Source: Bacteroidales bacterium
GTDB lineage: Bacteria > Bacteroidota > Bacteroidia > Bacteroidales > F082
DNA: 64,000 nucleotides
Assembly (NCBI GenBank): GCA_024709145.1
Contig: JANJXG010000023.1
Coordinates: 1-64,000, forward strand
Direction: 5' to 3'
Part shown: positions 1-64,000 of the stretch, piece after piece
Numbering within the stretch: position 1 is the stretch's first letter
Layout of the letters: each line of letters begins with the position of its first letter
Position numbers and translations under genes: made by a program
Notes under the pieces: generated by a model
What the model saw: only the letters and a program-made list of their open reading frames with translations
Database searches by the model: none
What the model was told of the DNA's origin: nothing

Positions 1-1
1 C

Positions 2-1249
2 GAAAAGCAACTCGGCATAGGTGAAACCACCTTCGTGGGGCCCGACACCCTCGTAAATAAAAATGCCATGTTCCTCATCGAGGAGCTGCAGCGCCTGGCT
101 CTTCAGCGCTGCGACAACGCCCGCGATGCCATCCGCCTGATCGGCAGCCTGATAAAGGAATACGGCTATGCCGACTATGGCGAGTGCATCACCATAGCCG
201 ATAAAAACGAAGTGTGGCAGATGGAGATTCTGGGTGAAGGCCCCGTGCGCATCGGTGGTGTCTGGGCAGCCCAACGCATCCCCGACGACCATGTAGGCAT
301 CTCGGCCAACATCTCCCGCATCGGTAAAATAGACCGGAATAATCCCGACTATTTCATGGCATCCAACAATGTGGAGGCTGTAGCCAAGGAGTTTGGCCTG
401 TGGGACGGCCAGGGTGAATTCAAATTCTGGAAAGCCTATGCCGGTCAGGAGAAACCGTTTAAAATCAGGGAGTTTTTTGTGCTCAACAGCTTAGCCCCCT
501 CGCTGGGCCTGACGATGGACATGGAAGAACTACCCTTTTCAGTGAAACCTGAAGTAAAAGTCACCGTAGCCAAACTGACCGAACTTTACAGAGCCACCTA
601 CGAAGGCACCGCCTACGACATGACCCGAAATGTGAAATACATCAAGAAGAAATACGACGACAAACGCAATGAAACTGGTGCCGACACCCTTGTGAGTCCG
701 GTGGCAAACCCTTGGCTGACAACCGATATGCGCAACACCCTCAACTACCTTGCTCCGGGCACTGTGGAATTTCAGCGCACGGTGTCGGTGAGCTGGTGTT
801 CCTACAGTCATATCACACAGCTGCGTGACTGGCTACCCGATGAGATAGGCGGTGTGAGCTGGTTTTCGTTTGACAACCCGGGCGAGAGTCCGCGCATCCC
901 CATCTATGCCGGCGCTTCGGAACTCCCTGCCGGCTTTGAGTTTTGCGGACAAAAAAGATACCGCGAAGATGCCGCCCTCTGGCACTACCGCAAAGCCAAC
1001 AAGCTGGCCACCGTGAGCTGGGGCAAAACCAAAGACATTGTGCTTGGCAATGTGCGTGATTTTGAACAAAAGGCCTTTGATGAAATGCCGCTTGCCGAAA
1101 AAAGAGCCGCGCTCCTGCTCAAAGAAGGCAAAAAAGCCGAGGCCTCCAAAGAGCTGAGCCGCTTCTCGAAAGACTTTGCCGCTGCCACAGTACAACGCTG
1201 GAAAGAGATGGAAATCAGGTTTTGGGAAATGTTTGGCAGGGGGTTTTGA
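2..1249 (+). CDS. C69-family dipeptidase, 3' part (5' end outside window)
   Basis: The reading frame is already open at the left edge of the window, so this is the C-terminal ~415 residues of a longer protein; the first in-frame GTG at 35 is probably internal. The sequence resembles peptidase family C69 (PepD-like, cysteine N-terminal nucleophile dipeptidases): a segment ending in GETTFVGPD, then an acidic dipeptidase core with YADYGECITI, EVWQMEILG and HVGISANISRIG in the first ~100 residues, followed by the long C-terminal half typical of the family. The nucleophilic cysteine lies near the N terminus in this family and would be upstream of the window, so activity cannot be judged. It ends at a TGA at 1247-1249 and is followed by a repeat-rich non-coding stretch. 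Family call is confident; the exact substrate (generic dipeptides) is inferred. Confidence 0.85.
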   Translation, partial: EKQLGIGETTFVGPDTLVNKNAMFLIEELQRLALQRCDNARDAIRLIGSLIKEYGYADYGECITIADKNEVWQMEILGEGPVRIGGVWAAQRIPDDHVGISANISRIGKIDRNNPDYFMASNNVEAVAKEFGLWDGQGEFKFWKAYAGQEKPFKIREFFVLNSLAPSLGLTMDMEELPFSVKPEVKVTVAKLTELYRATYEGTAYDMTRNVKYIKKKYDDKRNETGADTLVSPVANPWLTTDMRNTLNYLAPGTVEFQRTVSVSWCSYSHITQLRDWLPDEIGGVSWFSFDNPGESPRIPIYAGASELPAGFEFCGQKRYREDAALWHYRKANKLATVSWGKTKDIVLGNVRDFEQKAFDEMPLAEKRAALLLKEGKKAEASKELSRFSKDFAAATVQRWKEMEIRFWEMFGRGF

Positions 1250-1634
1250 GGAGAGAGGTCAATGTTCAAGGTTTAAAGTTTAAAATGCAGTCAGAGATAT
1301 GTCTGTCTTTGGCTTGATTGTCCTTCGGGTGTCTTGTCCTGAATTTGAAAATTTGCAATTGGCTTGCACCAGCAACAAATCAACAAATCAAAAAATCAAC
1401 ACAGATTTACCACTGATGATATTTGTCTACGGATGTCCAAGGATGTTTTCCTGCTGCTTTCAGCATCCGGAAAGGCATCTGCCCGGCGCGGTCGTTTGAT
1501 ATTAAAACAATTTTGGCAATGGCTGTTGGTTTTGGCTTGCGCCAGCAACAAATCAACAGATCAACGAATCAACAAGAAAGAGAACCGGGGTATCAGATTT
1601 CGAGACAGTTACCAAATTAATTTAATAAGAGACA
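1250..1634. repeat. Non-coding tract with CAACAAATCAAC-type repeats
   Basis: No convincing gene. The tract holds short degenerate repeats built on CAACAAATCAAC / CAACAGATCAAC at 1371-1400 and 1545-1575. The 41 bp at 1535-1575 (starting GCTTGCGCCAGC) recur without mismatch at 2587-2627. The short open frames here are low-complexity translations of the repeat and have no recognisable domain. Confidence 0.7.
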
Positions 1635-1668
1635 TTTTGACTTTCAGCACTTATTTGATGTAGATTTG
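1635..1668 (+). promoter_or_regulatory. Bacteroidota-type promoter for the lipoprotein gene at 1718
   Basis: TTTTG at 1635-1639 and TAGATTTG at 1661-1668, separated by 21 nt, match the Bacteroidota -33/-7 consensus (TTTG, TAnnTTTG). The ATG at 1718 lies about 45 nt downstream of the predicted start of transcription. Confidence 0.6.
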
Positions 1669-1717
1669 TACAAAGGCTTAGACTCGGATTTTGTTCGGGT
1701 TAAGAAAAGTTTTTGCG

Positions 1718-2206
1718 ATGAAAAAGATCTTCCTGCTTTTATTTACTTTTAGTTTGCTGGCTTTATCTTCCTGTACCAAGCAGCATTTTTCGGGTGAAGG
1801 CTCCTTTAAAGGCACCTTTTCAGGAATGTACATCAAGGAAGGAAATGTCATTTCTCATAAAAGGATTATTAACATTGTAATCACTGAATCAACTGATGAT
1901 CATCTTCTCTTAATCAATTCGGAAAGTGGTGCCAGTCATCAGGAATCTGAACTCTCAAAAAATGGAAAAGACATTTCAGGAACAATCAAATCCTGGGCAG
2001 CTGTTTCGTGGAGTGACAGCCCTACAACCCATATTTCTCACATAGATAAATACATTGATATCGAAGGCCGATGGGAAAAACTTGGAGGAGAATATGTGAT
2101 AACGGGCAAATTCAATTCCATTTACCATTTTGTTTCAACTGCTGCAAACATCGATGAAGAGTCTCCTGTAGAAGGAAGTTTTATTATTAAACCCAATAAC
2201 GAATAG
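1718..2206 (+). CDS. Small predicted lipoprotein of unknown function
   Basis: 162 residues. I place the start at the ATG at 1718 because it begins a textbook lipoprotein signal: MKKIFLLLFTF, hydrophobic core, then a lipobox ending LALSSC with the cysteine at about residue 18. An in-frame TTG at 1691 would only add a non-signal extension. The mature part is hydrophilic with alternating beta-like stretches (FSGEGSFKGTFSGMY, EGRWEKLGGEYVITGKFNS), suggesting a small beta-barrel or lipocalin-like fold, but I do not recognise the family. It stands alone between two repeat tracts and has its own promoter. Function unknown. Confidence 0.75.
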   Translation: MKKIFLLLFTFSLLALSSCTKQHFSGEGSFKGTFSGMYIKEGNVISHKRIINIVITESTDDHLLLINSESGASHQESELSKNGKDISGTIKSWAAVSWSDSPTTHISHIDKYIDIEGRWEKLGGEYVITGKFNSIYHFVSTAANIDEESPVEGSFIIKPNNE

Positions 2207-2687
2207 GTTATCCGTTGGATTTGCTGAGAAAGCCTGTTCATCGTCATTTGCATTTTCCCGGCGGAGGAAATAAATCAACCTTTCACAGATTCGGGATTCA
2301 ATCCGAAAGCTTTTGGATTTGCTCCGGTGTTGAGGGGTTTATTGCCTGTTGGCTTTTGGCTATTGGCTTCATTCAAGGCATAATCAGATGCGCCATCCAG
2401 ATTATTCGTCTTTCATTCGTGCATTCGTGGCAACTTATCATTTCTTGTGTCAGCCCTAAACCCCTCTAAACCAACAAATCAACGCATCAACAGATCAATC
2501 GAATAAAAAGAGTTGATTTGTTCTTTGTTGATATGTTGATGCTGACGCGTTTGAATGTGAGCGGTGCTGAAAGCTTTTAGCTTTTTGCTTGCGCCAGCAA
2601 CAAATCAACAGATCAACGAATCAACAAATCAACTTGTCAGAAATATAAAGATTTGCTTTGGTGGGATTTATTCTGTTACGTCGTTTG
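2207..2687. repeat. Repeat-rich non-coding tract upstream of the AbiEii-type module
   Basis: No gene is supported. It holds several copies of the same repeat family as 1250-1634: 2472-2499, a reverse-oriented block at 2512-2540 that could pair with it as a long imperfect hairpin, and 2587-2627, which is identical over 41 bp to 1535-1575. A second motif (ATTGCCTGTTGGC..TTGGCTATTGGCTT) at about 2339-2371 recurs at 3668-3701. The tract looks like accumulated or decayed intergenic repeats. Confidence 0.65.
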
Positions 2688-3317
2688 CTAAACATTTTTT
2701 AAGTAATCGAAGGTGGCTTTTTCTAGCTTATTTTTAACAGATTTCCAGTTTAAGTGGGGCGATTCGAGCAAAACAGGCCAATCAGAAAGGTCTGCATCTC
2801 CAAACCAGCATAGACTTTTAAGAACATTGGCATCGTTATACTCTTTGTATTTTATTTTGTAAAAACCAATCATTTGCTCCACGGTGAAGATGTTTAAAAG
2901 GTAATAAATATCAATAAAGTCTTTTACCCGTTGACCGCTCACCGTAATGGCATTGAGTTTCATGGCTGAGATGTCTTCATTGGATAACATCAGAATATTG
3001 TCAATGAATTCAGGTTCAGCAACAAGCGGATAGCGATGCGCCAAAATATCCACCTGAACCTTATTGATACTGCCTTTCAGGGTGTTGTTAGCTGAAAATA
3101 ACAACTTAAATGGAAAATCAGCTGACAGGTTTTCCAGAAGTTGGGATGTGTTGAAACTGAAATTAGAAAACAAATCAAGGTCCACAGATTTTCTGTGTCC
3201 CATTTTTAATGAAAGTGCCGTGCCGCCAGCAAGGTAAAATCCTTTCAGGTAGTCTTTTTTCTGTAACTGTTTTAATAGTTCCAATGTTGACTCATCGACT
3301 GTGCTCTGGTGTAGCAT
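2688..3317 (-). CDS. AbiEii/AbiGii-type nucleotidyltransferase (putative toxin)
   Basis: 209 residues, with the polymerase-beta nucleotidyltransferase signature of the AbiEii family: the helix-GGTALSLKMGH motif at about residues 31-41, then SVDLDLF with the two metal-binding aspartates a few residues later, and a third acidic residue in KVQVDILAH. The C-terminal part holds the KDFIDIYYLL segment common in this family. Members act as toxins that nucleotidylate RNA (AbiE, MenT) or serve in phage defence. It overlaps the upstream DUF6922 gene by 46 nt in another frame, so the two are certainly co-transcribed. Both lie within repeat tracts that look like accessory DNA. Toxic activity is inferred from the family. 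Confidence 0.85.
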   Translation of the reverse strand: MLHQSTVDESTLELLKQLQKKDYLKGFYLAGGTALSLKMGHRKSVDLDLFSNFSFNTSQLLENLSADFPFKLLFSANNTLKGSINKVQVDILAHRYPLVAEPEFIDNILMLSNEDISAMKLNAITVSGQRVKDFIDIYYLLNIFTVEQMIGFYKIKYKEYNDANVLKSLCWFGDADLSDWPVLLESPHLNWKSVKNKLEKATFDYLKNV

Positions 3318-3574
3318 CTGAATTTTGTTTTTGGTGTTTGAAAGAGTAATGATACGAAATTCAAGGTTTTTGGGTCGATATAGTTAAGCTGGCAAAGGGT
3401 AGATATCACTGTCTCTACGCCATAAAATTGTTTGATCAGCCTGATTTCATTCAGGGTACCAAATTGAATGATCCGTTCAATGATCAATCTTTTTGATTTC
3501 TGCTCATCAAGTTTCGTGATGTCAACATCCCAAAAGCATGCTTCATTCAATTGGGATAAAAGAGTAGGCATCAT
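3272..3574 (-). CDS. DUF6922-like protein (putative antitoxin partner)
   Basis: 100 residues. Features that match DUF6922 as I know it are the N-terminal FWDVDITKLD, the central LIIERIIQFG, FYGVE, and the C-terminal DPKTLNF..FQTPKTKFRCY. This small all-helical domain is regularly found directly upstream of nucleotidyltransferase (AbiEii-like) genes in Bacteroidota, which is the arrangement here, with a 46-nt overlap. By position it is the probable antitoxin or partner, though I know of no biochemical proof. The start is the first of two adjacent ATGs (3574 and 3571). No good -33/-7 pair is visible upstream. Confidence 0.75.
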   Translation of the reverse strand: MMPTLLSQLNEACFWDVDITKLDEQKSKRLIIERIIQFGTLNEIRLIKQFYGVETVISTLCQLNYIDPKTLNFVSLLFQTPKTKFRCYTRAQSMSQHWNY

Positions 3575-4056
3575 AGGTATCAGATTTCTTGTAAAAGTAT
3601 GAAATAATTCAATTATTCCTGATTCGGGCTGAAAGCTTTCGGATTCAAAGATTTGCTACGGGGAGGGTTGATTGCCTGTTGGCACTTGGCTATTGGCTTG
3701 CTGAGGGATTTGAAAATTTCTGATTTGAAAATTTGTATCGCTCCAATCTTCAAATCCGAAAGTGATCGGTTCAAATTTTCAAATCAACAAATCAACTCCC
3801 AAGCCGATGCGCCAGCCCTAAACCCTAAATTCTAAACCCTAAACCACTCTAAATCAACAAATCAACCTGTCAGTGATTCAAAGATTTGCTCCTGTGTGGG
3901 TTGAGGGGCTTTTGGCGTGGGCTAAAGCTAAGGCTTTGGCACCCATCACCGATTACGCATTACCGATCACGCTTTTCTTTTAATTGGTCAGAATCTTCGG
4001 CAACATGAGCGATAGAAAACCTGCCTCATCATAAACATTTCACTCTCACGCCAACA
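3575..4056. repeat. Non-coding tract with further copies of the intergenic repeats
   Basis: No gene is supported. Copies of the CAAATCAACAAATCAAC motif lie at about 3779-3797 and 3846-3866; the 'GCCTGTTGGC...GGCTATTGGCTT' motif lies at about 3668-3701. A run of CCCTAAA-like units sits at 3814-3843. The composition is the same as at 1250-2687, so the toxin-antitoxin-like pair is flanked on both sides by the same repeat family. Confidence 0.65.
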
Positions 4057-5835
4057 TCAATCCTGCGAAATCTCGCTGAGTTTGTTTCGGTAGGTGATAA
4101 ACACATTGGCGCGGGAGATATAGCCAAGGTATTTGCCGTCCTTCAGCACCACGATGTTGTATTTGCCCGAATCCTGAAACATGGCTGCCACGGTTTCCAT
4201 CGGGTCGTCGGGCTGAATGATGTAAGAAGGATACACCATAATGCTGTCAACCAGCGTAGTGTAGAGTTCTGTGTCGAACATGATGTTGCGGATGTCATCC
4301 AGCAGGATGTGTCCTTTGAACAGGCCCTGCTCGTCAACCACCGGGAAGATGTTACGCTTGGAACGGCTGATCACCTTCACCAGCTCGCCTAAGGTTTGTC
4401 CGGGTTTGATGCGGTGGAAGTTGGTTTCAACAAGCCTGCCTACTTTCATCATATTGAGCACGCTTTTGTCTTTGTTGTGCGTCATAAGCTCACCGCGGCT
4501 TGCCAGCTGATAGGTGTATATTGAGTTGGTAACGAACACTTTGGCGGTGGCATAGGCAATGGTTGAAACGATCATGAGCGGTACAAAGAGGTTGTAGCCG
4601 CCGGTGATCTCGGCAATGAGGAAGATGCCGGTGAGGGGTGCATGCAGGATACCGGCAATCATGCCGCCCATGCCCACCACGGCAAATTTTCCGGGGTCGA
4701 GGCCGCCCAAACCCGTGTGGTTGATAAAGACAGCATAAAATAAGCCCAGAAAAGCACCCAGAAACAAGGCCGGAGCAAATATGCCTCCCACCCCACCGGC
4801 TGCAAAGGTGAGCGAGGTGGCAAAGGCCTTCATCAGCAAAACGGCGGCAAAGAGTGCAAAAACCACCCACATATCGTCCTTGAAACCAAAGAAAAGACTT
4901 TTATTATACAAGGCACTGAAATCGCCGTTGAGGCTCTGGTTGATGGCCTCATACCCTTCACCGTAAAGCGCCGGAAAAAAGAAAATCAGTACACCAAGCA
5001 GCAGACTACCCAGCAAAAACCGTTGCCACCACAAAGGCAGTATGCGCTTGAACGAGGATTCGACCCAAATGGAAATACGGGTGAAATAGACAGAGAGCAA
5101 TCCTGCCAGCACACCAAGGCCGGCATAAAAGATCGTGTTTGAAGGGTCGAAAGCCACGCTGCGGTCGATGGGATACATCACCGCCTGCCCGAGCACGAAA
5201 TAGGAGGTTAGAACGGCCGTAACGGTGGAGATGAGCAAGGGAACAAGTGAAGCCATTGTCAGATCAACCATGATGACTTCGAGGGCAAAAACGATGGCTG
5301 CGATGGGCGACTGGAAGATGGATGCCATGGCCGCCGCGCTTGCCAGGCTGATCATCAGGATGATCTGACGGTGGTTGAGCCGCAGAAACTGTCCCAGATT
5401 CGATCCCACGGCAGCACCTGTTGACACCGTGGGCCCTTCGAGTCCTACCGAACCGCCAAAACCCACGGTGAAAGCACTCGAAACAATGGCTGAATAGACA
5501 TTGTGGAACTTTATCAGGCCGTTTTTGCGTGAAATGGCGTGCAATACACCCGGAATTCCATGGCCTGGCTCCTGTTTCACAAGGTAGCGCATAAAGAGAA
5601 TGGCCAACAAAATGCCTACTGCCGGATAAAAGAAGTAAAGGATGTTTTCGTACTGATTGGTGAAACTGCTGGTAAGCAAATGCTTGATCAGGTGTGCCGA
5701 TTTTTTGATGACGATGGCCGAGATGGCAGCCAGAACGCCGACCACTACACTGAGCAGATAAATATACTGCCTTTCGGAGATGTGTTTGGCCCTCCACTCC
5801 ATGAAACGGTTCAAGATGCTACGCGTCAGCGCCAT
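4057..5835 (-). CDS. ClC-family chloride channel/transporter with C-terminal CBS pair
   Basis: 592 residues: about ten hydrophobic segments (residues ~25-445), then two CBS domains (~463-590). All three ClC selectivity signatures are visible: GHGIP (91-95), GSVGLEGP (128-135, gating glutamate E133) and GGVGGIFAPALFLGA (347-361), plus the late tyrosine region NSIYTYQL (437-444). Where the proton-coupled antiporter of E. coli has the internal glutamate pair (FIIEEM), this protein reads FALEVIM, so the 'proton' glutamate appears to be valine, as in channel-type ClCs. The CBS pair is likely to bind adenine nucleotides and regulate gating. It is a monocistronic gene, convergent with nothing on its 3' side except the repeat tract. 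Confidence 0.93.
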   Translation of the reverse strand: MALTRSILNRFMEWRAKHISERQYIYLLSVVVGVLAAISAIVIKKSAHLIKHLLTSSFTNQYENILYFFYPAVGILLAILFMRYLVKQEPGHGIPGVLHAISRKNGLIKFHNVYSAIVSSAFTVGFGGSVGLEGPTVSTGAAVGSNLGQFLRLNHRQIILMISLASAAAMASIFQSPIAAIVFALEVIMVDLTMASLVPLLISTVTAVLTSYFVLGQAVMYPIDRSVAFDPSNTIFYAGLGVLAGLLSVYFTRISIWVESSFKRILPLWWQRFLLGSLLLGVLIFFFPALYGEGYEAINQSLNGDFSALYNKSLFFGFKDDMWVVFALFAAVLLMKAFATSLTFAAGGVGGIFAPALFLGAFLGLFYAVFINHTGLGGLDPGKFAVVGMGGMIAGILHAPLTGIFLIAEITGGYNLFVPLMIVSTIAYATAKVFVTNSIYTYQLASRGELMTHNKDKSVLNMMKVGRLVETNFHRIKPGQTLGELVKVISRSKRNIFPVVDEQGLFKGHILLDDIRNIMFDTELYTTLVDSIMVYPSYIIQPDDPMETVAAMFQDSGKYNIVVLKDGKYLGYISRANVFITYRNKLSEISQD

Positions 5836-5963
5836 ATAAAATTTTGGTCAGATTAAAGGGCGAATATAAGCAATAATTCAGCCGCGGCAAGGGCAAGCTT
5901 CTTTTTGAATCAATCTTTCTTTTTCCGCTGATTTGCGTATTTTCGGCCTTTATTTCGTCTGCT

Positions 5964-6728
5964 ATGAAAATTATCACCTACAACGTCAACGGCATCAGGG
6001 CTGCTATCAACAAGGGTTTTTTGGACTGGATGGCTTCCGAGTCGCCTGATGTGCTTTGTCTTCAGGAAATTAAAGCGACACCCGACCAAATTCCCCTGAT
6101 GGAATTTGAGGCCCTGGGCTACAAGAATTTTTGGTTTCCTGCACAAAAAAAAGGCTACAGCGGCGTGGCCATCTTGTCGAAACAACAACCCGATCAAGTG
6201 GTTTATGGCATGAATATGCCTGCTTATGATGAGGAGGGTCGTTTTCTCAGGGCCGATTTTGGTGATCTTTCGGTGGTGTCGGTTTACCATCCTTCGGGCA
6301 GCAGCGGCGACGAACGTCAGGCTTTTAAAATGCAGTGGCTTGATGATTTTGAACACTATGTCAAACACTTGCGCACTGAGCGCCCAAAGCTGGTGTTATC
6401 TGGCGATTACAATATTTGTCACCAGGCCATTGATATTCACGATCCGGTGCGCAATGCCACCATGAGTGGTTTTCTGCCTGAAGAGCGGGAGTGGATGAGC
6501 CGGTTTCTGGCACAGGGATATGTGGATAGTTTCCGAACACTTGTGAAAGAGCCGCATCACTACAGCTGGTGGAGCTACCGGGCCAATGCCAGGGCCAACA
6601 ACAAAGGTTGGCGAATTGATTACAATATGCTCACCGAAAATCTGGCTCAAAATCTGAAAGCTGCTACCATATTGCCTTCAGCAGTGCACTCCGATCATTG
6701 TCCGGTAGTAGTGGAGCTGCAGTTTTAG
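5964..6728 (+). CDS. xth: Exodeoxyribonuclease III
   Basis: 254 residues, full family length. AP-endonuclease/ExoIII signatures in order: TYNVNGIRAA (N-terminal, N9), LQEIK (E35), KGYSGVAIL, VYHPSG (108-112), SGDYNICHQAIDIHDP (D148, N150), GWRIDY and HSDHCPV (D244, H245). It removes 3' blocking groups and cleaves at abasic sites in base-excision repair. The start ATG at 5964 is the only one ahead of the first beta strand. The ClC gene is divergent with a ~130-nt shared upstream region. No unusual features. Confidence 0.96.
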   Translation: MKIITYNVNGIRAAINKGFLDWMASESPDVLCLQEIKATPDQIPLMEFEALGYKNFWFPAQKKGYSGVAILSKQQPDQVVYGMNMPAYDEEGRFLRADFGDLSVVSVYHPSGSSGDERQAFKMQWLDDFEHYVKHLRTERPKLVLSGDYNICHQAIDIHDPVRNATMSGFLPEEREWMSRFLAQGYVDSFRTLVKEPHHYSWWSYRANARANNKGWRIDYNMLTENLAQNLKAATILPSAVHSDHCPVVVELQF

Positions 6729-6754
6729 TGAGTGCTTTTGTTTGAAGTAAGATA

Positions 6755-6799
6755 GCTTGGTTCGCCTCATCGCTTCGTTCGTCCGATCGCTTCGTTCGC
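6755..6799. repeat. Short tandem TCGCTTCGTTCG repeat
   Basis: Two copies of TCGCTTCGTTCG, at about 6769-6780 and 6788-6799, between xth and acpS. It may be a remnant repeat; no hairpin or known signal is recognised. Confidence 0.5.
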
Positions 6800-7173
6800 T
6801 AAATCTCCAGCACCACAAATGCACTCGCCATTTCTTTAACGTGTGAGATGCTCAGATGAATGTGCTGAATGCCTTCCTTTTCGATGAAGGCTTTCACTTT
6901 GCCATGCAGGTGAATGATGGGCTTGCCCAAATCATCATTCACTACTTCTATTTCATGAAAGGCCATGCCATAACGGTAGCCTGTTCCAAGTGCCTTGAAA
7001 AAAGCTTCTTTTGCCGCAAACCGGGCTGCATAATGCTGAAAAACAGTAGCCTTACCTTCGGAATATGCTTGTTCAACAGGAGTGAATAACTTATCTTTCA
7101 GCCCTTTACTGTTGATTAAGTGGCGCTCCATACGTTCCACTTCGATGATGTCGGTACCAATACCAAAGATCAT
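6799..7173 (-). CDS. acpS: Holo-[acyl-carrier-protein] synthase
   Basis: 124 residues. AcpS transfers the 4'-phosphopantetheine arm of CoA to apo-ACP, which is needed for fatty-acid synthesis. Motifs: FGIGTDIIEVERM at the N terminus (Mg-binding D8) and ARFAAKEAFFKALGTG (E56 as second metal ligand), plus the C-terminal HIHLSISHVKEMASAFVV strand pair. Length and start are normal for the family. The next gene upstream on the same strand is 140 nt away, so it may have its own promoter. Confidence 0.96.
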   Translation of the reverse strand: MIFGIGTDIIEVERMERHLINSKGLKDKLFTPVEQAYSEGKATVFQHYAARFAAKEAFFKALGTGYRYGMAFHEIEVVNDDLGKPIIHLHGKVKAFIEKEGIQHIHLSISHVKEMASAFVVLEI

Positions 7174-7312
7174 TTGCCGGTTTTTTTGGATTGTAAAGGT
7201 AAGGAAGTTTCTCTCTAATTTTCAGAATTGCAAATCAGGAAATGCCATCTGCTTTGGTATCAACGATGCGACACAAAATGTTTACAGTAGATTGCACTGT
7301 AGTAAATGCTTA

Positions 7313-8173
7313 TTAATCCCACCATCCCGTTTCGTTCCACTTACCATTTTGAAAGACCATACGGCTTTTGTAGCCGGCAGCCATGAGGGCCTCGGTGGCG
7401 CGTGCAAACTCAGCGGTGAGCTCATCAGGATGGTGCGCGTCGCTGCTAACGATCACCGGGATGTTCATCCGGTGCATTTCGTTCAAAACCCAACCCGAAG
7501 GATAGAGGCCGTCGTAACGTTTTTTGTAAATCCCGCGGGTGTTGATTTCAACGATGAGGTCCTTTTCACGGATAAGCCCAAGTGTTTCAAACACATGGTT
7601 TCGATACCAGGTTTCGCCTTCGCTGAAATAGCGGTTTTGGTTGTGCATCTTGATTTTATCGAAATGACCTATCACATCAAATAATTCATTTTGAATCATT
7701 TCGTTGGTTTGATCATAAAAGGCTTTCACACCTTTGCGAATGTCACCCCCGAAAAACTGATGCAAGCCGTCGTCATAAATGGCTGCGTCGGGACCGTCGG
7801 TAAACCACAGATTTTCTTCATTGGCACTTCCAACCAAATGCACGGAACCTATCACATAATCGAGGCCGGCGCGGGCTTTGAGTTCGGCAAAATTTTGTGA
7901 CATGTGCGGCACGTAGTCCATCTCCAGCGAAAGAAAGATATCAAGCCGGTCTCTGTATTCTGATTGCAGCTTCCTGATCAGCCTGACGTATTCATCCAGC
8001 TTCTCTTTTGGCAACGAAAAGGGGTTGTCGAACGGCAACGGTGAGTGATCCGAAAAACCAATGGCTTTCATGCCCTGATTCAGGGCTGCCTTCACATAAG
8101 CCTCCGGACAATCTGTGCCATCGGAGTAATTGGTATGCATGTGAAAGTTGTAGGCTGTCATTGGAGCTTTCAT
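7313..8173 (-). CDS. PHP-family phosphatase (histidinol-phosphatase-like)
   Basis: 286 residues from the ATG at 8173; an ATG at 8161 is equally plausible, since in this family the HxH motif lies within ~10 residues of the N terminus. PHP motifs: HMHTNYSDG (metal-binding HxH), GFSDHSPLPF, LEMDYVP, YVIGSVHLVG, VIGHFDKIK, VEINTRG and VSSDAHHP, i.e. all trinuclear-metal ligands are present. The layout matches the HisJ/HisK histidinol-phosphatase group, which removes phosphate from L-histidinol phosphate. No other his genes are nearby and many Bacteroidota use HisB for this step, so the substrate is uncertain. It follows aspS on the same strand with an 80-nt gap. Confidence 0.85.
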   Translation of the reverse strand: MKAPMTAYNFHMHTNYSDGTDCPEAYVKAALNQGMKAIGFSDHSPLPFDNPFSLPKEKLDEYVRLIRKLQSEYRDRLDIFLSLEMDYVPHMSQNFAELKARAGLDYVIGSVHLVGSANEENLWFTDGPDAAIYDDGLHQFFGGDIRKGVKAFYDQTNEMIQNELFDVIGHFDKIKMHNQNRYFSEGETWYRNHVFETLGLIREKDLIVEINTRGIYKKRYDGLYPSGWVLNEMHRMNIPVIVSSDAHHPDELTAEFARATEALMAAGYKSRMVFQNGKWNETGWWD

Positions 8174-8253
8174 TGTTGTTTGCAGCTGAATCGCCCCTTG
8201 CACCCCTCACTCCGGACTGTGAAGCAAAAGAAGCAAGGCTGTTGGGATGCTGC

Positions 8254-10020
8254 TTATTTTGATGTGGTTGTGGGTTTAACAACACATAAACTGAGTTCGT
8301 CGAGCTGCTGACCGGCAATGGGTGAAGGCGAATCGATCATCATATCACGACCCGCATTGTTTTTTGGGAAAGCAATAAAGTCGCGAATCGAATCGAAGCC
8401 TGCGATGAGCGCTGTCAGTCTGTCAAAGCCAAGGGCGATACCGCCGTGCGGAGGTGCACCGTATTCGAAGGCATTCATCAGAAAACCAAACTGATTTTGA
8501 GCTTCTTCATCGGAAAATCCAAGCAGACTGAACATTTTTTTCTGCAATCCCCTGTCGTGGATACGGATGGAACCTCCCCCCACTTCCACGCCGTTAATCA
8601 CCATATCGTAGGCATTGGCACGCACTTTAGCAGGTTCTGTTTCCAACAGCTCAATATCCTCAGGTTTTGGCGAGGTAAAAGGATGGTGCATGGCATAAAA
8701 CCTTTCGGTTGTTTCGTCCCATTCGAGCAAAGGAAAGTCGGTGACCCAGAGTGGTTTAAACACTTGAGGATCGCGCAGGCCAAGTTGACTGCCCATTTCG
8801 AGGCGAAGCTCATTGAGTTGTTTGCGGGTAGATTCAGACTTACCCGAGAGGATGAGCAGAAGGTCGCCGGGTTGAGCCCCAAATCGCTCTGCCCAGCTGC
8901 GAAGGGTACCTTCATCAAAAAACTTGTCGGCCGATGATTTAAGACTTCCGTCGGTGTTGTATTTCACATATACAAGGCCTTTGGCGCCTATCTGGGGTTT
9001 CTTCACAAAGTCGGTCAGGTTGTCGAGTTGTTTGCGGGTGTATTCACTGCAACCGCCGGCATTGATGCCAACCACCAGCTCGGCCTCGTCAAACGGACCA
9101 AAGCCTTTTCCTGTTGCCAGGTCGGTGAGTTCGACAAATGACATGCCAAAGCGCAGATCGGGTTTGTCAGAACCATACAATTTCATGGCAGTTGCATAGT
9201 CCATCCTTTCAAAGGGACCTGTTTCAATGCCTTTCACCTTGCTGAAAAGAAAACGGGCAAGACCCTCAAAGGTGTTCAGGATTTCTTCCTGGGTGATGAA
9301 AGCCATTTCACAATCGATCTGAGTGAATTCGGGCTGACGATCAGCACGCAGATCTTCATCGCGAAAACATCGGACGATCTGGAAATAACGGTCATAACCA
9401 GCCACCATCAGGATCTGTTTAAACGTCTGTGGCGACTGAGGCAAGGCATAAAACTCACCCGGATTCATGCGTGAGGGAACCACAAAATCCCTGGCGCCTT
9501 CGGGGGTTGACTTAATCAGATAGGGTGTTTCTATTTCATAAAACCCCTTACTGTCGAGATAGTTACGTGTTTCTATGGCGAGTCGGTGCCGCAGGGCGAG
9601 ATTGCTTTTCAGTGGGTTACGGCGCAGGTCGAGGTAACGATATTTCATCCGGAGCTCGTCACCACCATCGGTTTTGTCTTCAATGGTAAATGGCGGCAAT
9701 TTGGAAGCGTTGAGCAGTTCGATGCTGCCAAGCATCACTTCAATGTCGCCGGTTGAAAGCTGCGGGTTTTTGGAAGAGCGTTCGCTTACTTTTCCACTTA
9801 CCCTGATCACGTACTCCCTTCCGAGTTGCCTGGCTTGTTCCAGTAGTTTTGGTTCAGAAACACCTTCTTCGAGCATCAGCTGGGTGATGCCATAGCGGTC
9901 GCGCAAATCAATCCACAATAGTGACCCTTTGTCGCGCACACGCTGAACCCATCCGCTGAGTATCACATCTTTTCCGGCATCGGTGAGGCGGAGTTCACCG
10001 CAGGTATGTGTTCTGAACAT
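8254..10020 (-). CDS. aspS: Aspartyl-tRNA synthetase (bacterial type)
   Basis: 588 residues, full length for a bacterial AspRS including the inserted GAD domain (~residues 280-410). I chose the ATG at 10020 because the protein then starts [11 protein letters not shown], the usual N terminus of the anticodon-binding OB fold ([18 protein letters not shown]); the in-frame extension to 10092 is not coding-like. Class II motif 2 is seen as [19 protein letters not shown] and motif 3 as [16 protein letters not shown] near the C terminus. It charges tRNA-Asp. The upstream TAATTTTG at 10048-10055 (minus) may be the -7 box, though no good -33 is seen. Confidence 0.97.
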
Positions 10021-10335
10021 AGACTTGGAGATTAAAGTTTCAGGGCGCAAAATTAACAAAATCTGCACTTGCTTCATCCCAAATCTAAGCAAAGATAGAT
10101 CGTGTCAGCCATGGCATGCCATTTCGGATTTTATAACCAACCGGTACGTGGAAGGGAATGTGCTGTTTTCCGGCAGGCAGAGGCCTGCTTTCATTTCTGG
10201 AAAAAAATTGCTGATGAAGACCTGTTTCCCGAAATTTTAACGAATAATTATCACATCCCTACCTCTAAAAGACAGAAATTGCAGCCCGTATTGCCTCAAA
10301 AGGCACCGTATGTTTTGTTGAACCAAAAATTAATC
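10021..10335. other. Non-coding stretch between aspS and the DUF4199 gene
   Basis: Divergent intergenic region of ~315 nt. Minus-strand TAATTTTG (10048-10055) and TATCTTTG (10090-10097) are candidate -7 boxes for aspS. An open frame runs through it into the DUF4199 gene but has no protein-like features. A tiny hairpin (TGCCT-caaa-AGGCA, ~10291-10305) lies just upstream of the DUF4199 start. Confidence 0.45.
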
Positions 10336-10830
10336 ATGATGAAAAAGTACCGTATTGAATTGAAATGGGGCTTGCTGTTTGTAATCATGTCCCTGGCCTG
10401 GATGCTGTTGGAGAAACTTTCAGGACTTCACAGCACACACATCGACAAACACCTGTATCTGACAAATCTGTTTGCCATTCCTGCCATCGCCTTGTATGTG
10501 TTTGCCCTCAGGGAAAAGAAACGGAAAGATTACAGCGGGACGATGACATATGTGCAGGGTTTTGTATCCGGTTTGATCATTACTCTGGTAGTGACCTTGT
10601 TTTCGCCACTTACCCAATGGATTACCTCCGTCGTCATCACGCCTGAATTTTTTCCCAATGTCATCGAATACTCCCTCGAAACCGGCTATCACCAAAGCCG
10701 TGCCGAAGCTGAAGCCTATTTCAGTCTTGAAAACTACATGAAGCAATCCGTCATCGGTGCCCTGTTGATGGGTCTTGTGACTTCGGCCGTCGTGGCATTT
10801 TTTGTGAAATCCAAATCCACTCAGTCATAA
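10336..10830 (+). CDS. DUF4199 family membrane protein
   Basis: 164 residues from the ATG at 10336 (a second ATG follows immediately). Four hydrophobic helices are visible: ~8-26, ~37-55, ~72-95 and ~135-158, with a charged loop (LREKKRKDY) between the second and third. This matches the DUF4199 layout, a small four-helix membrane protein common in Bacteroidota with no known role. The upstream in-frame extension was excluded because it lacks the membrane helix pattern. The VOC gene follows 20 nt later, suggesting one transcript. Confidence 0.8.
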   Translation: MMKKYRIELKWGLLFVIMSLAWMLLEKLSGLHSTHIDKHLYLTNLFAIPAIALYVFALREKKRKDYSGTMTYVQGFVSGLIITLVVTLFSPLTQWITSVVITPEFFPNVIEYSLETGYHQSRAEAEAYFSLENYMKQSVIGALLMGLVTSAVVAFFVKSKSTQS

Positions 10831-10850
10831 ATCATTCATACAACATTCAA

Positions 10851-11291
10851 ATGCGTACAGCAAATATTTACCTCAATTTCGATGGAAATTGTGAAGAAGC
10901 ATTTCTTTTCTACCGCTCTGTAATCGGCGGTGAGTTTAACTATGTTGGCAGGTTTGGTGAAATGCCGCCTCAGGAAGGGATGCCACCCATGCCTCAGTCA
11001 ATGGCCGACAAAATCATGCACATTTCATTACCTGTCAGCAAGGAAACGATACTGATGGGCAGTGATACTGGAGATCAGTGGTCGCCGAATTTCAGTAAGG
11101 GCAATAATTTTTCGATTTACCTTGCGGCAGAGAGCCGTGCTGATGCCGACAGATTGTTTGCCGGCTTATCGGAAGGTGGAAAAATCACCATGCCCCTGTC
11201 CGACACTTTCTGGGGTGATTATTTCGGTTCATTTGAAGACAAGTTTGGCGTAAACTGGATGGTGAGCCACAGTTCAGAACAAGCCGGCTGA
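10851..11291 (+). CDS. VOC superfamily protein (PhnB/glyoxalase-like)
   Basis: 146 residues. PhnB-type VOC proteins start with a beta strand plus 'F.G.C.EAF.FY', seen here as YLNFDGNCEEAFLFY, then 'GG', an M/P-rich loop (MPPQEGMPPMPQSM), KIMHISLPV, LMGSDT and the closing DKFGVNWMV. These are single-domain beta-alpha-beta-beta-beta dimers with metal or small-molecule binding, often of unknown substrate; the PhnB name does not imply phosphonate metabolism. It is probably co-transcribed with the DUF4199 gene. Confidence 0.88.
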   Translation: MRTANIYLNFDGNCEEAFLFYRSVIGGEFNYVGRFGEMPPQEGMPPMPQSMADKIMHISLPVSKETILMGSDTGDQWSPNFSKGNNFSIYLAAESRADADRLFAGLSEGGKITMPLSDTFWGDYFGSFEDKFGVNWMVSHSSEQAG

Positions 11292-11342
11292 TCGGATTAA
11301 GCCATTCAGGTTTAATACAAAACACCGGTTAACCGAAGATTA

Positions 11343-12344
11343 TCAGGGTGTTTCGTAAATGACACTCGTCACAACTTCACCCACAACACGCAAAGTTTCC
11401 CGGTCAATCTGGCTGAGGTTATCGTTACTGGTGTGCCAGTGCTCGTAAAAAGTTCCGTTCGTGCTGCCGGTGTCTTGATGAATGATGTCAATCATCGGGA
11501 TTCCGGCAATGCGGTTAACCGGGATGTGATCGTCGTTGATAGGTAAACCGGGTCTGTTGCTGAAGTAAGCTTCATAACCCAGCTCCTGCGCCCTGCGCCA
11601 TACTTTGTCGAGCACCCAGGCAGCGTATTGCTGGGAATAATATTCACGGGGAAAAACAGCACCTGCGGCACCGACCATATCAAGCAGAATGCCGTAATGA
11701 GCCTGATAGCCGGGAACATGCGGGTTGCGCGACCAGTGTTGTGAACCCAGTGCCCAATAATCATCGTCGCCGCCGGTTCTCACGCTGTTGTGGGGGCCAT
11801 AGTCTTCCAAATCGAAAAAGATAATGTCGATACCTGTCCTGGGGTCAATAGGCTGGAGCTTTAAAAGCCTGGCTATTTCGATCAAAACACCCACTCCGCT
11901 AGCACCGTCATTGGCACCATCGATGGGTGTGCGGTGCTTTGCGGGGTCGGGGTCATGGTCAGCATAGGGCCTTGAATCCCAATGAGCCGCCAAAATAATT
12001 CTCCGGTTTGCTTTGGGATTGAAACTGGCAATGATATTTTTTCCTTCCATGACATCTTTGGTGTAAACCCTGGCTTTAAACGGTTGGACAACAACAGTAT
12101 CAGCCAGTTGCGCCATCTTTGCTGACATCCATCCGGCACAGGCCAGGTGAGCAGGACTACCCGGGACGCGCGGCCCGAAAGCCAGTTGCTTTGCCACAAA
12201 AGCGTAGGCCGAATCAGCCTGAAACAGCGGAGGTTTCACCCTGACAACCGGTGCTGTGGCTATCTGGCTCGCCTGTTTTTTTGTAGAGCCGTTGCAGGAT
12301 GACAGCAACAGCACAACGAAGAGAATGATTGGGAAGTTTTTCAT
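11343..12344 (-). CDS. M28-family glutaminyl-peptide cyclotransferase-like lipoprotein
   Basis: 333 residues from the ATG at 12344, which begins a lipoprotein signal: MKNFPIILFVVLLLSSC with the lipidated cysteine at 17. The catalytic domain has the glutaminyl-cyclase version of the M28 fold: AAHWDSRPYADHD, GANDGASGVGVLIE (zinc Asp), FFDLEDYG (catalytic and zinc Glu pair), NDDHIPVNRIAGIPMIDIIH and WHTSNDN (zinc His). Glutaminyl cyclases convert N-terminal Gln to pyroglutamate. In T9SS organisms many exported proteins get an N-terminal pyroGlu after signal cleavage before Gln, so a periplasmic QC fits; several signal peptides in this window are followed by Q. Confidence 0.9.
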   Translation of the reverse strand: MKNFPIILFVVLLLSSCNGSTKKQASQIATAPVVRVKPPLFQADSAYAFVAKQLAFGPRVPGSPAHLACAGWMSAKMAQLADTVVVQPFKARVYTKDVMEGKNIIASFNPKANRRIILAAHWDSRPYADHDPDPAKHRTPIDGANDGASGVGVLIEIARLLKLQPIDPRTGIDIIFFDLEDYGPHNSVRTGGDDDYWALGSQHWSRNPHVPGYQAHYGILLDMVGAAGAVFPREYYSQQYAAWVLDKVWRRAQELGYEAYFSNRPGLPINDDHIPVNRIAGIPMIDIIHQDTGSTNGTFYEHWHTSNDNLSQIDRETLRVVGEVVTSVIYETP

Positions 12345-12413
12345 CCGGATTATTACATTTGAGACGACAAAAGTAATGATTCGGTTGATATGGCTTTTGC
12401 TAGGCATTCTACT

Positions 12414-13031
12414 TCAGGGTTGTATCCAGGAAGGGGCCTGACCAAAGGTTTCGGAAAACACCATTTCAGCCAGCGACTGTCTGGTTCTGAGAGCATACTC
12501 CATTTTTTTTAAGTTGGGATGAAGCACCTCAGGATCACCTATATAGCCAATTGCTGTAACGGTTACCACATGAAAATCTGCCGGCACCTTCAACAGCTCA
12601 GCAGCCTTCGACAAGTCGAACCCACCCATCTGGTGCACAAACAGTCCTTCGCTCATGGCTTGAAAAGTGAGGTAGGCCAATGCCTGTCCCAGGTCATATC
12701 TGGCTGAATGATTTTCCTTTTCAGGGTTTTTACTGCTGCTTTTGCGTGCCAGGTCTAAAACAAGAACTGGAGCCGTGGATGCCCACAGCTGATTAAATTC
12801 GACAAGCGTTGAAAAAATCTTATCATAAGTCTCATCGCCCTTGAAACCCACGATAAACCGCCAGGGCTGTTCGTTGGAAGCGCTCGGTGCCCAGCGGGCA
12901 GCCTCAAATATCCGCAGAAGTTTTTCGGTCTCAACCGGTTCGCCGTTGAATGCCCTTGGACTCCAACGCTCGCTGAGTAAAGGGTGTAGCTTAAAATCTG
13001 TTTGGGCAGTTTTGTTTGGGATCTTATCCAT
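12414..13031 (-). CDS. Nitroreductase family flavoprotein
   Basis: 205 residues. FMN-binding nitroreductase features: RWSPRAFNGEPV near residue 22 (arginine for FMN phosphate), ARWAPSASNEQPWRFIV (~45-62), YDLGQALAYLTFQAMSEGLFVHQMGGFD and the C-terminal VTVTAIGYIGDP. Such dimeric NAD(P)H-dependent enzymes reduce quinones, nitro compounds or unsaturated carbonyls; the substrate cannot be told from sequence. Its stop lies 70 nt from the start of the QC-like gene on the same strand. Confidence 0.93.
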   Translation of the reverse strand: MDKIPNKTAQTDFKLHPLLSERWSPRAFNGEPVETEKLLRIFEAARWAPSASNEQPWRFIVGFKGDETYDKIFSTLVEFNQLWASTAPVLVLDLARKSSSKNPEKENHSARYDLGQALAYLTFQAMSEGLFVHQMGGFDLSKAAELLKVPADFHVVTVTAIGYIGDPEVLHPNLKKMEYALRTRQSLAEMVFSETFGQAPSWIQP

Positions 13032-13175
13032 GATTTTCGTCTTAAAAAGGTTCGTTGTAATGAACAGTTGAAACGGGATAATGTTTAAATCGTAAACCCG
13101 GCAATCATGGTGCTAAGCCTGGAACAAATGTGAAAAACGTAAAAAAGCTGATTCAGAAAAGAACCAGCTTCCTTG

Positions 13176-13249
13176 TGGAGAATAACGGAATCGAACCGAT
13201 GACCTTTTGACTGCCAGTCAAACGCTCTAGCCAACTGAGCTAATTCCCC
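13176..13249 (-). tRNA. tRNA-Ala (anticodon GGC)
   Basis: Read on the minus strand it folds as a 74-nt cloverleaf. The acceptor stem GGGGAAT / ATTCTCC contains a G3:U70 wobble, the identity element of tRNA-Ala. The D-arm is TAGCTCAGTTGGCTAGAGC, the anticodon stem TTTGA/TCAAA encloses loop CTGGCAG (anticodon GGC), and the T-loop is GGTTCGATTCC. Discriminator is A; CCA is not encoded. Confidence 0.97.
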
Positions 13250-13260
13250 GTTTGAGGATG

Positions 13261-13293
13261 CAAAATTAAACTATTTCGCATTTCAAAAGCAAA
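13261..13293 (-). promoter_or_regulatory. Promoter of tRNA-Ala
   Basis: On the minus strand TTTG (13290-13293), 21 nt, TAATTTTG (13261-13268) matches the Bacteroidota consensus and sits about 11 nt before the tRNA 5' end. Confidence 0.6.
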
Positions 13294-13333
13294 TTTCGGG
13301 AAAAAATTCTGTCTGTGCTTGTATCTTTGGCCC

Positions 13334-13906
13334 ATGAAACGCCTTTTTGTTGCCATACACATCAAGCCCGACCCGGGTTTGCTTTCGTTGCTCGGCCGGC
13401 TACAACGAGAGCTCAGCTATGAGCGTATCAGCTGGGCAAAGCCTGAAAACCTCCACCTGACACTGAAATTTCTTGGGGAAACGCATTCAGCAGCTATCCC
13501 CGGGCTTGTTGAAGTACTGCGTAAGGCCGTTGAACCGACAGCAGGATTTACGATTAATTTTGACAAAACCGGACTGTTTGGAAGCCGTTACGACCCCCGT
13601 GTCATCTGGCTGGGGAGTCAGGACAGATCCGAAGCCATGGACAAACTTGCGAACAGTGTGTTGGATGCCTGTGCACGGGTAGGTTTTGAGCGAGACAGAC
13701 AAAATTTTGTGCCACATCTCACTTTGGGGCGCATCAAAGGCCTGACCGACAAAGCCCGCTTTCAACAGCTGATGCAACAATTGCCGCAGCAACGCATTCA
13801 AATCGTGCCAGTTCACTCTGTCATCCTGTTTGAAAGTATTCTTCGCAAAGAGGGTCCGCTGTATATTCCGCTGCACAGCTTCAGCCTTAACTTGCCAACT
13901 GTTTAG
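13334..13906 (+). CDS. thpR: RNA 2',3'-cyclic phosphodiesterase (ThpR)
   Basis: 190 residues from the ATG at 13334, which gives MKRLFVAIHIKP, the usual N-terminal strand. The two HxTx motifs of the 2H phosphoesterase superfamily are intact: LHLTLKFLGE (~residues 41-50) and PHLTLGRIKG (~130). The enzyme hydrolyses 2',3'-cyclic phosphates to 2'-phosphomonoesters and was historically described as a 2'-5' RNA ligase. A TATCTTTG box at 13322-13329 ends 4 nt before the ATG, so its mRNA may be leaderless. Confidence 0.93.
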   Translation: MKRLFVAIHIKPDPGLLSLLGRLQRELSYERISWAKPENLHLTLKFLGETHSAAIPGLVEVLRKAVEPTAGFTINFDKTGLFGSRYDPRVIWLGSQDRSEAMDKLANSVLDACARVGFERDRQNFVPHLTLGRIKGLTDKARFQQLMQQLPQQRIQIVPVHSVILFESILRKEGPLYIPLHSFSLNLPTV

Positions 13907-14004
13907 TTTTCCTCAATCAAAGATGCCTTGCCGTGCATTTTGCAGCACAAAATTCAGGTCTCAGTAAACGTAAAAATCTTTGTTTGTTTAGCAACCTACT
14001 TAGC

Positions 14005-14122
14005 GCTTGTCTTTAAAGTCCGATGGCTTCGTTATGTTCGTCATTCATGTCAGTCATTTACATTGGTAAACTCCTGACATTCATTCCGCACATGCCTTGC
14101 CCTCGAACTTTAAAGCTCAAGC
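14005..14122 (+). mobile_element. MITE-like non-coding element, copy 1
   Basis: 118-bp non-coding element with imperfect terminal inverted repeats: left end GCTTGTCTTTAAAGT, right end reading (on the other strand) GCTTGAGCTTTAAAGT. The same ends and the adjoining interior recur in opposite orientation at 63664-63741, where the first 29 bp of this copy are reproduced exactly; the interior of copy 2 is about 40 bp shorter. No coding capacity and no clear target-site duplication. The combination of terminal inverted repeats and dispersed copies suggests a MITE or REP-like element. Confidence 0.6.
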
Positions 14123-14143
14123 ACCTGACATTTTGGACAGACA

Positions 14144-14425
14144 CTACTTATAGTGGCAGATATAGGCTGTTTCGGTTTCCATCTTCACTTTAAACCTGAT
14201 GTTGGCGGGTACAATAAACGTCTGAAACGGTATGTATGCTGTCCATTCAGCTTCACCCGGGAGCATCACTTCCATTTTTCCCGAAACCACCGTCATATGC
14301 TCAACGGTAGTGGTGCCAAATTCATATTCACCTGCTTTCATAGCACCAATGGTTGCCGGTCCGTCGGCATTTTGGAGGGCGATCGACATCACCTTTCCTT
14401 CAAAATAACTGTTAGTTTTAAACAT
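14144..14425 (-). CDS. ppnP: Pyrimidine/purine nucleoside phosphorylase
   Basis: 93 residues, the exact size of the PpnP (YaiE, DUF1255) family: a single cupin-like beta barrel. Visible family features are N-terminal SYFEGKVMSIAL, then GPATIGAMKAGEYEFGT, EHMTVVSGKMEVMLPG and FIVPANIRFKVK. PpnP phosphorolyses a broad set of nucleosides to base plus ribose 1-phosphate (salvage). It follows the next gene on the minus strand by 22 nt, so they are probably co-transcribed. Confidence 0.94.
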   Translation of the reverse strand: MFKTNSYFEGKVMSIALQNADGPATIGAMKAGEYEFGTTTVEHMTVVSGKMEVMLPGEAEWTAYIPFQTFIVPANIRFKVKMETETAYICHYK

Positions 14426-14447
14426 GGTAAATTTTCTTTATTGTAAA

Positions 14448-15872
14448 TCATTCAATGGGTTCATGATACCCGAATAGTTTGCGGTCTTTGATTCTTTTTA
14501 CGACAAAAGCAGGTACATCCTTTTCCCAGTCGGGATCGGCATTTCTGATTTTTTCAAGCACTTCATGGGAATAAATCTGCAAGTAGGCCGGGTTGACACC
14601 AGGTATGTCGAGAATCTTCCGGTTTGCTGCCAGATGAGCGAATAAATGGGTTGTTTCGACAGGAAACACCAGGTCTTTGATGGTAATAAGCCTTGAAGCA
14701 CCTTTCTCAAGAGCCGGATAAATATACATTTTGGCGTTACCGGGAAAAAGATTGCCAAGCGCTTCGACAATACCGCCCCTGAGGTTGCTGTAATATTTGG
14801 GGTGCATCACCTTGATAAAGGTCTCGATGCCAATCACAACGCGCATTTTTATAATACGAAACTGCGACATATAATTGACCAGTTTGTAAAACTCCCTGAA
14901 GTTGGACACCATAACATTCTGACCCATTTCGTTGAGCACGTCCACCCTGTCGAGGAAGTCCCGCTCATCAAAATCGCCTTCCTGAAGCAGGTTGTTGAGT
15001 GTTATCTCGCAAAGAGGTAGGGTGTTGTATTTGTCGTAATCTTCGTCTTTTTTGAAAAGGGCGTAGCTTGATTTTAACATATCAACGCTTACGTAGGTCA
15101 CCGGTCTGAAACTGCCCCTGAAAATGAGCACATTTTTTTTGTAAAGCATGTCATCAGGCTCCTGCACATTGCCGAAACGGTCGAACATAATGGCGTTTGT
15201 CATGCCGTTTTTTACCAGTTGAACGCCCAGCAAACGGTTATCCACATAGGCAAGCTCAGGGCCGCTCATGTGCATCATTGTCACGGCTACGCGGTCGTTG
15301 GCCAGGTTATCCATGAGCGAAAGTAAAAAGGAGTTGGGACGTTGCCAGTAATAAAAGCAGGCATACAGGAGATTGACACCCAGCACACCCAATGTGTTTT
15401 GCTGCAGCAGGGCATCGTTTTCATAGAGTCTGACGTGAATAATCACCTGATTAGGCTCGCTTTGCGGATGAAGTTGAAACTTCACCCCGAGCCAGCCATG
15501 GCTGATGTTGTCTTTTTTGTAGTTGAGGGTTGAAACGGTATCAGCAAAAGCAAAAAACCTCAGTTCGGGATTAGAAGAAGCAGCCAACAGACTGGTCAGT
15601 TCGGCAAACTCAGCCTCGAGCATCAATTCAAGACGTTCGCGCGACACATAGCGTTTCGACGATTTATCTTTGCAGTAGATGGCGTCGCTGTAGCGTTTGT
15701 CGTAGGCCGAGATGGATTTGGCAATGGTGCCCGAAGCCCCGCCGGCCTGGAAAAAATTGCGTGCCACTTCCTGTCCGCCGCCAATCTCGGCAAAACTTCC
15801 GAAAATCGTTTGATTAAGATTGATTTCCAGCGCCTTGCGGTTAACGGTCAAAATTTCATTGGGTTCTACCAT
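14448..15872 (-). CDS. Conserved protein of unknown function
   Basis: 474 residues from the ATG at 15872; a TTG at 15896 would add eight residues. I recognise the N terminus (VNRKALEINLNQTIFGSF, EIGGGQEVARNFFQAGGASG, AKSISAYD) as that of a highly conserved family seen in Bacteroidota, cyanobacteria and others that databases label inconsistently. No signal peptide, no transmembrane segment and no catalytic motif I can name; the middle part is mixed alpha/beta with LGVLGVNLLYACF and YVSVDMLKSS. Not a TonB receptor despite labels of that kind: there is no signal or barrel. Together with ppnP it forms a two-gene unit, which might hint at nucleotide metabolism. Confidence 0.75.
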   Translation of the reverse strand: MVEPNEILTVNRKALEINLNQTIFGSFAEIGGGQEVARNFFQAGGASGTIAKSISAYDKRYSDAIYCKDKSSKRYVSRERLELMLEAEFAELTSLLAASSNPELRFFAFADTVSTLNYKKDNISHGWLGVKFQLHPQSEPNQVIIHVRLYENDALLQQNTLGVLGVNLLYACFYYWQRPNSFLLSLMDNLANDRVAVTMMHMSGPELAYVDNRLLGVQLVKNGMTNAIMFDRFGNVQEPDDMLYKKNVLIFRGSFRPVTYVSVDMLKSSYALFKKDEDYDKYNTLPLCEITLNNLLQEGDFDERDFLDRVDVLNEMGQNVMVSNFREFYKLVNYMSQFRIIKMRVVIGIETFIKVMHPKYYSNLRGGIVEALGNLFPGNAKMYIYPALEKGASRLITIKDLVFPVETTHLFAHLAANRKILDIPGVNPAYLQIYSHEVLEKIRNADPDWEKDVPAFVVKRIKDRKLFGYHEPIE

Positions 15873-15966
15873 AAGCCGAGTAAATGATGCAGGCAAAAGT
15901 AAGCGTTTTCCGGTTTGCCTGACAGGCTGGACAAGGGCAGGCGTGTAAAATGATTACATTTGCCCC

Positions 15967-16530
15967 ATGAAGAGAATTGTCATTTTTGCTTCGGGTAGCG
16001 GCACCAATATGGAAAGGATTGCCGAATGGTTTGCCGGCAACACCGGTGTTGAAATAAGTCTGGTAGTTTGTAACAAACCCGGTGCCGGAGTGATTGCGCG
16101 TGCCGAAAGGTTTGGCATCCCAGTTGAGATAATAGGCAAGGAAAGTTTTTATTCGACCGGTAACCTTGCGCAAAAACTCAGCCTTATTCAAACCGATCTG
16201 ATTGTGCTGGCCGGCTTTCTTTGGCTGGTTCCGCCATCACTGCTTGAGGCTTTTCCCCGTAAAATCATCAACATTCACCCTGCTTTGCTTCCTTCTTACG
16301 GAGGCAAGGGCATGTACGGGATGCGGGTTCATGAAGCAGTGGTTTCAGCCAAAGAACCCTATTCGGGCATTACCATTCACCATGTGAATGAGCATTATGA
16401 CGAGGGTGATGTGATTTTTCAGGCTAAGATTGCGCTGAACGAAGGTGAAACAGCTCAAAGTCTGGCAGCACGCATTCATGAGCTGGAATACCGGCATTTT
16501 CCGGAGGTAATAGAGTCGCTGCTGCATTAA
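15967..16530 (+). CDS. purN: Phosphoribosylglycinamide formyltransferase
   Basis: 187 residues, normal for PurN. Motifs: IVIFASGSGTNMERI (phosphate-binding loop), DLIVLAGFLWLVP, INIHPALLPSYGGKGMYG (catalytic Asn/His), GITIHHVNEHYDEGDVIFQ (catalytic Asp). It transfers the formyl group of 10-formyl-THF to GAR in purine synthesis; purC lies at 62639. The TACATTTG box at 15955-15962 ends 4 nt before the ATG, again suggesting a leaderless mRNA. Confidence 0.97.
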   Translation: MKRIVIFASGSGTNMERIAEWFAGNTGVEISLVVCNKPGAGVIARAERFGIPVEIIGKESFYSTGNLAQKLSLIQTDLIVLAGFLWLVPPSLLEAFPRKIINIHPALLPSYGGKGMYGMRVHEAVVSAKEPYSGITIHHVNEHYDEGDVIFQAKIALNEGETAQSLAARIHELEYRHFPEVIESLLH

Positions 16531-16578
16531 TCCGGGTTGGCCGAAAACCGAAGAATTGCAGGAAAAGAAGTTTATAAA

Positions 16579-17145
16579 TCAGCGTATTTTCTGAACTTCT
16601 TCCTCAAGCCTGGCATACCATTCTTCGCCAAAACGCCGTACGAGTGCCTCTCTGAGAAATTTATAAAGCGGCAAGCCTGCCTTTGCTCCTTTGCGTTTGG
16701 CCGGCACACAAATGCTCCACTGGTGATAAGTGAGATGTGTGAATCCATCTTTTTCGATCAGCCTGACGGGATACAGATGGCAGCTCACCGGCTTGCGAAA
16801 TGAAGTTAAACCGGCCAGCCAGGCTTTTTCGATGGCGCAGAAACTAACGCCGTTTTCATGGAAACCCGCAAAGGCGCATTCGCGGTCGTTAACAAGGGGT
16901 GTTACCAGGTTGCCCAGTTCATCATAATCAAAAACACCCTGTTCGTCCACCACCTTTGTTCCGGCTTCGGTCATAAACTTGCGGTAGATGTCCAATTCAT
17001 CCTCCAGGAGTTCAATTTCGTGGGCTTCGAGCGGTGCTCCGGCATCGCCACCCACACAGCAATCGCCTTTGCAGCGGGGCAAATCACAGATAAACTGCGC
17101 CCTGATAAGGTCGTCTCTTACAATGGTATTGTTGATGATGATCAT
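16579..17145 (-). CDS. DUF3109 family Cys-rich protein
   Basis: 188 residues. Cysteines are arranged as in DUF3109 (related to the YkgJ zinc/iron-cluster group): CDLPRCKGDCC at ~20-30, DRECAF, FCAIEKAW, SCHLYPVRL and ICVPA. Such proteins are thought to bind a metal cluster; the function is unknown. The start ATG at 17145 has a minus-strand TAATTTTG box (17150-17157) only 4 nt away, a third case of this arrangement. It converges on purN with a 48-nt gap. Confidence 0.88.
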   Translation of the reverse strand: MIIINNTIVRDDLIRAQFICDLPRCKGDCCVGGDAGAPLEAHEIELLEDELDIYRKFMTEAGTKVVDEQGVFDYDELGNLVTPLVNDRECAFAGFHENGVSFCAIEKAWLAGLTSFRKPVSCHLYPVRLIEKDGFTHLTYHQWSICVPAKRKGAKAGLPLYKFLREALVRRFGEEWYARLEEEVQKIR

Positions 17146-17260
17146 GGCACAAAATTACATTAACTTTTAACAATACTGCTATTCCCCGCTGCACCGGATG
17201 TTTCAGAATTGGTTTGACAGCCTTCAATGATGGAAAAGAATTTGAATACTTGAAAGGTTT

Positions 17261-17294
17261 TTTTTGATTTTGCTTTGAAAGAGTACTAACTTTG
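17261..17294 (+). promoter_or_regulatory. Promoter of the T9SS protein gene at 17331
   Basis: TTTTTG (17261-17266), 20 nt, TAACTTTG (17287-17294): a near-perfect Bacteroidota -33/-7 pair, about 36 nt ahead of the ATG. Confidence 0.65.
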
Positions 17295-17330
17295 ACTTCA
17301 AATTTGATTACTCACTTAAAAAAAACGTCT

Positions 17331-18431
17331 ATGAAAAAAATCTACTTTCTTTTCATTTCCATGGTCTTAGGTATGGTTCAGCTATTCGGACAGGCTGAGT
17401 TCAACACGGGCAGCATGATTGTGAACGTAAACACTTATGGCCGTGTGCGCTTGTCAACGCCTGATGCTGTGCGCCATCTTCAGCGTGCTTCCATTTTGGT
17501 TGGAACGCCATCGGGCCAGGTTTTTGATTACAACGAAGACTCTGAAGAAAACCAGGCACCGGAACTGGTCACACCACCCAGTTGGGGCGATTTCGAACTA
17601 TTCGGGTCGTTCGACAACACCTACTCTAACAATCCTCCGGATGTTTTGGTGGGTCTGAATGCTTATGGCTGGACCAACAAGACTTTTACAGTGCTCAAAT
17701 TCAATGTAAAAAACATTGGAACAACAGCCATGACTGCAACAGTGGGACTCGACATTATTCCCGAACTGGCTATGGAGTATGGTTTTGACACCGTGACTTA
17801 TGACGCTTCGACCGGTGTGGTTCGTTTTCACCGCGGAACGGATATGAATATGGGCATGAAGCTGCTTTCAACCAGTTTTACTTCACTCACTTCCTTTGAA
17901 TGGTTTGATGGCTATATGACGGATGCCGGCTATTGGGGATGGATGAATTCGGGTGGACTTCAGGCCCGGTATGTTTCGAATACAGCTGATGGCCCGGTAA
18001 CAATCACAGCGCAAGCACCAGAAGTGATTAACCCAAATGAAACGATGGATGTGTACTATGCCTTTGCCCTTGGCACCAATCAATCAGCGATGCTTGCAGC
18101 CATTGCTGAAGCCCAACAGAAATTTGATGATCTTTTCAGTGGTTTGGGCGATATTGCAGCCAATCCCAATGCTTTGCGACTCGGCTACAACCATCCAAAT
18201 CCTTTCAACGGGCAAACCACCATCAGTTATCATCTGCCAACCGGCGGTCAGGTAACGCTGAAAGTGTTCGATCAGTTGGGCAACGAAGTGGCTGTTGCGG
18301 TGAATGCCTCACAGGCAGCCGGACTGCACAGTGTTGATTTCGATGCAACCGGAATTGCTCCCGGTATTTATTATTACACACTCATTTTCAATGAGAAACG
18401 CATCACCAACAAAATGATTATTTCGAAATAG
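17331..18431 (+). CDS. Secreted protein with T9SS type A sorting domain
   Basis: 366 residues from the ATG at 17331 (MKKIYFLFISMVLG signal, cleavage near FGQA). The body is beta-rich, of unknown family, with segments such as GYMTDAGYWGWMNSGG and PEVINPNETMDVYYAFALG that also occur in secreted surface proteins of the phylum. Residues ~285-366 form a T9SS C-terminal domain: NHPNPFNGQTTISYHLP, GQVTLKVFDQLGNEV, GLHSVDFDATGIAPGIYYYTL and the terminal KMIISK. The protein is therefore predicted to cross the outer membrane through PorV/PorU and be anchored or released. It has its own promoter and a strong terminator. Function unknown. Confidence 0.85.
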   Translation: MKKIYFLFISMVLGMVQLFGQAEFNTGSMIVNVNTYGRVRLSTPDAVRHLQRASILVGTPSGQVFDYNEDSEENQAPELVTPPSWGDFELFGSFDNTYSNNPPDVLVGLNAYGWTNKTFTVLKFNVKNIGTTAMTATVGLDIIPELAMEYGFDTVTYDASTGVVRFHRGTDMNMGMKLLSTSFTSLTSFEWFDGYMTDAGYWGWMNSGGLQARYVSNTADGPVTITAQAPEVINPNETMDVYYAFALGTNQSAMLAAIAEAQQKFDDLFSGLGDIAANPNALRLGYNHPNPFNGQTTISYHLPTGGQVTLKVFDQLGNEVAVAVNASQAAGLHSVDFDATGIAPGIYYYTLIFNEKRITNKMIISK

Positions 18432-18456
18432 CGGACTAAATTTTTATCATTAAAAC

Positions 18457-18490
18457 AAAAGACGGCTGCCGGAAATGGCAGCCGTCTTTT
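18457..18490. terminator. Bidirectional intrinsic terminator
   Basis: Perfect inverted repeat AAAAGACGGCTGCC / GGCAGCCGTCTTTT with a 6-nt loop, placed between two convergent genes (stops at 18431 and 18509). A and T runs on both sides allow termination in either direction. Confidence 0.9.
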
Positions 18491-18508
18491 GTTTACATAG
18501 CGTAAGCC

Positions 18509-19720
18509 TTAAAGCTTGATCCAAACAATTTGCATGGCGTGAGGGCTGACACCGGTCACCCAGTCTTCGAGGTTTGAGCCGTCGAGGTTTGAACGAATAA
18601 TCTTGCCGTCGGGGGCAGAATTGGAAATTTTGTATCCCCAGAACAACTTATTGCGTTTTTGGTCGATGGCAAGACCCCAGGTGGCTTTGCTGCCATAATC
18701 GCCAATTTTAGAGAGGCCTGAACCATCCAGGTTGCACATATAGATGCCATTTTCTTCGACCGGCGATGGTGTTGAACCATAAATAGCCATGTAGGCTTTT
18801 CCGGTCTCAAAATTGATTTCAAGGGCAGTTCCGTCAATATCAACCACATGTTCGGTCAGGCCACTACCATCGAGGTTTACCGACCAGTAACCACCCGTAA
18901 AATCAGTTTTATCATTTACCAGATAGATTTTCTGGGTCACCGGATCATATTGCATGTCGATGGGATATTCGGGGCGGATGCCATCAGTACTGATAAATAC
19001 CTCAGCGTTACTGCCATCAAGGTTGCATCGGTAGATGCCACCAGGTCGGCCCCAATAGAGTTTATCGCCAATCACCATAAGGGCTTCGGGTGAGTCAACG
19101 ATTTCTTGTCCGGGAACAGTTACGTCAAGGATTTTCTGTGGATTTTTACCGTCCGCATCGAAGCTGTAAATCACACCAAGGCTGTAATCAGAGACAAACA
19201 CTTTGCGTGAAGCCGAATCGGCTACAATGCCATAAGGCCGCGAGAAAGTAACAGCTTCAAAATCCTGCACAATGGGGGCTTCATCGTTCAGTACAACAAA
19301 ATGTGCCCCGCCGCCCGATGGGCTTCTGGAGGTAAAATAAAGCACTTGTGACTGACCGGCAAGGGGGTCTTTTACATTCACAGCAAGTGTTTTGACGGTG
19401 GTATTGTAGTGAACATCGTTCACCGGCGTACAGGTGAGTTTAACGGAGTAAATCCCCGGGGTCTCAAACTGTATCACAGGATTTTCAAGGGTAGAAGTGA
19501 TGCCATTGCCAAAATCCCAGAGGTAACTTTTCGCATTGAGCGACTTATTGGTAACAGTGATCTCGCAGGGCGCATTGCCGTTGTTCGACAAAGTGAAGGT
19601 GAAATCGGCCTGTGTGCTGGCAGGCGGGTTGCCAAGTTCATACTTTTCACAGGCAGTTATCCCTAAAAATAAAGGAATAACGAGCAGAATATTCAGGATT
19701 GTATTTTTCATTGTATTCAT
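18509..19720 (-). CDS. PKD-domain / beta-propeller lipoprotein (probable surface partner of SusCD)
   Basis: 403 residues. Signal with lipobox ITAC (C24). Residues ~35-115 form a PKD domain (KSYLWDFGNGITSTLENP, IQFETPGIYSVKL). Residues ~125-403 form a six-bladed-propeller-like region of YWTD/NHL type with repeated NLDGSN/NLDGSG strands (CNLDGSNAEV, VNLDGSGLTE, CNLDGSGLSK, SNLDGSNLED). It is the last gene of the cyanophycinase-SusCD operon, 6 nt after susD, the position usually held by SusE-like surface glycan or substrate-binding lipoproteins. A role in binding the target polymer at the cell surface is inferred from position. A terminator follows. Confidence 0.82.
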   Translation of the reverse strand: MNTMKNTILNILLVIPLFLGITACEKYELGNPPASTQADFTFTLSNNGNAPCEITVTNKSLNAKSYLWDFGNGITSTLENPVIQFETPGIYSVKLTCTPVNDVHYNTTVKTLAVNVKDPLAGQSQVLYFTSRSPSGGGAHFVVLNDEAPIVQDFEAVTFSRPYGIVADSASRKVFVSDYSLGVIYSFDADGKNPQKILDVTVPGQEIVDSPEALMVIGDKLYWGRPGGIYRCNLDGSNAEVFISTDGIRPEYPIDMQYDPVTQKIYLVNDKTDFTGGYWSVNLDGSGLTEHVVDIDGTALEINFETGKAYMAIYGSTPSPVEENGIYMCNLDGSGLSKIGDYGSKATWGLAIDQKRNKLFWGYKISNSAPDGKIIRSNLDGSNLEDWVTGVSPHAMQIVWIKL

Positions 19721-19726
19721 TGTTAA

Positions 19727-21064
19727 TCAATAACCTGGGTTTTGCTGCATTTTTTTATTTGTTTGCATTTCGCTGAGTGGTATAGGGAACAGGGTAAACT
19801 TAGGATCGATTGCAAGTACATCGACAGCACGTCCGGTGCGCACGAGGTCGTTCCAGCGGTGGCCCTCAAAGGCAAACTCAAGCCGACGTTCGTTTTCGAT
19901 GGCCAGTTTCAATGAAGGGATGTCGGCGGCCTCAGTATCCGGCAAGCCAGCGCGATTCCTGATTATGTTGAGGTTGTTTTGAATTGCTGCCACATCACCA
20001 TTTGTATAAGCAAGTGCTTCGGCCTGAATGAGGTACATTTCGGCAAGGCGCAAAACATACACGCGGTCGACACCCCCTGACACATCGTTGTATTTGGAAC
20101 CGTAAGGATTGTTTTTCTCATCGAAACGAATGGTGGAACCCAATCGCTGGTCGGCGGGATCAAAAGCTGCGATCAAAGCTGCCGAAGGAGCAACTTCATA
20201 TCTTCCGTTGAGGTCGCGGGTGTAGTAATACTGAGCCAGCCTGTTAAAGTTTTGAATGTCATAAACGATTTCAAAAATAGATTCACTGCTGTTGACAGCC
20301 GGATCAAAAAGTTCGGCATAGGTAGTTGCCAATCCGGGTAGAAAAGCAATCACATCCGACGCCATTTGCCTCGCTTTGGCAGCAAAAGCAGCATCGTTGG
20401 TGGCATGAAACTGGGTGAGATAAATCCGTGCAAGCAAGGCCTTGGCGCTTGTGCTGTTGGCTCTTCCCACTGTGCCCGTATGCGTGAGCAAATCAATTGA
20501 AGCCTCCAGATCACTGATTACACCGGCATAAACCTCTGTCAGGCTGCTTTTAGGCAAATCAATGTTGCTGAGGTCGAGGGTAGGCTCAATCCGGAGCGGT
20601 ACACCACCGAAATAGTTGGCAAGATAAGCGTGCATCAGAGCCCGGATAAACAAGGCTTCACCCTGTACACTGTTTTTGCCGGATGGAGATCCGTATGGTA
20701 TTTGCGGCAATTTATAAAGGATATTATTAACCCTGTTGATCACATCATAAGCAGCGCTCCACATGCCATCGGTAATGGCATTGTCGGCAGGGATTGGCTT
20801 ATTGGGAATCTGGCCATAATCCTGAGTTGTTCCGGTCCACACCAGGTTATCCGCAGCCAGGTCTGCGATGATAGCGGCATTCCGGCCATAGAGGCCAACA
20901 GCCTGCAAACCGCTGTAGGCACCAATAATGGCCCTTTCGACCCCGGTGCTGTCTTTAAGTGCAATATCGCTTGATACAGAGGCTGATGGATTGACTTCCA
21001 ATACTTTATTACAGGAAGAAATCAGCGTGGATAAAGCCAGGAGCAGAAATATTAATTTTTTCAT
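19727..21064 (-). CDS. SusD/RagB-family outer-membrane lipoprotein
   Basis: 445 residues from ATG 21064 (MKKLIFLLLALSTLISSC, lipid cysteine 18); an ATG at 21073 (MNDMKK) is an alternative. SusD features: CNKVLEVNPSASVS directly after the lipobox, IIGAYSGLQAV, MWSAAYDVINRVNNIL, the TPR-like ALFIRALMHAYLANYFGGVPL, and the C-terminal YVLRLAEMYLIQAEA and ENERRLEFAFEGHRWNDLVRTGR. SusD proteins cap the SusC barrel and capture substrate. The gene follows susC by about 10-19 nt and precedes the PKD lipoprotein by 6 nt. Neighbouring cyanophycinases suggest a peptide-like rather than a glycan substrate. Confidence 0.95.
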   Translation of the reverse strand: MKKLIFLLLALSTLISSCNKVLEVNPSASVSSDIALKDSTGVERAIIGAYSGLQAVGLYGRNAAIIADLAADNLVWTGTTQDYGQIPNKPIPADNAITDGMWSAAYDVINRVNNILYKLPQIPYGSPSGKNSVQGEALFIRALMHAYLANYFGGVPLRIEPTLDLSNIDLPKSSLTEVYAGVISDLEASIDLLTHTGTVGRANSTSAKALLARIYLTQFHATNDAAFAAKARQMASDVIAFLPGLATTYAELFDPAVNSSESIFEIVYDIQNFNRLAQYYYTRDLNGRYEVAPSAALIAAFDPADQRLGSTIRFDEKNNPYGSKYNDVSGGVDRVYVLRLAEMYLIQAEALAYTNGDVAAIQNNLNIIRNRAGLPDTEAADIPSLKLAIENERRLEFAFEGHRWNDLVRTGRAVDVLAIDPKFTLFPIPLSEMQTNKKMQQNPGY

Positions 21065-21083
21065 GTCATTCATTTTTTTAGGA

Positions 21084-23990
21084 TTAAAGTCCAAGATTGA
21101 TTCCAACCATGATAGTTCGCGATTGTGGATAAGTGAAGAAATCGGTTCCCATCACCACATTGTCGTTGCTGTAATAATTCACTTCAGGGTCCATGCCTGT
21201 GTAGGCGGTAAAGGTGAAGAGATTTTGTCCGGAGACGTAAATTCTGGCCGTTTTAAGCTTCACAGGTTTCAGCAGTTGCTGCGGGAAGTTATAGCCCAAT
21301 GTCACGCTTTTAATGCGCATAAACGAGCCATTTTCGATAAAACGCGATGATTTGAGCTGATCACCTTCTTTGGGGATATCGGTAACATCGCCTGGTTGTT
21401 TCCATCGATCGGCCATAAATGCCAGTTGGTTGTCCTCGCCTATTCCCGATGCCAGGTAAATATTGGTTCCGTTGAAAATGTCATTTCCTGCCACACCTTG
21501 GAGGAAAATGGAGAGGTCGAAATTTTTGAAGCCAAAAGAATTGGTGATGCCAAAGGTGAAATCAGGATTCGGGTTACCGATTTTTTTGCGGTCATCAGCC
21601 GTGATTTCCCCATCGTTGTTCAGATCTTCGTACACCAGTTTGCCGGTTGTAGGGTCAACCCCAAGACAAACATATCCGAAGAAAATCCCGGTAGGTTCTC
21701 CTTCCTGCACCCTGTTTCCGCCGCGACCCTGATCGTCGATGGGCTGGCCTTCGTAAAGGCTGAGAACTTTGTTGCGGTTGGCGGCAAAGTTGATGGAAGT
21801 ATTCCAGGTAAAATCACTTTGAATGTTTTGTGTGTTGAGCAACAATTCGATTCCCTTATTTTCGAGTTCACCAATGTTTGAAGTAATGGTGGTGTATCCT
21901 GTTGAAGGAGGTAAAGGTCTGTCGAGCAGCAGATCGCGGGTGTGATTATAATACAGGTCGGCCACCAGACTGATGCGATCTTCAAACAAGCCGAGATCGA
22001 AGCCAAAACCAGTTTGCAAGGTTGTTTCCCATTTCAGGTCGGGATTGGGAAGTTGGGTTGGCGCAATACCCGGACGCTGACCATAGTTAAACCCGCCGCC
22101 GTAAAGACCAAGAGAAGCAAAATCGCCGATGCCGTCGTTGCCGGTCATCCCAACACTGGCGCGCAACTTGAGTTCGCTTACTGCTTCAGCATTTTTCATA
22201 AACGACTCTTCATTCACGCGCCAGGCTACCGATGCAGCCGGGAAATAACCATAGCGGTTGTTTTTTCCAAACTTTGAGGAGCCATCGGCCCGTGCGGTGA
22301 GGGTAAAGATGTATTTGTATTTGTAATTGTATTTGAACTGACCGAAATAAGAATTCATGCCCCGTTCGAGTCCATAAGCCGAAGCGGCCCTGATGGTTCC
22401 GGCTGAGGTGATGTATTCGAAGTTTTCATTTGGAAAATCAATGGCTTCAATATAGGTGTTTCTTCTGGCGTATTTTTCAAGACTATAGCCTGCAAGTGCT
22501 TCAAAGTGATGGGTTTTGTCGATCGATTTCATGTATTGCAGCACATTGTTGGTGATCAGGTTACTCACATAAGAAGTTCCTTCAATGCCCAGACCATTGT
22601 ATTTCAGCCCCTGAGCCACGGTGATTGGGTCATATTCGTGTTCGCGGAGCAGGTATTGATCGGCACCCCATTTGCTGGTAAAAGTAAACCCGTTCAGGAA
22701 TTTATATTCCAGGAAAATATTGCCGTTGTTACGGTTAGTAAAAGCCTGGTTGATGGTATGATCGATGATCGCCACCGGGTTGGCATAAGGGCCATCTTCA
22801 TTGTAAGTTCCGTCTGGATTAAAAACAGGATAGATGGCCGGAATAGAAAGAGCATTCGGGAGCGGGCCATAAAGGGTTTGGTCGCCTTCCACACGGTCGT
22901 TTTTCGAATAGCTCATCATGATACTGGCACCGATAGTGAGGTTGTCGAGGAGTTTGTGATCGATGTTCAGACGGCCTGTGTATCTGTCGAAACGGGTCGA
23001 TTTAACAGTACCATCCTGAATGAAGTAATTACCCGAAATAAACATCCTTGTCTTGTCGTTGCCGCTGCTCACCGAAAATTCGGTGTTTGAAGTAGGGGCA
23101 GTTTGCAGAATTTCTTTCATCCAATCGGTATCAACACCCTGCACATTGGTACCCTTGTATTCGTTCCATTGGGCAGCATTCATCAGTTTTGGCAAACGTT
23201 CGGCGGGCAGAGTCTGCCAACCGTAAGAAGAACTGAGGGTGACGCTGGTTTTTTGATATCCTCCTTTTTTGGTAGTGATCAGCATAACACCGTTTGAAGC
23301 TCTGGCACCATATATAGCTGTGGCCGATGCATCTTTGAGAAAAGTAATTGATTCGATATCGTTGGGGTTGATGTCGGAAAGGGCATCGATTTCCTGGCCG
23401 CTGTAGCCAATTTGGCCAAAGCTGCCAGTGATGACTGGCATACCATCTACCACAACGAGAGGTTGATTGGTAGCATTGATAGAGCTTCCGCCTCTGAGCT
23501 TGATCGAGTTTTGTCCGCCCGGGGTTCCAGAGTTGATGTTAATGGTAACACCGGCAGCCTTGCCCTGAAGTACCCCTTCGATGGTTCGCATCGGGGCATA
23601 TTTCAGCTCATCCTCTCTGACGACGCCTACCGAATTGGAAATGAGTTTTTTACTTGAAGTGCTGTACCCAACGACCACTACTTCGCCGAGGTCGATTTTG
23701 TTTTCCTGCATTACCACATTGATCATCATTCGCTTGTTAACAGGCAATTCGAGGGGTTGCATTCCCACGTAGCTGAACAGCAGGGTGGCGTCAGCAGGGG
23801 CTTGGAGTTTGTAAACACCGTCGAGGTCGGTGGTTGTTCCCTGGGTAGTACCTTTCACCTGTACGGTTACACCGGGAATCGGCTGTTTGTCAGCCGCAGA
23901 AGTGACCGTTCCGGTGACAGTAACCGACTGGGAAAAAGCCGAGCCAATGAACAATGTCAGGACGAGAATCAATAAGACATTTTTTTTCAT
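21084..23990 (-). CDS. SusC/RagA-family TonB-linked outer-membrane transporter
   Basis: 968 residues from the ATG at 23990 (MKKNVLLILVLTLFIGSAFS signal). Order: carboxypeptidase-regulatory-like domain (~22-100, VTVTGTVTSAADKQPIPGV..LQAPADATLLFSYVGM), linker with LGEVVVVGYSTSSKK (SusC TonB-box-like), plug (~120-235: LQGKAAGV, IKLRGGSSINATNQPLVVVDG, SITFLKDASATAIYGARASNGV), then the 22-strand barrel ending in a C-terminal aromatic strand. It imports oligomers with TonB energy together with SusD. At 968 residues it is on the compact side for SusC. It lies 25 nt behind the cyanophycinase stop, in the same operon. Confidence 0.95.
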   Translation of the reverse strand: MKKNVLLILVLTLFIGSAFSQSVTVTGTVTSAADKQPIPGVTVQVKGTTQGTTTDLDGVYKLQAPADATLLFSYVGMQPLELPVNKRMMINVVMQENKIDLGEVVVVGYSTSSKKLISNSVGVVREDELKYAPMRTIEGVLQGKAAGVTININSGTPGGQNSIKLRGGSSINATNQPLVVVDGMPVITGSFGQIGYSGQEIDALSDINPNDIESITFLKDASATAIYGARASNGVMLITTKKGGYQKTSVTLSSSYGWQTLPAERLPKLMNAAQWNEYKGTNVQGVDTDWMKEILQTAPTSNTEFSVSSGNDKTRMFISGNYFIQDGTVKSTRFDRYTGRLNIDHKLLDNLTIGASIMMSYSKNDRVEGDQTLYGPLPNALSIPAIYPVFNPDGTYNEDGPYANPVAIIDHTINQAFTNRNNGNIFLEYKFLNGFTFTSKWGADQYLLREHEYDPITVAQGLKYNGLGIEGTSYVSNLITNNVLQYMKSIDKTHHFEALAGYSLEKYARRNTYIEAIDFPNENFEYITSAGTIRAASAYGLERGMNSYFGQFKYNYKYKYIFTLTARADGSSKFGKNNRYGYFPAASVAWRVNEESFMKNAEAVSELKLRASVGMTGNDGIGDFASLGLYGGGFNYGQRPGIAPTQLPNPDLKWETTLQTGFGFDLGLFEDRISLVADLYYNHTRDLLLDRPLPPSTGYTTITSNIGELENKGIELLLNTQNIQSDFTWNTSINFAANRNKVLSLYEGQPIDDQGRGGNRVQEGEPTGIFFGYVCLGVDPTTGKLVYEDLNNDGEITADDRKKIGNPNPDFTFGITNSFGFKNFDLSIFLQGVAGNDIFNGTNIYLASGIGEDNQLAFMADRWKQPGDVTDIPKEGDQLKSSRFIENGSFMRIKSVTLGYNFPQQLLKPVKLKTARIYVSGQNLFTFTAYTGMDPEVNYYSNDNVVMGTDFFTYPQSRTIMVGINLGL

Positions 23991-24015
23991 TTTTTGGTTT
24001 ATTATGGTTAGTAAA

Positions 24016-25278
24016 TCAATCATGCAATGGGGTCAAATCAACCGTTACTGTCTTAAGACTTAGGCTCATATTCAACAGCGTATAGGTTCGCCGGCCATTT
24101 TGGGAATCCCGGCCAAAAGCCTTGCTTTGTCCGGTTTTGGCAAGGCTGATTAAAAAGGCGTTGTTGTGAGTGTAAAAATTGAGGCTGGAAACAGTTGTGG
24201 CATGCTGATTGTCCATCAGGTGGCGTGTGGCCAATCGCAGGAACGAAGGAGCTGCCGCAAACATCCCGCCCGGGAAAGGTTCCGCAGTGTCAAATTTCTC
24301 TTTCCCCTTGAGATCCGACTTGCCGGGGGCAGGCACAACGGTGTGATCCAGAAAACTGTAAGTATCACCCGATTCAAGGTAATGGACAGCAAGATCATTC
24401 ACCGATGTAAGGGTGTCCATCATGGAAAATACAGCTTTTTTTGCATCAAAAATGGTGACCCCGGCAGCGCCGGCCACTATCATTTTATCTTCTTTTCCAT
24501 AATAGACAAGGGCGGTATTTTCGTCAATTCCAAAAGCCATGGGCTGAGCTGTGTATGCCATTGCTACGATGAGCCTGCCTGTTCGTGAACGGGCATGGAA
24601 ATGCTGATCGACCAATCCATGCGGAAAAAATCCCAGGCCTTTCGTAAGAAGAACACCCTGGTGATCAGGCAGATCTTCACCGGGCCGGCTTGTTTTGGCA
24701 CCATAAATGAGGGCATCCATGCTGTTTCCGTTTCCGATCATGGGGTCGCTCATGATTGCAGCACCTGCGCTGGTGCCTCCAACGAGGCCCCCCTTCTCAA
24801 ACATATCCCACACTGCATCAAGCACTGCAGTGCGGCTGCCATCAGGCAGATAAAGCGTTTTGATGATGCGAAGCTGGTCACCACCAGAAAACCAAACACA
24901 ATGGCTTTGTCTGACTATGTCGGCAAGGGCTTCATCGTTTCCGTTATGAAGCCATGTGGCTTCGTTAACATCAAGGGTACTGTCGTCGTCTTCAATCGCC
25001 ACCGGGATCAGGTGGATGTTTTCAGGCTTTGCTCCAAAGCGTTGCAAACCCATACTGAAATAAGCAAAAGTTTGCGCTGCTACGCCACTGGCAGCCGGAA
25101 TAACCGAGATGACAGCCTGCTCAGCTCCACCGGACAGTCTGAGAATTTCTTCAAAAATTTCTTTGTTATCACTTTCAAGGCCACCACCAACAATCATCAG
25201 GTTGCCCTGTGCTGAAGCGGACCGGGGAAGCAGGAAGGTGGAATAAAGCAAAAACAGCCATACAAGATTCCTGGTCAT
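24016..25278 (-). CDS. Secreted cyanophycinase-like S51 peptidase
   Basis: 420 residues with an N-terminal signal (LVWLFLLYSTFLLPRSASAQ). Peptidase S51 features are intact: LMIVGGGLES, VWFSGGDQ (Q135), LVGGTSAGAAIM (nucleophile S170), GLVDQHFHARSR (H226) and AFGIDENTALV (E253), i.e. the Ser-His-Glu set of cyanophycinase CphB. The GLGFFPHGLVDQHF stretch and GIDE are diagnostic of cyanophycinase rather than of the smaller peptidase E. The ~100-residue C-terminal tail has no recognised domain. The predicted reaction is cleavage of cyanophycin to beta-Asp-Arg dipeptides. It sits 11 nt after the second S51 gene and 25 nt before susC. Confidence 0.92.
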   Translation of the reverse strand: MTRNLVWLFLLYSTFLLPRSASAQGNLMIVGGGLESDNKEIFEEILRLSGGAEQAVISVIPAASGVAAQTFAYFSMGLQRFGAKPENIHLIPVAIEDDDSTLDVNEATWLHNGNDEALADIVRQSHCVWFSGGDQLRIIKTLYLPDGSRTAVLDAVWDMFEKGGLVGGTSAGAAIMSDPMIGNGNSMDALIYGAKTSRPGEDLPDHQGVLLTKGLGFFPHGLVDQHFHARSRTGRLIVAMAYTAQPMAFGIDENTALVYYGKEDKMIVAGAAGVTIFDAKKAVFSMMDTLTSVNDLAVHYLESGDTYSFLDHTVVPAPGKSDLKGKEKFDTAEPFPGGMFAAAPSFLRLATRHLMDNQHATTVSSLNFYTHNNAFLISLAKTGQSKAFGRDSQNGRRTYTLLNMSLSLKTVTVDLTPLHD

Positions 25279-25289
25279 AAGAGAATGTT

Positions 25290-27254
25290 TTACAGTTTAA
25301 TAAACTTTACAGAAAAGCTCTCGCCTGAGCTGAGGTCATGCAGATGAACAACATAAGGTCCGGGAGCCAACCAATCAATGGGGATGTTCGTGAAGTTGGT
25401 ATATGCCTTACCCTGACTTAAAAGTTGTCCCTTAAGATCTGAAATCTGCCAGTTGCAGGGGTAGATATCCAGTTTCAGGTGGAGCTGAGCGATGGCAGGA
25501 TTTTGAAGGAGTATTACCTTTGATTTCAGGGTAGATTCCGGTACATCAGAAGCATCGGTAGTTCCCATGAGGTAAGGTTGACTTTCATCAGTGAATGAGA
25601 GCGTTAGCTTATCAAAACCGGCTTCCATGCGGGGCACGGCGCTGCTGCTTCCACTTCCTGTTTGTGTAACGAGGCCTGCCATCCCTCCTTCGTTGCGCAG
25701 GATCATTACCGGATGCTGACCATAGCCAAGCAGTGTTGTTTTCCCATCCAAAGGCATGATTTTCAAGTAATTTTTGGCGGTGAGCCAAATGCCGTAACGC
25801 AAGGTGTCGATGGCCATGGCATAAGGAACAGCCGTCGCTGTGTTTTCATAGATATCAGCGTGAAAATAAGTGTTTGTCATTAACATGCTATGCTGCAACA
25901 TGCCCAGTCCACGGCTGAATTCAAGTTCACCATACCAGGAGGCAAGCTCGGTGTAGAAATTGTCGACCACCGTTTTTCCGGCAAAACGGGCATCATCGCC
26001 GGCAAAAGCTGCAATCATCCCCCTTTTTTTAAGGCGCTGTTCCAGAAGTTGTCCGTTGGAGGTAGTTAAAAAAGTATTCAAATCATCGGTGGCATTGTCA
26101 ACAAAAAGAATTTTGACAGCTGAATTGATTTTTTCGGCAAGCTGTAAATTATTCCCATTGGCCTGATTAAGTAAAAAAACGTCTATCTGTGGTGCACCAT
26201 GTTGAATCAATTGGTTTTTAAATAATTGTGCTGTATTCTCGTTGCCAGAGAGCAATAGCACAGGATCGTCCGGCGTGCCGCATTGGCTTACCAGGTTACC
26301 AAGCATTGCTGTATTGTTTGACACGGTGTTTCCTCCACTTGCCAACAGAATAAAATCACCTGTTTCTTCCAAAAGAGAAGTTTGCAGGTACCGATCCAGC
26401 GTGGGAGTGGTGATTGCTCCGGTGTTAAAATCATAGGTGCAGCCCTGAATGAGTTGTGTGAGCCGGATTCCCGGATGAATTAATTTATTGTTGTTGAGTA
26501 AAAAAGGTTCGTTAAAATTGAAAAAATTGGCACAACCCGTTCCGTAAACCGTACCCAGTCGGTTCTCGTCGATGGTCATACAAGTCATATCATCCATACC
26601 CAATCCGGTGAGATTTTGTCCGTGATCGAATTGATATTTGGCCAAAAAACCTGCCAAACGGGCAAAACGGGCTCTTTCAGAAAAGTGGGTATCAAAAATA
26701 TATCCCGGAAAAAGACTAAAAAAATCGTCTTCCAGGGTCATGTAAGAATTGTTTGGGTTTTCGATGGCTTCATAAGGATATACGGTTCCGTTTTGGGCGC
26801 TAAAAATCACCGAAGAAAGGATGTGCATACCCGCTGAAGTTCCGGCAAGTGTTCCGCCCTGCGCAAAAAGTTCTTCAGCAAGCTGTTGCAATTTTGTGTT
26901 TTTATAAAACCGGTAATAATCATATTGATCGCCACCTCTGAAAAAAATTACCTGATAGGTTTTGAGACTATCGTAGAGTACCTGACTGTCAGCACTGTCG
27001 CGGGAAGCGACACCGAATTCGCGGGCGAATGCTGCCCCGCAATACTGTGTAAGGTAATTGGCCAGGCTACCGGTTGATGCGCCAATCACGGCAACCCTTT
27101 TTCCTTCGGCAGCCCAGCGGTAAGCAGGTACGCTCCAGCCATTTGCTCCGTTTTTTTCGGAACCGCCACCTACAAGCAATAACCTGCCCTGTTGGGTATG
27201 GGCATCAAATCCAAACCAGAGTAAAAGCAGGAAAGTCGTAATGGCAGTTTTCAT
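25290..27254 (-). CDS. Secreted S51 (cyanophycinase-like) protein with a degenerate second S51 domain and T9SS tail
   Basis: 654 residues; signal peptide 1-20 (cleavage before QQGR). Domain 1 (~22-260) is a complete S51 domain: LLLVGGGSEKN, IFFRGGDQ (Q110), LAGTSAGMHIL (S140), IFDTHFSERAR (H190) and TIDENRLGTV (E230). Domain 2 (~298-520) repeats the fold without the nucleophile elbow: FILLASGGNT, PVLLLSGNENTAQLF, KILFVDNATDD, and AAFAGDDARF in place of GTSAG. Residues ~575-654 form a T9SS-type sorting domain (LHLKLDIYPCNWQISDLKGQLLS...PGPYVVHL..FSVKFIKL). Cyanophycinases are dimers, so this may be a fused pseudo-dimer with one active site, exported to the cell surface. First gene of the operon; promoter at 27277-27306. 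Confidence 0.88.
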   Translation of the reverse strand: MKTAITTFLLLLWFGFDAHTQQGRLLLVGGGSEKNGANGWSVPAYRWAAEGKRVAVIGASTGSLANYLTQYCGAAFAREFGVASRDSADSQVLYDSLKTYQVIFFRGGDQYDYYRFYKNTKLQQLAEELFAQGGTLAGTSAGMHILSSVIFSAQNGTVYPYEAIENPNNSYMTLEDDFFSLFPGYIFDTHFSERARFARLAGFLAKYQFDHGQNLTGLGMDDMTCMTIDENRLGTVYGTGCANFFNFNEPFLLNNNKLIHPGIRLTQLIQGCTYDFNTGAITTPTLDRYLQTSLLEETGDFILLASGGNTVSNNTAMLGNLVSQCGTPDDPVLLLSGNENTAQLFKNQLIQHGAPQIDVFLLNQANGNNLQLAEKINSAVKILFVDNATDDLNTFLTTSNGQLLEQRLKKRGMIAAFAGDDARFAGKTVVDNFYTELASWYGELEFSRGLGMLQHSMLMTNTYFHADIYENTATAVPYAMAIDTLRYGIWLTAKNYLKIMPLDGKTTLLGYGQHPVMILRNEGGMAGLVTQTGSGSSSAVPRMEAGFDKLTLSFTDESQPYLMGTTDASDVPESTLKSKVILLQNPAIAQLHLKLDIYPCNWQISDLKGQLLSQGKAYTNFTNIPIDWLAPGPYVVHLHDLSSGESFSVKFIKL

Positions 27255-27276
27255 TCGATTGCGCTGATGTAATGAG

Positions 27277-27306
27277 CGAAATTAGGGAGATTTTTCCACA
27301 AGCAAA
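27277..27306 (-). promoter_or_regulatory. Promoter of the cyanophycinase-SusCD operon
   Basis: Minus strand: TTTG (27303-27306), 18 nt, TAATTTCG (27277-27284), one mismatch to TAnnTTTG, 22 nt before the ATG at 27254. No obvious operator repeat is seen in the 91-nt divergent region. Confidence 0.45.
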
Positions 27307-27315
27307 AAAAAACCA

Positions 27316-27323
27316 TAATTTTG
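27316..27323 (+). promoter_or_regulatory. -7 box for iadA
   Basis: TAATTTTG matches TAnnTTTG, 22 nt before the iadA ATG. The -33 region (TTTTTCC at ~27291) is weak. It is back-to-back with the operon promoter, so one regulator could serve both. Confidence 0.45.
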
Positions 27324-27345
27324 AGAAAAATAAACCCAGAAAGAT

Positions 27346-28473
27346 ATGATTACACTATTCAGGAATGCGCTGGTGTTTGCCCCGCAGGCCGAGGGGAAAA
27401 AAGATGTGCTGGTTGCCGGAAAAACAATCATTGCTGTCAAAGACGTGATTCCGGTGCCGGAAGGCCTTCAGGTGGAGGTGGTTGATTGTGAAGGGATGAA
27501 GCTCGTTCCGGGGCTGGTAGATGCCCACGTACACATAACCGGAGGAGGAGGCGAAGGAGGGCCGGGAACACGGATGCCCGAGCTGGAAATTCCGATGATG
27601 ATCGCGGGCGGTGTAACCACAGTTGTTGGTTGCCTGGGAACCGATGGCATCACACGCAATGTTGACAGTGTGCTGATGAAAGTGAAATCGTTGCGGGCCA
27701 ACGGTATGTCTGCCTGGATGTATACAGGCGCCTATCAGGTGCCTCCGCCGAGCATCACAGGTGATATCAAGCGGGATATTGCCCTGTTTGAAGAAGTGAT
27801 AGGCCTTGGCGAGATTGCCGTTTCTGATCACCGATCTTCTGTACCAGCCACCGAAGAGCTTGCCAGACTGGCTGCTCATACCCGCGTAGCCGGAATGATT
27901 GGCGGAAAAGCAGGCATCGTCAATGTGCACATGGGCGATGCCACCGACCCTTTTCGTCCGATACACCATGTGGTTGCCAACAGTGAATTGGGATATAAGC
28001 AATTCGTTCCAACCCATTGTAACAGAAACGCTTATATATTTGAGGACGCTAAGGAATATGGAAAAAAAGGCTATGTAGACATCACCACGAGTTCGTGGCC
28101 CTATTATACCGATGAGGAAATAAAACCATCCACTGCACTCAGGCTATTGCTCGAAAATGGCGTTCCGCTTAAACACATCACCTTTACGTCTGATTCTTGC
28201 GGCTCTTTGCCGGGCTTTGATCCGGAGACCGGAAAACTGGTGAAAATAGAAATGGGACTCCCCTCCTCTATTCTCAGGGAAATTAAAGATGCTGTGAATG
28301 AAGAGAATTTACCCTTTGAAATTGCGTTGCAGGTTGCGACTTCCAATCCGGCCGACATTTTGCAGCTAAGCGGCAAAGGGTATGTGAAGGAAGGTTGCGA
28401 CGCCGACTTGGTTGTACTTGACAATGAGTACAATATCGTGCGTGTAATGGCAAACGGTAAATTTGTCGGATAA
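27346..28473 (+). CDS. iadA: Isoaspartyl dipeptidase (beta-aspartyl peptidase)
   Basis: 375 residues, no signal peptide, hence cytoplasmic. Amidohydrolase/IadA motifs: VDAHVHITGGGGEGGPGTR (metal H61, H63; substrate-binding E70), SDHRS (160-164), VNVHMGD (H195), PTHCNRNAYIFEDA (H224), TFTSDSCGSLPGFD (D283). Compared with the E. coli enzyme from memory, the position of the carbamylated lysine (K162, just before xAxSDHRS) is E156 here, so a glutamate may bridge the two zincs. IadA hydrolyses beta-Asp-X dipeptides, the product class of cyanophycinase; the divergent operon encodes two such enzymes plus SusCD. The M28 gene follows after 6 nt. Confidence 0.94.
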   Translation: MITLFRNALVFAPQAEGKKDVLVAGKTIIAVKDVIPVPEGLQVEVVDCEGMKLVPGLVDAHVHITGGGGEGGPGTRMPELEIPMMIAGGVTTVVGCLGTDGITRNVDSVLMKVKSLRANGMSAWMYTGAYQVPPPSITGDIKRDIALFEEVIGLGEIAVSDHRSSVPATEELARLAAHTRVAGMIGGKAGIVNVHMGDATDPFRPIHHVVANSELGYKQFVPTHCNRNAYIFEDAKEYGKKGYVDITTSSWPYYTDEEIKPSTALRLLLENGVPLKHITFTSDSCGSLPGFDPETGKLVKIEMGLPSSILREIKDAVNEENLPFEIALQVATSNPADILQLSGKGYVKEGCDADLVVLDNEYNIVRVMANGKFVG

Positions 28474-28479
28474 CAAAGA

Positions 28480-30018
28480 ATGATCCTGAAAATGCCTTTT
28501 ATCCGACTTTTTATTATTTTGCTGTGGCTGATTTTCTTCAGTCAAACCCTCTGTTCCCAGGAAAAAGCCCCTTTTACCTCCCCTCAGCAGGATGAATTTC
28601 TCCCGTTGCTCCGGCAGCTGTCTGCTCCAGAAATGGAAGGTCGTGAAACTGCAACGAATGGTGGAAAAGCAGCCGCCCGTTTTCTCGCCGAAAAGATGAG
28701 AGAAATGGGACTTCAACCGATCGGAGAGTCTTTTATGCAGCCATTCGGCCTACTCAAAACAACGCTCATCACGGCCAGTATCGACACCGGTGAAAACATT
28801 TCAGAGAAGTTATTGTATTTCAACGACTTTGCTGCTATTGGTTGTCCCTCAGATCAAAAACTGAGTGCAGAGCTTGTTTTCGCAGGTTATGGTCTCATCA
28901 GCAGCGACAGTGTTTACAACAGTTACCGTGAGCTGGAAGTTCGCGGCAAAATAGTCTTAGTCATCGATGGACTTCCCGGTGAAGCAGATACCACAGCATT
29001 GATGTGGAAAACCTTTGGTAAAGAATTTCTTAAGCAAGAAAGCGGACTCAAAACCAAGCTTCAGCACGCACTCCACCAGGGGGCCAAAGCCTTGTTGCTG
29101 GTTCAGGCCGGCAGCGACACTTCTGCGCTCATGACCTGGATGACCACCCTCACCGGCAACGACAGGGCGCAATATCCTGACGGAGATTATCTTTTTCCCA
29201 TGGATACAACCCGGCAATGTATCCCGGTTTTTTTGCTTCACCATGAGGCCCGAAGGCTTATGGGCAAGCACCTAACAATGGATTTCGATCAGGCAGCGCT
29301 GCATCTGGCTGAAAAGCCTTTTTTAACAGCAGTTACCGGAAAAAAAGCGAGTTTGCAAACTGATCAGGAATTGGTTGAATTGCATGCCTGCAATGTCATT
29401 GGAATGATCAGAGGAACCGACAGCACCAAAACCGTGGTAATTGGCGGTCACTATGACCATTTGGGCAAGCGTGGTGATCAGATTTACTATGGTGCCGACG
29501 ACAACGCATCAGGAACATCAGGCGTATTGACATTAGCCAAAAAGTGGATGCAAAGTGGCATCAGGCCAAGTCAAAACCTTGTGTTTGCCTGTTGGGATGC
29601 CGAAGAAAAGGGGCTTTTCGGAAGCAGCTATTTCGTTGATAACCTTGCAAAATCATTGAGGCTGCCAACGCTTTACCTCAATATGGATATGATTTCGCGC
29701 AGTGCCGAAAGTGATACACTTGAAAAGGTGATCAGCATTGGCATCAGGAAAGGAGACAGCAGTTTGCGTCAGCTGGCCAACGGCTGCAATCAGTTGTCGG
29801 GCAATCCATTTGAGTTGGATATTTGGGATGTGAGCGGACATTCGGGCAGCGACTACGCTGCTTTTGCATCAGCAGGCGTTCCGGTGATGACATTTTTCTC
29901 CGGCTTTCACCAGGACTATCACAGTCCGCGCGATCGCTTTGAGACTGTCAATCCCGGGAAGATGGCTGCCATTCTCAAACTCATTCAGGATTGTATGTGG
30001 AATCAGGCAAAACCTTAA
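28480..30018 (+). CDS. Secreted M28-family zinc aminopeptidase with PA-like insert
   Basis: 512 residues (ATG 28480; ATG 28492 possible). Signal peptide: MPFIRLFIILLWLIFFSQTLCSQ. An N-terminal cap region is followed by a protease-associated-like domain (~115-280: AELVFAGYGLISSDS, EVRGKIVLVIDG, HQGAKALLLVQ). M28 catalytic part: VIGGHYDHLG, YYGADDNASGTSGVLTLA, CWDAEEKGLFGSSYF, MDMISR and HQDYHSPRDRFE, i.e. all five zinc ligands and the catalytic Glu. It probably trims amino acids from peptides in the periplasm or outside. Coupled to iadA by a 6-nt gap, so it probably belongs to the same peptide-use programme. Its last 4 nt overlap the end of the convergent EnvC-like gene. Confidence 0.92.
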   Translation: MILKMPFIRLFIILLWLIFFSQTLCSQEKAPFTSPQQDEFLPLLRQLSAPEMEGRETATNGGKAAARFLAEKMREMGLQPIGESFMQPFGLLKTTLITASIDTGENISEKLLYFNDFAAIGCPSDQKLSAELVFAGYGLISSDSVYNSYRELEVRGKIVLVIDGLPGEADTTALMWKTFGKEFLKQESGLKTKLQHALHQGAKALLLVQAGSDTSALMTWMTTLTGNDRAQYPDGDYLFPMDTTRQCIPVFLLHHEARRLMGKHLTMDFDQAALHLAEKPFLTAVTGKKASLQTDQELVELHACNVIGMIRGTDSTKTVVIGGHYDHLGKRGDQIYYGADDNASGTSGVLTLAKKWMQSGIRPSQNLVFACWDAEEKGLFGSSYFVDNLAKSLRLPTLYLNMDMISRSAESDTLEKVISIGIRKGDSSLRQLANGCNQLSGNPFELDIWDVSGHSGSDYAAFASAGVPVMTFFSGFHQDYHSPRDRFETVNPGKMAAILKLIQDCMWNQAKP

Positions 30019-31238
30019 TCAGCAAGCCAAAGTGATGGATTGAGAAGGGTTTTACCCTGCCAGATTTCAAAATGGATTTCTGTTTTGCCCTGGATTTTAT
30101 CGGTGTGAATCCTGCCAAGTCGCTGCCTGGTGCTTACCATATCACCCCGCTTCACAAACAATTGCTCGAGGTTGGCATAAACGGTAAAATAATCGCCATG
30201 TCGGATAATCACAGCGTTGTTGGTAGGTGTGATCTTGTTCACGCTGATAACCACGCCCTCGAAAACGGCGCGTGCTTCGCTGCCCTGAGGGGTAGCGATG
30301 TCGATTCCATTGTTGTTGATCGTAACTTTTTTCAAAGCAGGATGCGGTTGCTGGCCAAAACGAGAAGCGATCACACCCCGCTCTACAGGCCAGGGTAATT
30401 TTCCCTTATTTTTTGTAAAACTATTGCTAAGTAACTGTTCTTCGGGTGTTAGATTCATTAGTTTATCTGGAGTGGCAGGAGTTTTCACACCTTTTCTATC
30501 TTGTGCTTTTTTGATTTCATCAGCGATGATGGCCTCTATTTGCCGTTGCAGCTTCAGTGCTTCCTGCTCCTTTTTTCTCAGCTCCTGTTGCAATTGCTTT
30601 TCCTGCTGACTGATTTTTCTCACAGCCTGATCCACCATATTTTTCTCTGTTGCCAGGATGATTTGCTGCTTCCGTTCGGCCTCGAGGAGCACAGTTTTTT
30701 CCTGTTTATCGGCTTCAAGCTGGCTTTTTTGAGCTTGAAGAATTTCGCGTGTTTGATTTATCCGATTAATCTGATTGTTGCGTAAGTTGCTGTATTGTTG
30801 CAGGTATTTCATCCTCCTGTATGCCTGATTGAAGTCCTCCGCTGCAAATAAGAACATGAGCTTGTTCAATCCGTCCCTGTTTTTGTAGGCAAACGCGATC
30901 ATACCGGCATATTCTTTCTTCAGGGAGCTGAGTTGATTTTCAGTTTGTGTGAGTTCACGGCTGGTGCGCTGCAGCTTGTTTTCGGTATTGTCAATTTGTT
31001 TTCTGAGCGTGGCAACGAGGTTTTCGCGTTGTCTTATTTTCGACTGAAGAATGGTCAATTCGTTGAGCGAAAGACTTTTGCTTTTCTGAGTTTCTTCGAG
31101 TAATTGATTGGTTAAGCTAATTTCCGACTCCAGTTTTTTTTTGGTTTGCTCAAGTTCATTTTTACTGTCCTGGGCTGAAGCAATGGAAACAAACAGACAG
31201 CAAGCAATCAGAAAGAAGAAACTGAAGCGGGTATCCAT
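30015..31238 (-). CDS. EnvC-like murein hydrolase activator (degenerate LytM/M23 domain)
   Basis: 407 residues: signal (1-22, ending SIASAQ), long coiled coil (~25-255, rich in Q/K/E/L heptads), then a LytM domain (~285-405). The M23 metal ligands are altered: the first HxxxD reads NNNGIDIA, and the HxH region reads VYANL, while EIHFEIW is kept. Loss of zinc ligands is typical of EnvC, which activates amidases in septal peptidoglycan splitting rather than cutting itself. It is the last gene of a minus-strand envelope operon (dut to here), as often seen in Bacteroidota. Confidence 0.9.
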   Translation of the reverse strand: MDTRFSFFFLIACCLFVSIASAQDSKNELEQTKKKLESEISLTNQLLEETQKSKSLSLNELTILQSKIRQRENLVATLRKQIDNTENKLQRTSRELTQTENQLSSLKKEYAGMIAFAYKNRDGLNKLMFLFAAEDFNQAYRRMKYLQQYSNLRNNQINRINQTREILQAQKSQLEADKQEKTVLLEAERKQQIILATEKNMVDQAVRKISQQEKQLQQELRKKEQEALKLQRQIEAIIADEIKKAQDRKGVKTPATPDKLMNLTPEEQLLSNSFTKNKGKLPWPVERGVIASRFGQQPHPALKKVTINNNGIDIATPQGSEARAVFEGVVISVNKITPTNNAVIIRHGDYFTVYANLEQLFVKRGDMVSTRQRLGRIHTDKIQGKTEIHFEIWQGKTLLNPSLWLAD

Positions 31239-31246
31239 AAGATAAA

Positions 31247-32077
31247 CTAGTTTATTTTGACAAAGTTATCCGGAATTTTGAATGGAAAAGCCTGATCAGT
31301 GTTCAGCTCTAATTTGTTGTAAAGCAGCTTCATGTCGATTTTTTTTCCTCCCTGCAGTTCAAAATTCACCGAAAATGGCACCAGTTGTTCGTTCACCAGT
31401 CCAAAATCGGTGTAGGTAGCCTGCAGACGCTTGTTCTCGTCGGTGTATTCCTTCATGTTGATTTTGACAATCTTAAAGTTTTCGGGGTCAAGCCAGATGC
31501 TTTGAACCAACACATTGGGTGTGTCTTTTTGCCGGAGAAATTTCCTGCGCTTTAGTCGGTTTGTTGCAGATAGTTTGTATTCCATGTGATCAACCGAAGC
31601 CCTGAAATTTTCGTCTTCATAACTTTCCAGGTCATTACCTGTAATCAGCGCCTGAACCATGTCATAATCGATGGTCGTTCCAAAGTATTGATTGATAAAA
31701 TCATAGTCGCCGATAAAAAAGGTTTTATCAAGTCTGTTGATGAATTTAATCGAATCGGTGGTGAGTACCATACGGGCAGCTTCGATGCCTAGGGCAGGTG
31801 AAAGCGAAATCCAAATGATACTATCTTTTTTGATTCTGATCTGTCCTTTGAGTTCAGTTTTGTTTTTATTCTCCCCAATAAGAGAAATGGAAACGCGGGC
31901 ATTGAAGAAGTTATATTTTGTTTCGGCCAAAGCCATTTTATCGAGCAAAAATTGCTCCCCCTGCGCCTTTAGCGGAGCTTTGATGACACTTCTGCTGCTT
32001 TTGCAGGACGAAAACAGGCTGCCTGCAACGAGAATAAAAACGATTAGCTTTGAAATTGCAGGCAGTTTCTTATTCAT
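31247..32077 (-). CDS. DUF4292 family lipoprotein
   Basis: 276 residues with lipobox LFSSC (C25). DUF4292 hallmarks: FNARVSISLIGENKNKTELKGQIRIKKDSIIWISLSP split over ~60-95, ARMVLTTDSIKFINR, and the C-terminal FPFKIPDNFVKI. The fold is expected to resemble LolA/LolB (a curved beta sheet that holds lipids). The 3' neighbour EnvC is 8 nt away; the 5' neighbour overlaps by 8 nt. A role in outer-membrane lipoprotein or lipid traffic is plausible but unproven. Confidence 0.88.
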   Translation of the reverse strand: MNKKLPAISKLIVFILVAGSLFSSCKSSRSVIKAPLKAQGEQFLLDKMALAETKYNFFNARVSISLIGENKNKTELKGQIRIKKDSIIWISLSPALGIEAARMVLTTDSIKFINRLDKTFFIGDYDFINQYFGTTIDYDMVQALITGNDLESYEDENFRASVDHMEYKLSATNRLKRRKFLRQKDTPNVLVQSIWLDPENFKIVKINMKEYTDENKRLQATYTDFGLVNEQLVPFSVNFELQGGKKIDMKLLYNKLELNTDQAFPFKIPDNFVKIN

Positions 32078-33818
32078 AGTATCGCATTTCGTTGATCTTT
32101 TTATGAATCAGTTCAGAAGTTTCGCCGGCTTCCAGGGCTTTTTTCCAGGCATTGACGGCTTCTTCAATCCGGTTGAGATGAAAAAGAATATCGCCATGGT
32201 GTTCGTAAAGGGTTCCGTTAGCCTGTTCGGTTTTTTCGAGCGCTTTTTCAATCCAGGTTAATGCTTTGCTATAATCCTTGAGTTTGAACAAAATCCATGC
32301 ATAGGTATCCAGATAGGAAGCATTTTCGGGCTGCAACTGCAACGATTTTTCCGACATTTGTTTGGCGCGGTCCAGATGTTCACCCCGAAGCGATAAAAAG
32401 TAGGCGTAGTTATTGAGTACCAAGGCATTCTCCGGATTGATGGAGAGAGATTTTTCATAGGCTGCATCAGAGGCCGGGTTGTCGTTCATTCGTTGGCGTG
32501 TATCGCCGATATGGCTGTAAAACTCAGCCAGAAGCATGTCGTTTCGAACGACAAACTTGCGGCCTGTTTCAAAAAATTTCACCGCCTCTTCGTAGTTTTT
32601 CAATTGAAAGAGAGCCATTCCATTAAAAAGGTATGGCAAAGGTTGCTCCGGAAACAAACTGATTGCCTGACCTGCATGATCGTTGAGGGTTGGGAAATCG
32701 AGAAGTTGAATATCGGCAATGAGCAGACTTTCCCACATTTGATAGTTATTCTTGTCAAAATCAAACGACTTCAAGATGGCTTCTCTGGCTTCGGTGAATT
32801 GTTCCCGCCGCAGCATCACATCGGCAAGGAGTTGGTAACCACGCGGACTTTCGGGGTGGGCTTCAAGCAATACACGGGCAATTCGTTCAATTTTGTCGTT
32901 TACTTCGGCTGAAGTAGCCTGGCCCTCAAACCAAATGACCATGATTTGAATCTTGTTATCCACATCAAGTGCTTTACTGGCAAAGGCGGTGAGCAAGGAT
33001 TCAAAGGCCTCCGGTTCTTTACCTTGATCGCGGTAATATTCTGCCAGGGTGATATGGGCATAGGGGTCGTTGGGATCAAGGGCTACCATCCGGCGGTAAA
33101 CGTCAAGCGCTTTTTCGGGTGGTCCGTTTTTCTTATAAAGATCGGCCAGCATAGCCAGGTACCGGGCTTCATAAGGATAAGCAGCCGAGAGGTTTTCTAT
33201 CTCCTGAATGGCTTTCAGGGGCTGATTCTGAACCAGAAATATGGCTTGTTTCTGAAAAGAAAGTACCTCATTGACACCAATTTGTTTTTCGATGCTGTTC
33301 AGCAAACCAAGGGCTTCGTCATATTCTTCGAGCAGCACCAGAGCAGATGACAGCTCACCGGAGTATTCGATGTTATCGGGTTTGATTTTCAGTAAATTAC
33401 GATAAACTTTTGCAAAGGACTTATAATCGCCTTTCACCTTATAGAGTTGGGCCAGCCTGATTTGATACCATTCATTTCCGGCTTGCAGTCTGACGGCATT
33501 TTCCATCATTTCCAGGGCTTCATCAAACCTGGATTTCCGGGCAAACAGATCACTGAGTTCATACATGCTGCCATGGTCTTCGGGATAAGCAGTCAGGGCG
33601 GCTTCAAATTTTTCGATGGCTTTGTCATCGTTACCGGCAAGTTTCTCACGCAAGCCATCAGAAAACAAGATGGCACTCTTGCGTTGAGCAGCATACAAGA
33701 TACTATCATTCAACGCTTTTTGATTAGGTTGATTCTTTTTACGTTGCGCTTGTACATCAGGTAACACAAAAAACGTCAAGGCAATGAGCAAAAAAAGAAT
33801 CGGATTTGTATGTTTCAT
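32070..33818 (-). CDS. Secreted/periplasmic TPR-repeat protein
   Basis: 582 residues from the ATG at 33818 (signal MKHTNPILFLLIALTFFVLPDVQAQ). The rest is a superhelix of about a dozen tetratricopeptide repeats (e.g. AIEKFEAALTAYPEDHGSMY, ALDVYRRMVALDPNDPYAHI, AYEKSLSINPENALVLNNYA, AWILFKLKDYSKALTWIEKAL). Such proteins act as protein-protein scaffolds. The order NTP-transferase, TPR, DUF4292, EnvC is a recurrent Bacteroidota cluster. The end overlaps the start of the DUF4292 gene by 8 nt. Confidence 0.88.
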   Translation of the reverse strand: MKHTNPILFLLIALTFFVLPDVQAQRKKNQPNQKALNDSILYAAQRKSAILFSDGLREKLAGNDDKAIEKFEAALTAYPEDHGSMYELSDLFARKSRFDEALEMMENAVRLQAGNEWYQIRLAQLYKVKGDYKSFAKVYRNLLKIKPDNIEYSGELSSALVLLEEYDEALGLLNSIEKQIGVNEVLSFQKQAIFLVQNQPLKAIQEIENLSAAYPYEARYLAMLADLYKKNGPPEKALDVYRRMVALDPNDPYAHITLAEYYRDQGKEPEAFESLLTAFASKALDVDNKIQIMVIWFEGQATSAEVNDKIERIARVLLEAHPESPRGYQLLADVMLRREQFTEAREAILKSFDFDKNNYQMWESLLIADIQLLDFPTLNDHAGQAISLFPEQPLPYLFNGMALFQLKNYEEAVKFFETGRKFVVRNDMLLAEFYSHIGDTRQRMNDNPASDAAYEKSLSINPENALVLNNYAYFLSLRGEHLDRAKQMSEKSLQLQPENASYLDTYAWILFKLKDYSKALTWIEKALEKTEQANGTLYEHHGDILFHLNRIEEAVNAWKKALEAGETSELIHKKINEMRYYE

Positions 33819-33864
33819 CCGGAATTGTTTCGTTGGAAATGTAAGGTGCAAAATGGGTGTAATT

Positions 33865-34881
33865 TTAGCTTAAAAGTTCGTTATAGTCGCCAAGGCTTAA
33901 CTCATCAAACTGACCATTGATTTTGGCAAATTTTCCTATCATGCAGTTTTGCAATAATTTACCTTCAATTTGAGCTTCCTGTTGAATGATTGAATTTCGT
34001 ATGATACTTTGATTGATCCGGGCATTTTCGCCCACCGAAACATAAGGACCAATAACCGAATGTGTGATCACGGCACCTTTTCCGATGAAACAAGGTTCAA
34101 CAATCAGGCAGTCCTCAAGATCAGCCTGATCAGAAATCAATTCATCCATTGAGCCATCTTCCATGGCAAAAGCCAAAACCTGCCGGTTGGTATCGACTGT
34201 AGCATCTTTGTTGCCACAATCGAGCCAGGCCTCCACACTCTCGGTATGAAAGCGGGTTCCTTTTTTCATCATGTTTTGAAGTGCATCCGTAATACCATAT
34301 TCTCCACCGGTGGTAATTTTTTGATCGAGCAGGTATTGAAGTTCATTTTTGAGGTATTCACCATCCCTGAAATAATAGATTCCGATAATGGCAAGATCAG
34401 ATACCAACTCCTTTGGTTTTTCAAAAAAACCTTCGATACTGCCGTCTTCGCGAAGTTTCACCACACCAAACTGTTGCGGATTTTCAACCTGTTTTACCCA
34501 AATGGCGCCTTCTTTTTCGTCGTTGAGTGCAAAATCGGCCCTGAACAGAGTGTCGGCATAGGCTACAACCACTTTTCCATGCAAGACAGGGCTGGCACAA
34601 AGAATGGCATGTGCCGTACCCAAAGCTTCCAGCTGATAATGAATACTTGCTTTTGCGCCAATTTTCTCTGCAATAGCAATCAGCTGGTTTTCAACTTCTT
34701 TACCAAAATCTCCAATAACAAAAGCGATTTCATCAATGGGTTCGGCAATCACCTTTGCAATGTCTTCCACCAGCCGCTGAACGATTGGTTTTCCGGCAAC
34801 CGGCAAAAGGGGTTTTGGTGTGGTAAGTGTGTGTGGGCGAAGCCTTTTGCCCATTCCGGCCATTGGAATTACGATGTTCAT
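33865..34881 (-). CDS. Sugar-phosphate nucleotidyltransferase with beta-helix tail
   Basis: 338 residues. N-terminal nucleotidyltransferase fold: IVIPMAGMGKRLRPHTLTTPKPLLPVAGKP (split signature GxGxRxxPxTxxxPK), GTAHAI, VVVAYADTLF, GVVKL..GSIEGFFEKP, and W-L-D-C-G. The C-terminal ~80 residues contain hexapeptide-like repeats (FIGKGAVITHSVIGPYVSVG, IRNSIIQQ) of a left-handed beta helix. It activates a hexose-1-phosphate as NDP-sugar; which sugar cannot be told. 38 nt downstream of dut. Confidence 0.9.
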   Translation of the reverse strand: MNIVIPMAGMGKRLRPHTLTTPKPLLPVAGKPIVQRLVEDIAKVIAEPIDEIAFVIGDFGKEVENQLIAIAEKIGAKASIHYQLEALGTAHAILCASPVLHGKVVVAYADTLFRADFALNDEKEGAIWVKQVENPQQFGVVKLREDGSIEGFFEKPKELVSDLAIIGIYYFRDGEYLKNELQYLLDQKITTGGEYGITDALQNMMKKGTRFHTESVEAWLDCGNKDATVDTNRQVLAFAMEDGSMDELISDQADLEDCLIVEPCFIGKGAVITHSVIGPYVSVGENARINQSIIRNSIIQQEAQIEGKLLQNCMIGKFAKINGQFDELSLGDYNELLS

Positions 34882-34919
34882 AACGGTTTGTTTTGAAGAT
34901 TGTTGATTTGTTGGAGAAA

Positions 34920-35351
34920 TTACTTACCTGTATGACCGAATCCGCCTTCGCCGCGGCTGGTTTCGTTGAGGCTTTCCACTACTTGCCATTGGGCATTTTC
35001 ATGTTTGCTAATTACCATTTGAGCGATGCGGTCGCCATGATTGATCACAAACTCCTGATTGGACAGATTGATCAGAATCACTTTTATTTCGCCTCTGTAA
35101 TCAGCATCAATCGTTCCGGGGCTGTTCAACACAGTGATGCCATGTTTAAAAGCCAAACCACTCCGCGGCCTCACCTGGGCTTCGTAACCTACCGGCAGCT
35201 CAATGAAGAGGGCTGTTGGAATCAAAAGACGCTCAAGTGGTTTGAGCGTCAGTGGTGTATCAAGGGAAGCCTTGAGATCCATTCCGGCAGCATGTTCGGT
35301 TTCGTAAACAGGCAATTCGTTACCTGATCGGTTTACAATTTTAATCTCCAT
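34920..35351 (-). CDS. dut: dUTP diphosphatase
   Basis: 143 residues from the ATG at 35351 ([10 protein letters not shown]). All five trimeric dUTPase motifs are present: [44 protein letters not shown] and the C-terminal P-loop-like [10 protein letters not shown]. It hydrolyses dUTP to dUMP and PPi. A minus-strand TATTTTTG (35373-35380) is a fair -7 box for the operon running to 30015; no clear -33. Confidence 0.97.
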
Positions 35352-35467
35352 GGTTAATAGTCGAATACGACGCAAAAATAATGATTTATCTGCTTGCTGT
35401 GTGAAAGAGGCCAGGGCTGTTTCAATTCACTGAAAATGAATGAGGAAATACAAAAACAAATCATCGT

Positions 35468-36946
35468 TTACAAGCCTGAAGTGTTTATTCTTGAAGCTGA
35501 TTTACGCTCAATCAGGAAAACAATAATCAGAAAAACTACCAACAAAGCTGTGTTGAAGAGATACATAGAAAGAGGCTGCAAACCTTTGAAATATAACGAT
35601 ATATAGTATATTAGGAAAGCCAGGACGGTGTAAAATATCAAACGGCCGGGTTGATAAGGAACAGGATAAACACGCTGCCCCCAAACATAGGAAAGCGTCA
35701 TCATCAGGAAATAGGTAATCAAGTGTGTCCAGGCAGCCCCCAAGTAGCCATAAATGGGAACGAGCCAGAAATTGAGTCCAATGGTGATCAACGCGCCGAA
35801 GAGCGCGATAACAGCTCCGCTCAGGGTGCGGTCGGTGAGTTTATACCAGATGGCCAGGTTGTAATAAACGCCATTAAACAAATTGGCAATCAATATGATC
35901 GGAACGATGAAAAGACCATCCCTGTATGCTTCACCGATAAAATGCTTAAACACATCCAGGAAAAGTGTCACTCCCAGAAAAATGATCAGTCCGGCGATGA
36001 GAAAATAATTCATTACACGGGCAAACAAGGCTTGAGCCTGCTTTTTTTCAGCTTCGGCGAAAAAGAAAGGCTCCGCCGCATACCTGAACATTTGAATAAA
36101 TAGCGTCATCAAAACACCCAGTTTGTAATTTGCACCATAAATTCCCAGTTCGGCCATAGCGTTGGTCTTATCACTCAGCAGGTATTTTAACAGCACTTTA
36201 TCAAGCATTTCATTCACCATACCTGCCAATCCGATGATCAAAACAGGCCAGGCATACCGAAGCATGGGTTTGAGTATCTCCCACTCGATCGAAAATTTAA
36301 AGCGCCTGAAAACACTGCCCAACATCAAAAGACTTAACAGACTCGCAAGTAAATTGGCAATAAAGACCCAGACAACCAAACTTGTTTCCTGTCCTAAAAG
36401 ACTGATGGCTAAATCGCTAAAAAAGATCGGAAAGTAGATAATGGCGCAAAAATTCAAAACCAATGTAAAAGCCACATTTACAAGCCGTATGATGGCAAAT
36501 CTGCGCGCTTGGTTAAGTTTGCGAAGCATGGCAAAAGGAATGGCCGTAATTGCATCGAATGCCACTATAAAAGCAACAAGTAAAATGTATTCGCTGTTGC
36601 CGCTGTATTGCATCCAACCGGCAAACTTTTTATAAAACAGAAGGCTGAGTAAAACAAATATCCCGGTTGTGAGTAAAATGGCCGACATGGCATTGTTAAA
36701 TACCTGTTGCTTATCCCCTTTTTGGGCATACCTGAAAAAGGCCGTTTCCATTCCATAGGTGAGCAAAACCATCAGGAAGGCGATGTATGCATACAATTCG
36801 GTTATTTGCCCATAGGTTGCCTGATCATGAAAAACGCGGGTATAAACAGGCACAAGCATATAATTGAGCAGGCGGGGTACAATAGTTCCCATGCCATAAA
36901 CAACGGTTTGCCCAGCCAGGCTCTTGATGGGATTAGGGGTCTTCAT
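35468..36946 (-). CDS. Oligosaccharide flippase (Wzx/MOP superfamily)
   Basis: 492 residues, 14 hydrophobic segments, N-terminal KSLAGQTVVYGMGTIVPRLLNYMLVPVYTRVF typical (seen in short pieces) of the polysaccharide-transporter branch of the MOP superfamily, followed by YGQITELYAYIAFLMVLLTYGMETAFFRYA. It moves lipid-linked oligosaccharides across the inner membrane, e.g. for LPS or surface glycan. It overlaps the histidine kinase stop by 4 nt (ATGA), so translation is coupled; dut starts 117 nt further on. Confidence 0.92.
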   Translation of the reverse strand: MKTPNPIKSLAGQTVVYGMGTIVPRLLNYMLVPVYTRVFHDQATYGQITELYAYIAFLMVLLTYGMETAFFRYAQKGDKQQVFNNAMSAILLTTGIFVLLSLLFYKKFAGWMQYSGNSEYILLVAFIVAFDAITAIPFAMLRKLNQARRFAIIRLVNVAFTLVLNFCAIIYFPIFFSDLAISLLGQETSLVVWVFIANLLASLLSLLMLGSVFRRFKFSIEWEILKPMLRYAWPVLIIGLAGMVNEMLDKVLLKYLLSDKTNAMAELGIYGANYKLGVLMTLFIQMFRYAAEPFFFAEAEKKQAQALFARVMNYFLIAGLIIFLGVTLFLDVFKHFIGEAYRDGLFIVPIILIANLFNGVYYNLAIWYKLTDRTLSGAVIALFGALITIGLNFWLVPIYGYLGAAWTHLITYFLMMTLSYVWGQRVYPVPYQPGRLIFYTVLAFLIYYISLYFKGLQPLSMYLFNTALLVVFLIIVFLIERKSASRINTSGL

Positions 36947-39900
36947 GAATGCAAAGGTAAACGAAGATAAAAGGTAGTGCCTTTTCCGGGCGTTGTTTTG
37001 AATTCGATGCTGCCTTCAGCGGTTGTGACAAGGTTATAAACCATGGCAAGTCCAATGCCCATTCCACTGGTTTTAGTGGTAAAGTTGGGAGAAAAAACGC
37101 GACCCGACTCCGCTTCTGTCATTCCTTTTCCATTGTCGGAAAGGCTAACCAGCGCAAAATGATTCTCCAGGGTCAGGTGTATGTGAATGAGTCCGGCAGG
37201 TTTATCACCAATGGCCTGTATGCTGTTTTTAATGAGATTGGTAAACACCCGGTTCATTTGCGCCTGATCAGCCCGAATAAGGATATCCTTTTCGGCTGAA
37301 ACTTCGATTTTAAAGGTGATATTGGCATGATTGTCGAAAAGTACAACCAGATTTTTTATCAGTTGAATCAAGTTTGTTTCTCCGGTGTTGTTGGCAGGCA
37401 TTCGTGCAAAATCAGAGAAAGCAGAAGCAATGGACGATAGTGTATCTATTTGATTGATAATTGTTTCGCTCGTGTTTCTGATTTTCTGGTCGATTTCCGG
37501 ATCCTTGTCATGCCAAGCCCTGAGCAAATATTGCACACTCAGTCGCATAGGTGTCAGTGGGTTTTTTATTTCATGAGCCACTTGTTTTGCCATTTCGCGC
37601 CAAGCCGATTCGCGTTCCGATCGGGCCAATCGTTCGGCACTTTCTGCAAGTTCGTCAATCAATGCGTTGTACTGATTTACAAATTGACCAAGTTCATCCT
37701 TGCTTTTCCAACTGATTTTTTCATTCACACGGTCAATCCTGATCAAACGCATTTTTTCCTGAATCATTTGTAAAGGAACCAACAGTCGGCGCGAGAGCAG
37801 CAGAACAAAAAGGACCACGATGGCTGAAATCACCAGAAAAAGATTCAAATACGTGAGAATGAGTGAAGAAATCTCGTTACGCATTTCAGTTTCACGGGCA
37901 AAATAAGGCAGATTGATGTAAGCCAAAACTTCTCCGTTTTCGTTCTTGAATGGAATGTAGGACGAAAGATAAGCGCTTGTTCCTATCTGTTCCTCATGCA
38001 TAAAATAGAGCTTTTCATCAAATCGCAGGGCCTGATATGCCATGGGGTTTATTTGTTCAGCAATCAATTGCTGATCAAAAATATCATACCGCGATGAAGC
38101 GATAAGCCGTCCCTGAAGGTCGAAGATATTGATGTCAGAAAAGAACACCAGTGAGAATTTCAACAATAACTGATGCAGATACTCCCTGAGATCGGGTATT
38201 GAAATGTCTTCATTCTTGAGTTTATGTTCGAGTTCAATCAGGATTGATTGTGTTTTTTCAAACAGAAAATCGTCGTTTTTCTTATTGTAAACATTTGTTA
38301 TGTAATATGTTGTTGTAAAACCAATAATAATAAATGATAATAGCAGCGAGCTCAGAATCAAAACCTGAAGCTTAAACCTGAAAGTGAAATTAAATGATGA
38401 AAATAGACTCCCGTAATTGAGTAATAATAAGATCATCAAGCCGGGTACTGTCAGGAGCAGGAAAAAGAACGAAAACGGAGCAAGAGCCACTGCAAGAGAT
38501 TTTTCGCGCACACTGAGAACAATCGTTTTACCGCTTTCTGTTTGCTGAACCACATGACGATATTCGTTGAGATTGAATGCTTCCTGTGAACTTTTGTTCA
38601 GTTTTTCATAGCGTGTCGGGTATAGAAAATTTCCAAATTTGTACACAAGGATGCTATCATTGTATATTGCAAACGAATAATTGGCAAATTCCTTTGAGAT
38701 ACCTTTGCTTTCATCAATCAGCAATTCCGGATAACCGAGACCCTCGGGAATAAATTTATAATAAAATTCAATGTAAATAGATGATTGTTGCGGTGTTGGC
38801 GATGCAAAAGAATCATTGTAAGGCAAGACGGCAATGTAATACATTCCCTGAATTTCATCATCAATTAAATATAGTCCTTCCTGAGAGCTCGGTCGGGCTC
38901 TTGTCCGGATTAATTCATCAAAATAATCCGAACACAAAACACGCATATTCTGGGGTTGTACAAGCAATTGACTTGACGCATTACAAGCCGTCAGCTCAAC
39001 ATCGAAGCGTCTGTAATAATCAGTATAATAATTGTTTACGAAATAATGACGCAGTTTTTCCTCAGGAATTGTCGTTAATTCAGTTGAATCAAACAATAAG
39101 TTGGATATTTCTTTATCCTGTAATAACTGCTTTCGGGTATCAGCCCATAAAAATTCAAAAACAGGATCTTGCTCGATACTGAGTTGTCTTGCAGTAAGTT
39201 GTTGTGTTTGGGCTGTTTTTATCTGATTGGTATGATAAATAATCGCAGTTAACATCAAACTGAATATAAAAAATAAACCTAAATGAATGTCAAATTCTCC
39301 GGTGCGGGCGGATAATCGTTTTGAATAAGTTGTAAGGTGGTAAAAGAGTACCGATCCGGTAAACGCGATTAATATATATAATTGATATTCAATAATATAA
39401 ATCAGTATCGCAAAAACAGCAAGATTTATTATTGTAAGTAGAAAAAGCTCGGTTCGGGTCAAATGATAACGTCTCAATTGATCAAAACCTGCACTGATCA
39501 GAAAAATAATAGCCAAAGTAATCAAAGCTACTGAAATAAAAACTGCATAGCTCCAGGCTGTGTGTAAAAAGAATTTTGAAAAGGTCAATGGCACAGAAGT
39601 CTGGAAAAAGACACTTTCAATCCAAATAGCATGAAACAGAAAAAGGGCTAATATTCCACCAAGTAACACACCGCCCTTTATTAACAAGAATTTCCTGTTT
39701 ACTATCGGAATACTTTTTTGAATTTGTGATCTGACAACGATGGTAATGGCTAATAATGCCTGACTATGAAGAAGTAAAAATCCAAGGGAGGGGAAAATTA
39801 AACCTGAGCTGAAGGCAGATGGTTGAAACAAGCCAGAACTTACAAAAAAGAACTGTGGTCCGGATATTCTGAGTGCAAACTGGATAATCAGAATAGCCGA

Positions 39901-40653
39901 ACTGTATACAATCCATTTCCATTTCCAACGCCCAAGTCCTGTTATCTTGTTGATAATAAAGTATAAGTAAATATATAATAATACAAGAACAAGGCTTAGA
40001 AGCAAAAACAGACTAATAACATAAACTGACGGAACCGTTTCGGAATCATCACCGATAGGTTGAATGCTGAAGTATGGATTTTTTTCAGGATCTAAAACTT
40101 TAACACCCTCATCTTTGGAAGAGCTGATTTGATAACGTGAGGTAAATGACCCGTAAGCCTTGTTGAATCCAACATGAATAAACTCATTTGAATAGTTGTG
40201 ATATTCATAAATAAGGTCAAAAGAAAGTATCAGGTACTTCCCGATTTCCGTTTTTCTGAGCATGTAGACGTTACCGGAAGTGGAATCAGACAAAACCCCA
40301 TTTTTAAGGGAATCATTTAACAAATGGTCCGGGAAAAAGGTAGTATTGTTCCAGCACAACAATTGCTGCTGATGAAAAATCCTGATCGAGTGCTTTATGT
40401 CAAAGAAATCCTGGTTTATGAAAAAGTCCTTTTTTAAATTTTCCTCGTCTAAAGGATGAGTTACTACCAGAGATTGCAACTCTTTGTCGAAGTCAGCGAT
40501 CAGCAATTGTTTCGAATTTATTTTTTGCGCTAATACATCAGCAACAATATCTGCTGAGGAGCTGTATTTCAAAAGTTGTAGAAAAGCAGAATACACCATT
40601 AACAGCAAAAGGATGCTGATAAGGAAGATTTTGTCAATTCTAGGAATACGCAT
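36943..40653 (-). CDS. Very large membrane sensor histidine kinase with two periplasmic sensor regions
   Basis: 1236 residues. Layout: TM ~7-26; extracytoplasmic region ~30-200; a cluster of about eight hydrophobic helices ~205-465; second extracytoplasmic region ~470-710; TM ~715-740 and ~762-790; third extracytoplasmic region ~790-925; TM ~930-955; HAMP ~955-1008; HisKA with VAHEIKNPLTPMRLS (phospho-acceptor H1027); HATPase with N-box N1143, DNGKG 1173-1177, GMGIG 1197-1201. The NPLTPM H-box is of the NtrY type. No response regulator is encoded next to it. The 4-nt overlap with the flippase suggests joint control. Ligand unknown. Confidence 0.9.
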   Translation of the reverse strand: MRIPRIDKIFLISILLLLMVYSAFLQLLKYSSSADIVADVLAQKINSKQLLIADFDKELQSLVVTHPLDEENLKKDFFINQDFFDIKHSIRIFHQQQLLCWNNTTFFPDHLLNDSLKNGVLSDSTSGNVYMLRKTEIGKYLILSFDLIYEYHNYSNEFIHVGFNKAYGSFTSRYQISSSKDEGVKVLDPEKNPYFSIQPIGDDSETVPSVYVISLFLLLSLVLVLLYIYLYFIINKITGLGRWKWKWIVYSSAILIIQFALRISGPQFFFVSSGLFQPSAFSSGLIFPSLGFLLLHSQALLAITIVVRSQIQKSIPIVNRKFLLIKGGVLLGGILALFLFHAIWIESVFFQTSVPLTFSKFFLHTAWSYAVFISVALITLAIIFLISAGFDQLRRYHLTRTELFLLTIINLAVFAILIYIIEYQLYILIAFTGSVLFYHLTTYSKRLSARTGEFDIHLGLFFIFSLMLTAIIYHTNQIKTAQTQQLTARQLSIEQDPVFEFLWADTRKQLLQDKEISNLLFDSTELTTIPEEKLRHYFVNNYYTDYYRRFDVELTACNASSQLLVQPQNMRVLCSDYFDELIRTRARPSSQEGLYLIDDEIQGMYYIAVLPYNDSFASPTPQQSSIYIEFYYKFIPEGLGYPELLIDESKGISKEFANYSFAIYNDSILVYKFGNFLYPTRYEKLNKSSQEAFNLNEYRHVVQQTESGKTIVLSVREKSLAVALAPFSFFFLLLTVPGLMILLLLNYGSLFSSFNFTFRFKLQVLILSSLLLSFIIIGFTTTYYITNVYNKKNDDFLFEKTQSILIELEHKLKNEDISIPDLREYLHQLLLKFSLVFFSDINIFDLQGRLIASSRYDIFDQQLIAEQINPMAYQALRFDEKLYFMHEEQIGTSAYLSSYIPFKNENGEVLAYINLPYFARETEMRNEISSLILTYLNLFLVISAIVVLFVLLLSRRLLVPLQMIQEKMRLIRIDRVNEKISWKSKDELGQFVNQYNALIDELAESAERLARSERESAWREMAKQVAHEIKNPLTPMRLSVQYLLRAWHDKDPEIDQKIRNTSETIINQIDTLSSIASAFSDFARMPANNTGETNLIQLIKNLVVLFDNHANITFKIEVSAEKDILIRADQAQMNRVFTNLIKNSIQAIGDKPAGLIHIHLTLENHFALVSLSDNGKGMTEAESGRVFSPNFTTKTSGMGIGLAMVYNLVTTAEGSIEFKTTPGKGTTFYLRLPLHS

Positions 40654-40832
40654 TAGTTCTGAGACTATATAAAACTGATTTTCAGTATATTATATTCAAT
40701 AAAAAACGACTTAAAATAAAGCCTTTATAAGCACGAAAATAAAGAAAATGACCAGAACTTCCAGAAGCACCAAAACTACGTTATAAAGCTTTAAATCGAA
40801 AAATTCAACCTTGCTTTACAATGATCATTTAT

Positions 40833-41717
40833 CTATACAGCGTAAAAAATATAAACATTGCTGGAAAATTCCCTACTTTTCCTTGCTTTAATATTTGATA
40901 TCCAACCATTTATAACAAATCTGAACGGATTTATTCTTTTGTACCTATACTTTTCACTTAACATTGATACGTAATAGGCATCCCAATGAAGGGGTTCACG
41001 CTTCAAAAAACCAAATCCATGATTATTCATAAGCATTCTGATTTGGTCGAATCCAAAATGATACAAATGACGAGGCACATCAAAACCAGCCCAGTAATTA
41101 CCGTAACGTTTCGCATCATCTGAACCGATATTTGGAAGAGCGATAACTATTCTGCCCCCAGGCTTAATTAAGCGCTTGATTTGTTTACATTGTTCATTCA
41201 GTTCCTCTACATGTTCAAGAACATGCCACATAGTAATCACATCAAAAGAACTGTCAGCGATTGAATTGATCTTTTCAGGATGATAAATAAATGATTCGGT
41301 TTTCTTTTGACTAAAAGCTCTGGCCTTATCATTGGGTTCTATTCCGGATACATTCCAGAATTTACTCTTCGCATAGAATAAAAAATCACCAGACCCACAA
41401 CCAATATCGAGCACATTCCCTGCCAGTATTCCAGAAGTAGCCAATTTAAATTTATATCGGATGTTTCGCTTCTTGACCCATTCATACACCCATCCAATGA
41501 TCGACTTTTTCTTGTCGGGATGGCTGAAATATTCGGTTGAGTCATAGTATTTCGAAATCTCCGAATTTTCTGGAAAAGGATTTGTTAACAGTAAACCACA
41601 TACATTACACTGATCCACTTTAAAAACTTCTTGAGTTAGAAAAAAATCTTTGATATGTGCGTATTCAATAAATTGTTCTGCGGCACACACTGGGCAAAAT
41701 GAATGTTTTTTCATCAT
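40833..41717 (-). CDS. Class I SAM-dependent methyltransferase with N-terminal zinc ribbon
   Basis: 294 residues. CPVCAAE (C8, C11) and CNVCGL (C37, C40) form a zinc ribbon; the SAM-binding motif is NVLDIGCGSGDF (101-112), followed by DVITMWHVLEHVEE and GGRIVIALPN. This arrangement is common in methyltransferases of surface-saccharide or natural-product clusters, but this one stands alone next to mnmG. The C terminus (residues ~275-294) is weakly conserved. A parS-like palindrome (41722-41735) lies 4 nt upstream of the ATG. Substrate unknown. Confidence 0.88.
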   Translation of the reverse strand: MMKKHSFCPVCAAEQFIEYAHIKDFFLTQEVFKVDQCNVCGLLLTNPFPENSEISKYYDSTEYFSHPDKKKSIIGWVYEWVKKRNIRYKFKLATSGILAGNVLDIGCGSGDFLFYAKSKFWNVSGIEPNDKARAFSQKKTESFIYHPEKINSIADSSFDVITMWHVLEHVEELNEQCKQIKRLIKPGGRIVIALPNIGSDDAKRYGNYWAGFDVPRHLYHFGFDQIRMLMNNHGFGFLKREPLHWDAYYVSMLSEKYRYKRINPFRFVINGWISNIKARKSREFSSNVYIFYAV

Positions 41718-41721
41718 AACA

Positions 41722-41735
41722 GTTTCACGTGAAAC
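41722..41735. promoter_or_regulatory. parS-like site (ParB binding), site 1
   Basis: Perfect 14-bp palindrome GTTTCACGTGAAAC, flanked A...A; it matches 15 of 16 positions of the bacterial parS consensus (TGTTTCACGTGAAACA). It occupies the 24-nt gap between mnmG and the methyltransferase gene. Confidence 0.85.
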
Positions 41736-41741
41736 AAATTG

Positions 41742-43607
41742 CTAACGTCCTAAAAATACGGCCAATACAGAGATGTCTGAAGGAGAAATACCACTTATTC
41801 TTGAGGCCTGACCCAGGTTGGCAGGTCTAATTTTCGAAAGTTTCTCTCTGGCCTCATAAGATAAAGATTGCAAGGAGTGATAATCAAAATTATCCTTGAG
41901 TTTAACATCGTCAAGTCTTGCCAATTTATCAGCGATATCTTTCTCTTTTTGAATATATCCTTCGTATTTGGTTAATACTTCTACTGATTCCAAAACCTCA
42001 GTTTCATAGTTTGAAACATCCAAGATATTGGGATCCAGAAGTTTCAAAAGTTGGTGAATATTCAGCTGAGGCCGTAAAAGTAAAGTTGATGCTTTTTGCC
42101 GTTGCTGAATTATGCTTGTGCCAAGTTTTTCCAACAAGTCGTTTACCAAATCGGGGCTAATGCTGATGTCGTCCAATTGTTTCCTAAGCTGAAGTATTTT
42201 ACTACTTTTCTCTTTATACTTATTATATCGTTCGTGATTGGCTAATCCAATTTGGTAAGAAATTTCAGTTAGTCGGGTGTCTGCATTATCTTGTCGGAGC
42301 AAAATGCGATACTCTGCCCGACTTGTAAACATTCTATATGGTTCGTCAACACCCTTAGTAATCAAATCATCTATTAAGACACCTATGTATGCTTCTGATC
42401 TTGAAAGTATCAGAGGTTCCTTCTTACTTACTTTCAGGTGTGCATTGATACCGGCCATTAAACCCTGCGCAGCCGCCTCCTCATATCCGGTAGTACCATT
42501 AATTTGACCCGCGAAAAATAAACCTTCAACTAATTTCGTCTCAAGACTATGTTTAAGCTGTTCAGGCGGAAAATAATCATATTCTATTGCATAGCCAGGC
42601 CGAAAAATCTTTGCGTTTTCAAATCCTTCAATCTGTCTGAGTGCCTTTAACTGTACATGATCAGGTAATGATGAACTAAATCCATTCAAATAATATTCAA
42701 TAGTGTCCCAGCCTTCGGGTTCCACAAACAATTGATGTGAATCTTTACCCGAGAATCGTTCTATTTTATCCTCGATACTTGGACAATATCTTGGTCCAAT
42801 ACCTTCAATTCTACCCGAGAACATTGGACTAAGATGAAAACCTGTTCTGAGGGTCTCATGAACCCTTTTGGATGTATAAGCCATCCAGCAGCTTCTTTGT
42901 TTGGGTAAAGAAGGTTTTTCTAGAAAAGAAAAACCACTTACTTCTTCATCACCGGGTTGCTCTGTTAATTTCGAAAAATCAATTGTACGTCCATCGATAC
43001 GCACAGGGGTTCCGGTTTTCATTCGACTTGCATGAAAACCCATTCCGACAAGTTGTTCAGTTATACCTTTGCTTGCTTTATCCCCCATTCGACCACCACC
43101 AAAAGATTTCTCACCAATATGGATTAATCCATTTAAAAAAGTGCCATTGGTAAGTATTACGGTTTTGCATTCAATCTCCATTCCCATAGCCGTATATACA
43201 CCCTGTACAGTCTGATTCTTCACACTCAGGCCAACTACAGTATCTTGCCAGAAATCAAGATTAGGCGTTTGTTCAAGCATTCTGCGCCATTCCAGGGAGA
43301 AAAGCATTCTGTCGCTTTGAGCTCTCGGACTCCACATCGCAGGTCCTTTAGACTTATTCAGCATCCTGAACTGAATCATGGTTCTGTCAGTCACAATACC
43401 CGAATATCCACCCATCGCATCGATTTCCCGAACAATTTGTCCTTTAGCGATTCCACCCATTGCGGGATTGCACGACATCTGAGCAATCGTTTGTAGGTTC
43501 ATTGTAATGAGCAGAACTTTGCTACCCATATTAGCAGCAGCCGCAGCGGCCTCGGAACCGGCATGTCCGGCTCCGACAACAATAACATCGTATTTTTCGA
43601 AAAGCAT
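41742..43607 (-). CDS. mnmG: tRNA U34 carboxymethylaminomethyl-modifying enzyme MnmG (GidA)
   Basis: 621 residues from the ATG at 43607 ([17 protein letters not shown]); a GTG at 43622 lies inside the parS palindrome and is a less likely start. FAD-binding [10 protein letters not shown] at ~12-21, [103 protein letters not shown] and the C-terminal [13 protein letters not shown]. With MnmE it installs cmnm5 at U34 of tRNAs. In many bacteria gidA lies near oriC with parS sites and parAB; here a parS-like site sits on each side. Confidence 0.97.
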
Positions 43608-43615
43608 TTTAGATT

Positions 43616-43629
43616 GTTTCACGTGAAAC
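43616..43629. promoter_or_regulatory. parS-like site (ParB binding), site 2
   Basis: Second perfect GTTTCACGTGAAAC palindrome (flanks T...G, 15/16 to consensus), 8 nt upstream of the mnmG ATG and 20 nt after the ybeY stop. 1894 bp from site 1. Confidence 0.85.
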
Positions 43630-43649
43630 GGAAGTGTAAGTATTTGGTT

Positions 43650-44075
43650 TTAAAGTGTTCCGGGTCGCAAAGATAAACATAATTCCTCCTGAGAGCGCAT
43701 ATCCTGCACGTCCTGTTGCGATTTATCCATAAATCCAATCAAATGCAGTATACCGTGAATCATAACCCGATGCAGTTCGTCCATAAAATCATAACCCAAT
43801 TGCCTGGCATTATCGGTCACCCTTTCAAAACTGATATACAATTCTCCGCTAATAAAACCCGGATTTTCACTTGTGTCAAAAGTTATAATATCAGTTAGGG
43901 TATCATGTAGTAAATGAGCTAAATTCATTTCATAGAGGTAAGCATCCGAACAGAATAAAAAAAAGACCTCACCAGTCTTTTTTCCATAATATGCCGTGAC
44001 CTTATCTATCCAGTCACTAAGTCCGGAAGTAAAATCAATTTCTACCGGAATATCAAGCCATGAAACATGAATCAT
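43650..44075 (-). CDS. ybeY: rRNA maturation endoribonuclease YbeY
   Basis: 141 residues. YbeY core: LYEMNLAHLLHDTLTDIITF (LNxxYxxxDxxTDVLSF-like), GELYISFERVTDNARQLG, ELHRVMIHGILHLIGFMDKS. The zinc motif keeps HxxxH followed by G-x-x-D in place of the third His, the Bacteroidota version. It acts in 16S rRNA 3' maturation and ribosome quality control. Its ATG overlaps the stop of the upstream gene by 4 nt; mnmG follows. Confidence 0.94.
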   Translation of the reverse strand: MIHVSWLDIPVEIDFTSGLSDWIDKVTAYYGKKTGEVFFLFCSDAYLYEMNLAHLLHDTLTDIITFDTSENPGFISGELYISFERVTDNARQLGYDFMDELHRVMIHGILHLIGFMDKSQQDVQDMRSQEELCLSLRPGTL

Positions 44076-44518
44076 CTTCGCAAAATTGATTTTGACCGAG
44101 ATTGCCTCAAATAGTCCTTGAGCTGAACACTACGGCTTGAACTAATTGAATGTCGTAATCCGGGAGCTGACAACTCAAATCCAAAAATTCCATTGACTTC
44201 GTCCCAATAAAATTGATTACTCAATTTCATTATATATTGGCTATCGGATTGTTCGCATAAGTTCTTGAAACTTTCCAAGGTTTTTTCCCAAAATGTCCAT
44301 GTAGAATATACAACATCCAGATCCGAAAACAATTCGATGGATATACGCTGATCAGGAGTAGATTCACATGCCAATGTAAAAAATCGATCAGTTAAGCTGG
44401 CCAATAAGCCTGTTGAAGCAGAATCAAGTTGGGACAATTCTGAAAAATCATCAACAAAACACTCTAGTTTATTGATATTCTGTAATTTACAACATATTTC
44501 CAAATCACGCTTTACCAT
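44072..44518 (-). CDS. Uncharacterised 148-aa protein between DUF4175 and ybeY
   Basis: 148 residues, no signal or membrane segment. It is held in place by tight coupling: 3 nt after the DUF4175 gene and a 4-nt ATGA overlap with ybeY, so it is surely a real gene. The alternation of a helix-rich N-terminal half and ISIELFSDLDVVYSTWTFW strand pattern faintly recalls RsbW-type GHKL ATP-binding proteins, but N- and G-boxes are not visible. The C terminus is basic (KDYLRQSRSKSILRR). Function unknown. Confidence 0.75.
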   Translation of the reverse strand: MVKRDLEICCKLQNINKLECFVDDFSELSQLDSASTGLLASLTDRFFTLACESTPDQRISIELFSDLDVVYSTWTFWEKTLESFKNLCEQSDSQYIMKLSNQFYWDEVNGIFGFELSAPGLRHSISSSRSVQLKDYLRQSRSKSILRR

Positions 44519-44521
44519 ATA

Positions 44522-47500
44522 TCAACGGTTTGATCTCATAAAATATTCATTTGCCAGACGCTTGTAGAAGGGCTGTAATTGAACAGGTAAGGTTTTTAAA
44601 CTCTCCTGCTGCCTTTCGAGCATCTTATTATACTCAGGAATTTCGGCAGGGTTACCTGAATTTACTCCTTTAAACTCATCCGATTCTCGTCTTTCCTCCT
44701 TATCTCTTTCTTTTTGAGCCTTTTCTGATTCCAACAGCCTGACAACAATATCATTGTTCATGTCAAGCATGCGTTGGTTTAATTCCTTGTTTACCAAACC
44801 TTCTTCAAATTTTTCCATGTTCTCGAGAACCTTGTTCAAACCATTGTCTCCTGTATGCCCTTCAGATTTCAAATCTTCAATCATCTTTTTCAATTCATTG
44901 CGAAGGGCTTCTTGTTGTGCAGCCATCCTTGCCAATTGTTCACTCATGCCTTTTCCTGTACCTTTATCCTGTTTTCCTTTCATGGCCTCTTTTAGCTGCT
45001 TTCCCAGGGATTCCTGCAATTCACGCATTTGTTGCAAGCTTTTCCCAGGTTGTTTGCTTTTACTTTTACCTTTCCCCTTACCGTTACCGGCTTGTTCGTT
45101 TGGCATTCCCATACTTTCCTGCATGTTCTTCAACGACTCGGCCAACATCAAAGCCAAATTATTTAACCCCATCATTGCAAACTGTTGTGAATTCTGAACC
45201 TGATTCATAATCCGGTCTTTCAAGGCTTGTTGTACTTCATTCATCCGTCGCTTTACATTGCCGACCTCGTCAAAAACAAAATTCTCAATCATAGGCTGCC
45301 GTTTACCCAAAGCCAATAAACTGTCCTCAACTACCCTGAACGATTCTGTGATAAGACCTTGCTGCTTCATCAGGTCTACAAAAGCAGGATCGTCTCTCTT
45401 CATTACATTGAATTGATCCATCAGGCTTTCAGTGTTTTTGGAAATTCTAATTACATTCTCCAATAAGAACCTCAATGCTACAGCGTCTTCTTCCAATTGC
45501 TCTTCTTCACTTTGTTGCATCATCATACTCAATTCATTCCCAAGCTTTTTTAATTTTTCTGATGCTTTCCGCTGAGATTTAGAAGATTGTTCTCTTTTCC
45601 GACTGTCAAGGCTTTCCTTACTCTCATTCATTTCCTTTAGGAGTTCATTCTCCGACTCTTCGGTTTCACCCAGATTAAAAGGTTCTTCGAGTGTTTTGTT
45701 CTTTTCCTTGATTTCCTGCAGTGATTCAAGTTGGTTATTTAGCGTTTCGTCAATTTTATTCAACTCTTCGCGCGCCTTGTCAATATCAGTTTTTCTGTCT
45801 TCGGTAAGATCAGCATTCTTTTGAAGGTCATCAGAAAGCTTCTTCATTTGTTCGATCAATTCGTTCATCTGTTTTTCGACCTGAAGCTGCTCAAGCAAAG
45901 AAAGATTGCGGTCGAGCATCTTCTCCATTTCCTCTCCCGATAGTTCCATATTTTTCAAGGCATCACTCATTTGATCCTTGTTCATATCCTGTAGCAATTT
46001 CTGCAAATCTTCCATCATCTTTCTTATATCTTCCGGAATAACCTTCTCAAGCAGATCGTCAATTCTTGCCTGCTTTTCCAACAACTTTTCATTCTGAAGA
46101 TTGTTATTCTGGTTAAAATCAAGGAGTGATTGTCTTTCTTGTTTCAAATCTTCGACTTCACGCTGAAGATTTTCCTGATTCTCCATCAACTTTTTTAACT
46201 GCTGTTTATCGTTCCAGTCTACCTCTTTTTTCATCATCAGGTTGCGATTCATTTGTTCAGCATCCTTCCGTACCTCACGAGCTTTTTCCAGAACTGTTTC
46301 GAGTTTGTCGGTTAATGCCATGTCTTTGGCATTTGAAATAGAATCAAGTGTTGCCTCGGAGGTCAGCTTAAAATTAAAATACCTGCTGAAGCTTGCTTTT
46401 GGCCCGTTAATGCCATCGTTGTCGAGTACTTCAAACCGAAAAGACACCCGTTCCCCTGGTTTCATACCCAGACTGTCGGCGTGCAGGGTATAAAAAAACT
46501 GCTGACGTAAAGCGTTGTTTTGAATCTGAACAGGTAATCTAAATTGAGTTGTTTGCCCGCCGGAAGTTTCATCCGATCGTTCAAAATCTACATATAGCGC
46601 ACTAAAGCCATAATCGTCACCAATGATTCCGGAAAAATAACTCCACCGACTTATGAGACTGTCAGAAATTTGGTTGGCCTGAATATCAGGAAAAGCGTCC
46701 TGAATGGCGTCGATCGTTATTTCAATTCCCTGTGGTTGTTTGGCAAATTTGTTGACCGGAATCACAACCATCCGGGTTGATTTCAATATTCGGTGTGTAA
46801 AAAACCATTCTCCCTTTTCTGCTGTAACAATGAACTTAGTTGAATCAAGGCTGACCAGCAAACTGTCGGTATCCTTCACAGAAAAAGTCCAGTTTAGGGC
46901 ACTTCCTTCTGGCACACTTAGAAAAGTTAGATCTCTGACTGTTTCATTAACGCGACCAGTATAGGATGGAAAATCAAGTTCGGTTTTATAGGAAAGCAAA
47001 AGTGGTTTAGGCCTGACTTCCAGTGTCATACGCTGACTGCGATAGTCACCACCAACAATTACAAAATCGATTGAAGCTGCCACTTTCTTAAAAAGATAAG
47101 TCCTGCTAATAAGGTCAGTGGTTTCCATTTGATAGCGAAGACCTTCGGTCTCAACGTAAAAATCAGTCGGAATTTCATCTCCGGTAACTTCCAGTTTGAA
47201 TATAAAGTCATCATGCTGAACAACTTCGAGCTTTGTTGTAAGTAAAGTGACTTCATATGGTAGTGGTTTTTGATACACAGTTTTATAGTCGACTATTCGT
47301 GATGCAGGCTTTTCAACAAAATCAGGAAAAACTGCCCAAATGACCAATACCAGCATCAGGGGTATCGCAACCCAACGGAAAAGCTTAACCAGATCATTGT
47401 TTTTCACTGCATGACTAAACTGAAACAAACTCAATTGCGCTGTTCGCTGCTTGATCGCTTCAACAAGCAAATCGTTTTCAGGCTGTAATTTTATCTTTTC

Positions 47501-47851
47501 TTTAAGTTGCAATGTATTCAATAGTTTGTCATTCACCTGTTCGCTGAAATGCCTGCCAATCAATATAGCAGCATCCAAATCCGACATTTGTTTCCGGTAA
47601 CGGAAAAGCCTGTATAAAGGAATGGCAAGGTAAAAAACAAGGATGTAGAGCGACAATCCGATAAAAAGGTAGAAAATTACCATTCTGATGGAAGGTGGTA
47701 AGTAGGCGAAGAATTCAATTGCACTAAAAAACAAGAGGGCGGAGCAAAGCAATAAAACCGCCATTAAAATACCCTTGAGTAGTTTAAACCGGTAGAACTT
47801 CCGAATAAAAAGCTCGATGTTTTGTGTTAAGAGATCGTGTTGAACAGTCAT
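44522..47851 (-). CDS. DUF4175 family membrane protein with long coiled coil
   Basis: 1109 residues. Three hydrophobic segments: ~24-48, ~56-80 and ~160-180 (LFRWVAIPLMLVLVIWAVF); then beta-rich immunoglobulin-like region (~195-510: EVTLLTTKLEVVQHD, LSYKTELDFPSYTGR), then a very long Q/K/E-rich coiled coil (~520-1000) with low-complexity GNGKGKGKSKSKQPGKS near 940, ending in KMLERQQESLKTLPVQLQPFYKRLANEYF. This is the usual build of DUF4175; the role is unknown, but an envelope-spanning scaffold is plausible. First gene of the operon DUF4175-unknown-ybeY-mnmG-methyltransferase. Confidence 0.88.
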   Translation of the reverse strand: MTVQHDLLTQNIELFIRKFYRFKLLKGILMAVLLLCSALLFFSAIEFFAYLPPSIRMVIFYLFIGLSLYILVFYLAIPLYRLFRYRKQMSDLDAAILIGRHFSEQVNDKLLNTLQLKEKIKLQPENDLLVEAIKQRTAQLSLFQFSHAVKNNDLVKLFRWVAIPLMLVLVIWAVFPDFVEKPASRIVDYKTVYQKPLPYEVTLLTTKLEVVQHDDFIFKLEVTGDEIPTDFYVETEGLRYQMETTDLISRTYLFKKVAASIDFVIVGGDYRSQRMTLEVRPKPLLLSYKTELDFPSYTGRVNETVRDLTFLSVPEGSALNWTFSVKDTDSLLVSLDSTKFIVTAEKGEWFFTHRILKSTRMVVIPVNKFAKQPQGIEITIDAIQDAFPDIQANQISDSLISRWSYFSGIIGDDYGFSALYVDFERSDETSGGQTTQFRLPVQIQNNALRQQFFYTLHADSLGMKPGERVSFRFEVLDNDGINGPKASFSRYFNFKLTSEATLDSISNAKDMALTDKLETVLEKAREVRKDAEQMNRNLMMKKEVDWNDKQQLKKLMENQENLQREVEDLKQERQSLLDFNQNNNLQNEKLLEKQARIDDLLEKVIPEDIRKMMEDLQKLLQDMNKDQMSDALKNMELSGEEMEKMLDRNLSLLEQLQVEKQMNELIEQMKKLSDDLQKNADLTEDRKTDIDKAREELNKIDETLNNQLESLQEIKEKNKTLEEPFNLGETEESENELLKEMNESKESLDSRKREQSSKSQRKASEKLKKLGNELSMMMQQSEEEQLEEDAVALRFLLENVIRISKNTESLMDQFNVMKRDDPAFVDLMKQQGLITESFRVVEDSLLALGKRQPMIENFVFDEVGNVKRRMNEVQQALKDRIMNQVQNSQQFAMMGLNNLALMLAESLKNMQESMGMPNEQAGNGKGKGKSKSKQPGKSLQQMRELQESLGKQLKEAMKGKQDKGTGKGMSEQLARMAAQQEALRNELKKMIEDLKSEGHTGDNGLNKVLENMEKFEEGLVNKELNQRMLDMNNDIVVRLLESEKAQKERDKEERRESDEFKGVNSGNPAEIPEYNKMLERQQESLKTLPVQLQPFYKRLANEYFMRSNR

Positions 47852-47912
47852 TATCTGTTAAAAATATGTCAGCTCCGAAACAGTGTATGTTCAGGATTAT
47901 TACTTTAGCCGG

Positions 47913-47946
47913 CAAATATACTACGAGTTCAGTCCGTGAGTTCAAA
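47913..47946 (-). promoter_or_regulatory. Promoter of the DUF4175-mnmG operon
   Basis: Minus strand: TTTG (47943-47946), 22 nt, TATATTTG (47913-47920); predicted 5' UTR of roughly 55 nt. Confidence 0.5.
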
Positions 47947-47965
47947 TTTACATAGATACATCCTT

Positions 47966-49933
47966 ATGAAAAAGTTGTTTTTAACGTTATTTACAGTTTC
48001 TTCCCTGTGGCTTTATGCGCAGCAAAATGAGCTTCATACACACGACAGGTATTGCCGTCACTATCCGCAAGAAACAAGTATTCCCTCTTTTGCCTGGCGC
48101 AGCGACTGGCAAAGTCCACGCATTTTTGACTATGATGTTACATTTTATTTTCTTGATATTGAAGTAAATAACATGAACATAAATATCTCCGGTACAGTTG
48201 AAATTCATGGAAAAGTTACTGCTGCAACCCTTGATACCTTTGCATTTGAATTAATCCCGCAAATGAATGTTGCCACTTTTACTTTCAACGGGCAAACTTA
48301 TACCAACTTAAACAGGGTGGGTGATAATGTCCTTGTTGAAGTATCTCCCCTATCACAGGGTGATCAATTTGTTGCTTCCATCACTTACGGAGGTACGCCA
48401 CCCACAGGTGGATTTTTTGCCGGCGTAACCAATGCCTACAGCAGCGTTTTTCAAAAAAATGTAACCTGGTCGCTTTCTGAACCCTTTGCTGCCAAAAGTT
48501 GGTTTCCATGCAAACAAGATTTACCCGACAAGGCTGATTCTGTATGGGTCTTTTTAACCACTCCTGTCGGTACGATGGCCGGATCGCAGGGTTTACTAAC
48601 CAATACAACCATTCTGCCAAGCGGAAAACCCCGCTATGAATGGAAATCCAATTATCCGATTGCTTATTATCTCATCTCATTCGCGGTTGCAGATTACCAG
48701 GAGTATAATGTGTATGCAAAACCTGCAGCACTTCAGGGCGATTCTGTTCTCGTACAAAATTATGTATACAACCACCCCAATTTCCTGCCGCAATATCAAA
48801 ACAGCATCAATGCAGTAGTGCCCATGATTGAACTATTTTCGGATATTTATACCTTATATCCTTTTCACGAAGAAAAATACGGACACTGTATCACACAACT
48901 TGGCGGAGGTATGGAACATCAAACGATGACAACGCTTGGTAGTCTGGGTTTCAATCTGGTGGCACACGAATTGGGCCACATGTGGTTTGGCGACAACGTA
49001 ACCTGCGCTACATGGAGCGATATCTGGATCAACGAGGGCTTTGCAACCTACAGCAATTATCTGGCTCAGGAAATGATCATCGGATGGAGTGGCGGACAGT
49101 CTTTTATGATTGGTACTCAAAACAACGTAATTTCCCAACCCGGTGGCAGCGTTTATATTCCACCTTCAGAGATTACCCAGGAAAATGTTTGGAGGATTTT
49201 CAACGGCCGTCTATCTTACGATAAAGGAGCGGCAATTATCCACACCCTTCGACATGAAATTAACAACGATGAATTGTTTTTTCAGCTGATGAATCAATTC
49301 CAAACAGTTTTCGCTGATAGCACAGCCACTGGAGAAGATTTTAAAATGGTCGCCCAACAAGTAACTGGAATGGATTTTAATCAGTTTTTCGATCAGTGGT
49401 ATTATGGCGAAGGGTATCCAAAATACAATATCGAATGGTATATGTTCGACAACAAACTGCACCTCGACGTAACCCAAACACCTTCCTCTTCGACCCCATT
49501 GTTCAAAATGACACTTGATTATAAATTAACATACAATGACGGGACTTCCGAAGTGGTTCGACTCTTTCAGGATGCCAATTTCAATCAATTTCAGATTCCT
49601 GTTGATAAAACGGTGACAAACATTACGGTGGATCCCGATAACTGGACTTTTGAAAAGGTAAACAGTATCATCGTTTCTGTGCCACAACAACACAATCCGG
49701 TTCATTTCACCTACGGCCCAAATCCGGTTTCAGATAGGTTGACTGTTTATCTGACAAACGAAAATAATGAACCTTATCAACTTCAAATCAGTGATTTAAG
49801 TGGTAAAATTATCTTTGAAGAAAAAGCATACGGAAGTATGTATCAGGTTAACCTTGGTCAACTGAGAAAAGGAACCTACATTCTCAGGCTCACGAACGGC
49901 AGACAGGATTTTTCACGAAAAATTGTAATTTAA
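47966..49933 (+). CDS. Secreted M1-family metallopeptidase with T9SS sorting domain
   Basis: 655 residues from the ATG at 47966 (signal MKKLFLTLFTVSSLWLYAQ). M1 features: GGMEH (~314-318, the GxMEN exopeptidase motif with H), HELGHMWFG (334 on) and the third zinc ligand in WINEGFATY (E357). The N-terminal beta saddle domain precedes (~55-250). The C-terminal ~75 residues (FTYGPNPVSDRLTVYL, LQISDLSGKIIFEEKAY, LRKGTYILRLTNG, SRKIVI) are a T9SS type A domain, so the enzyme is exported to the surface. It trims N-terminal residues from extracellular peptides. Confidence 0.93.
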   Translation: MKKLFLTLFTVSSLWLYAQQNELHTHDRYCRHYPQETSIPSFAWRSDWQSPRIFDYDVTFYFLDIEVNNMNINISGTVEIHGKVTAATLDTFAFELIPQMNVATFTFNGQTYTNLNRVGDNVLVEVSPLSQGDQFVASITYGGTPPTGGFFAGVTNAYSSVFQKNVTWSLSEPFAAKSWFPCKQDLPDKADSVWVFLTTPVGTMAGSQGLLTNTTILPSGKPRYEWKSNYPIAYYLISFAVADYQEYNVYAKPAALQGDSVLVQNYVYNHPNFLPQYQNSINAVVPMIELFSDIYTLYPFHEEKYGHCITQLGGGMEHQTMTTLGSLGFNLVAHELGHMWFGDNVTCATWSDIWINEGFATYSNYLAQEMIIGWSGGQSFMIGTQNNVISQPGGSVYIPPSEITQENVWRIFNGRLSYDKGAAIIHTLRHEINNDELFFQLMNQFQTVFADSTATGEDFKMVAQQVTGMDFNQFFDQWYYGEGYPKYNIEWYMFDNKLHLDVTQTPSSSTPLFKMTLDYKLTYNDGTSEVVRLFQDANFNQFQIPVDKTVTNITVDPDNWTFEKVNSIIVSVPQQHNPVHFTYGPNPVSDRLTVYLTNENNEPYQLQISDLSGKIIFEEKAYGSMYQVNLGQLRKGTYILRLTNGRQDFSRKIVI

Positions 49934-50024
49934 AAATCAATCTAACCTCTTCATCCACTGTAAATAATTTGGATTTCAGAAGAAATCTTAACTTAAAATT
50001 GATAAACAGGATTATCAAATTGCC

Positions 50025-51053
50025 ATGAAAAAGTTTTGTGTTATCGTATTTCTTTTTGCCGTGTTTACTGCAAAAACTCAAACGCCCTCTGATTGCTCAA
50101 TCCCCGCTGAATTAAGCACCTATTATGAGCGTGATATTAAAAACATGGCTCTCAGACGGATGGATCAGCTTCAAAGCCCTGATCTCCAATTGATCCGAAT
50201 TCCTTCTTCCTGGCAGGACACCATTGCCCGGGGCCTTGCAGCCATTCTTCAATCAGGCTTGCCTGAAGCCGATTCTGTATTCAATCGCTACTGCGTGCAC
50301 GACAACACCAGTCCCATGCAAATTTATCAGGGTTTACTGATTCAGGTTGACCTGGCTTATCCCTGGACGCAGGCCTGGCAAAATCTCAACACCATTACCG
50401 GCAATCCATACATAGATACCCTAACAACAAGATACCATTTACAGCTCGTTCAATTCTTCGACTGGAGCTTTGCAGATTATGCCTTGCTCCATACCGACTC
50501 CCTTTGGAATGTGTATGCCCTCATTGATAGTTTAACGCTCGAACCGGGCGTTTTGAATGGTGAACCTGATTATATTATCGGAACGGCAGGCAGAATAGAA
50601 TATGATAAAATAGATGATATCCAGTATATTAACTTTTGGTTTCAGTTCAATGATTGCTTCGATGGCTGTGATAATTACCGAAAATGGAAATTTCGGGTAA
50701 ACGAAGACTGTGAGGTTAATTACCTTGGTTTTGAAGACTTCGGAGTATTTGGTATCGAGCCTTTGCCCACACCATCAGATTGCGCTATCTATACCTTTCT
50801 GCCGGTTGTCAAGGCTCACAGAAAATTCAGCGTCTATCCAAATCCGGCTTCTCACTGGCTTTCGGTTAAAACGAACATTAGCATTGGTTATCCACAAGAC
50901 TACGAAATACACGATTTTGCAGGCAAAATTGTTCAATCAGGGAGTCTTATCAATGAGGATCAAAAAATTTCCGTCTCAGCTTTAAGTCCGGGTGTCTATT
51001 CTTTTCATTTTTCAGTCAATAAACTGGCAGTTTCATTTGTGGTGATGGAATAA
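50025..51053 (+). CDS. T9SS-secreted protein of unknown function
   Basis: 342 residues. Signal MKKFCVIVFLFAVFTAKTQ; central region (~22-255) of unknown family, rich in aromatic residues and with paired cysteines (SDCS, FNDCFDGCDNY, EDCEVNY); C-terminal T9SS domain (~262-342: FSVYPNPASHWLSVKT, YEIHDFAGKIVQSGS, LSPGVYSFHF). It follows the M1 peptidase after 91 nt on the same strand. No function can be assigned. Confidence 0.78.
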   Translation: MKKFCVIVFLFAVFTAKTQTPSDCSIPAELSTYYERDIKNMALRRMDQLQSPDLQLIRIPSSWQDTIARGLAAILQSGLPEADSVFNRYCVHDNTSPMQIYQGLLIQVDLAYPWTQAWQNLNTITGNPYIDTLTTRYHLQLVQFFDWSFADYALLHTDSLWNVYALIDSLTLEPGVLNGEPDYIIGTAGRIEYDKIDDIQYINFWFQFNDCFDGCDNYRKWKFRVNEDCEVNYLGFEDFGVFGIEPLPTPSDCAIYTFLPVVKAHRKFSVYPNPASHWLSVKTNISIGYPQDYEIHDFAGKIVQSGSLINEDQKISVSALSPGVYSFHFSVNKLAVSFVVME

Positions 51054-51136
51054 TCCGGCTACTGCTAAATTCTCACCAGGCAAATGTTGAACTTTTTTTC
51101 GTAAGTATTGTTTAAAAAGTATTAAAAGACAATACG

Positions 51137-53311
51137 ATGAGAAATCTTTTCTACACACTCACTGCAATACTGGCTTTCGCTACACCCATGATTCATGCCC
51201 AACAGTTTCCCTGGAATGCGTATTTTGGGGGTGAAGGAGCTGATTTTGTCACCGACATCAAACAAACAACCGACAATGGTTTCATCATTGCAGGCTATGG
51301 TGGCGAAAACAATTCAACGAAATATGCTGTTTTGCGCATCGATCAGTTTGGCGATCTGATGTGGCAGCAGCTAATCAACAAAGATAATTATGCTGAAAAG
51401 GCTTTCAATATTTTGATAACCGCCGAAAATGAATTCATTGTTGTTGGCAGTGCTACCTCAGGAAACAGGCCCTGGCTTGTTAAACTGAATCAGGACGGCG
51501 AACTGATTTGGACAACCACCTGGACTGATCAGGCTCCATTCAATTCGGCACTATTGTCACGTGGCACTTTGCTTCCTGATGGTCGCATCGTTGTTATCGG
51601 AGCCGAAGGTCAGTATGGTTTGCAGCCCAATATGTTTCTGGTTGCTGCTGATGGCCAACTGATCGAACAGCGAAGTCTTGTGCCGGTAGTGCCTCCGGGC
51701 TGGCTGGCCGGAACCTTTGTAAATCACATAGAGTCAACAGCCGACGGTGGTTTCATCCTCACCGGTTCTGCCGGAAGTGGCACCGCTTCCAGAGCCTTTC
51801 TATGGAAATTTGATGCTTCAGCCGACTCTACCTGGGTGCAACACTACACCAACTCTGAAGCCTGGATGAGGTCGGCCGAACATGTTACACAACTTGCTGA
51901 TGGCGGTTACCTGCTCACCGGCATCGATGCTCCCAACGGAAACAACAGTTGTGTAATCCGAACCGACAGTCAGGGCAATTTTATGTGGTACAAATCCTAT
52001 CCCGACACTGTTTATTCGCAGGCAACAGCCGGGATTGAAAATCAGCAAGGACAGTTTTGGATTACCGAAAAACGATACGACGGTGTAGGAACTCCCTTTT
52101 TTCAATCGGCCATGCTCACAACTGATGCCTCGGGAAATCTGATCTCCCGAACTGCCATTATGGCTTCCGATTCTTCAACCGCCATCACCAATCTGGTTAA
52201 AACAAGCGACGGTGGATTTGTTGCCGCTGGTGAAATAAACGAATATCTTGCTGTGAACGAACAGGATCTGTTTGTTCTGAAGTCTGATGCCCTGGGAAAT
52301 ATTGCCGGAGTAGTACTCGACTACGTCTGGCCGGGTGATGTAAATTACGATGGCAATGTTGACATGGACGACCTGATGATTTTGGGATTAACTGCCGGGG
52401 CTTCCGGTCCGCCGCGTTGGAATGCCAGCATCGACTGGACACCTCAGTATGTTACCGACTGGGCTGATACAGTTGTGACTGGCGTGAACTTTAAACATGC
52501 TGACACCGATGGGAATGGTCTGGTTACCATCGATGATACCCTGGCTATTTCGGTCAATTATGGACAGACTCACCTCAACTTAAAAGCATCCGATCAAGCC
52601 AAAATCTCAGGAAACGATTTATTTCTTGATGCATCTCAGGCCACGCTTACTGATGATCAAACAGTTCAGATTCCCGTTATATTGGGTAGGGCAGATGCTC
52701 CGGTTAGTAACCTCTATGGTCTTCGCTTCAGCCTGTCAGCCGATAGTAACTTTGTGCTGCCAACATCTTTCCACATAGACTTTACGGGAAATTGGATTGG
52801 CGAACTTTCGGTGAACACATGGGCAATTCAACAAAGGGTGAATAACCAGTGGAATGATTTTGGAATAACGCGTACCGACCAGGTAATGAATGCAGGTTTT
52901 GGCTACCTGGGCTTACTCACATTTAAACTTCGTGAACCATTGTTACCAGGCCAGATGCTGAACCTGCAGCTTTTGATTTCAAATCTGAAAGCTCATCAGC
53001 TTAACCTGGAAACCATCCCGCTTCTTGCCGGAAACAACGACATTACCCTAACCAATAGCCTCACTGCCATCAACGCTCCAAGGCAACAAAAAATCAGCCT
53101 AAGCCCCAATCCATCCAGCGGGAATTTCAAAATCTGCCACTTATCCGCGGGTGATGAAGTAAGAATTTACACTGCCTCATCACAACTTGCAGGCACCTGG
53201 CTTGCCAACGATTCATGCCTGACGGTATCACTTGAAAAAACCGGTATTTACCTGATTGAAATAAGGAACCACCAAAAAGTTGAAATACTTAAAGTCGTAA
53301 TCAGCAGGTAG
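51137..53311 (+). CDS. T9SS-secreted repeat protein with dockerin-like EF-hand pair
   Basis: 724 residues. Signal (1-21, IHAQ). Residues ~25-395 contain propeller-like repeats marked by DxGF(I/L)xxG: TTDNGFIIAGYG, TADGGFILTGSAG, LADGGYLLTGID, TSDGGFVAAGE. Residues ~398-475 hold two calcium-loop motifs: DVNYDGNVDMDDL and DTDGNGLVTIDDT, as in dockerin type I modules. A cohesin-like beta region follows (~485-640), then a T9SS domain (INAPRQQKISLSPNPSSGNF ... TGIYLIEIRN..VVISR). Related proteins are surface or secreted adhesion-type proteins. Function unknown. Confidence 0.82.
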   Translation: MRNLFYTLTAILAFATPMIHAQQFPWNAYFGGEGADFVTDIKQTTDNGFIIAGYGGENNSTKYAVLRIDQFGDLMWQQLINKDNYAEKAFNILITAENEFIVVGSATSGNRPWLVKLNQDGELIWTTTWTDQAPFNSALLSRGTLLPDGRIVVIGAEGQYGLQPNMFLVAADGQLIEQRSLVPVVPPGWLAGTFVNHIESTADGGFILTGSAGSGTASRAFLWKFDASADSTWVQHYTNSEAWMRSAEHVTQLADGGYLLTGIDAPNGNNSCVIRTDSQGNFMWYKSYPDTVYSQATAGIENQQGQFWITEKRYDGVGTPFFQSAMLTTDASGNLISRTAIMASDSSTAITNLVKTSDGGFVAAGEINEYLAVNEQDLFVLKSDALGNIAGVVLDYVWPGDVNYDGNVDMDDLMILGLTAGASGPPRWNASIDWTPQYVTDWADTVVTGVNFKHADTDGNGLVTIDDTLAISVNYGQTHLNLKASDQAKISGNDLFLDASQATLTDDQTVQIPVILGRADAPVSNLYGLRFSLSADSNFVLPTSFHIDFTGNWIGELSVNTWAIQQRVNNQWNDFGITRTDQVMNAGFGYLGLLTFKLREPLLPGQMLNLQLLISNLKAHQLNLETIPLLAGNNDITLTNSLTAINAPRQQKISLSPNPSSGNFKICHLSAGDEVRIYTASSQLAGTWLANDSCLTVSLEKTGIYLIEIRNHQKVEILKVVISR

Positions 53312-53337
53312 TTGTAAATTGTTCGCCGAGGCTTATT

Positions 53338-54777
53338 CTAAGGATATTCAACCCAGATAACGGAATTGCTCTCTCCATATTCGTTTTCTTCCCAAAGTGG
53401 ATTTGCCTCATCAGGAATCCACTTTCCGTCAACTATAAATTTGTAACTATATCTTCCGGGAGGAAGATACAGCGCTAATTGCCAGCTTCCATTCCTGAAT
53501 GTCATAGGATAGCCTTCGTGTGACCATCGGTTAAAACTTCCGCTCAAACGGATCGTTTTTGCATTGGCATATCCATCCAGTTTGAATAGTTTATTGGGCT
53601 TAAAAGAAATAAAGGAATTGGCGTATTCTCCGGTTCCGACTTTATCAGGATTTGCCGGATCGGTTATCCACTGCCCGTCAACGATATATTTGTATTCATA
53701 ATACCCTGGAGCCAGATGATAAGCTATCTTCCATCCGTCAGCAATTTGATCCATGGCTAATTCCTTGGTATTCCATCCATTAAAACTTCCCGATAGGTAA
53801 ACTTCCTTTGCCTGCCTGAATCCTTTAAGGTGAAAAACCAGGGTGTCGCCCAAGCCAAGAAAAGAATTCAGATTACCCCTGCCATCAGGTCGAATGATCC
53901 GGTTTTCAGGATCATTCATCCAGACACCATCCACAATAAATTTGTAGGCATGGGTTCCTTCCTTCAAGTAAAGTGGTAGTTCCCAGCCATACTCAGTTTT
54001 TTTCATTTTCAGTGAATGGTCGTGCCAGTTGTTGAAACTGCCGGCCACCATCACCATTTTTGCTTCGGTATAGCCTTTAAGTTTAAAAGTAAAATTGGGG
54101 CAGTAAACCACCGAATTGTAGCCGTTGTTGCCATCACGCTCCTTGTTATTGTTGAAAGGATCAGTATACCAACGCCCATCAACAACAAATTTGTAGGTGT
54201 ATTTTCCAACCGGCAACGGCAAACACAGAGTCCAGCCTTTACCGGTAAACTGCATGGGCGTGGAGATTGTACTCCAGTTGTTGAATGTACCTGCGATAAA
54301 CACTTTGGAGGATTTTTCGAAACCGGCCAAAAAGAAACAGGCTCTTCCTTTCAGATACCGGAATGCTTGATCGCTGTTGAAACTATTACCACCGGAAACT
54401 AAAATATCTGGTTTTATATCAGCTAATTGTGTGTCATGATAGGTTTCATTCAAAATCAACATACGGCTAATTTTGCCATCGGTTGTATCCCTTTGTAGTT
54501 CTTGCGACAAAACAACAAACTGATCGTTGTTGCGATGCAGTTTCCAGGCTGTGTGGGTATTAAAATAGTCAAAATTCCTGTTGAAAAGCTGCTTTACCAT
54601 CACACTGTCAAGATCGTAAAGTGAAGAAAATTCTGCCTGCTGCTGCTTGTTCCACTCAAGGTTTACCTTCAACACAAACTTGCCGTCGAGCAGGCTGCCT
54701 GCTTCGGCGGGATCTTGCTGTCCATGGCAATGAACAGCAGCAGCTATCAGCAAAAAGATACAGATCAACGTTTTCAT
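53338..54777 (-). CDS. Secreted protein with four tandem CBM48/AMPK-beta-like domains
   Basis: 479 residues. Signal 1-19. Residues ~20-140 unknown; then four repeats of the early-set/glycogen-binding fold, each with (A/S)G(T/S)FNxW at 162, 245, 329 and 412, and YK(F/Y)(I/V)VDGxW at 195, 278, 362 and 445, giving a strict 83-84-residue period. No catalytic domain is attached, which is unusual because CBM48 units normally accompany alpha-glucan enzymes. It may bind alpha-glucan or serve as a structural array. Its ATG overlaps the stop of the aspartic-protease-like gene by 4 nt, so the two are translationally coupled. Confidence 0.85.
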   Translation of the reverse strand: MKTLICIFLLIAAAVHCHGQQDPAEAGSLLDGKFVLKVNLEWNKQQQAEFSSLYDLDSVMVKQLFNRNFDYFNTHTAWKLHRNNDQFVVLSQELQRDTTDGKISRMLILNETYHDTQLADIKPDILVSGGNSFNSDQAFRYLKGRACFFLAGFEKSSKVFIAGTFNNWSTISTPMQFTGKGWTLCLPLPVGKYTYKFVVDGRWYTDPFNNNKERDGNNGYNSVVYCPNFTFKLKGYTEAKMVMVAGSFNNWHDHSLKMKKTEYGWELPLYLKEGTHAYKFIVDGVWMNDPENRIIRPDGRGNLNSFLGLGDTLVFHLKGFRQAKEVYLSGSFNGWNTKELAMDQIADGWKIAYHLAPGYYEYKYIVDGQWITDPANPDKVGTGEYANSFISFKPNKLFKLDGYANAKTIRLSGSFNRWSHEGYPMTFRNGSWQLALYLPPGRYSYKFIVDGKWIPDEANPLWEENEYGESNSVIWVEYP

Positions 54778-55766
54778 TCTTTCTCGTTTTTGTGAAAACA
54801 GATACCCAGTTCATCATTTTTCAAATCAAAATAGAATACCCCCTTTTCAAAGAAATCACAACCCAGCATCCCATCAATCGGCATTCCATAGGAGTGGGCC
54901 ATGGCGCTCAAACTTGTCACCAATGCGGGCATTCCGTTGATTTGATGACCTTCCACCGAGAAATCGTTCATCACACCGTGAAAAACATCCACTTTTTGCT
55001 GACCAACGCCTCGAAGGGTCGACCTGCGGTTGATGGTAACGGTATTGAGAACTTTGTCGGGTAGCTGATTGCTCAGAACATTCGACTCTGCGCCGGTATC
55101 GAGGCAAAAGACCAGGGACTTGCGGTTGATCTTTGCTTCGATGAACAAAACACTCGATGTGTTGCGCATGCTGAGCGACAAATCACAGACTGGTCGTGGA
55201 GCCGGATTGAGTCTTTTACCACTTTTGTCACGTCTGTGGAGTTCCAACACATTGTTTTTTAGATCCATTACAATTTCAAAATCACGCAAAAATGAAAGCC
55301 CGAAAAAGCCAAGAATTTTAACCTTTCTGGCCGATTCGAGGTGTCCCAAATCTGTCATATCAGCTTCAAAATTTTCGTAAAAGACATCGGAAAGCCGCAT
55401 TTTTTTAATGCTTGATTTTGTGATAGCGCCCACCGAACCTGTAATACCTCCCGATACCTGACCGCTAACACGACGCGAAGTCCTGAAATACATGCTGTTC
55501 AGTACCAGACCCATCGATCCGGAATCCAGTATCAAATTACCCTGTATACTGTCGATCACGGCATCTATTAAGATCAGCTTGCCGGCCCGTTTCAATGGAA
55601 TCACAATCGACTCAAAATCGGCCTGAGCTCTTAGTTGATCGGGTATCGGCATTTTAGGTTTTATGTAAGCAGGCAAGCGCATCGGCTCATGCTCCTCTTT
55701 CATCAGGCCCTGGCCGGGTGGAAGAATTATCAACAAAAAAAAGGCAAAAAAAATGGCTTTTTTCAT
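54774..55766 (-). CDS. Exported tandem retropepsin-like aspartic protease
   Basis: 330 residues with a signal peptide (MKKAIFFAFFLLIILPPGQG). Two retropepsin-like halves: half 1 LILDSGSMGLVL (D81) with later ILGFFGLSFLRDFEIVMDL; half 2 FCLDTGAESNVL (D223) with later DGMLGCDFFEKGVFYFDL. Each half thus has both the Asp-Ser/Thr-Gly loop and the hydrophobic-Gly motif. The two aspartates could pair within one chain as in pepsins, instead of by dimerisation. Divergent from gltX. A minus-strand TATTTTTG at 55795-55802 may be its -7 box. Substrate unknown. Confidence 0.83.
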   Translation of the reverse strand: MKKAIFFAFFLLIILPPGQGLMKEEHEPMRLPAYIKPKMPIPDQLRAQADFESIVIPLKRAGKLILIDAVIDSIQGNLILDSGSMGLVLNSMYFRTSRRVSGQVSGGITGSVGAITKSSIKKMRLSDVFYENFEADMTDLGHLESARKVKILGFFGLSFLRDFEIVMDLKNNVLELHRRDKSGKRLNPAPRPVCDLSLSMRNTSSVLFIEAKINRKSLVFCLDTGAESNVLSNQLPDKVLNTVTINRRSTLRGVGQQKVDVFHGVMNDFSVEGHQINGMPALVTSLSAMAHSYGMPIDGMLGCDFFEKGVFYFDLKNDELGICFHKNEKE

Positions 55767-55858
55767 TCAAATGAGCATGTGTAATCTGTCAACGCAAAAA
55801 TAAATGATTCAGTACGAAAGTCAGACATTATTTCCACCAAAGGTCCTTTTTGCCTTCT

Positions 55859-55890
55859 TTTGCAGCATCAATGCACTTATCGTACCTTTG
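55859..55890 (+). promoter_or_regulatory. Promoter of gltX-folB-CWC
   Basis: TTTG (55859-55862), 20 nt, TACCTTTG (55883-55890), 21 nt before the gltX ATG. Confidence 0.6.
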
Positions 55891-55911
55891 CACCGCAATA
55901 ATCATTCACTT

Positions 55912-57447
55912 ATGAATCCGAAAATCAGGGTGCGCTTTGCACCAAGCCCGACAGGTCCTCTTCATATCGGGGGCGTCCGAACTGCCCTTTACAACTTTCT
56001 TTTTGCCCGAAAACATGGTGGCACCATGATTCTTCGCATCGAAGACACCGATCAGGGACGCTTTGTTCCGGGTGCTGAGGAGTATATCATCAGTTCGCTG
56101 GCATGGTGTGGGATTCATTTCGACGAAAGTATTTCGGTTGGTGGCCCCCATGCTCCTTACCGGCAAAGCGACAGAAAGCCACTTTACAAACAGTACAGCG
56201 ACTTGCTGCTTAACGCTGGTCATGCTTATTATGCCTTCGATACTCCCGAAGAACTCGAGATGCTGCGTAAGGAAGCAGAAGAAAGCAAGCAAACGTTTAC
56301 ATACAACGCTGTTACAAGAAAAAAGCTTCGTAACAGCTTAACAATGAATCCTCAAGAGGTGGAAAAAATGATAGGAGAGGGAATTCCTTTCGTGGTTAGG
56401 TTCCTGATTCCCGAAAATACCGAGGTCGTGATGGAAGACATCATCCGCGGCAAAGTGGTGGTAAAAACCGAAACTCTCGATGATAAAGTGCTTTACAAAT
56501 CTGACGGCATGCCTACCTATCACCTGGCCAATATCGTGGATGATCACCTGATGGAGATCAGCCATGTAATCAGAGGTGAGGAATGGTTGCCTTCACTTCC
56601 ACTGCATATACTTCTTTATCAAGCCTTTGGTTGGGAGGCACCTCAGTTTGCACACCTTCCATTGCTGCTTAAACCCGATGGTAATGGTAAACTCAGCAAA
56701 CGTGATGGTGACCGTTTGGGATTTCCCGTGTTTCCGCTTCAATGGGTCGACCCGAAAACCGGCGAAACATCCTCAGGCTACCGCGAATCAGGTTATTTCC
56801 CCGATGCCTTTGTAAACATGCTCGCCCTCCTGGGCTGGAATCCCGGAACAGAACAAGAGCTATTCAACATGGAAGAGCTCATCACCGCATTCTCGCTCGA
56901 AAGGGTTGGTAAAGCGGGTTCAAAATTTGATCCGGAAAAAACAAAATGGTTTAATCACCAATATCTCCTCCGGAAAAGTGATGAGGAGCTTGCGCTGTCA
57001 CTCAAGACTTTGCTCGCCGATAAGGGCATCGAGGCTGAGTTAAAACAACTTACAAAGGTGGTTGCGTTGTTGAAAGACAGGGTTAATTTTGTACACGAAA
57101 TCTGGAATGAAGGACAGTTCTTTTTCGAAGCCCCGCTGACCTATGACGAACAAGTGATCAAAAAAAGGTGGAAAGACGACAGTCCGGCAATCATGCAGTC
57201 GCTCGCGCTGATGCTTCAAGACGTTCATGACTTCAACCCTGAAAGCATCGATGCTGCCATTAAACAATGGCTCGAAGTGAATGGCTTTGGCATGGGCGCT
57301 GTGATGAATGCTCTCAGGCTATTGCTCGTGGGCGCAGCCAAAGGACCTCATCTGGCCGACATTATGTCGGTAATTGGTAAAGAAGAAAGCCTTCGCAGAA
57401 TTAAAAATGGTATTGAAGCCATAAATAATCAACAAATCAATTCCTGA
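55912..57447 (+). CDS. gltX: Glutamyl-tRNA synthetase
   Basis: 511 residues from the ATG at 55912, which puts [15 protein letters not shown] (HIGH motif) at the N terminus; the in-frame extension to 55804 overlaps the promoter and is rejected. Further class I motifs: [37 protein letters not shown] and KLSKRDGDR (KMSKS). C-terminal anticodon-binding domain ~340-505. Charges tRNA-Glu. The end of the gene happens to contain the AATCAACAAATCAA sequence typical of the intergenic repeats at 1-4 kb. folB follows after 3 nt. Confidence 0.97.
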
Positions 57448-57450
57448 GCT

Positions 57451-57801
57451 ATGTCAACAATTTCGATTGAGGGAATGGAATTTTATGCTTACCATGGCCA
57501 TTTTGCTGAAGAACAACTCATCGGAACATGGTTTGTGGTTGATTTGTTTCTTACGACGGATACATCAAAGGCAGAAATATCTGACAGTCTGAACGATACA
57601 GTGAATTACCTCGAAGTTTATCAGGTAGTTAAAAAAGAAATGGAAGTCAACTCCAAACTGCTTGAACATGTTGGAAAACGAATTTTGACAGCCGTAAAAC
57701 ACCATTTTCCTGCTGTTGAAAAAGCACACATTAAAGTTCGGAAAATGAATCCGCCTTTGGGTGGAAAAATGGATTTTGTGAGCCTGAGCCTTGAAGCCTA
57801 A
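57451..57801 (+). CDS. folB: Dihydroneopterin aldolase
   Basis: 116 residues. FolB motifs: ISIEGMEFYAYHGHFAEEQLIG (YHG with catalytic region), VDLFLTTDTSKAEISDSLNDTVNYLEVYQVV (in shorter pieces: SLNDTVNY), LLEHVGKRI (active-site Glu/Lys region), KVRKMNPPLGGKMDFVSL. It makes 6-hydroxymethyl-dihydropterin in folate synthesis. It overlaps the start of the CWC gene by 11 nt. Confidence 0.95.
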   Translation: MSTISIEGMEFYAYHGHFAEEQLIGTWFVVDLFLTTDTSKAEISDSLNDTVNYLEVYQVVKKEMEVNSKLLEHVGKRILTAVKHHFPAVEKAHIKVRKMNPPLGGKMDFVSLSLEA

Positions 57802-58003
57802 ACTACTCCTCGTTGATCCGGACCGCTGTCCTCGTTGCGGTGCTGCTTTTTATTGCAGTAAATCGGGAAAGTGCTGGTGTTTTGAAATCAATACCAGCAT
57901 TTCGTTGCTTGAAGAAATTCAACGTCAGTACAGCAGTTGTCTTTGCCCTGTTTGCCTGCATGAGCTCAACGAAAAAAGCAAGCGAAAGGATTTGGAGGGA
58001 TAA
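57791..58003 (+). CDS. Cysteine-rich CWC family protein
   Basis: 70 residues with a TTG start at 57791 inside folB; no later in-frame ATG/GTG precedes the motif, so a coupled TTG start is needed. The family signature is complete: CPRCGAAFYC, GKCWCFE (the CWC), QRQYSSCLCPVCL. Eight cysteines imply a zinc-binding small protein; function unknown. It is followed by the tRNA-Cys promoter, whose -33 box lies within its last codons. Confidence 0.82.
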   Translation: MKPKLLLVDPDRCPRCGAAFYCSKSGKCWCFEINTSISLLEEIQRQYSSCLCPVCLHELNEKSKRKDLEG

Positions 58004-58022
58004 CTGAATTTGGTTATCTTTG
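57991..58022 (+). promoter_or_regulatory. Promoter of tRNA-Cys
   Basis: TTTG (57991-57994), 20 nt, TATCTTTG (58015-58022), about 17 nt before the tRNA. Confidence 0.6.
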
Positions 58023-58039
58023 CAGCCCGAAAAAATACT

Positions 58040-58113
58040 GGTCTCGTGGCCGAGTGGCTAGGCAGCGGTCTGCAAAACCGTGTACAGCGGTTCGAATCCG
58101 CTCGAGACCTCCA
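58040..58113 (+). tRNA. tRNA-Cys (anticodon GCA)
   Basis: Cloverleaf with acceptor GGTCTCG/CGAGACC, anticodon loop CTGCAAA (GCA), T-loop GGTTCGAATCC. The discriminator base is U73 (58110), the identity element for cysteine, followed by an encoded CCA (58111-58113). Confidence 0.97.
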
Positions 58114-58120
58114 AATAAAG

Positions 58121-58151
58121 AAAAACCTGACAGATGTGTCAGGTTTTTTTT
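58121..58151. terminator. Intrinsic terminator between convergent tRNAs
   Basis: Stem CCTGACA/TGTCAGG with loop GATG, preceded by five A and followed by nine T, 8 nt after tRNA-Cys and just past the 3' end of the convergent tRNA-Thr. Confidence 0.85.
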
Positions 58152-58153
58152 TG

Positions 58154-58226
58154 AGCCTTCCACGGGACTCGAACCCGCGACCTGCTCATTACGAGTGAGC
58201 TGCTCTACCGACTGAGCTAAGAAGGC
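58154..58226 (-). tRNA. tRNA-Thr (anticodon CGT)
   Basis: On the minus strand: acceptor GCCTTCT/GGAAGGC (one wobble at 7:66), D-arm TAGCTCAGTCGGTAGAGC, anticodon stem GCTCA/TGAGC with loop CTCGTAA (CGT), T-loop GGTTCGAGTCC. No CCA encoded. Minus-strand TAATTTTG at 58238-58245 is a good -7 box 12 nt upstream. Confidence 0.96.
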
Positions 58227-58326
58227 TTTTGAGGGCGCAAAATTAACTTTTTCAATCAATAATCCACCAACCAAAATCGTAAAAAATGGCTTTTTGATTT
58301 ATCTTTGTTTTTCAAATAATGCGCGA

Positions 58327-58821
58327 ATGAATCAACACAAAAGCCACAGAATCCTTTTTGTATGCCTCGGAAACATTTGCCGTTCCCCGGCAGCAGAAGC
58401 TGTTTTCAAAGCCAAAGCCAAACTTCAGGGTATTGACGTTTTTGTTGATTCTGCAGGTACTTCGGCCTGGCATCAGGGCGAAAAGGCTGATTCGCGTATG
58501 CGACAGGCTGCTGCTGCCAGAGGCTATCAAATCACAAGTTTTTCAAGACCTTTTAACAGAAATGATTTTCAAAACTTCGATCTGATTGTTGCGATGGATG
58601 ATCTTAATTTTGACGATCTGAAAGAGAAAGCCCTCACTTCTGAGGAGGATCAAAAAATTGTCAGAATGCGTGACTTCCTGCGCCATCATCGCTCCGATCA
58701 CATACCTGATCCTTATTATGGCGGTGCTGATGGTTTTAATCTGGTTATAGATTTACTTGAAGATGCCTCCGAAGGACTTCTGAAAGTAATTACTTCACCC
58801 GCCCGGGATTCTGTGCAATAA
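58327..58821 (+). CDS. Low-molecular-weight protein-tyrosine-phosphatase
   Basis: 164 residues from the ATG at 58327. LMW-PTP P-loop FVCLGNICRSPAAE (C-x4-xxCRS, nucleophile Cys in VCLGN) at the N terminus; DSAGTSAWHQGEKAD; general-acid loop DPYYGGADGF near residue 136. Removes phosphate from tyrosine residues, often of surface-polysaccharide tyrosine kinases. TATCTTTG at 58300-58307 is a good -7 box. Its last 32 nt overlap the convergent ruvC gene. Confidence 0.94.
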   Translation: MNQHKSHRILFVCLGNICRSPAAEAVFKAKAKLQGIDVFVDSAGTSAWHQGEKADSRMRQAAAARGYQITSFSRPFNRNDFQNFDLIVAMDDLNFDDLKEKALTSEEDQKIVRMRDFLRHHRSDHIPDPYYGGADGFNLVIDLLEDASEGLLKVITSPARDSVQ

Positions 58822-59338
58822 ATGCTTTCCAACCAGTAACGCTTCCTTGTGCTACCGGAAGTTTGCTTTGGAAATAATGACACACGGCTGCTGCAACACC
58901 ATCAGTTGCATCAAAATATTCAGGCTGGTCTTCAAACTTCAGCAAGGTTTTTAACATCGCTGCAACTTGTTCTTTTGATGCACTGCCATTACCAGTCACC
59001 GATTGCTTAATCTTCTTGGGCGAATATTCAAACATGGGCAGGTCGCAATTGAGTGCTGCAGCAATGGCCACGCCCTGTGCACGCCCGAGTTTCAACATCG
59101 ATTGCACATTCTTACCAAAAAATGGTGCTTCAATGGCCAGCTCATCCGGGTGATAGGTCTGGATCAATTCGGTGGTACGCTCAAAAATCTTTCGCAATTT
59201 CAGCGCCTGATTGGTGTATTTGTTCAGCTTCAAAACCCCCATTACAACCAAATCAATCTGCTGCCCCTTCTGCTTGATTACTCCATATCCCATAATGGTT
59301 GTACCCGGGTCAATACCCAAAATTATGCGCTCTCTCAT
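58790..59338 (-). CDS. ruvC: Holliday junction resolvase RuvC
   Basis: 182 residues from the ATG at 59338 (MRERIILGIDPGT); the open frame extends upstream but without RuvC similarity. Four catalytic acids: D10 in GIDPG, E70 in AIEAPFF, D143 and D146 in FDATDGVAAAVCH. VTGNGSASKEQVA is the DNA-binding loop. Resolves Holliday junctions with RuvAB. A minus-strand TACCTTTG at 59370-59377 may be its -7 box. Confidence 0.97.
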   Translation of the reverse strand: MRERIILGIDPGTTIMGYGVIKQKGQQIDLVVMGVLKLNKYTNQALKLRKIFERTTELIQTYHPDELAIEAPFFGKNVQSMLKLGRAQGVAIAAALNCDLPMFEYSPKKIKQSVTGNGSASKEQVAAMLKTLLKFEDQPEYFDATDGVAAAVCHYFQSKLPVAQGSVTGWKAFIAQNPGRVK

Positions 59339-59362
59339 CAAAATTTTTACGTTCTTAGCCTC

Positions 59363-60388
59363 ATGAAAACAAAGGTAACCAAATTCATCAACACGGCATT
59401 GAAGGTTTTGATCATGTTGCTGACTTTTGTTTTCGTTTACAAACAAATTTTTGTCAGGCACAGCAATGAACAATGGTTCGAAATGTGGCAACAATTGAGG
59501 CTCAATGAGGCTGGCTGGCATCTTTTATGGATCATATCTGTTTTGCTTGTTCTTAACATACTCACAGAAAGTCTGAAATGGAAATTCCTGATTTCAAAAC
59601 TCGAATCTGTTAATCTGAACCAGGCCGTTACGGCAGTGCTCAGCGGGATGTCGGTTAGCATGTTTCTGCCAAACAGGGTGGGCGATTATTTGGGCAGAGT
59701 TTTCGTTTTGCAACAAGCAAGCCATGTTAAAGGAATTCTCTCCACCATCATTGGCAGTCTGGCTCAGATTATTGCTACCATGATTGTTGGCCTTACAGGT
59801 CTTATGTTTTTTCTTCCAAAAGTGTTGACCATTGATGGTCAATATCAGCTTTGGCTGTATGCCGGGCTTTGGATTGCCTTCATTTTGTTTTCTTTCGTAA
59901 TCCTTGCCCTTTATTTTCAGGTTGGTCTTCTGAAAATGATTGTATCAGCGCTCTTCACTAAAAAACGATTTCAAATGATGGCTTATGCCGAAGTTTTTGC
60001 TCTTTACTCCAGAAAGGACCTAATTAAATTATTGTTGTTCAGTTTGTTGCGATATTTTATTTACAGCACACAGTTTTATCTGATGTTGCGTGTATTTGGT
60101 ATCCATACCAGTTATCCTGTGGCATTTATGCTCATCTCGGTCATTTATCTTTTAATGACTCTTATCCCCACAATCACCATCACCGAACTTGGTATCAGGG
60201 GTTCTGTTACCGCTGGTGTATACAGCTTATATTTCGAACAGGCAGGACTTTGGTCGGCCGAAAAGGCTTTTCAGGTCATCGCAGCAAGCTCGGCTTTGTG
60301 GTTGCTTAACCTTGTTATTCCATCCATATTAGGTGCCCTGCTTTCGTTTAAACTCAAATTTTTCAGGAGGCACATCGATGATGTCTGA
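59363..60388 (+). CDS. Flippase-like / LPG synthase TM-family membrane protein
   Basis: 341 residues, about eight transmembrane helices. The segment GMSVSMFLPNRVGDYLGRVFVL (split: FLPNRVGDY) matches the conserved LPxRxGE motif of the lysylphosphatidylglycerol-synthase TM/UPF0104 family; there is no aminoacyl-transferase domain. Members are integral membrane proteins linked to glycolipid or hopanoid metabolism. It overlaps the start of the downstream glycosyltransferase by 11 nt, suggesting the two cooperate on a lipid-linked sugar. Confidence 0.85.
   Translation: MKTKVTKFINTALKVLIMLLTFVFVYKQIFVRHSNEQWFEMWQQLRLNEAGWHLLWIISVLLVLNILTESLKWKFLISKLESVNLNQAVTAVLSGMSVSMFLPNRVGDYLGRVFVLQQASHVKGILSTIIGSLAQIIATMIVGLTGLMFFLPKVLTIDGQYQLWLYAGLWIAFILFSFVILALYFQVGLLKMIVSALFTKKRFQMMAYAEVFALYSRKDLIKLLLFSLLRYFIYSTQFYLMLRVFGIHTSYPVAFMLISVIYLLMTLIPTITITELGIRGSVTAGVYSLYFEQAGLWSAEKAFQVIAASSALWLLNLVIPSILGALLSFKLKFFRRHIDDV
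60364..60370 (+). promoter_or_regulatory. Strong Shine-Dalgarno site of the glycosyltransferase
   Basis: CAGGAGG lies 7 nt before the ATG at 60378. Such a strong SD is rare in this window and supports this start, inside the previous gene. Confidence 0.55.
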
Positions 60389-61526
60389 TTGGCTTACCTG
60401 GCTGCTTCGGCTTTTTGAGATAATTGCACTGGCTTATGTGATAATCATTGGCTTGTACACCTATGGATGGTTTATTTTGATGAAGAAAAATCAACCGGCA
60501 GGAAAGTCTTCAACACCAACCAGCATTTTGGTCGCACTCCGAAACGAAGAAGCTCATGTTGAATCCCTTCTTTATCACCTGAGCCGGCAATCCGACCTCC
60601 CTGATCAATGCGAATTTATTTTTGTTGACGATCACAGTACCGATCGAACAAAGCCTTTACTGGAGGTTTTTGCCAAAAACTATCCGGCTAAAAACGTGAG
60701 AGTTATTGAATCGCAGGCCGAAGGAAAAAAAGCTGCGCTGGCAACCGGATTGTCTGTAGCAACCGGAAAACTCATTCTTGTAACGGATGCCGATTGCTTA
60801 CCCGGGCCAAGATGGGTAGCCGGCATGGTAGCCGCTTACGAACAATCACAAGCACTGTTGCTTCTGGGACCTGTACATCTGCGGGCTGACAAAGGCCATT
60901 TTAGCCAGTTTCAGGCACTTGAATTCATGAGTTTGATGGGTTCCACAGGCGGTTCGGCTTCGGTCGGATTGCCATCAATGGCCAATGGAGCCAATCTGGC
61001 TTTCGACAGGGAAGCCATCGAAAAAACATCACCGCTGCGGAAAGATGAGACCTTTGCCTCGGGCGATGATATGTTTCTGCTCGATGCAGTGGTTCGTTAT
61101 TATGGCAGCAAAGCAGTGGTTTTTGTTGCCGACAGGGATGTGATTGTTCCAAGTGAACCTGCCGTCAGTCTGCGTGAGTTTTTGATTCAAAGGTTGCGAT
61201 GGGTTTCCAAAAGTAAAGGTTACAGCAGGCTTGCTGTTATTTTTCCGGCCATTGTTGTAATGCTTTTCAACACTGCTATAGTTGCCTTGCTGATTGCATC
61301 CTTATTTGAGATTAAACTTCTTATACCCGCTATTCTGTTTCTTTTACTCAAATTGTTTACCGATTATCCGCTCCTTCGTTCTGTTGCCGCTTTCATGCAA
61401 AGCAGGCACCTGATGAAATGGTTCTTGCCTCTCACGCTGATTTATCCGTTCTATGTGACATTGGTAGCAATATCAGGATTAACAGCCAATGTGAGCTGGA
61501 AGGGGAGAAGCGTGCGAAAAAAATAA
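60378..61526 (+). CDS. Family 2 glycosyltransferase, membrane-bound
   Basis: 382 residues. N-terminal TM (~12-35), GT-A domain (~45-270): TSILVALRNEEAHVESLL, FIFVDDHSTDRT (first DxD-like), LVTDADCLPGPRWV (DAD), MANGANLAFDREA, SGDDMFL, and QRLRWVSKSKG (QxxRW of processive GT2 enzymes); then three to four TM helices (~290-375). It probably adds sugars to a lipid carrier at the inner membrane. Start set by the SD at 60364. Operon with the flippase-like gene. Confidence 0.9.
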   Translation: MMSDWLTWLLRLFEIIALAYVIIIGLYTYGWFILMKKNQPAGKSSTPTSILVALRNEEAHVESLLYHLSRQSDLPDQCEFIFVDDHSTDRTKPLLEVFAKNYPAKNVRVIESQAEGKKAALATGLSVATGKLILVTDADCLPGPRWVAGMVAAYEQSQALLLLGPVHLRADKGHFSQFQALEFMSLMGSTGGSASVGLPSMANGANLAFDREAIEKTSPLRKDETFASGDDMFLLDAVVRYYGSKAVVFVADRDVIVPSEPAVSLREFLIQRLRWVSKSKGYSRLAVIFPAIVVMLFNTAIVALLIASLFEIKLLIPAILFLLLKLFTDYPLLRSVAAFMQSRHLMKWFLPLTLIYPFYVTLVAISGLTANVSWKGRSVRKK

Positions 61527-61555
61527 GACCTTTGATGGGCCTTTTATCTAGCGCC

Positions 61556-61588
61556 TTGTCAGCCAACTTAAAGAATTGAATACTTTTG
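61556..61588 (+). promoter_or_regulatory. Promoter of phoH-like gene and purC
   Basis: TTG (61556-61558), 22 nt, TACTTTTG (61581-61588). Confidence 0.4.
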
Positions 61589-61622
61589 TGCTTGATTGCA
61601 AACACAATGCATCAGCAGGTAA

Positions 61623-62642
61623 ATGCCTATGAGTGAACAGATCATCAACATTGAACACATCAGTCCCCTGGAACTTTTTGGTCCTGGCGACAAGCATCTC
61701 GAACACATCAAAACTATTTTCCCTAAACTTAAACTGATTGCCCGTGGCAGTTTGTTGAAAGTGATTGGCGAAAGCGAAACCCTCGAGTTTTTTATCAATC
61801 GTTTCGAGCTTGTAATGCTTCATCTCGAACGTTTTGGACATATCAACGAAAAAATTATCGACCAGCTGATGATAGGTGAGGGCGATGAAAACAATACCAA
61901 TGTACTCACTGATAAAGAGATATTGGTTCATGGAAAAGGAGGTCTGCAAATCAAAGCCATCACTGCCAACCAAAAAAAGATGGTTTCAGGCATAGCCGAC
62001 AACGATATGGTGTTTGCTATCGGACCAGCAGGAACTGGCAAAACATATACGGCTGTGGCACTGGCAGTTCGGGCATTGAAAAACAAAGAAATCCGGAGGA
62101 TTATTCTCACACGTCCTGCCGTTGAGGCCGGTGAAAACCTGGGCTTTCTGCCCGGAGACATGAAAGAAAAGCTCGACCCATACATGCAGCCCTTGTACGA
62201 TGCTTTGAGGGATATGCTTCCTCCTCAAAAACTACAGGGTTATCTCGAAGACAGCACCATCGAAATCGCACCCCTTGCATTTATGCGTGGCCGCACACTC
62301 GATCATGCTTTTGTTATCCTCGATGAAGCTCAAAATGCCACCAGAAGCCAGCTGAAAATGTTTCTGACGCGCATGGGTAAATCTTCCAAATTTATCATTA
62401 CCGGTGACATCACTCAAATCGACCTGCCCAATAAACAGCCTTCTGGCCTCCTTCAGGCGTTGGAAATCCTTCAGGATGTGAGTGGAATCGATTTTATACT
62501 GCTTGATGAAAAAGATGTTGTCCGTCATAAGCTTGTAACGCGCATCATCAAAGCCTATGCACGTGTTGAAGGTGCAAAGGACTGGAAACCTGTACCTAAA
62601 ATAAACCTGACTGAAAACGAAACCACAAACGATAACCTATGA
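61623..62642 (+). CDS. PhoH family ATPase
   Basis: 339 residues (ATG 61623; ATG 61629 possible). N-terminal KH-like region ([14 protein letters not shown]), then the PhoH ATPase: [10 protein letters not shown], Walker A GPAGTGKT (134-141), [28 protein letters not shown], Walker [36 protein letters not shown]. PhoH/YbeZ proteins often work with YbeY in RNA metabolism; here ybeY is in another operon (43650). Its stop overlaps the purC ATG by 4 nt. Confidence 0.94.
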
Positions 62643-63598
62643 AAACTGCAGCCCTGACCGAAACAAATTTTCATTTTCCAAACCAAGCCTCTTTTTACCG
62701 GGGTAAAGTGAGGGACGTTTACAACATCGGTCATCAATTGCTGGTGATGGTGGCATCCGACAGAATTTCGGCTTTTGATGTGGTGCTGCCGCGTGGAATT
62801 CCTTATAAAGGTCAGGTACTTAATCAGATAGCATCCTACTTCCTGGATGCAACAGCTGATATCGTGCCCAACTGGAAAATCGCTAGCCCCGATCCTGTTG
62901 TTACCATCGGCCGCCTCTGCCAACCTTATCCTGTTGAAATGGTGATCAGGGCTTATCTGACCGGAAGCGCCTGGAGATCCTATAAAAAAGGTGAGCGCGT
63001 TATTTGTGGCGTTCCTGTACCCGATGGCATGCGCGAGCATCAGCGCTTTCCTCATCCGATCATTACGCCAAGCACCAAAGCTGCTGAAGGTCATGATGAA
63101 GATATTTCAAAAGAAGAAATTATTCGCAGAGGTCTGATCCCGGCCGAAGATTATGCCTTGATCGAAAAATATACCTTTGCACTTTTCGAGAGAGGAACGC
63201 AAATGGCAGCTAGTCAAGGACTTATTCTTGTTGACACCAAATATGAATTCGGAAAAATCAACAATGAAATTCTGTTGATCGATGAAATCCATACACCCGA
63301 TTCTTCCCGCTATTTTATTGCTGACTCCTACGATCATTGCTTTGAAAATGGGTTACCCCAAAATCAGCTCTCGAAAGAATTTGTTCGCGAATGGCTGATG
63401 AAAAACGGCTTTCAGGGGCAAAACGGACAATCAGTTCCTGAAATGACAGACGAATGGATCGAAACAGTTTCGGAAAGATATATCGACCTTTTTCAAAAAA
63501 TGACTGGTCTGGCTTTCATCAAACATGATCAAAATTCAGCTGAGAAAAGAATCGAAAAAAACATTCTTCAGTTTCTTCACGACAACCAAATAAGCTGA
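62639..63598 (+). CDS. purC: Phosphoribosylaminoimidazole-succinocarboxamide synthase
   Basis: 319 residues, the longer 'yeast-like' type of SAICAR synthetase. Motifs: [75 protein letters not shown]. It joins CAIR with aspartate in purine synthesis. Translationally coupled to the phoH-like gene (ATGA overlap). Confidence 0.96.
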
Positions 63599-64000
63599 AA
63601 TTCCGGTTTATACCTTCTGTAGATCCCAGCTTACCCGTCTGGTGCCTGCCTAAAAAGTCTTGGGCTTGAGCTTTAAAGTTTGAGGACGAGGCATGGATGG
63701 AATGAAAGTCAAAACGAAGCCATCGGACTTTAAAGACAAGCACAATGTGGCTTGAATAACACATTGAGGTTTTCATTTCTGTTGAAATTCAGTCAACAAT
63801 CCTGTTGTTTTCTTGCCCTAATCTGTTCACCTGCGTACAAATCTGTGCTGTTTTTGTACAAAAAAAATTTGTTCATAAAATGTTTGTAATGCTGCTAAAT
63901 AAATATATATATCTGTAATTCAGTTATATACAAAGTTTGGCACGCATTTCGATATTTAGATGGAAAAAGATACAAAGTACAAAACATAAAAAAATACAGC
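63599..64000. other. Non-coding end of the window
   Basis: No gene is supported. It contains the second MITE-like copy (63664-63741) and an AT-rich stretch (63850-63940) with TTTG motifs (e.g. in TTTTTGTAC, ATGTTTG) that may be the upstream region of a gene beyond the window; I cannot define a full promoter. Confidence 0.5.
63664..63741 (-). mobile_element. MITE-like non-coding element, copy 2 (inverted)
   Basis: 78-bp copy of the element at 14005-14122 in the opposite orientation. Its ends (GCTTGAGCTTTAAAGT and, on the other strand, GCTTGTCTTTAAAGT) and 29 bp of the adjoining interior match; the middle is about 40 bp shorter and more diverged. Immediately downstream of purC. Confidence 0.6.

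Follow-up and report, generated by a model that had tools for sequence, protein, structure and literature searches.

The 64,000-nucleotide stretch of DNA analyzed here (the window; Bacteroidales bacterium, F082, assembly GCA_024709145.1, contig JANJXG010000023.1, positions 1–64,000 of the forward strand) very probably carries a cyanophycin utilization locus of Bacteroidota, organized like a polysaccharide utilization locus (PUL) and serving to scavenge external cyanophycin. Cyanophycin is a large nitrogen-storage polymer of cyanobacteria; to our knowledge, little is known about its uptake by other bacteria. The PUL-like cyanophycin system put forward in the initial annotation is well supported, since the linkage of its genes is conserved, the active-site residues are present, and the locus matches a published one; the part to be amended is the role of its two S51 peptidases, which are not equivalent, a surface location being predicted for S51-B and a periplasmic one for S51-A.

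Gene identities, residues, linkage, and predicted folds were computed here. Families were assigned by Pfam and NCBIfam scans, and signal peptides and lipoboxes were judged by eye. The features are:

17292..18431, plus strand: T9SS-tailed secreted protein, convergent to the lipoprotein (Por_Secre_tail)
18509..19720, minus strand: lipoprotein with a PKD domain and a YWTD-type propeller, presumed surface binding protein (Pfam PKD_4, lipobox ITAC, model)
19727..21106, minus strand: SusD-like surface lipoprotein, likely start 21073 or 21064 (PF07980, PF14322, lipobox ISSC)
21084..24023, minus strand: SusC/RagA-type TonB-dependent transporter, likely start 23990 (TIGR04056, SusC tree)
24016..25278, minus strand: S51-A, CphB-like (D-Q-H) cyanophycinase, 420 aa, export predicted (TIGR02069, residues)
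25290..27254, minus strand: S51-B, CphE-like (D-T-H) S51 peptidase, 654 aa, export predicted (Pfam S51, predicted fold, residues)
27255..27345, no strand: divergent intergenic stretch of 91 nt between S51-B and IadA (coordinates, sequence)
27346..28473, plus strand: IadA isoaspartyl dipeptidase, predicted cytoplasmic (TIGR01975, zinc/substrate residues)
28480..30018, plus strand: M28 peptidase, predicted exported, accessory (PF04389)

All seven ORFs that the initial annotation had placed at 18509–30018 were confirmed at their positions. The tight five-gene operon described there agrees with both coordinates and family scans: the minus-strand order is S51-B, S51-A, SusC, SusD, PKD lipoprotein, and the gaps calculated from the coordinates are 11 nt (S51-B/S51-A), 25 nt (S51-A/likely SusC start), 10 or 19 nt (SusC/SusD), and 6 nt (SusD/lipoprotein). 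IadA and then M28 follow on the plus strand, so that the proposed divergence from the operon also holds, with 91 nt separating S51-B from IadA. Both divergent promoters are presumably located in this stretch; promoter and terminator scans gave sites no more frequent than in shuffled sequences. The locus is of the SusCD kind: a SusC scoring over the family cut-off adjoins a SusD lipoprotein, and hydrolases are linked to them. None of the locus genes was found to encode a glycoside hydrolase, and no regulator was recognized adjoining the locus.

S51-A scores 169.4 bits against the cyanophycinase model TIGR02069 (cut-off 126.6) and has every catalytic and binding residue named for Synechocystis CphB, i.e., Ser132 for catalysis and Gln101, Asp172, Gln173, Arg178, Arg180, and Arg183 for binding (PMC3235067). 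Its Ser–His–Glu triad and binding set are complete (S170, H226, E253; Q135, D224, Q225, R230, R232, R235). The PDB entry matching S51-A best by sequence is "pseudo-CphB", where the same key residues are present, hence these residues alone do not prove that cyanophycin is the substrate. The match could be explained by a cyanophycin-like polymer, e.g., one with Lys or the product on which pseudo-CphB acts, and the occurrence of two S51 types suggests that the bond or the polymer comes in at least two forms; however, the residues of S51-A match true CphB equally well, and the published locus was assigned to cyanophycin, making such a substrate quite improbable. S51-A has only a Sec-like signal, with neither a lipobox nor a type IX tail, and is therefore placed more probably in the periplasm. 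In loci L050, L055, L056, and L058, where S51-A is short (~285 aa), cysteines resembling those of a lipobox seem to lie close to the N-terminus, unlike in the window protein; in the S51 tree, long-type S51-A proteins group separately.

The other S51 protein, S51-B, is of a different type, similar to CphE. It scores 73.3 bits against TIGR02069, under the cut-off, and 30.7 bits against Pfam S51, over the cut-off. The cyanophycinase residue set is complete (S140, H190, Q110, D188, T189, R194, R196, R199) except that Asp222 replaces Glu in the triad. In the AlphaFold model (mean pLDDT 87), the top fold matches are cyanophycinases (3en0, 7uqw, and 7uqv; TM by target 0.74–0.80), with PepE second; KaiC-like matches were set aside due to poor superposition, with rmsd over 20. 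Across the 44 locus proteins of a motif table, S51-A is always D-Q-H and S51-B always D-T/S-H, and the Arg-pocket residues are invariant; in the S51 comparison, S51-B forms its own clade. Similar to S51-A and M28, S51-B has a Sec-like N-terminus without a lipobox, and the C-terminus of its model matches the type IX secretion domains 8qb1 and 8glk. A Por_Secre_tail match is seen in nine of 13 members of the S51-B family, the window copy having no such Pfam match, and PorV scores well over its cut-off in the window genome. Judging from these signals, S51-B is probably sent to the cell surface via type IX secretion.

Several further features of this family and of type IX secretion were observed. 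A second domain of S51-B, at residues ~300–550, is of the alpha/beta type; it bears a conserved GDDARF-type motif and resembles a degenerate repeat of the S51 fold. In a Salinivirgaceae MAG (BM715; L097:9947-11905), S51-B is broken across two frames, and the adjoining SusC lies outside the S51-linked clade described below. Elsewhere in the window, a Por-tailed, M1-like aminopeptidase is encoded at 47936–49933 (plus strand), and 53338–54777 (minus strand) weakly matches a T9SS plug protein.

The transporter scores 874 bits against TIGR04056 (cut-off 368); it also matches RagA, less well than SusC homologs. The PKD/propeller architecture suggested for the lipoprotein was recovered in two parts: Pfam detects the PKD domain (PKD_4), and behind it the AlphaFold model (mean pLDDT 89.6) shows a YWTD-type propeller, with LRP/LDLR propellers as the top fold matches. 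This protein is presumed to bind the polymer.

The synteny of S51, SusCD, and iadA in other Bacteroidota, proposed in the initial annotation as a check, proved to be conserved. With S51-B alone as the query, 80 named loci were retrieved, plus whole genomes; in 66 named loci S51-B scores over 250 bits, many of them being shortened by contig ends, and the counts below do not represent independent events, as many related MAGs are included. Adjacent and on the same strand are S51-A and S51-B in 33/66 loci, SusC and SusD in 39/66, and SusD and the lipoprotein in 37/66; IadA adjoins S51-B in 29/66 (21 divergent, 8 on the same strand). Among the loci of at least 18 kb, 33 of 45 contain SusC and SusD, and 30 have S51-A as well. 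Since the window genome has 12 SusC genes over the cut-off in 3.8 Mb, ~6% of random genes are expected to have a SusC within 10 kb, and the observed linkage of S51-B with SusCD (33/45 loci, partly from related MAGs) is far above chance.

The linked set (S51-A, S51-B, SusCD, the lipoprotein, and IadA or IaaA) spans Bacteroidales, Cytophagales (Chryseolinea, Fulvivirga, Marivirga, Pseudochryseolinea), and Flammeovirga. The order in Cytophagales is S51-B, SusC, SusD, two lipoprotein-like genes, S51-A. An IaaA-type aminopeptidase is found in L104, L105, L207, and L208, and 22 loci encode a basic amino acid carrier of the YfcC/DcuC type. Longer SusC variants (~1050–1105 aa) are often accompanied by ECF sigma and FecR genes. 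S51-B is present at E < 1e-40 in 21 of 393 genomes, spread across the order; the plasmid search yielded nothing beyond distant partial S51 matches. The T9SS-tailed protein at 17292–18431 is convergent beside the lipoprotein in 11/66 loci, its relatives occur near S51-B in Ignavibacteria (L136, L138, L140), and it may be an unrecognized extra component of the locus. Other neighbors of S51-B in Ignavibacteria, of ~900 aa and 333 aa, were considered as cyanophycin synthetase and IaaA and rejected: the 333-aa gene is of the PorV type, an 820-aa gene is a TonB receptor, and a 921-aa gene has no NCBIfam match.

When 30 other SusC proteins were included in the tree, one clade (SH-aLRT 99) took in 26 of the 27 S51-linked SusCs, from both Bacteroidales and Cytophagales. 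Similarity to the window SusC had, in part, served to define the S51-linked set, and L097, L104, and L105 were excluded from it, so the clade may be less exclusive to S51 loci than it looks. A perfect clade in the first tree was dropped, as that group had been selected by similarity to the window SusC; upon addition of the 22 nearest background SusCs, one of the 27 (L111) fell outside. The L111 protein pairs with G297 (L207), which has IaaA, YfcC, and two S51 genes in its vicinity; hence, at least one "background" SusC is itself S51-linked. Given the single clade and the S51 genes near the L111 partner, SusC appears to have been inherited together with the S51 pair.

IadA, the sole match to its family in the window genome, scores 436 bits against TIGR01975 (cut-off 331), lacks a signal peptide, and has the zinc and substrate residues reported for the Escherichia coli and Leucothrix enzymes (H61, H63, E70, T99, E156, H195, H224, R227). 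M28 adjoins IadA in 16/66 loci and is accessory. In relatives, an M14 carboxypeptidase-like gene recurs beside M28/IadA in 20 loci (e.g., L072:4279-6963), as does, in 17 loci, an enolase-superfamily gene similar to o-succinylbenzoate synthase or N-acylamino acid racemase.

These peptidases bear on another possible function, the scavenging of isoaspartyl peptides from aged or decaying protein, where SusCD would be a RagAB-like peptide importer and S51 and M28 would trim peptides ahead of IadA. IadA and IaaA are indeed promiscuous toward beta-aspartyl dipeptides, the transporter does match RagA, and M28 here and M14 in relatives lie nearby; but the full cyanophycinase residue set of S51-A and its score above the curated cut-off, the invariance of the Arg pocket, and the joint retention across orders of two differing cyanophycinase-type enzymes, though not of M28, make this function unlikely, if slightly less so than a cyanophycin-like substrate. 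Overall, the points against cyanophycin are the pseudo-CphB likeness of S51-A, the score of S51-B under the cut-off with Asp for Glu, and the promiscuity of IadA enzymes; with these weighed in, we hold to cyanophycin with high confidence.

No cyanophycin synthetase (TIGR02068) scores over the cut-off in the window genome, which is 99% complete, the best partial match having 107 bits against the required 850; this fits an external source of cyanophycin. Cyanophycinase genes often lie beside cphA1, in Bacteroidota too, so the S51 genes might act on a reserve of the cell itself, with SusCD as an unrelated neighbor; the missing synthetase, the export signals on both S51 proteins, and the SusCD linkage kept across orders make this extremely improbable. 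In genome-wide checks, done one family at a time, the YfcC homolog was found on a different contig, and an arginine deiminase-like gene scored below the cut-off. A third S51 gene (C100), with the best Pfam S51 score in the genome, was rejected as a classical cyanophycinase, as its 242-aa product is of the PepE type and lacks the D-[QT]-H...R.R motif.

The initial annotation was aware of no description of this combination for cyanophycin; one had already been given. A cyanophycin utilization locus comprising cyanophycinases, iadA, and a transporter was described in Salinivirga cyanobacteriivorans by Ben Hania et al. (2017; doi 10.1111/1462-2920.13639), a study cited in both PMC10206079 and PMC6243061; of the two S51 proteins of this species, one has an added Por secretion domain (PMC6243061). 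In the window, too, genes for cyanophycinases, an isoaspartyl dipeptidase, and a transporter are linked, and one S51 protein is plain and the other of the type IX kind, the tail of S51-B being assigned by its fold match and by the nine of 13 family members. In the abstract of the Salinivirga study, the transport complex is reportedly called homologous to polysaccharide utilization loci. A probable Salinivirga genome (G715, locus L212) has S51-A–SusC–SusD–lipoprotein facing IadA–S51-B. Given this precedent and the shared genes, the window locus belongs to the Salinivirga-type kind. The two differ in that S51-B heads the operon and IadA diverges from it in the window, whereas IadA–S51-B is convergent at the lipoprotein end in L212; S51-A is of the long type (420 aa) in the window and short (293 aa) in L212; and M28 adjoins IadA in the window, with none seen in L212.

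CphE of Pseudomonas is an extracellular cyanophycinase with Ser171, His224, and Glu251, and Thr at the position of CphB Gln173 (PMC3235067). S51-B, also an S51 protein with predicted export, shares with it the D-T-H motif as well as the binding residues (Gln, Asp, and three Arg). It differs from CphE in its larger size (654 aa), in having the second domain along with a tail of type IX appearance, and in Asp for Glu as the third triad residue; no SusCD is reported alongside CphE in PMC3235067, whereas the S51-B operon contains it. With SusCD PULs and RagAB the locus shares the SusC/SusD pair, the extra surface lipoprotein, exported hydrolases, and, in some relatives, regulators (ECF sigma/FecR or a hybrid two-component system); in contrast to them, its hydrolases are peptidases of an isopeptide polymer. 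The core idea has thus been published before, and the window locus is a further, well-supported case of this known kind rather than a new system; what may be new are details, namely, that S51 enzymes of the D-Q-H and D-T-H types are paired, that the SusCs form a clade, and that the lipoprotein carries a propeller.

We infer the substrate, the localization, and the order of steps as follows, the surface and periplasm assignments being predicted from sequence. The polymer would be held at the surface by SusD and the PKD/propeller lipoprotein and trimmed there by the type IX-exported S51-B; the TonB-energized SusC/SusD would import dipeptides or short oligomers; in the periplasm, Sec-exported S51-A would cut oligomers down to beta-Asp-Arg; an inner-membrane carrier, possibly of the YfcC/DcuC type often encoded nearby in relatives and on another contig here, would move the dipeptide inward; and cytoplasmic IadA would split beta-Asp-Arg into Asp and Arg. 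More specifically, and with slightly less than even confidence, we suggest that an old, dedicated SusCD lineage imports short cyanophycin oligomers, not dipeptides alone, with cutting in two stages, by a type IX-secreted, D-T-H, CphE-like enzyme at the surface and a D-Q-H, CphB-like enzyme in the periplasm. In that case, membership of the SusC clade would identify cyanophycin scavengers in Bacteroidales and Cytophagales alike.

Generally, the conserved set of two S51 clades, the SusC clade, the propeller lipoprotein, and IadA or IaaA would allow cyanophycin scavengers to be recognized by sequence and would define a group of proteins for assay, and the locus would extend the substrates of SusCD systems to a non-glycan, non-ribosomal polymer.
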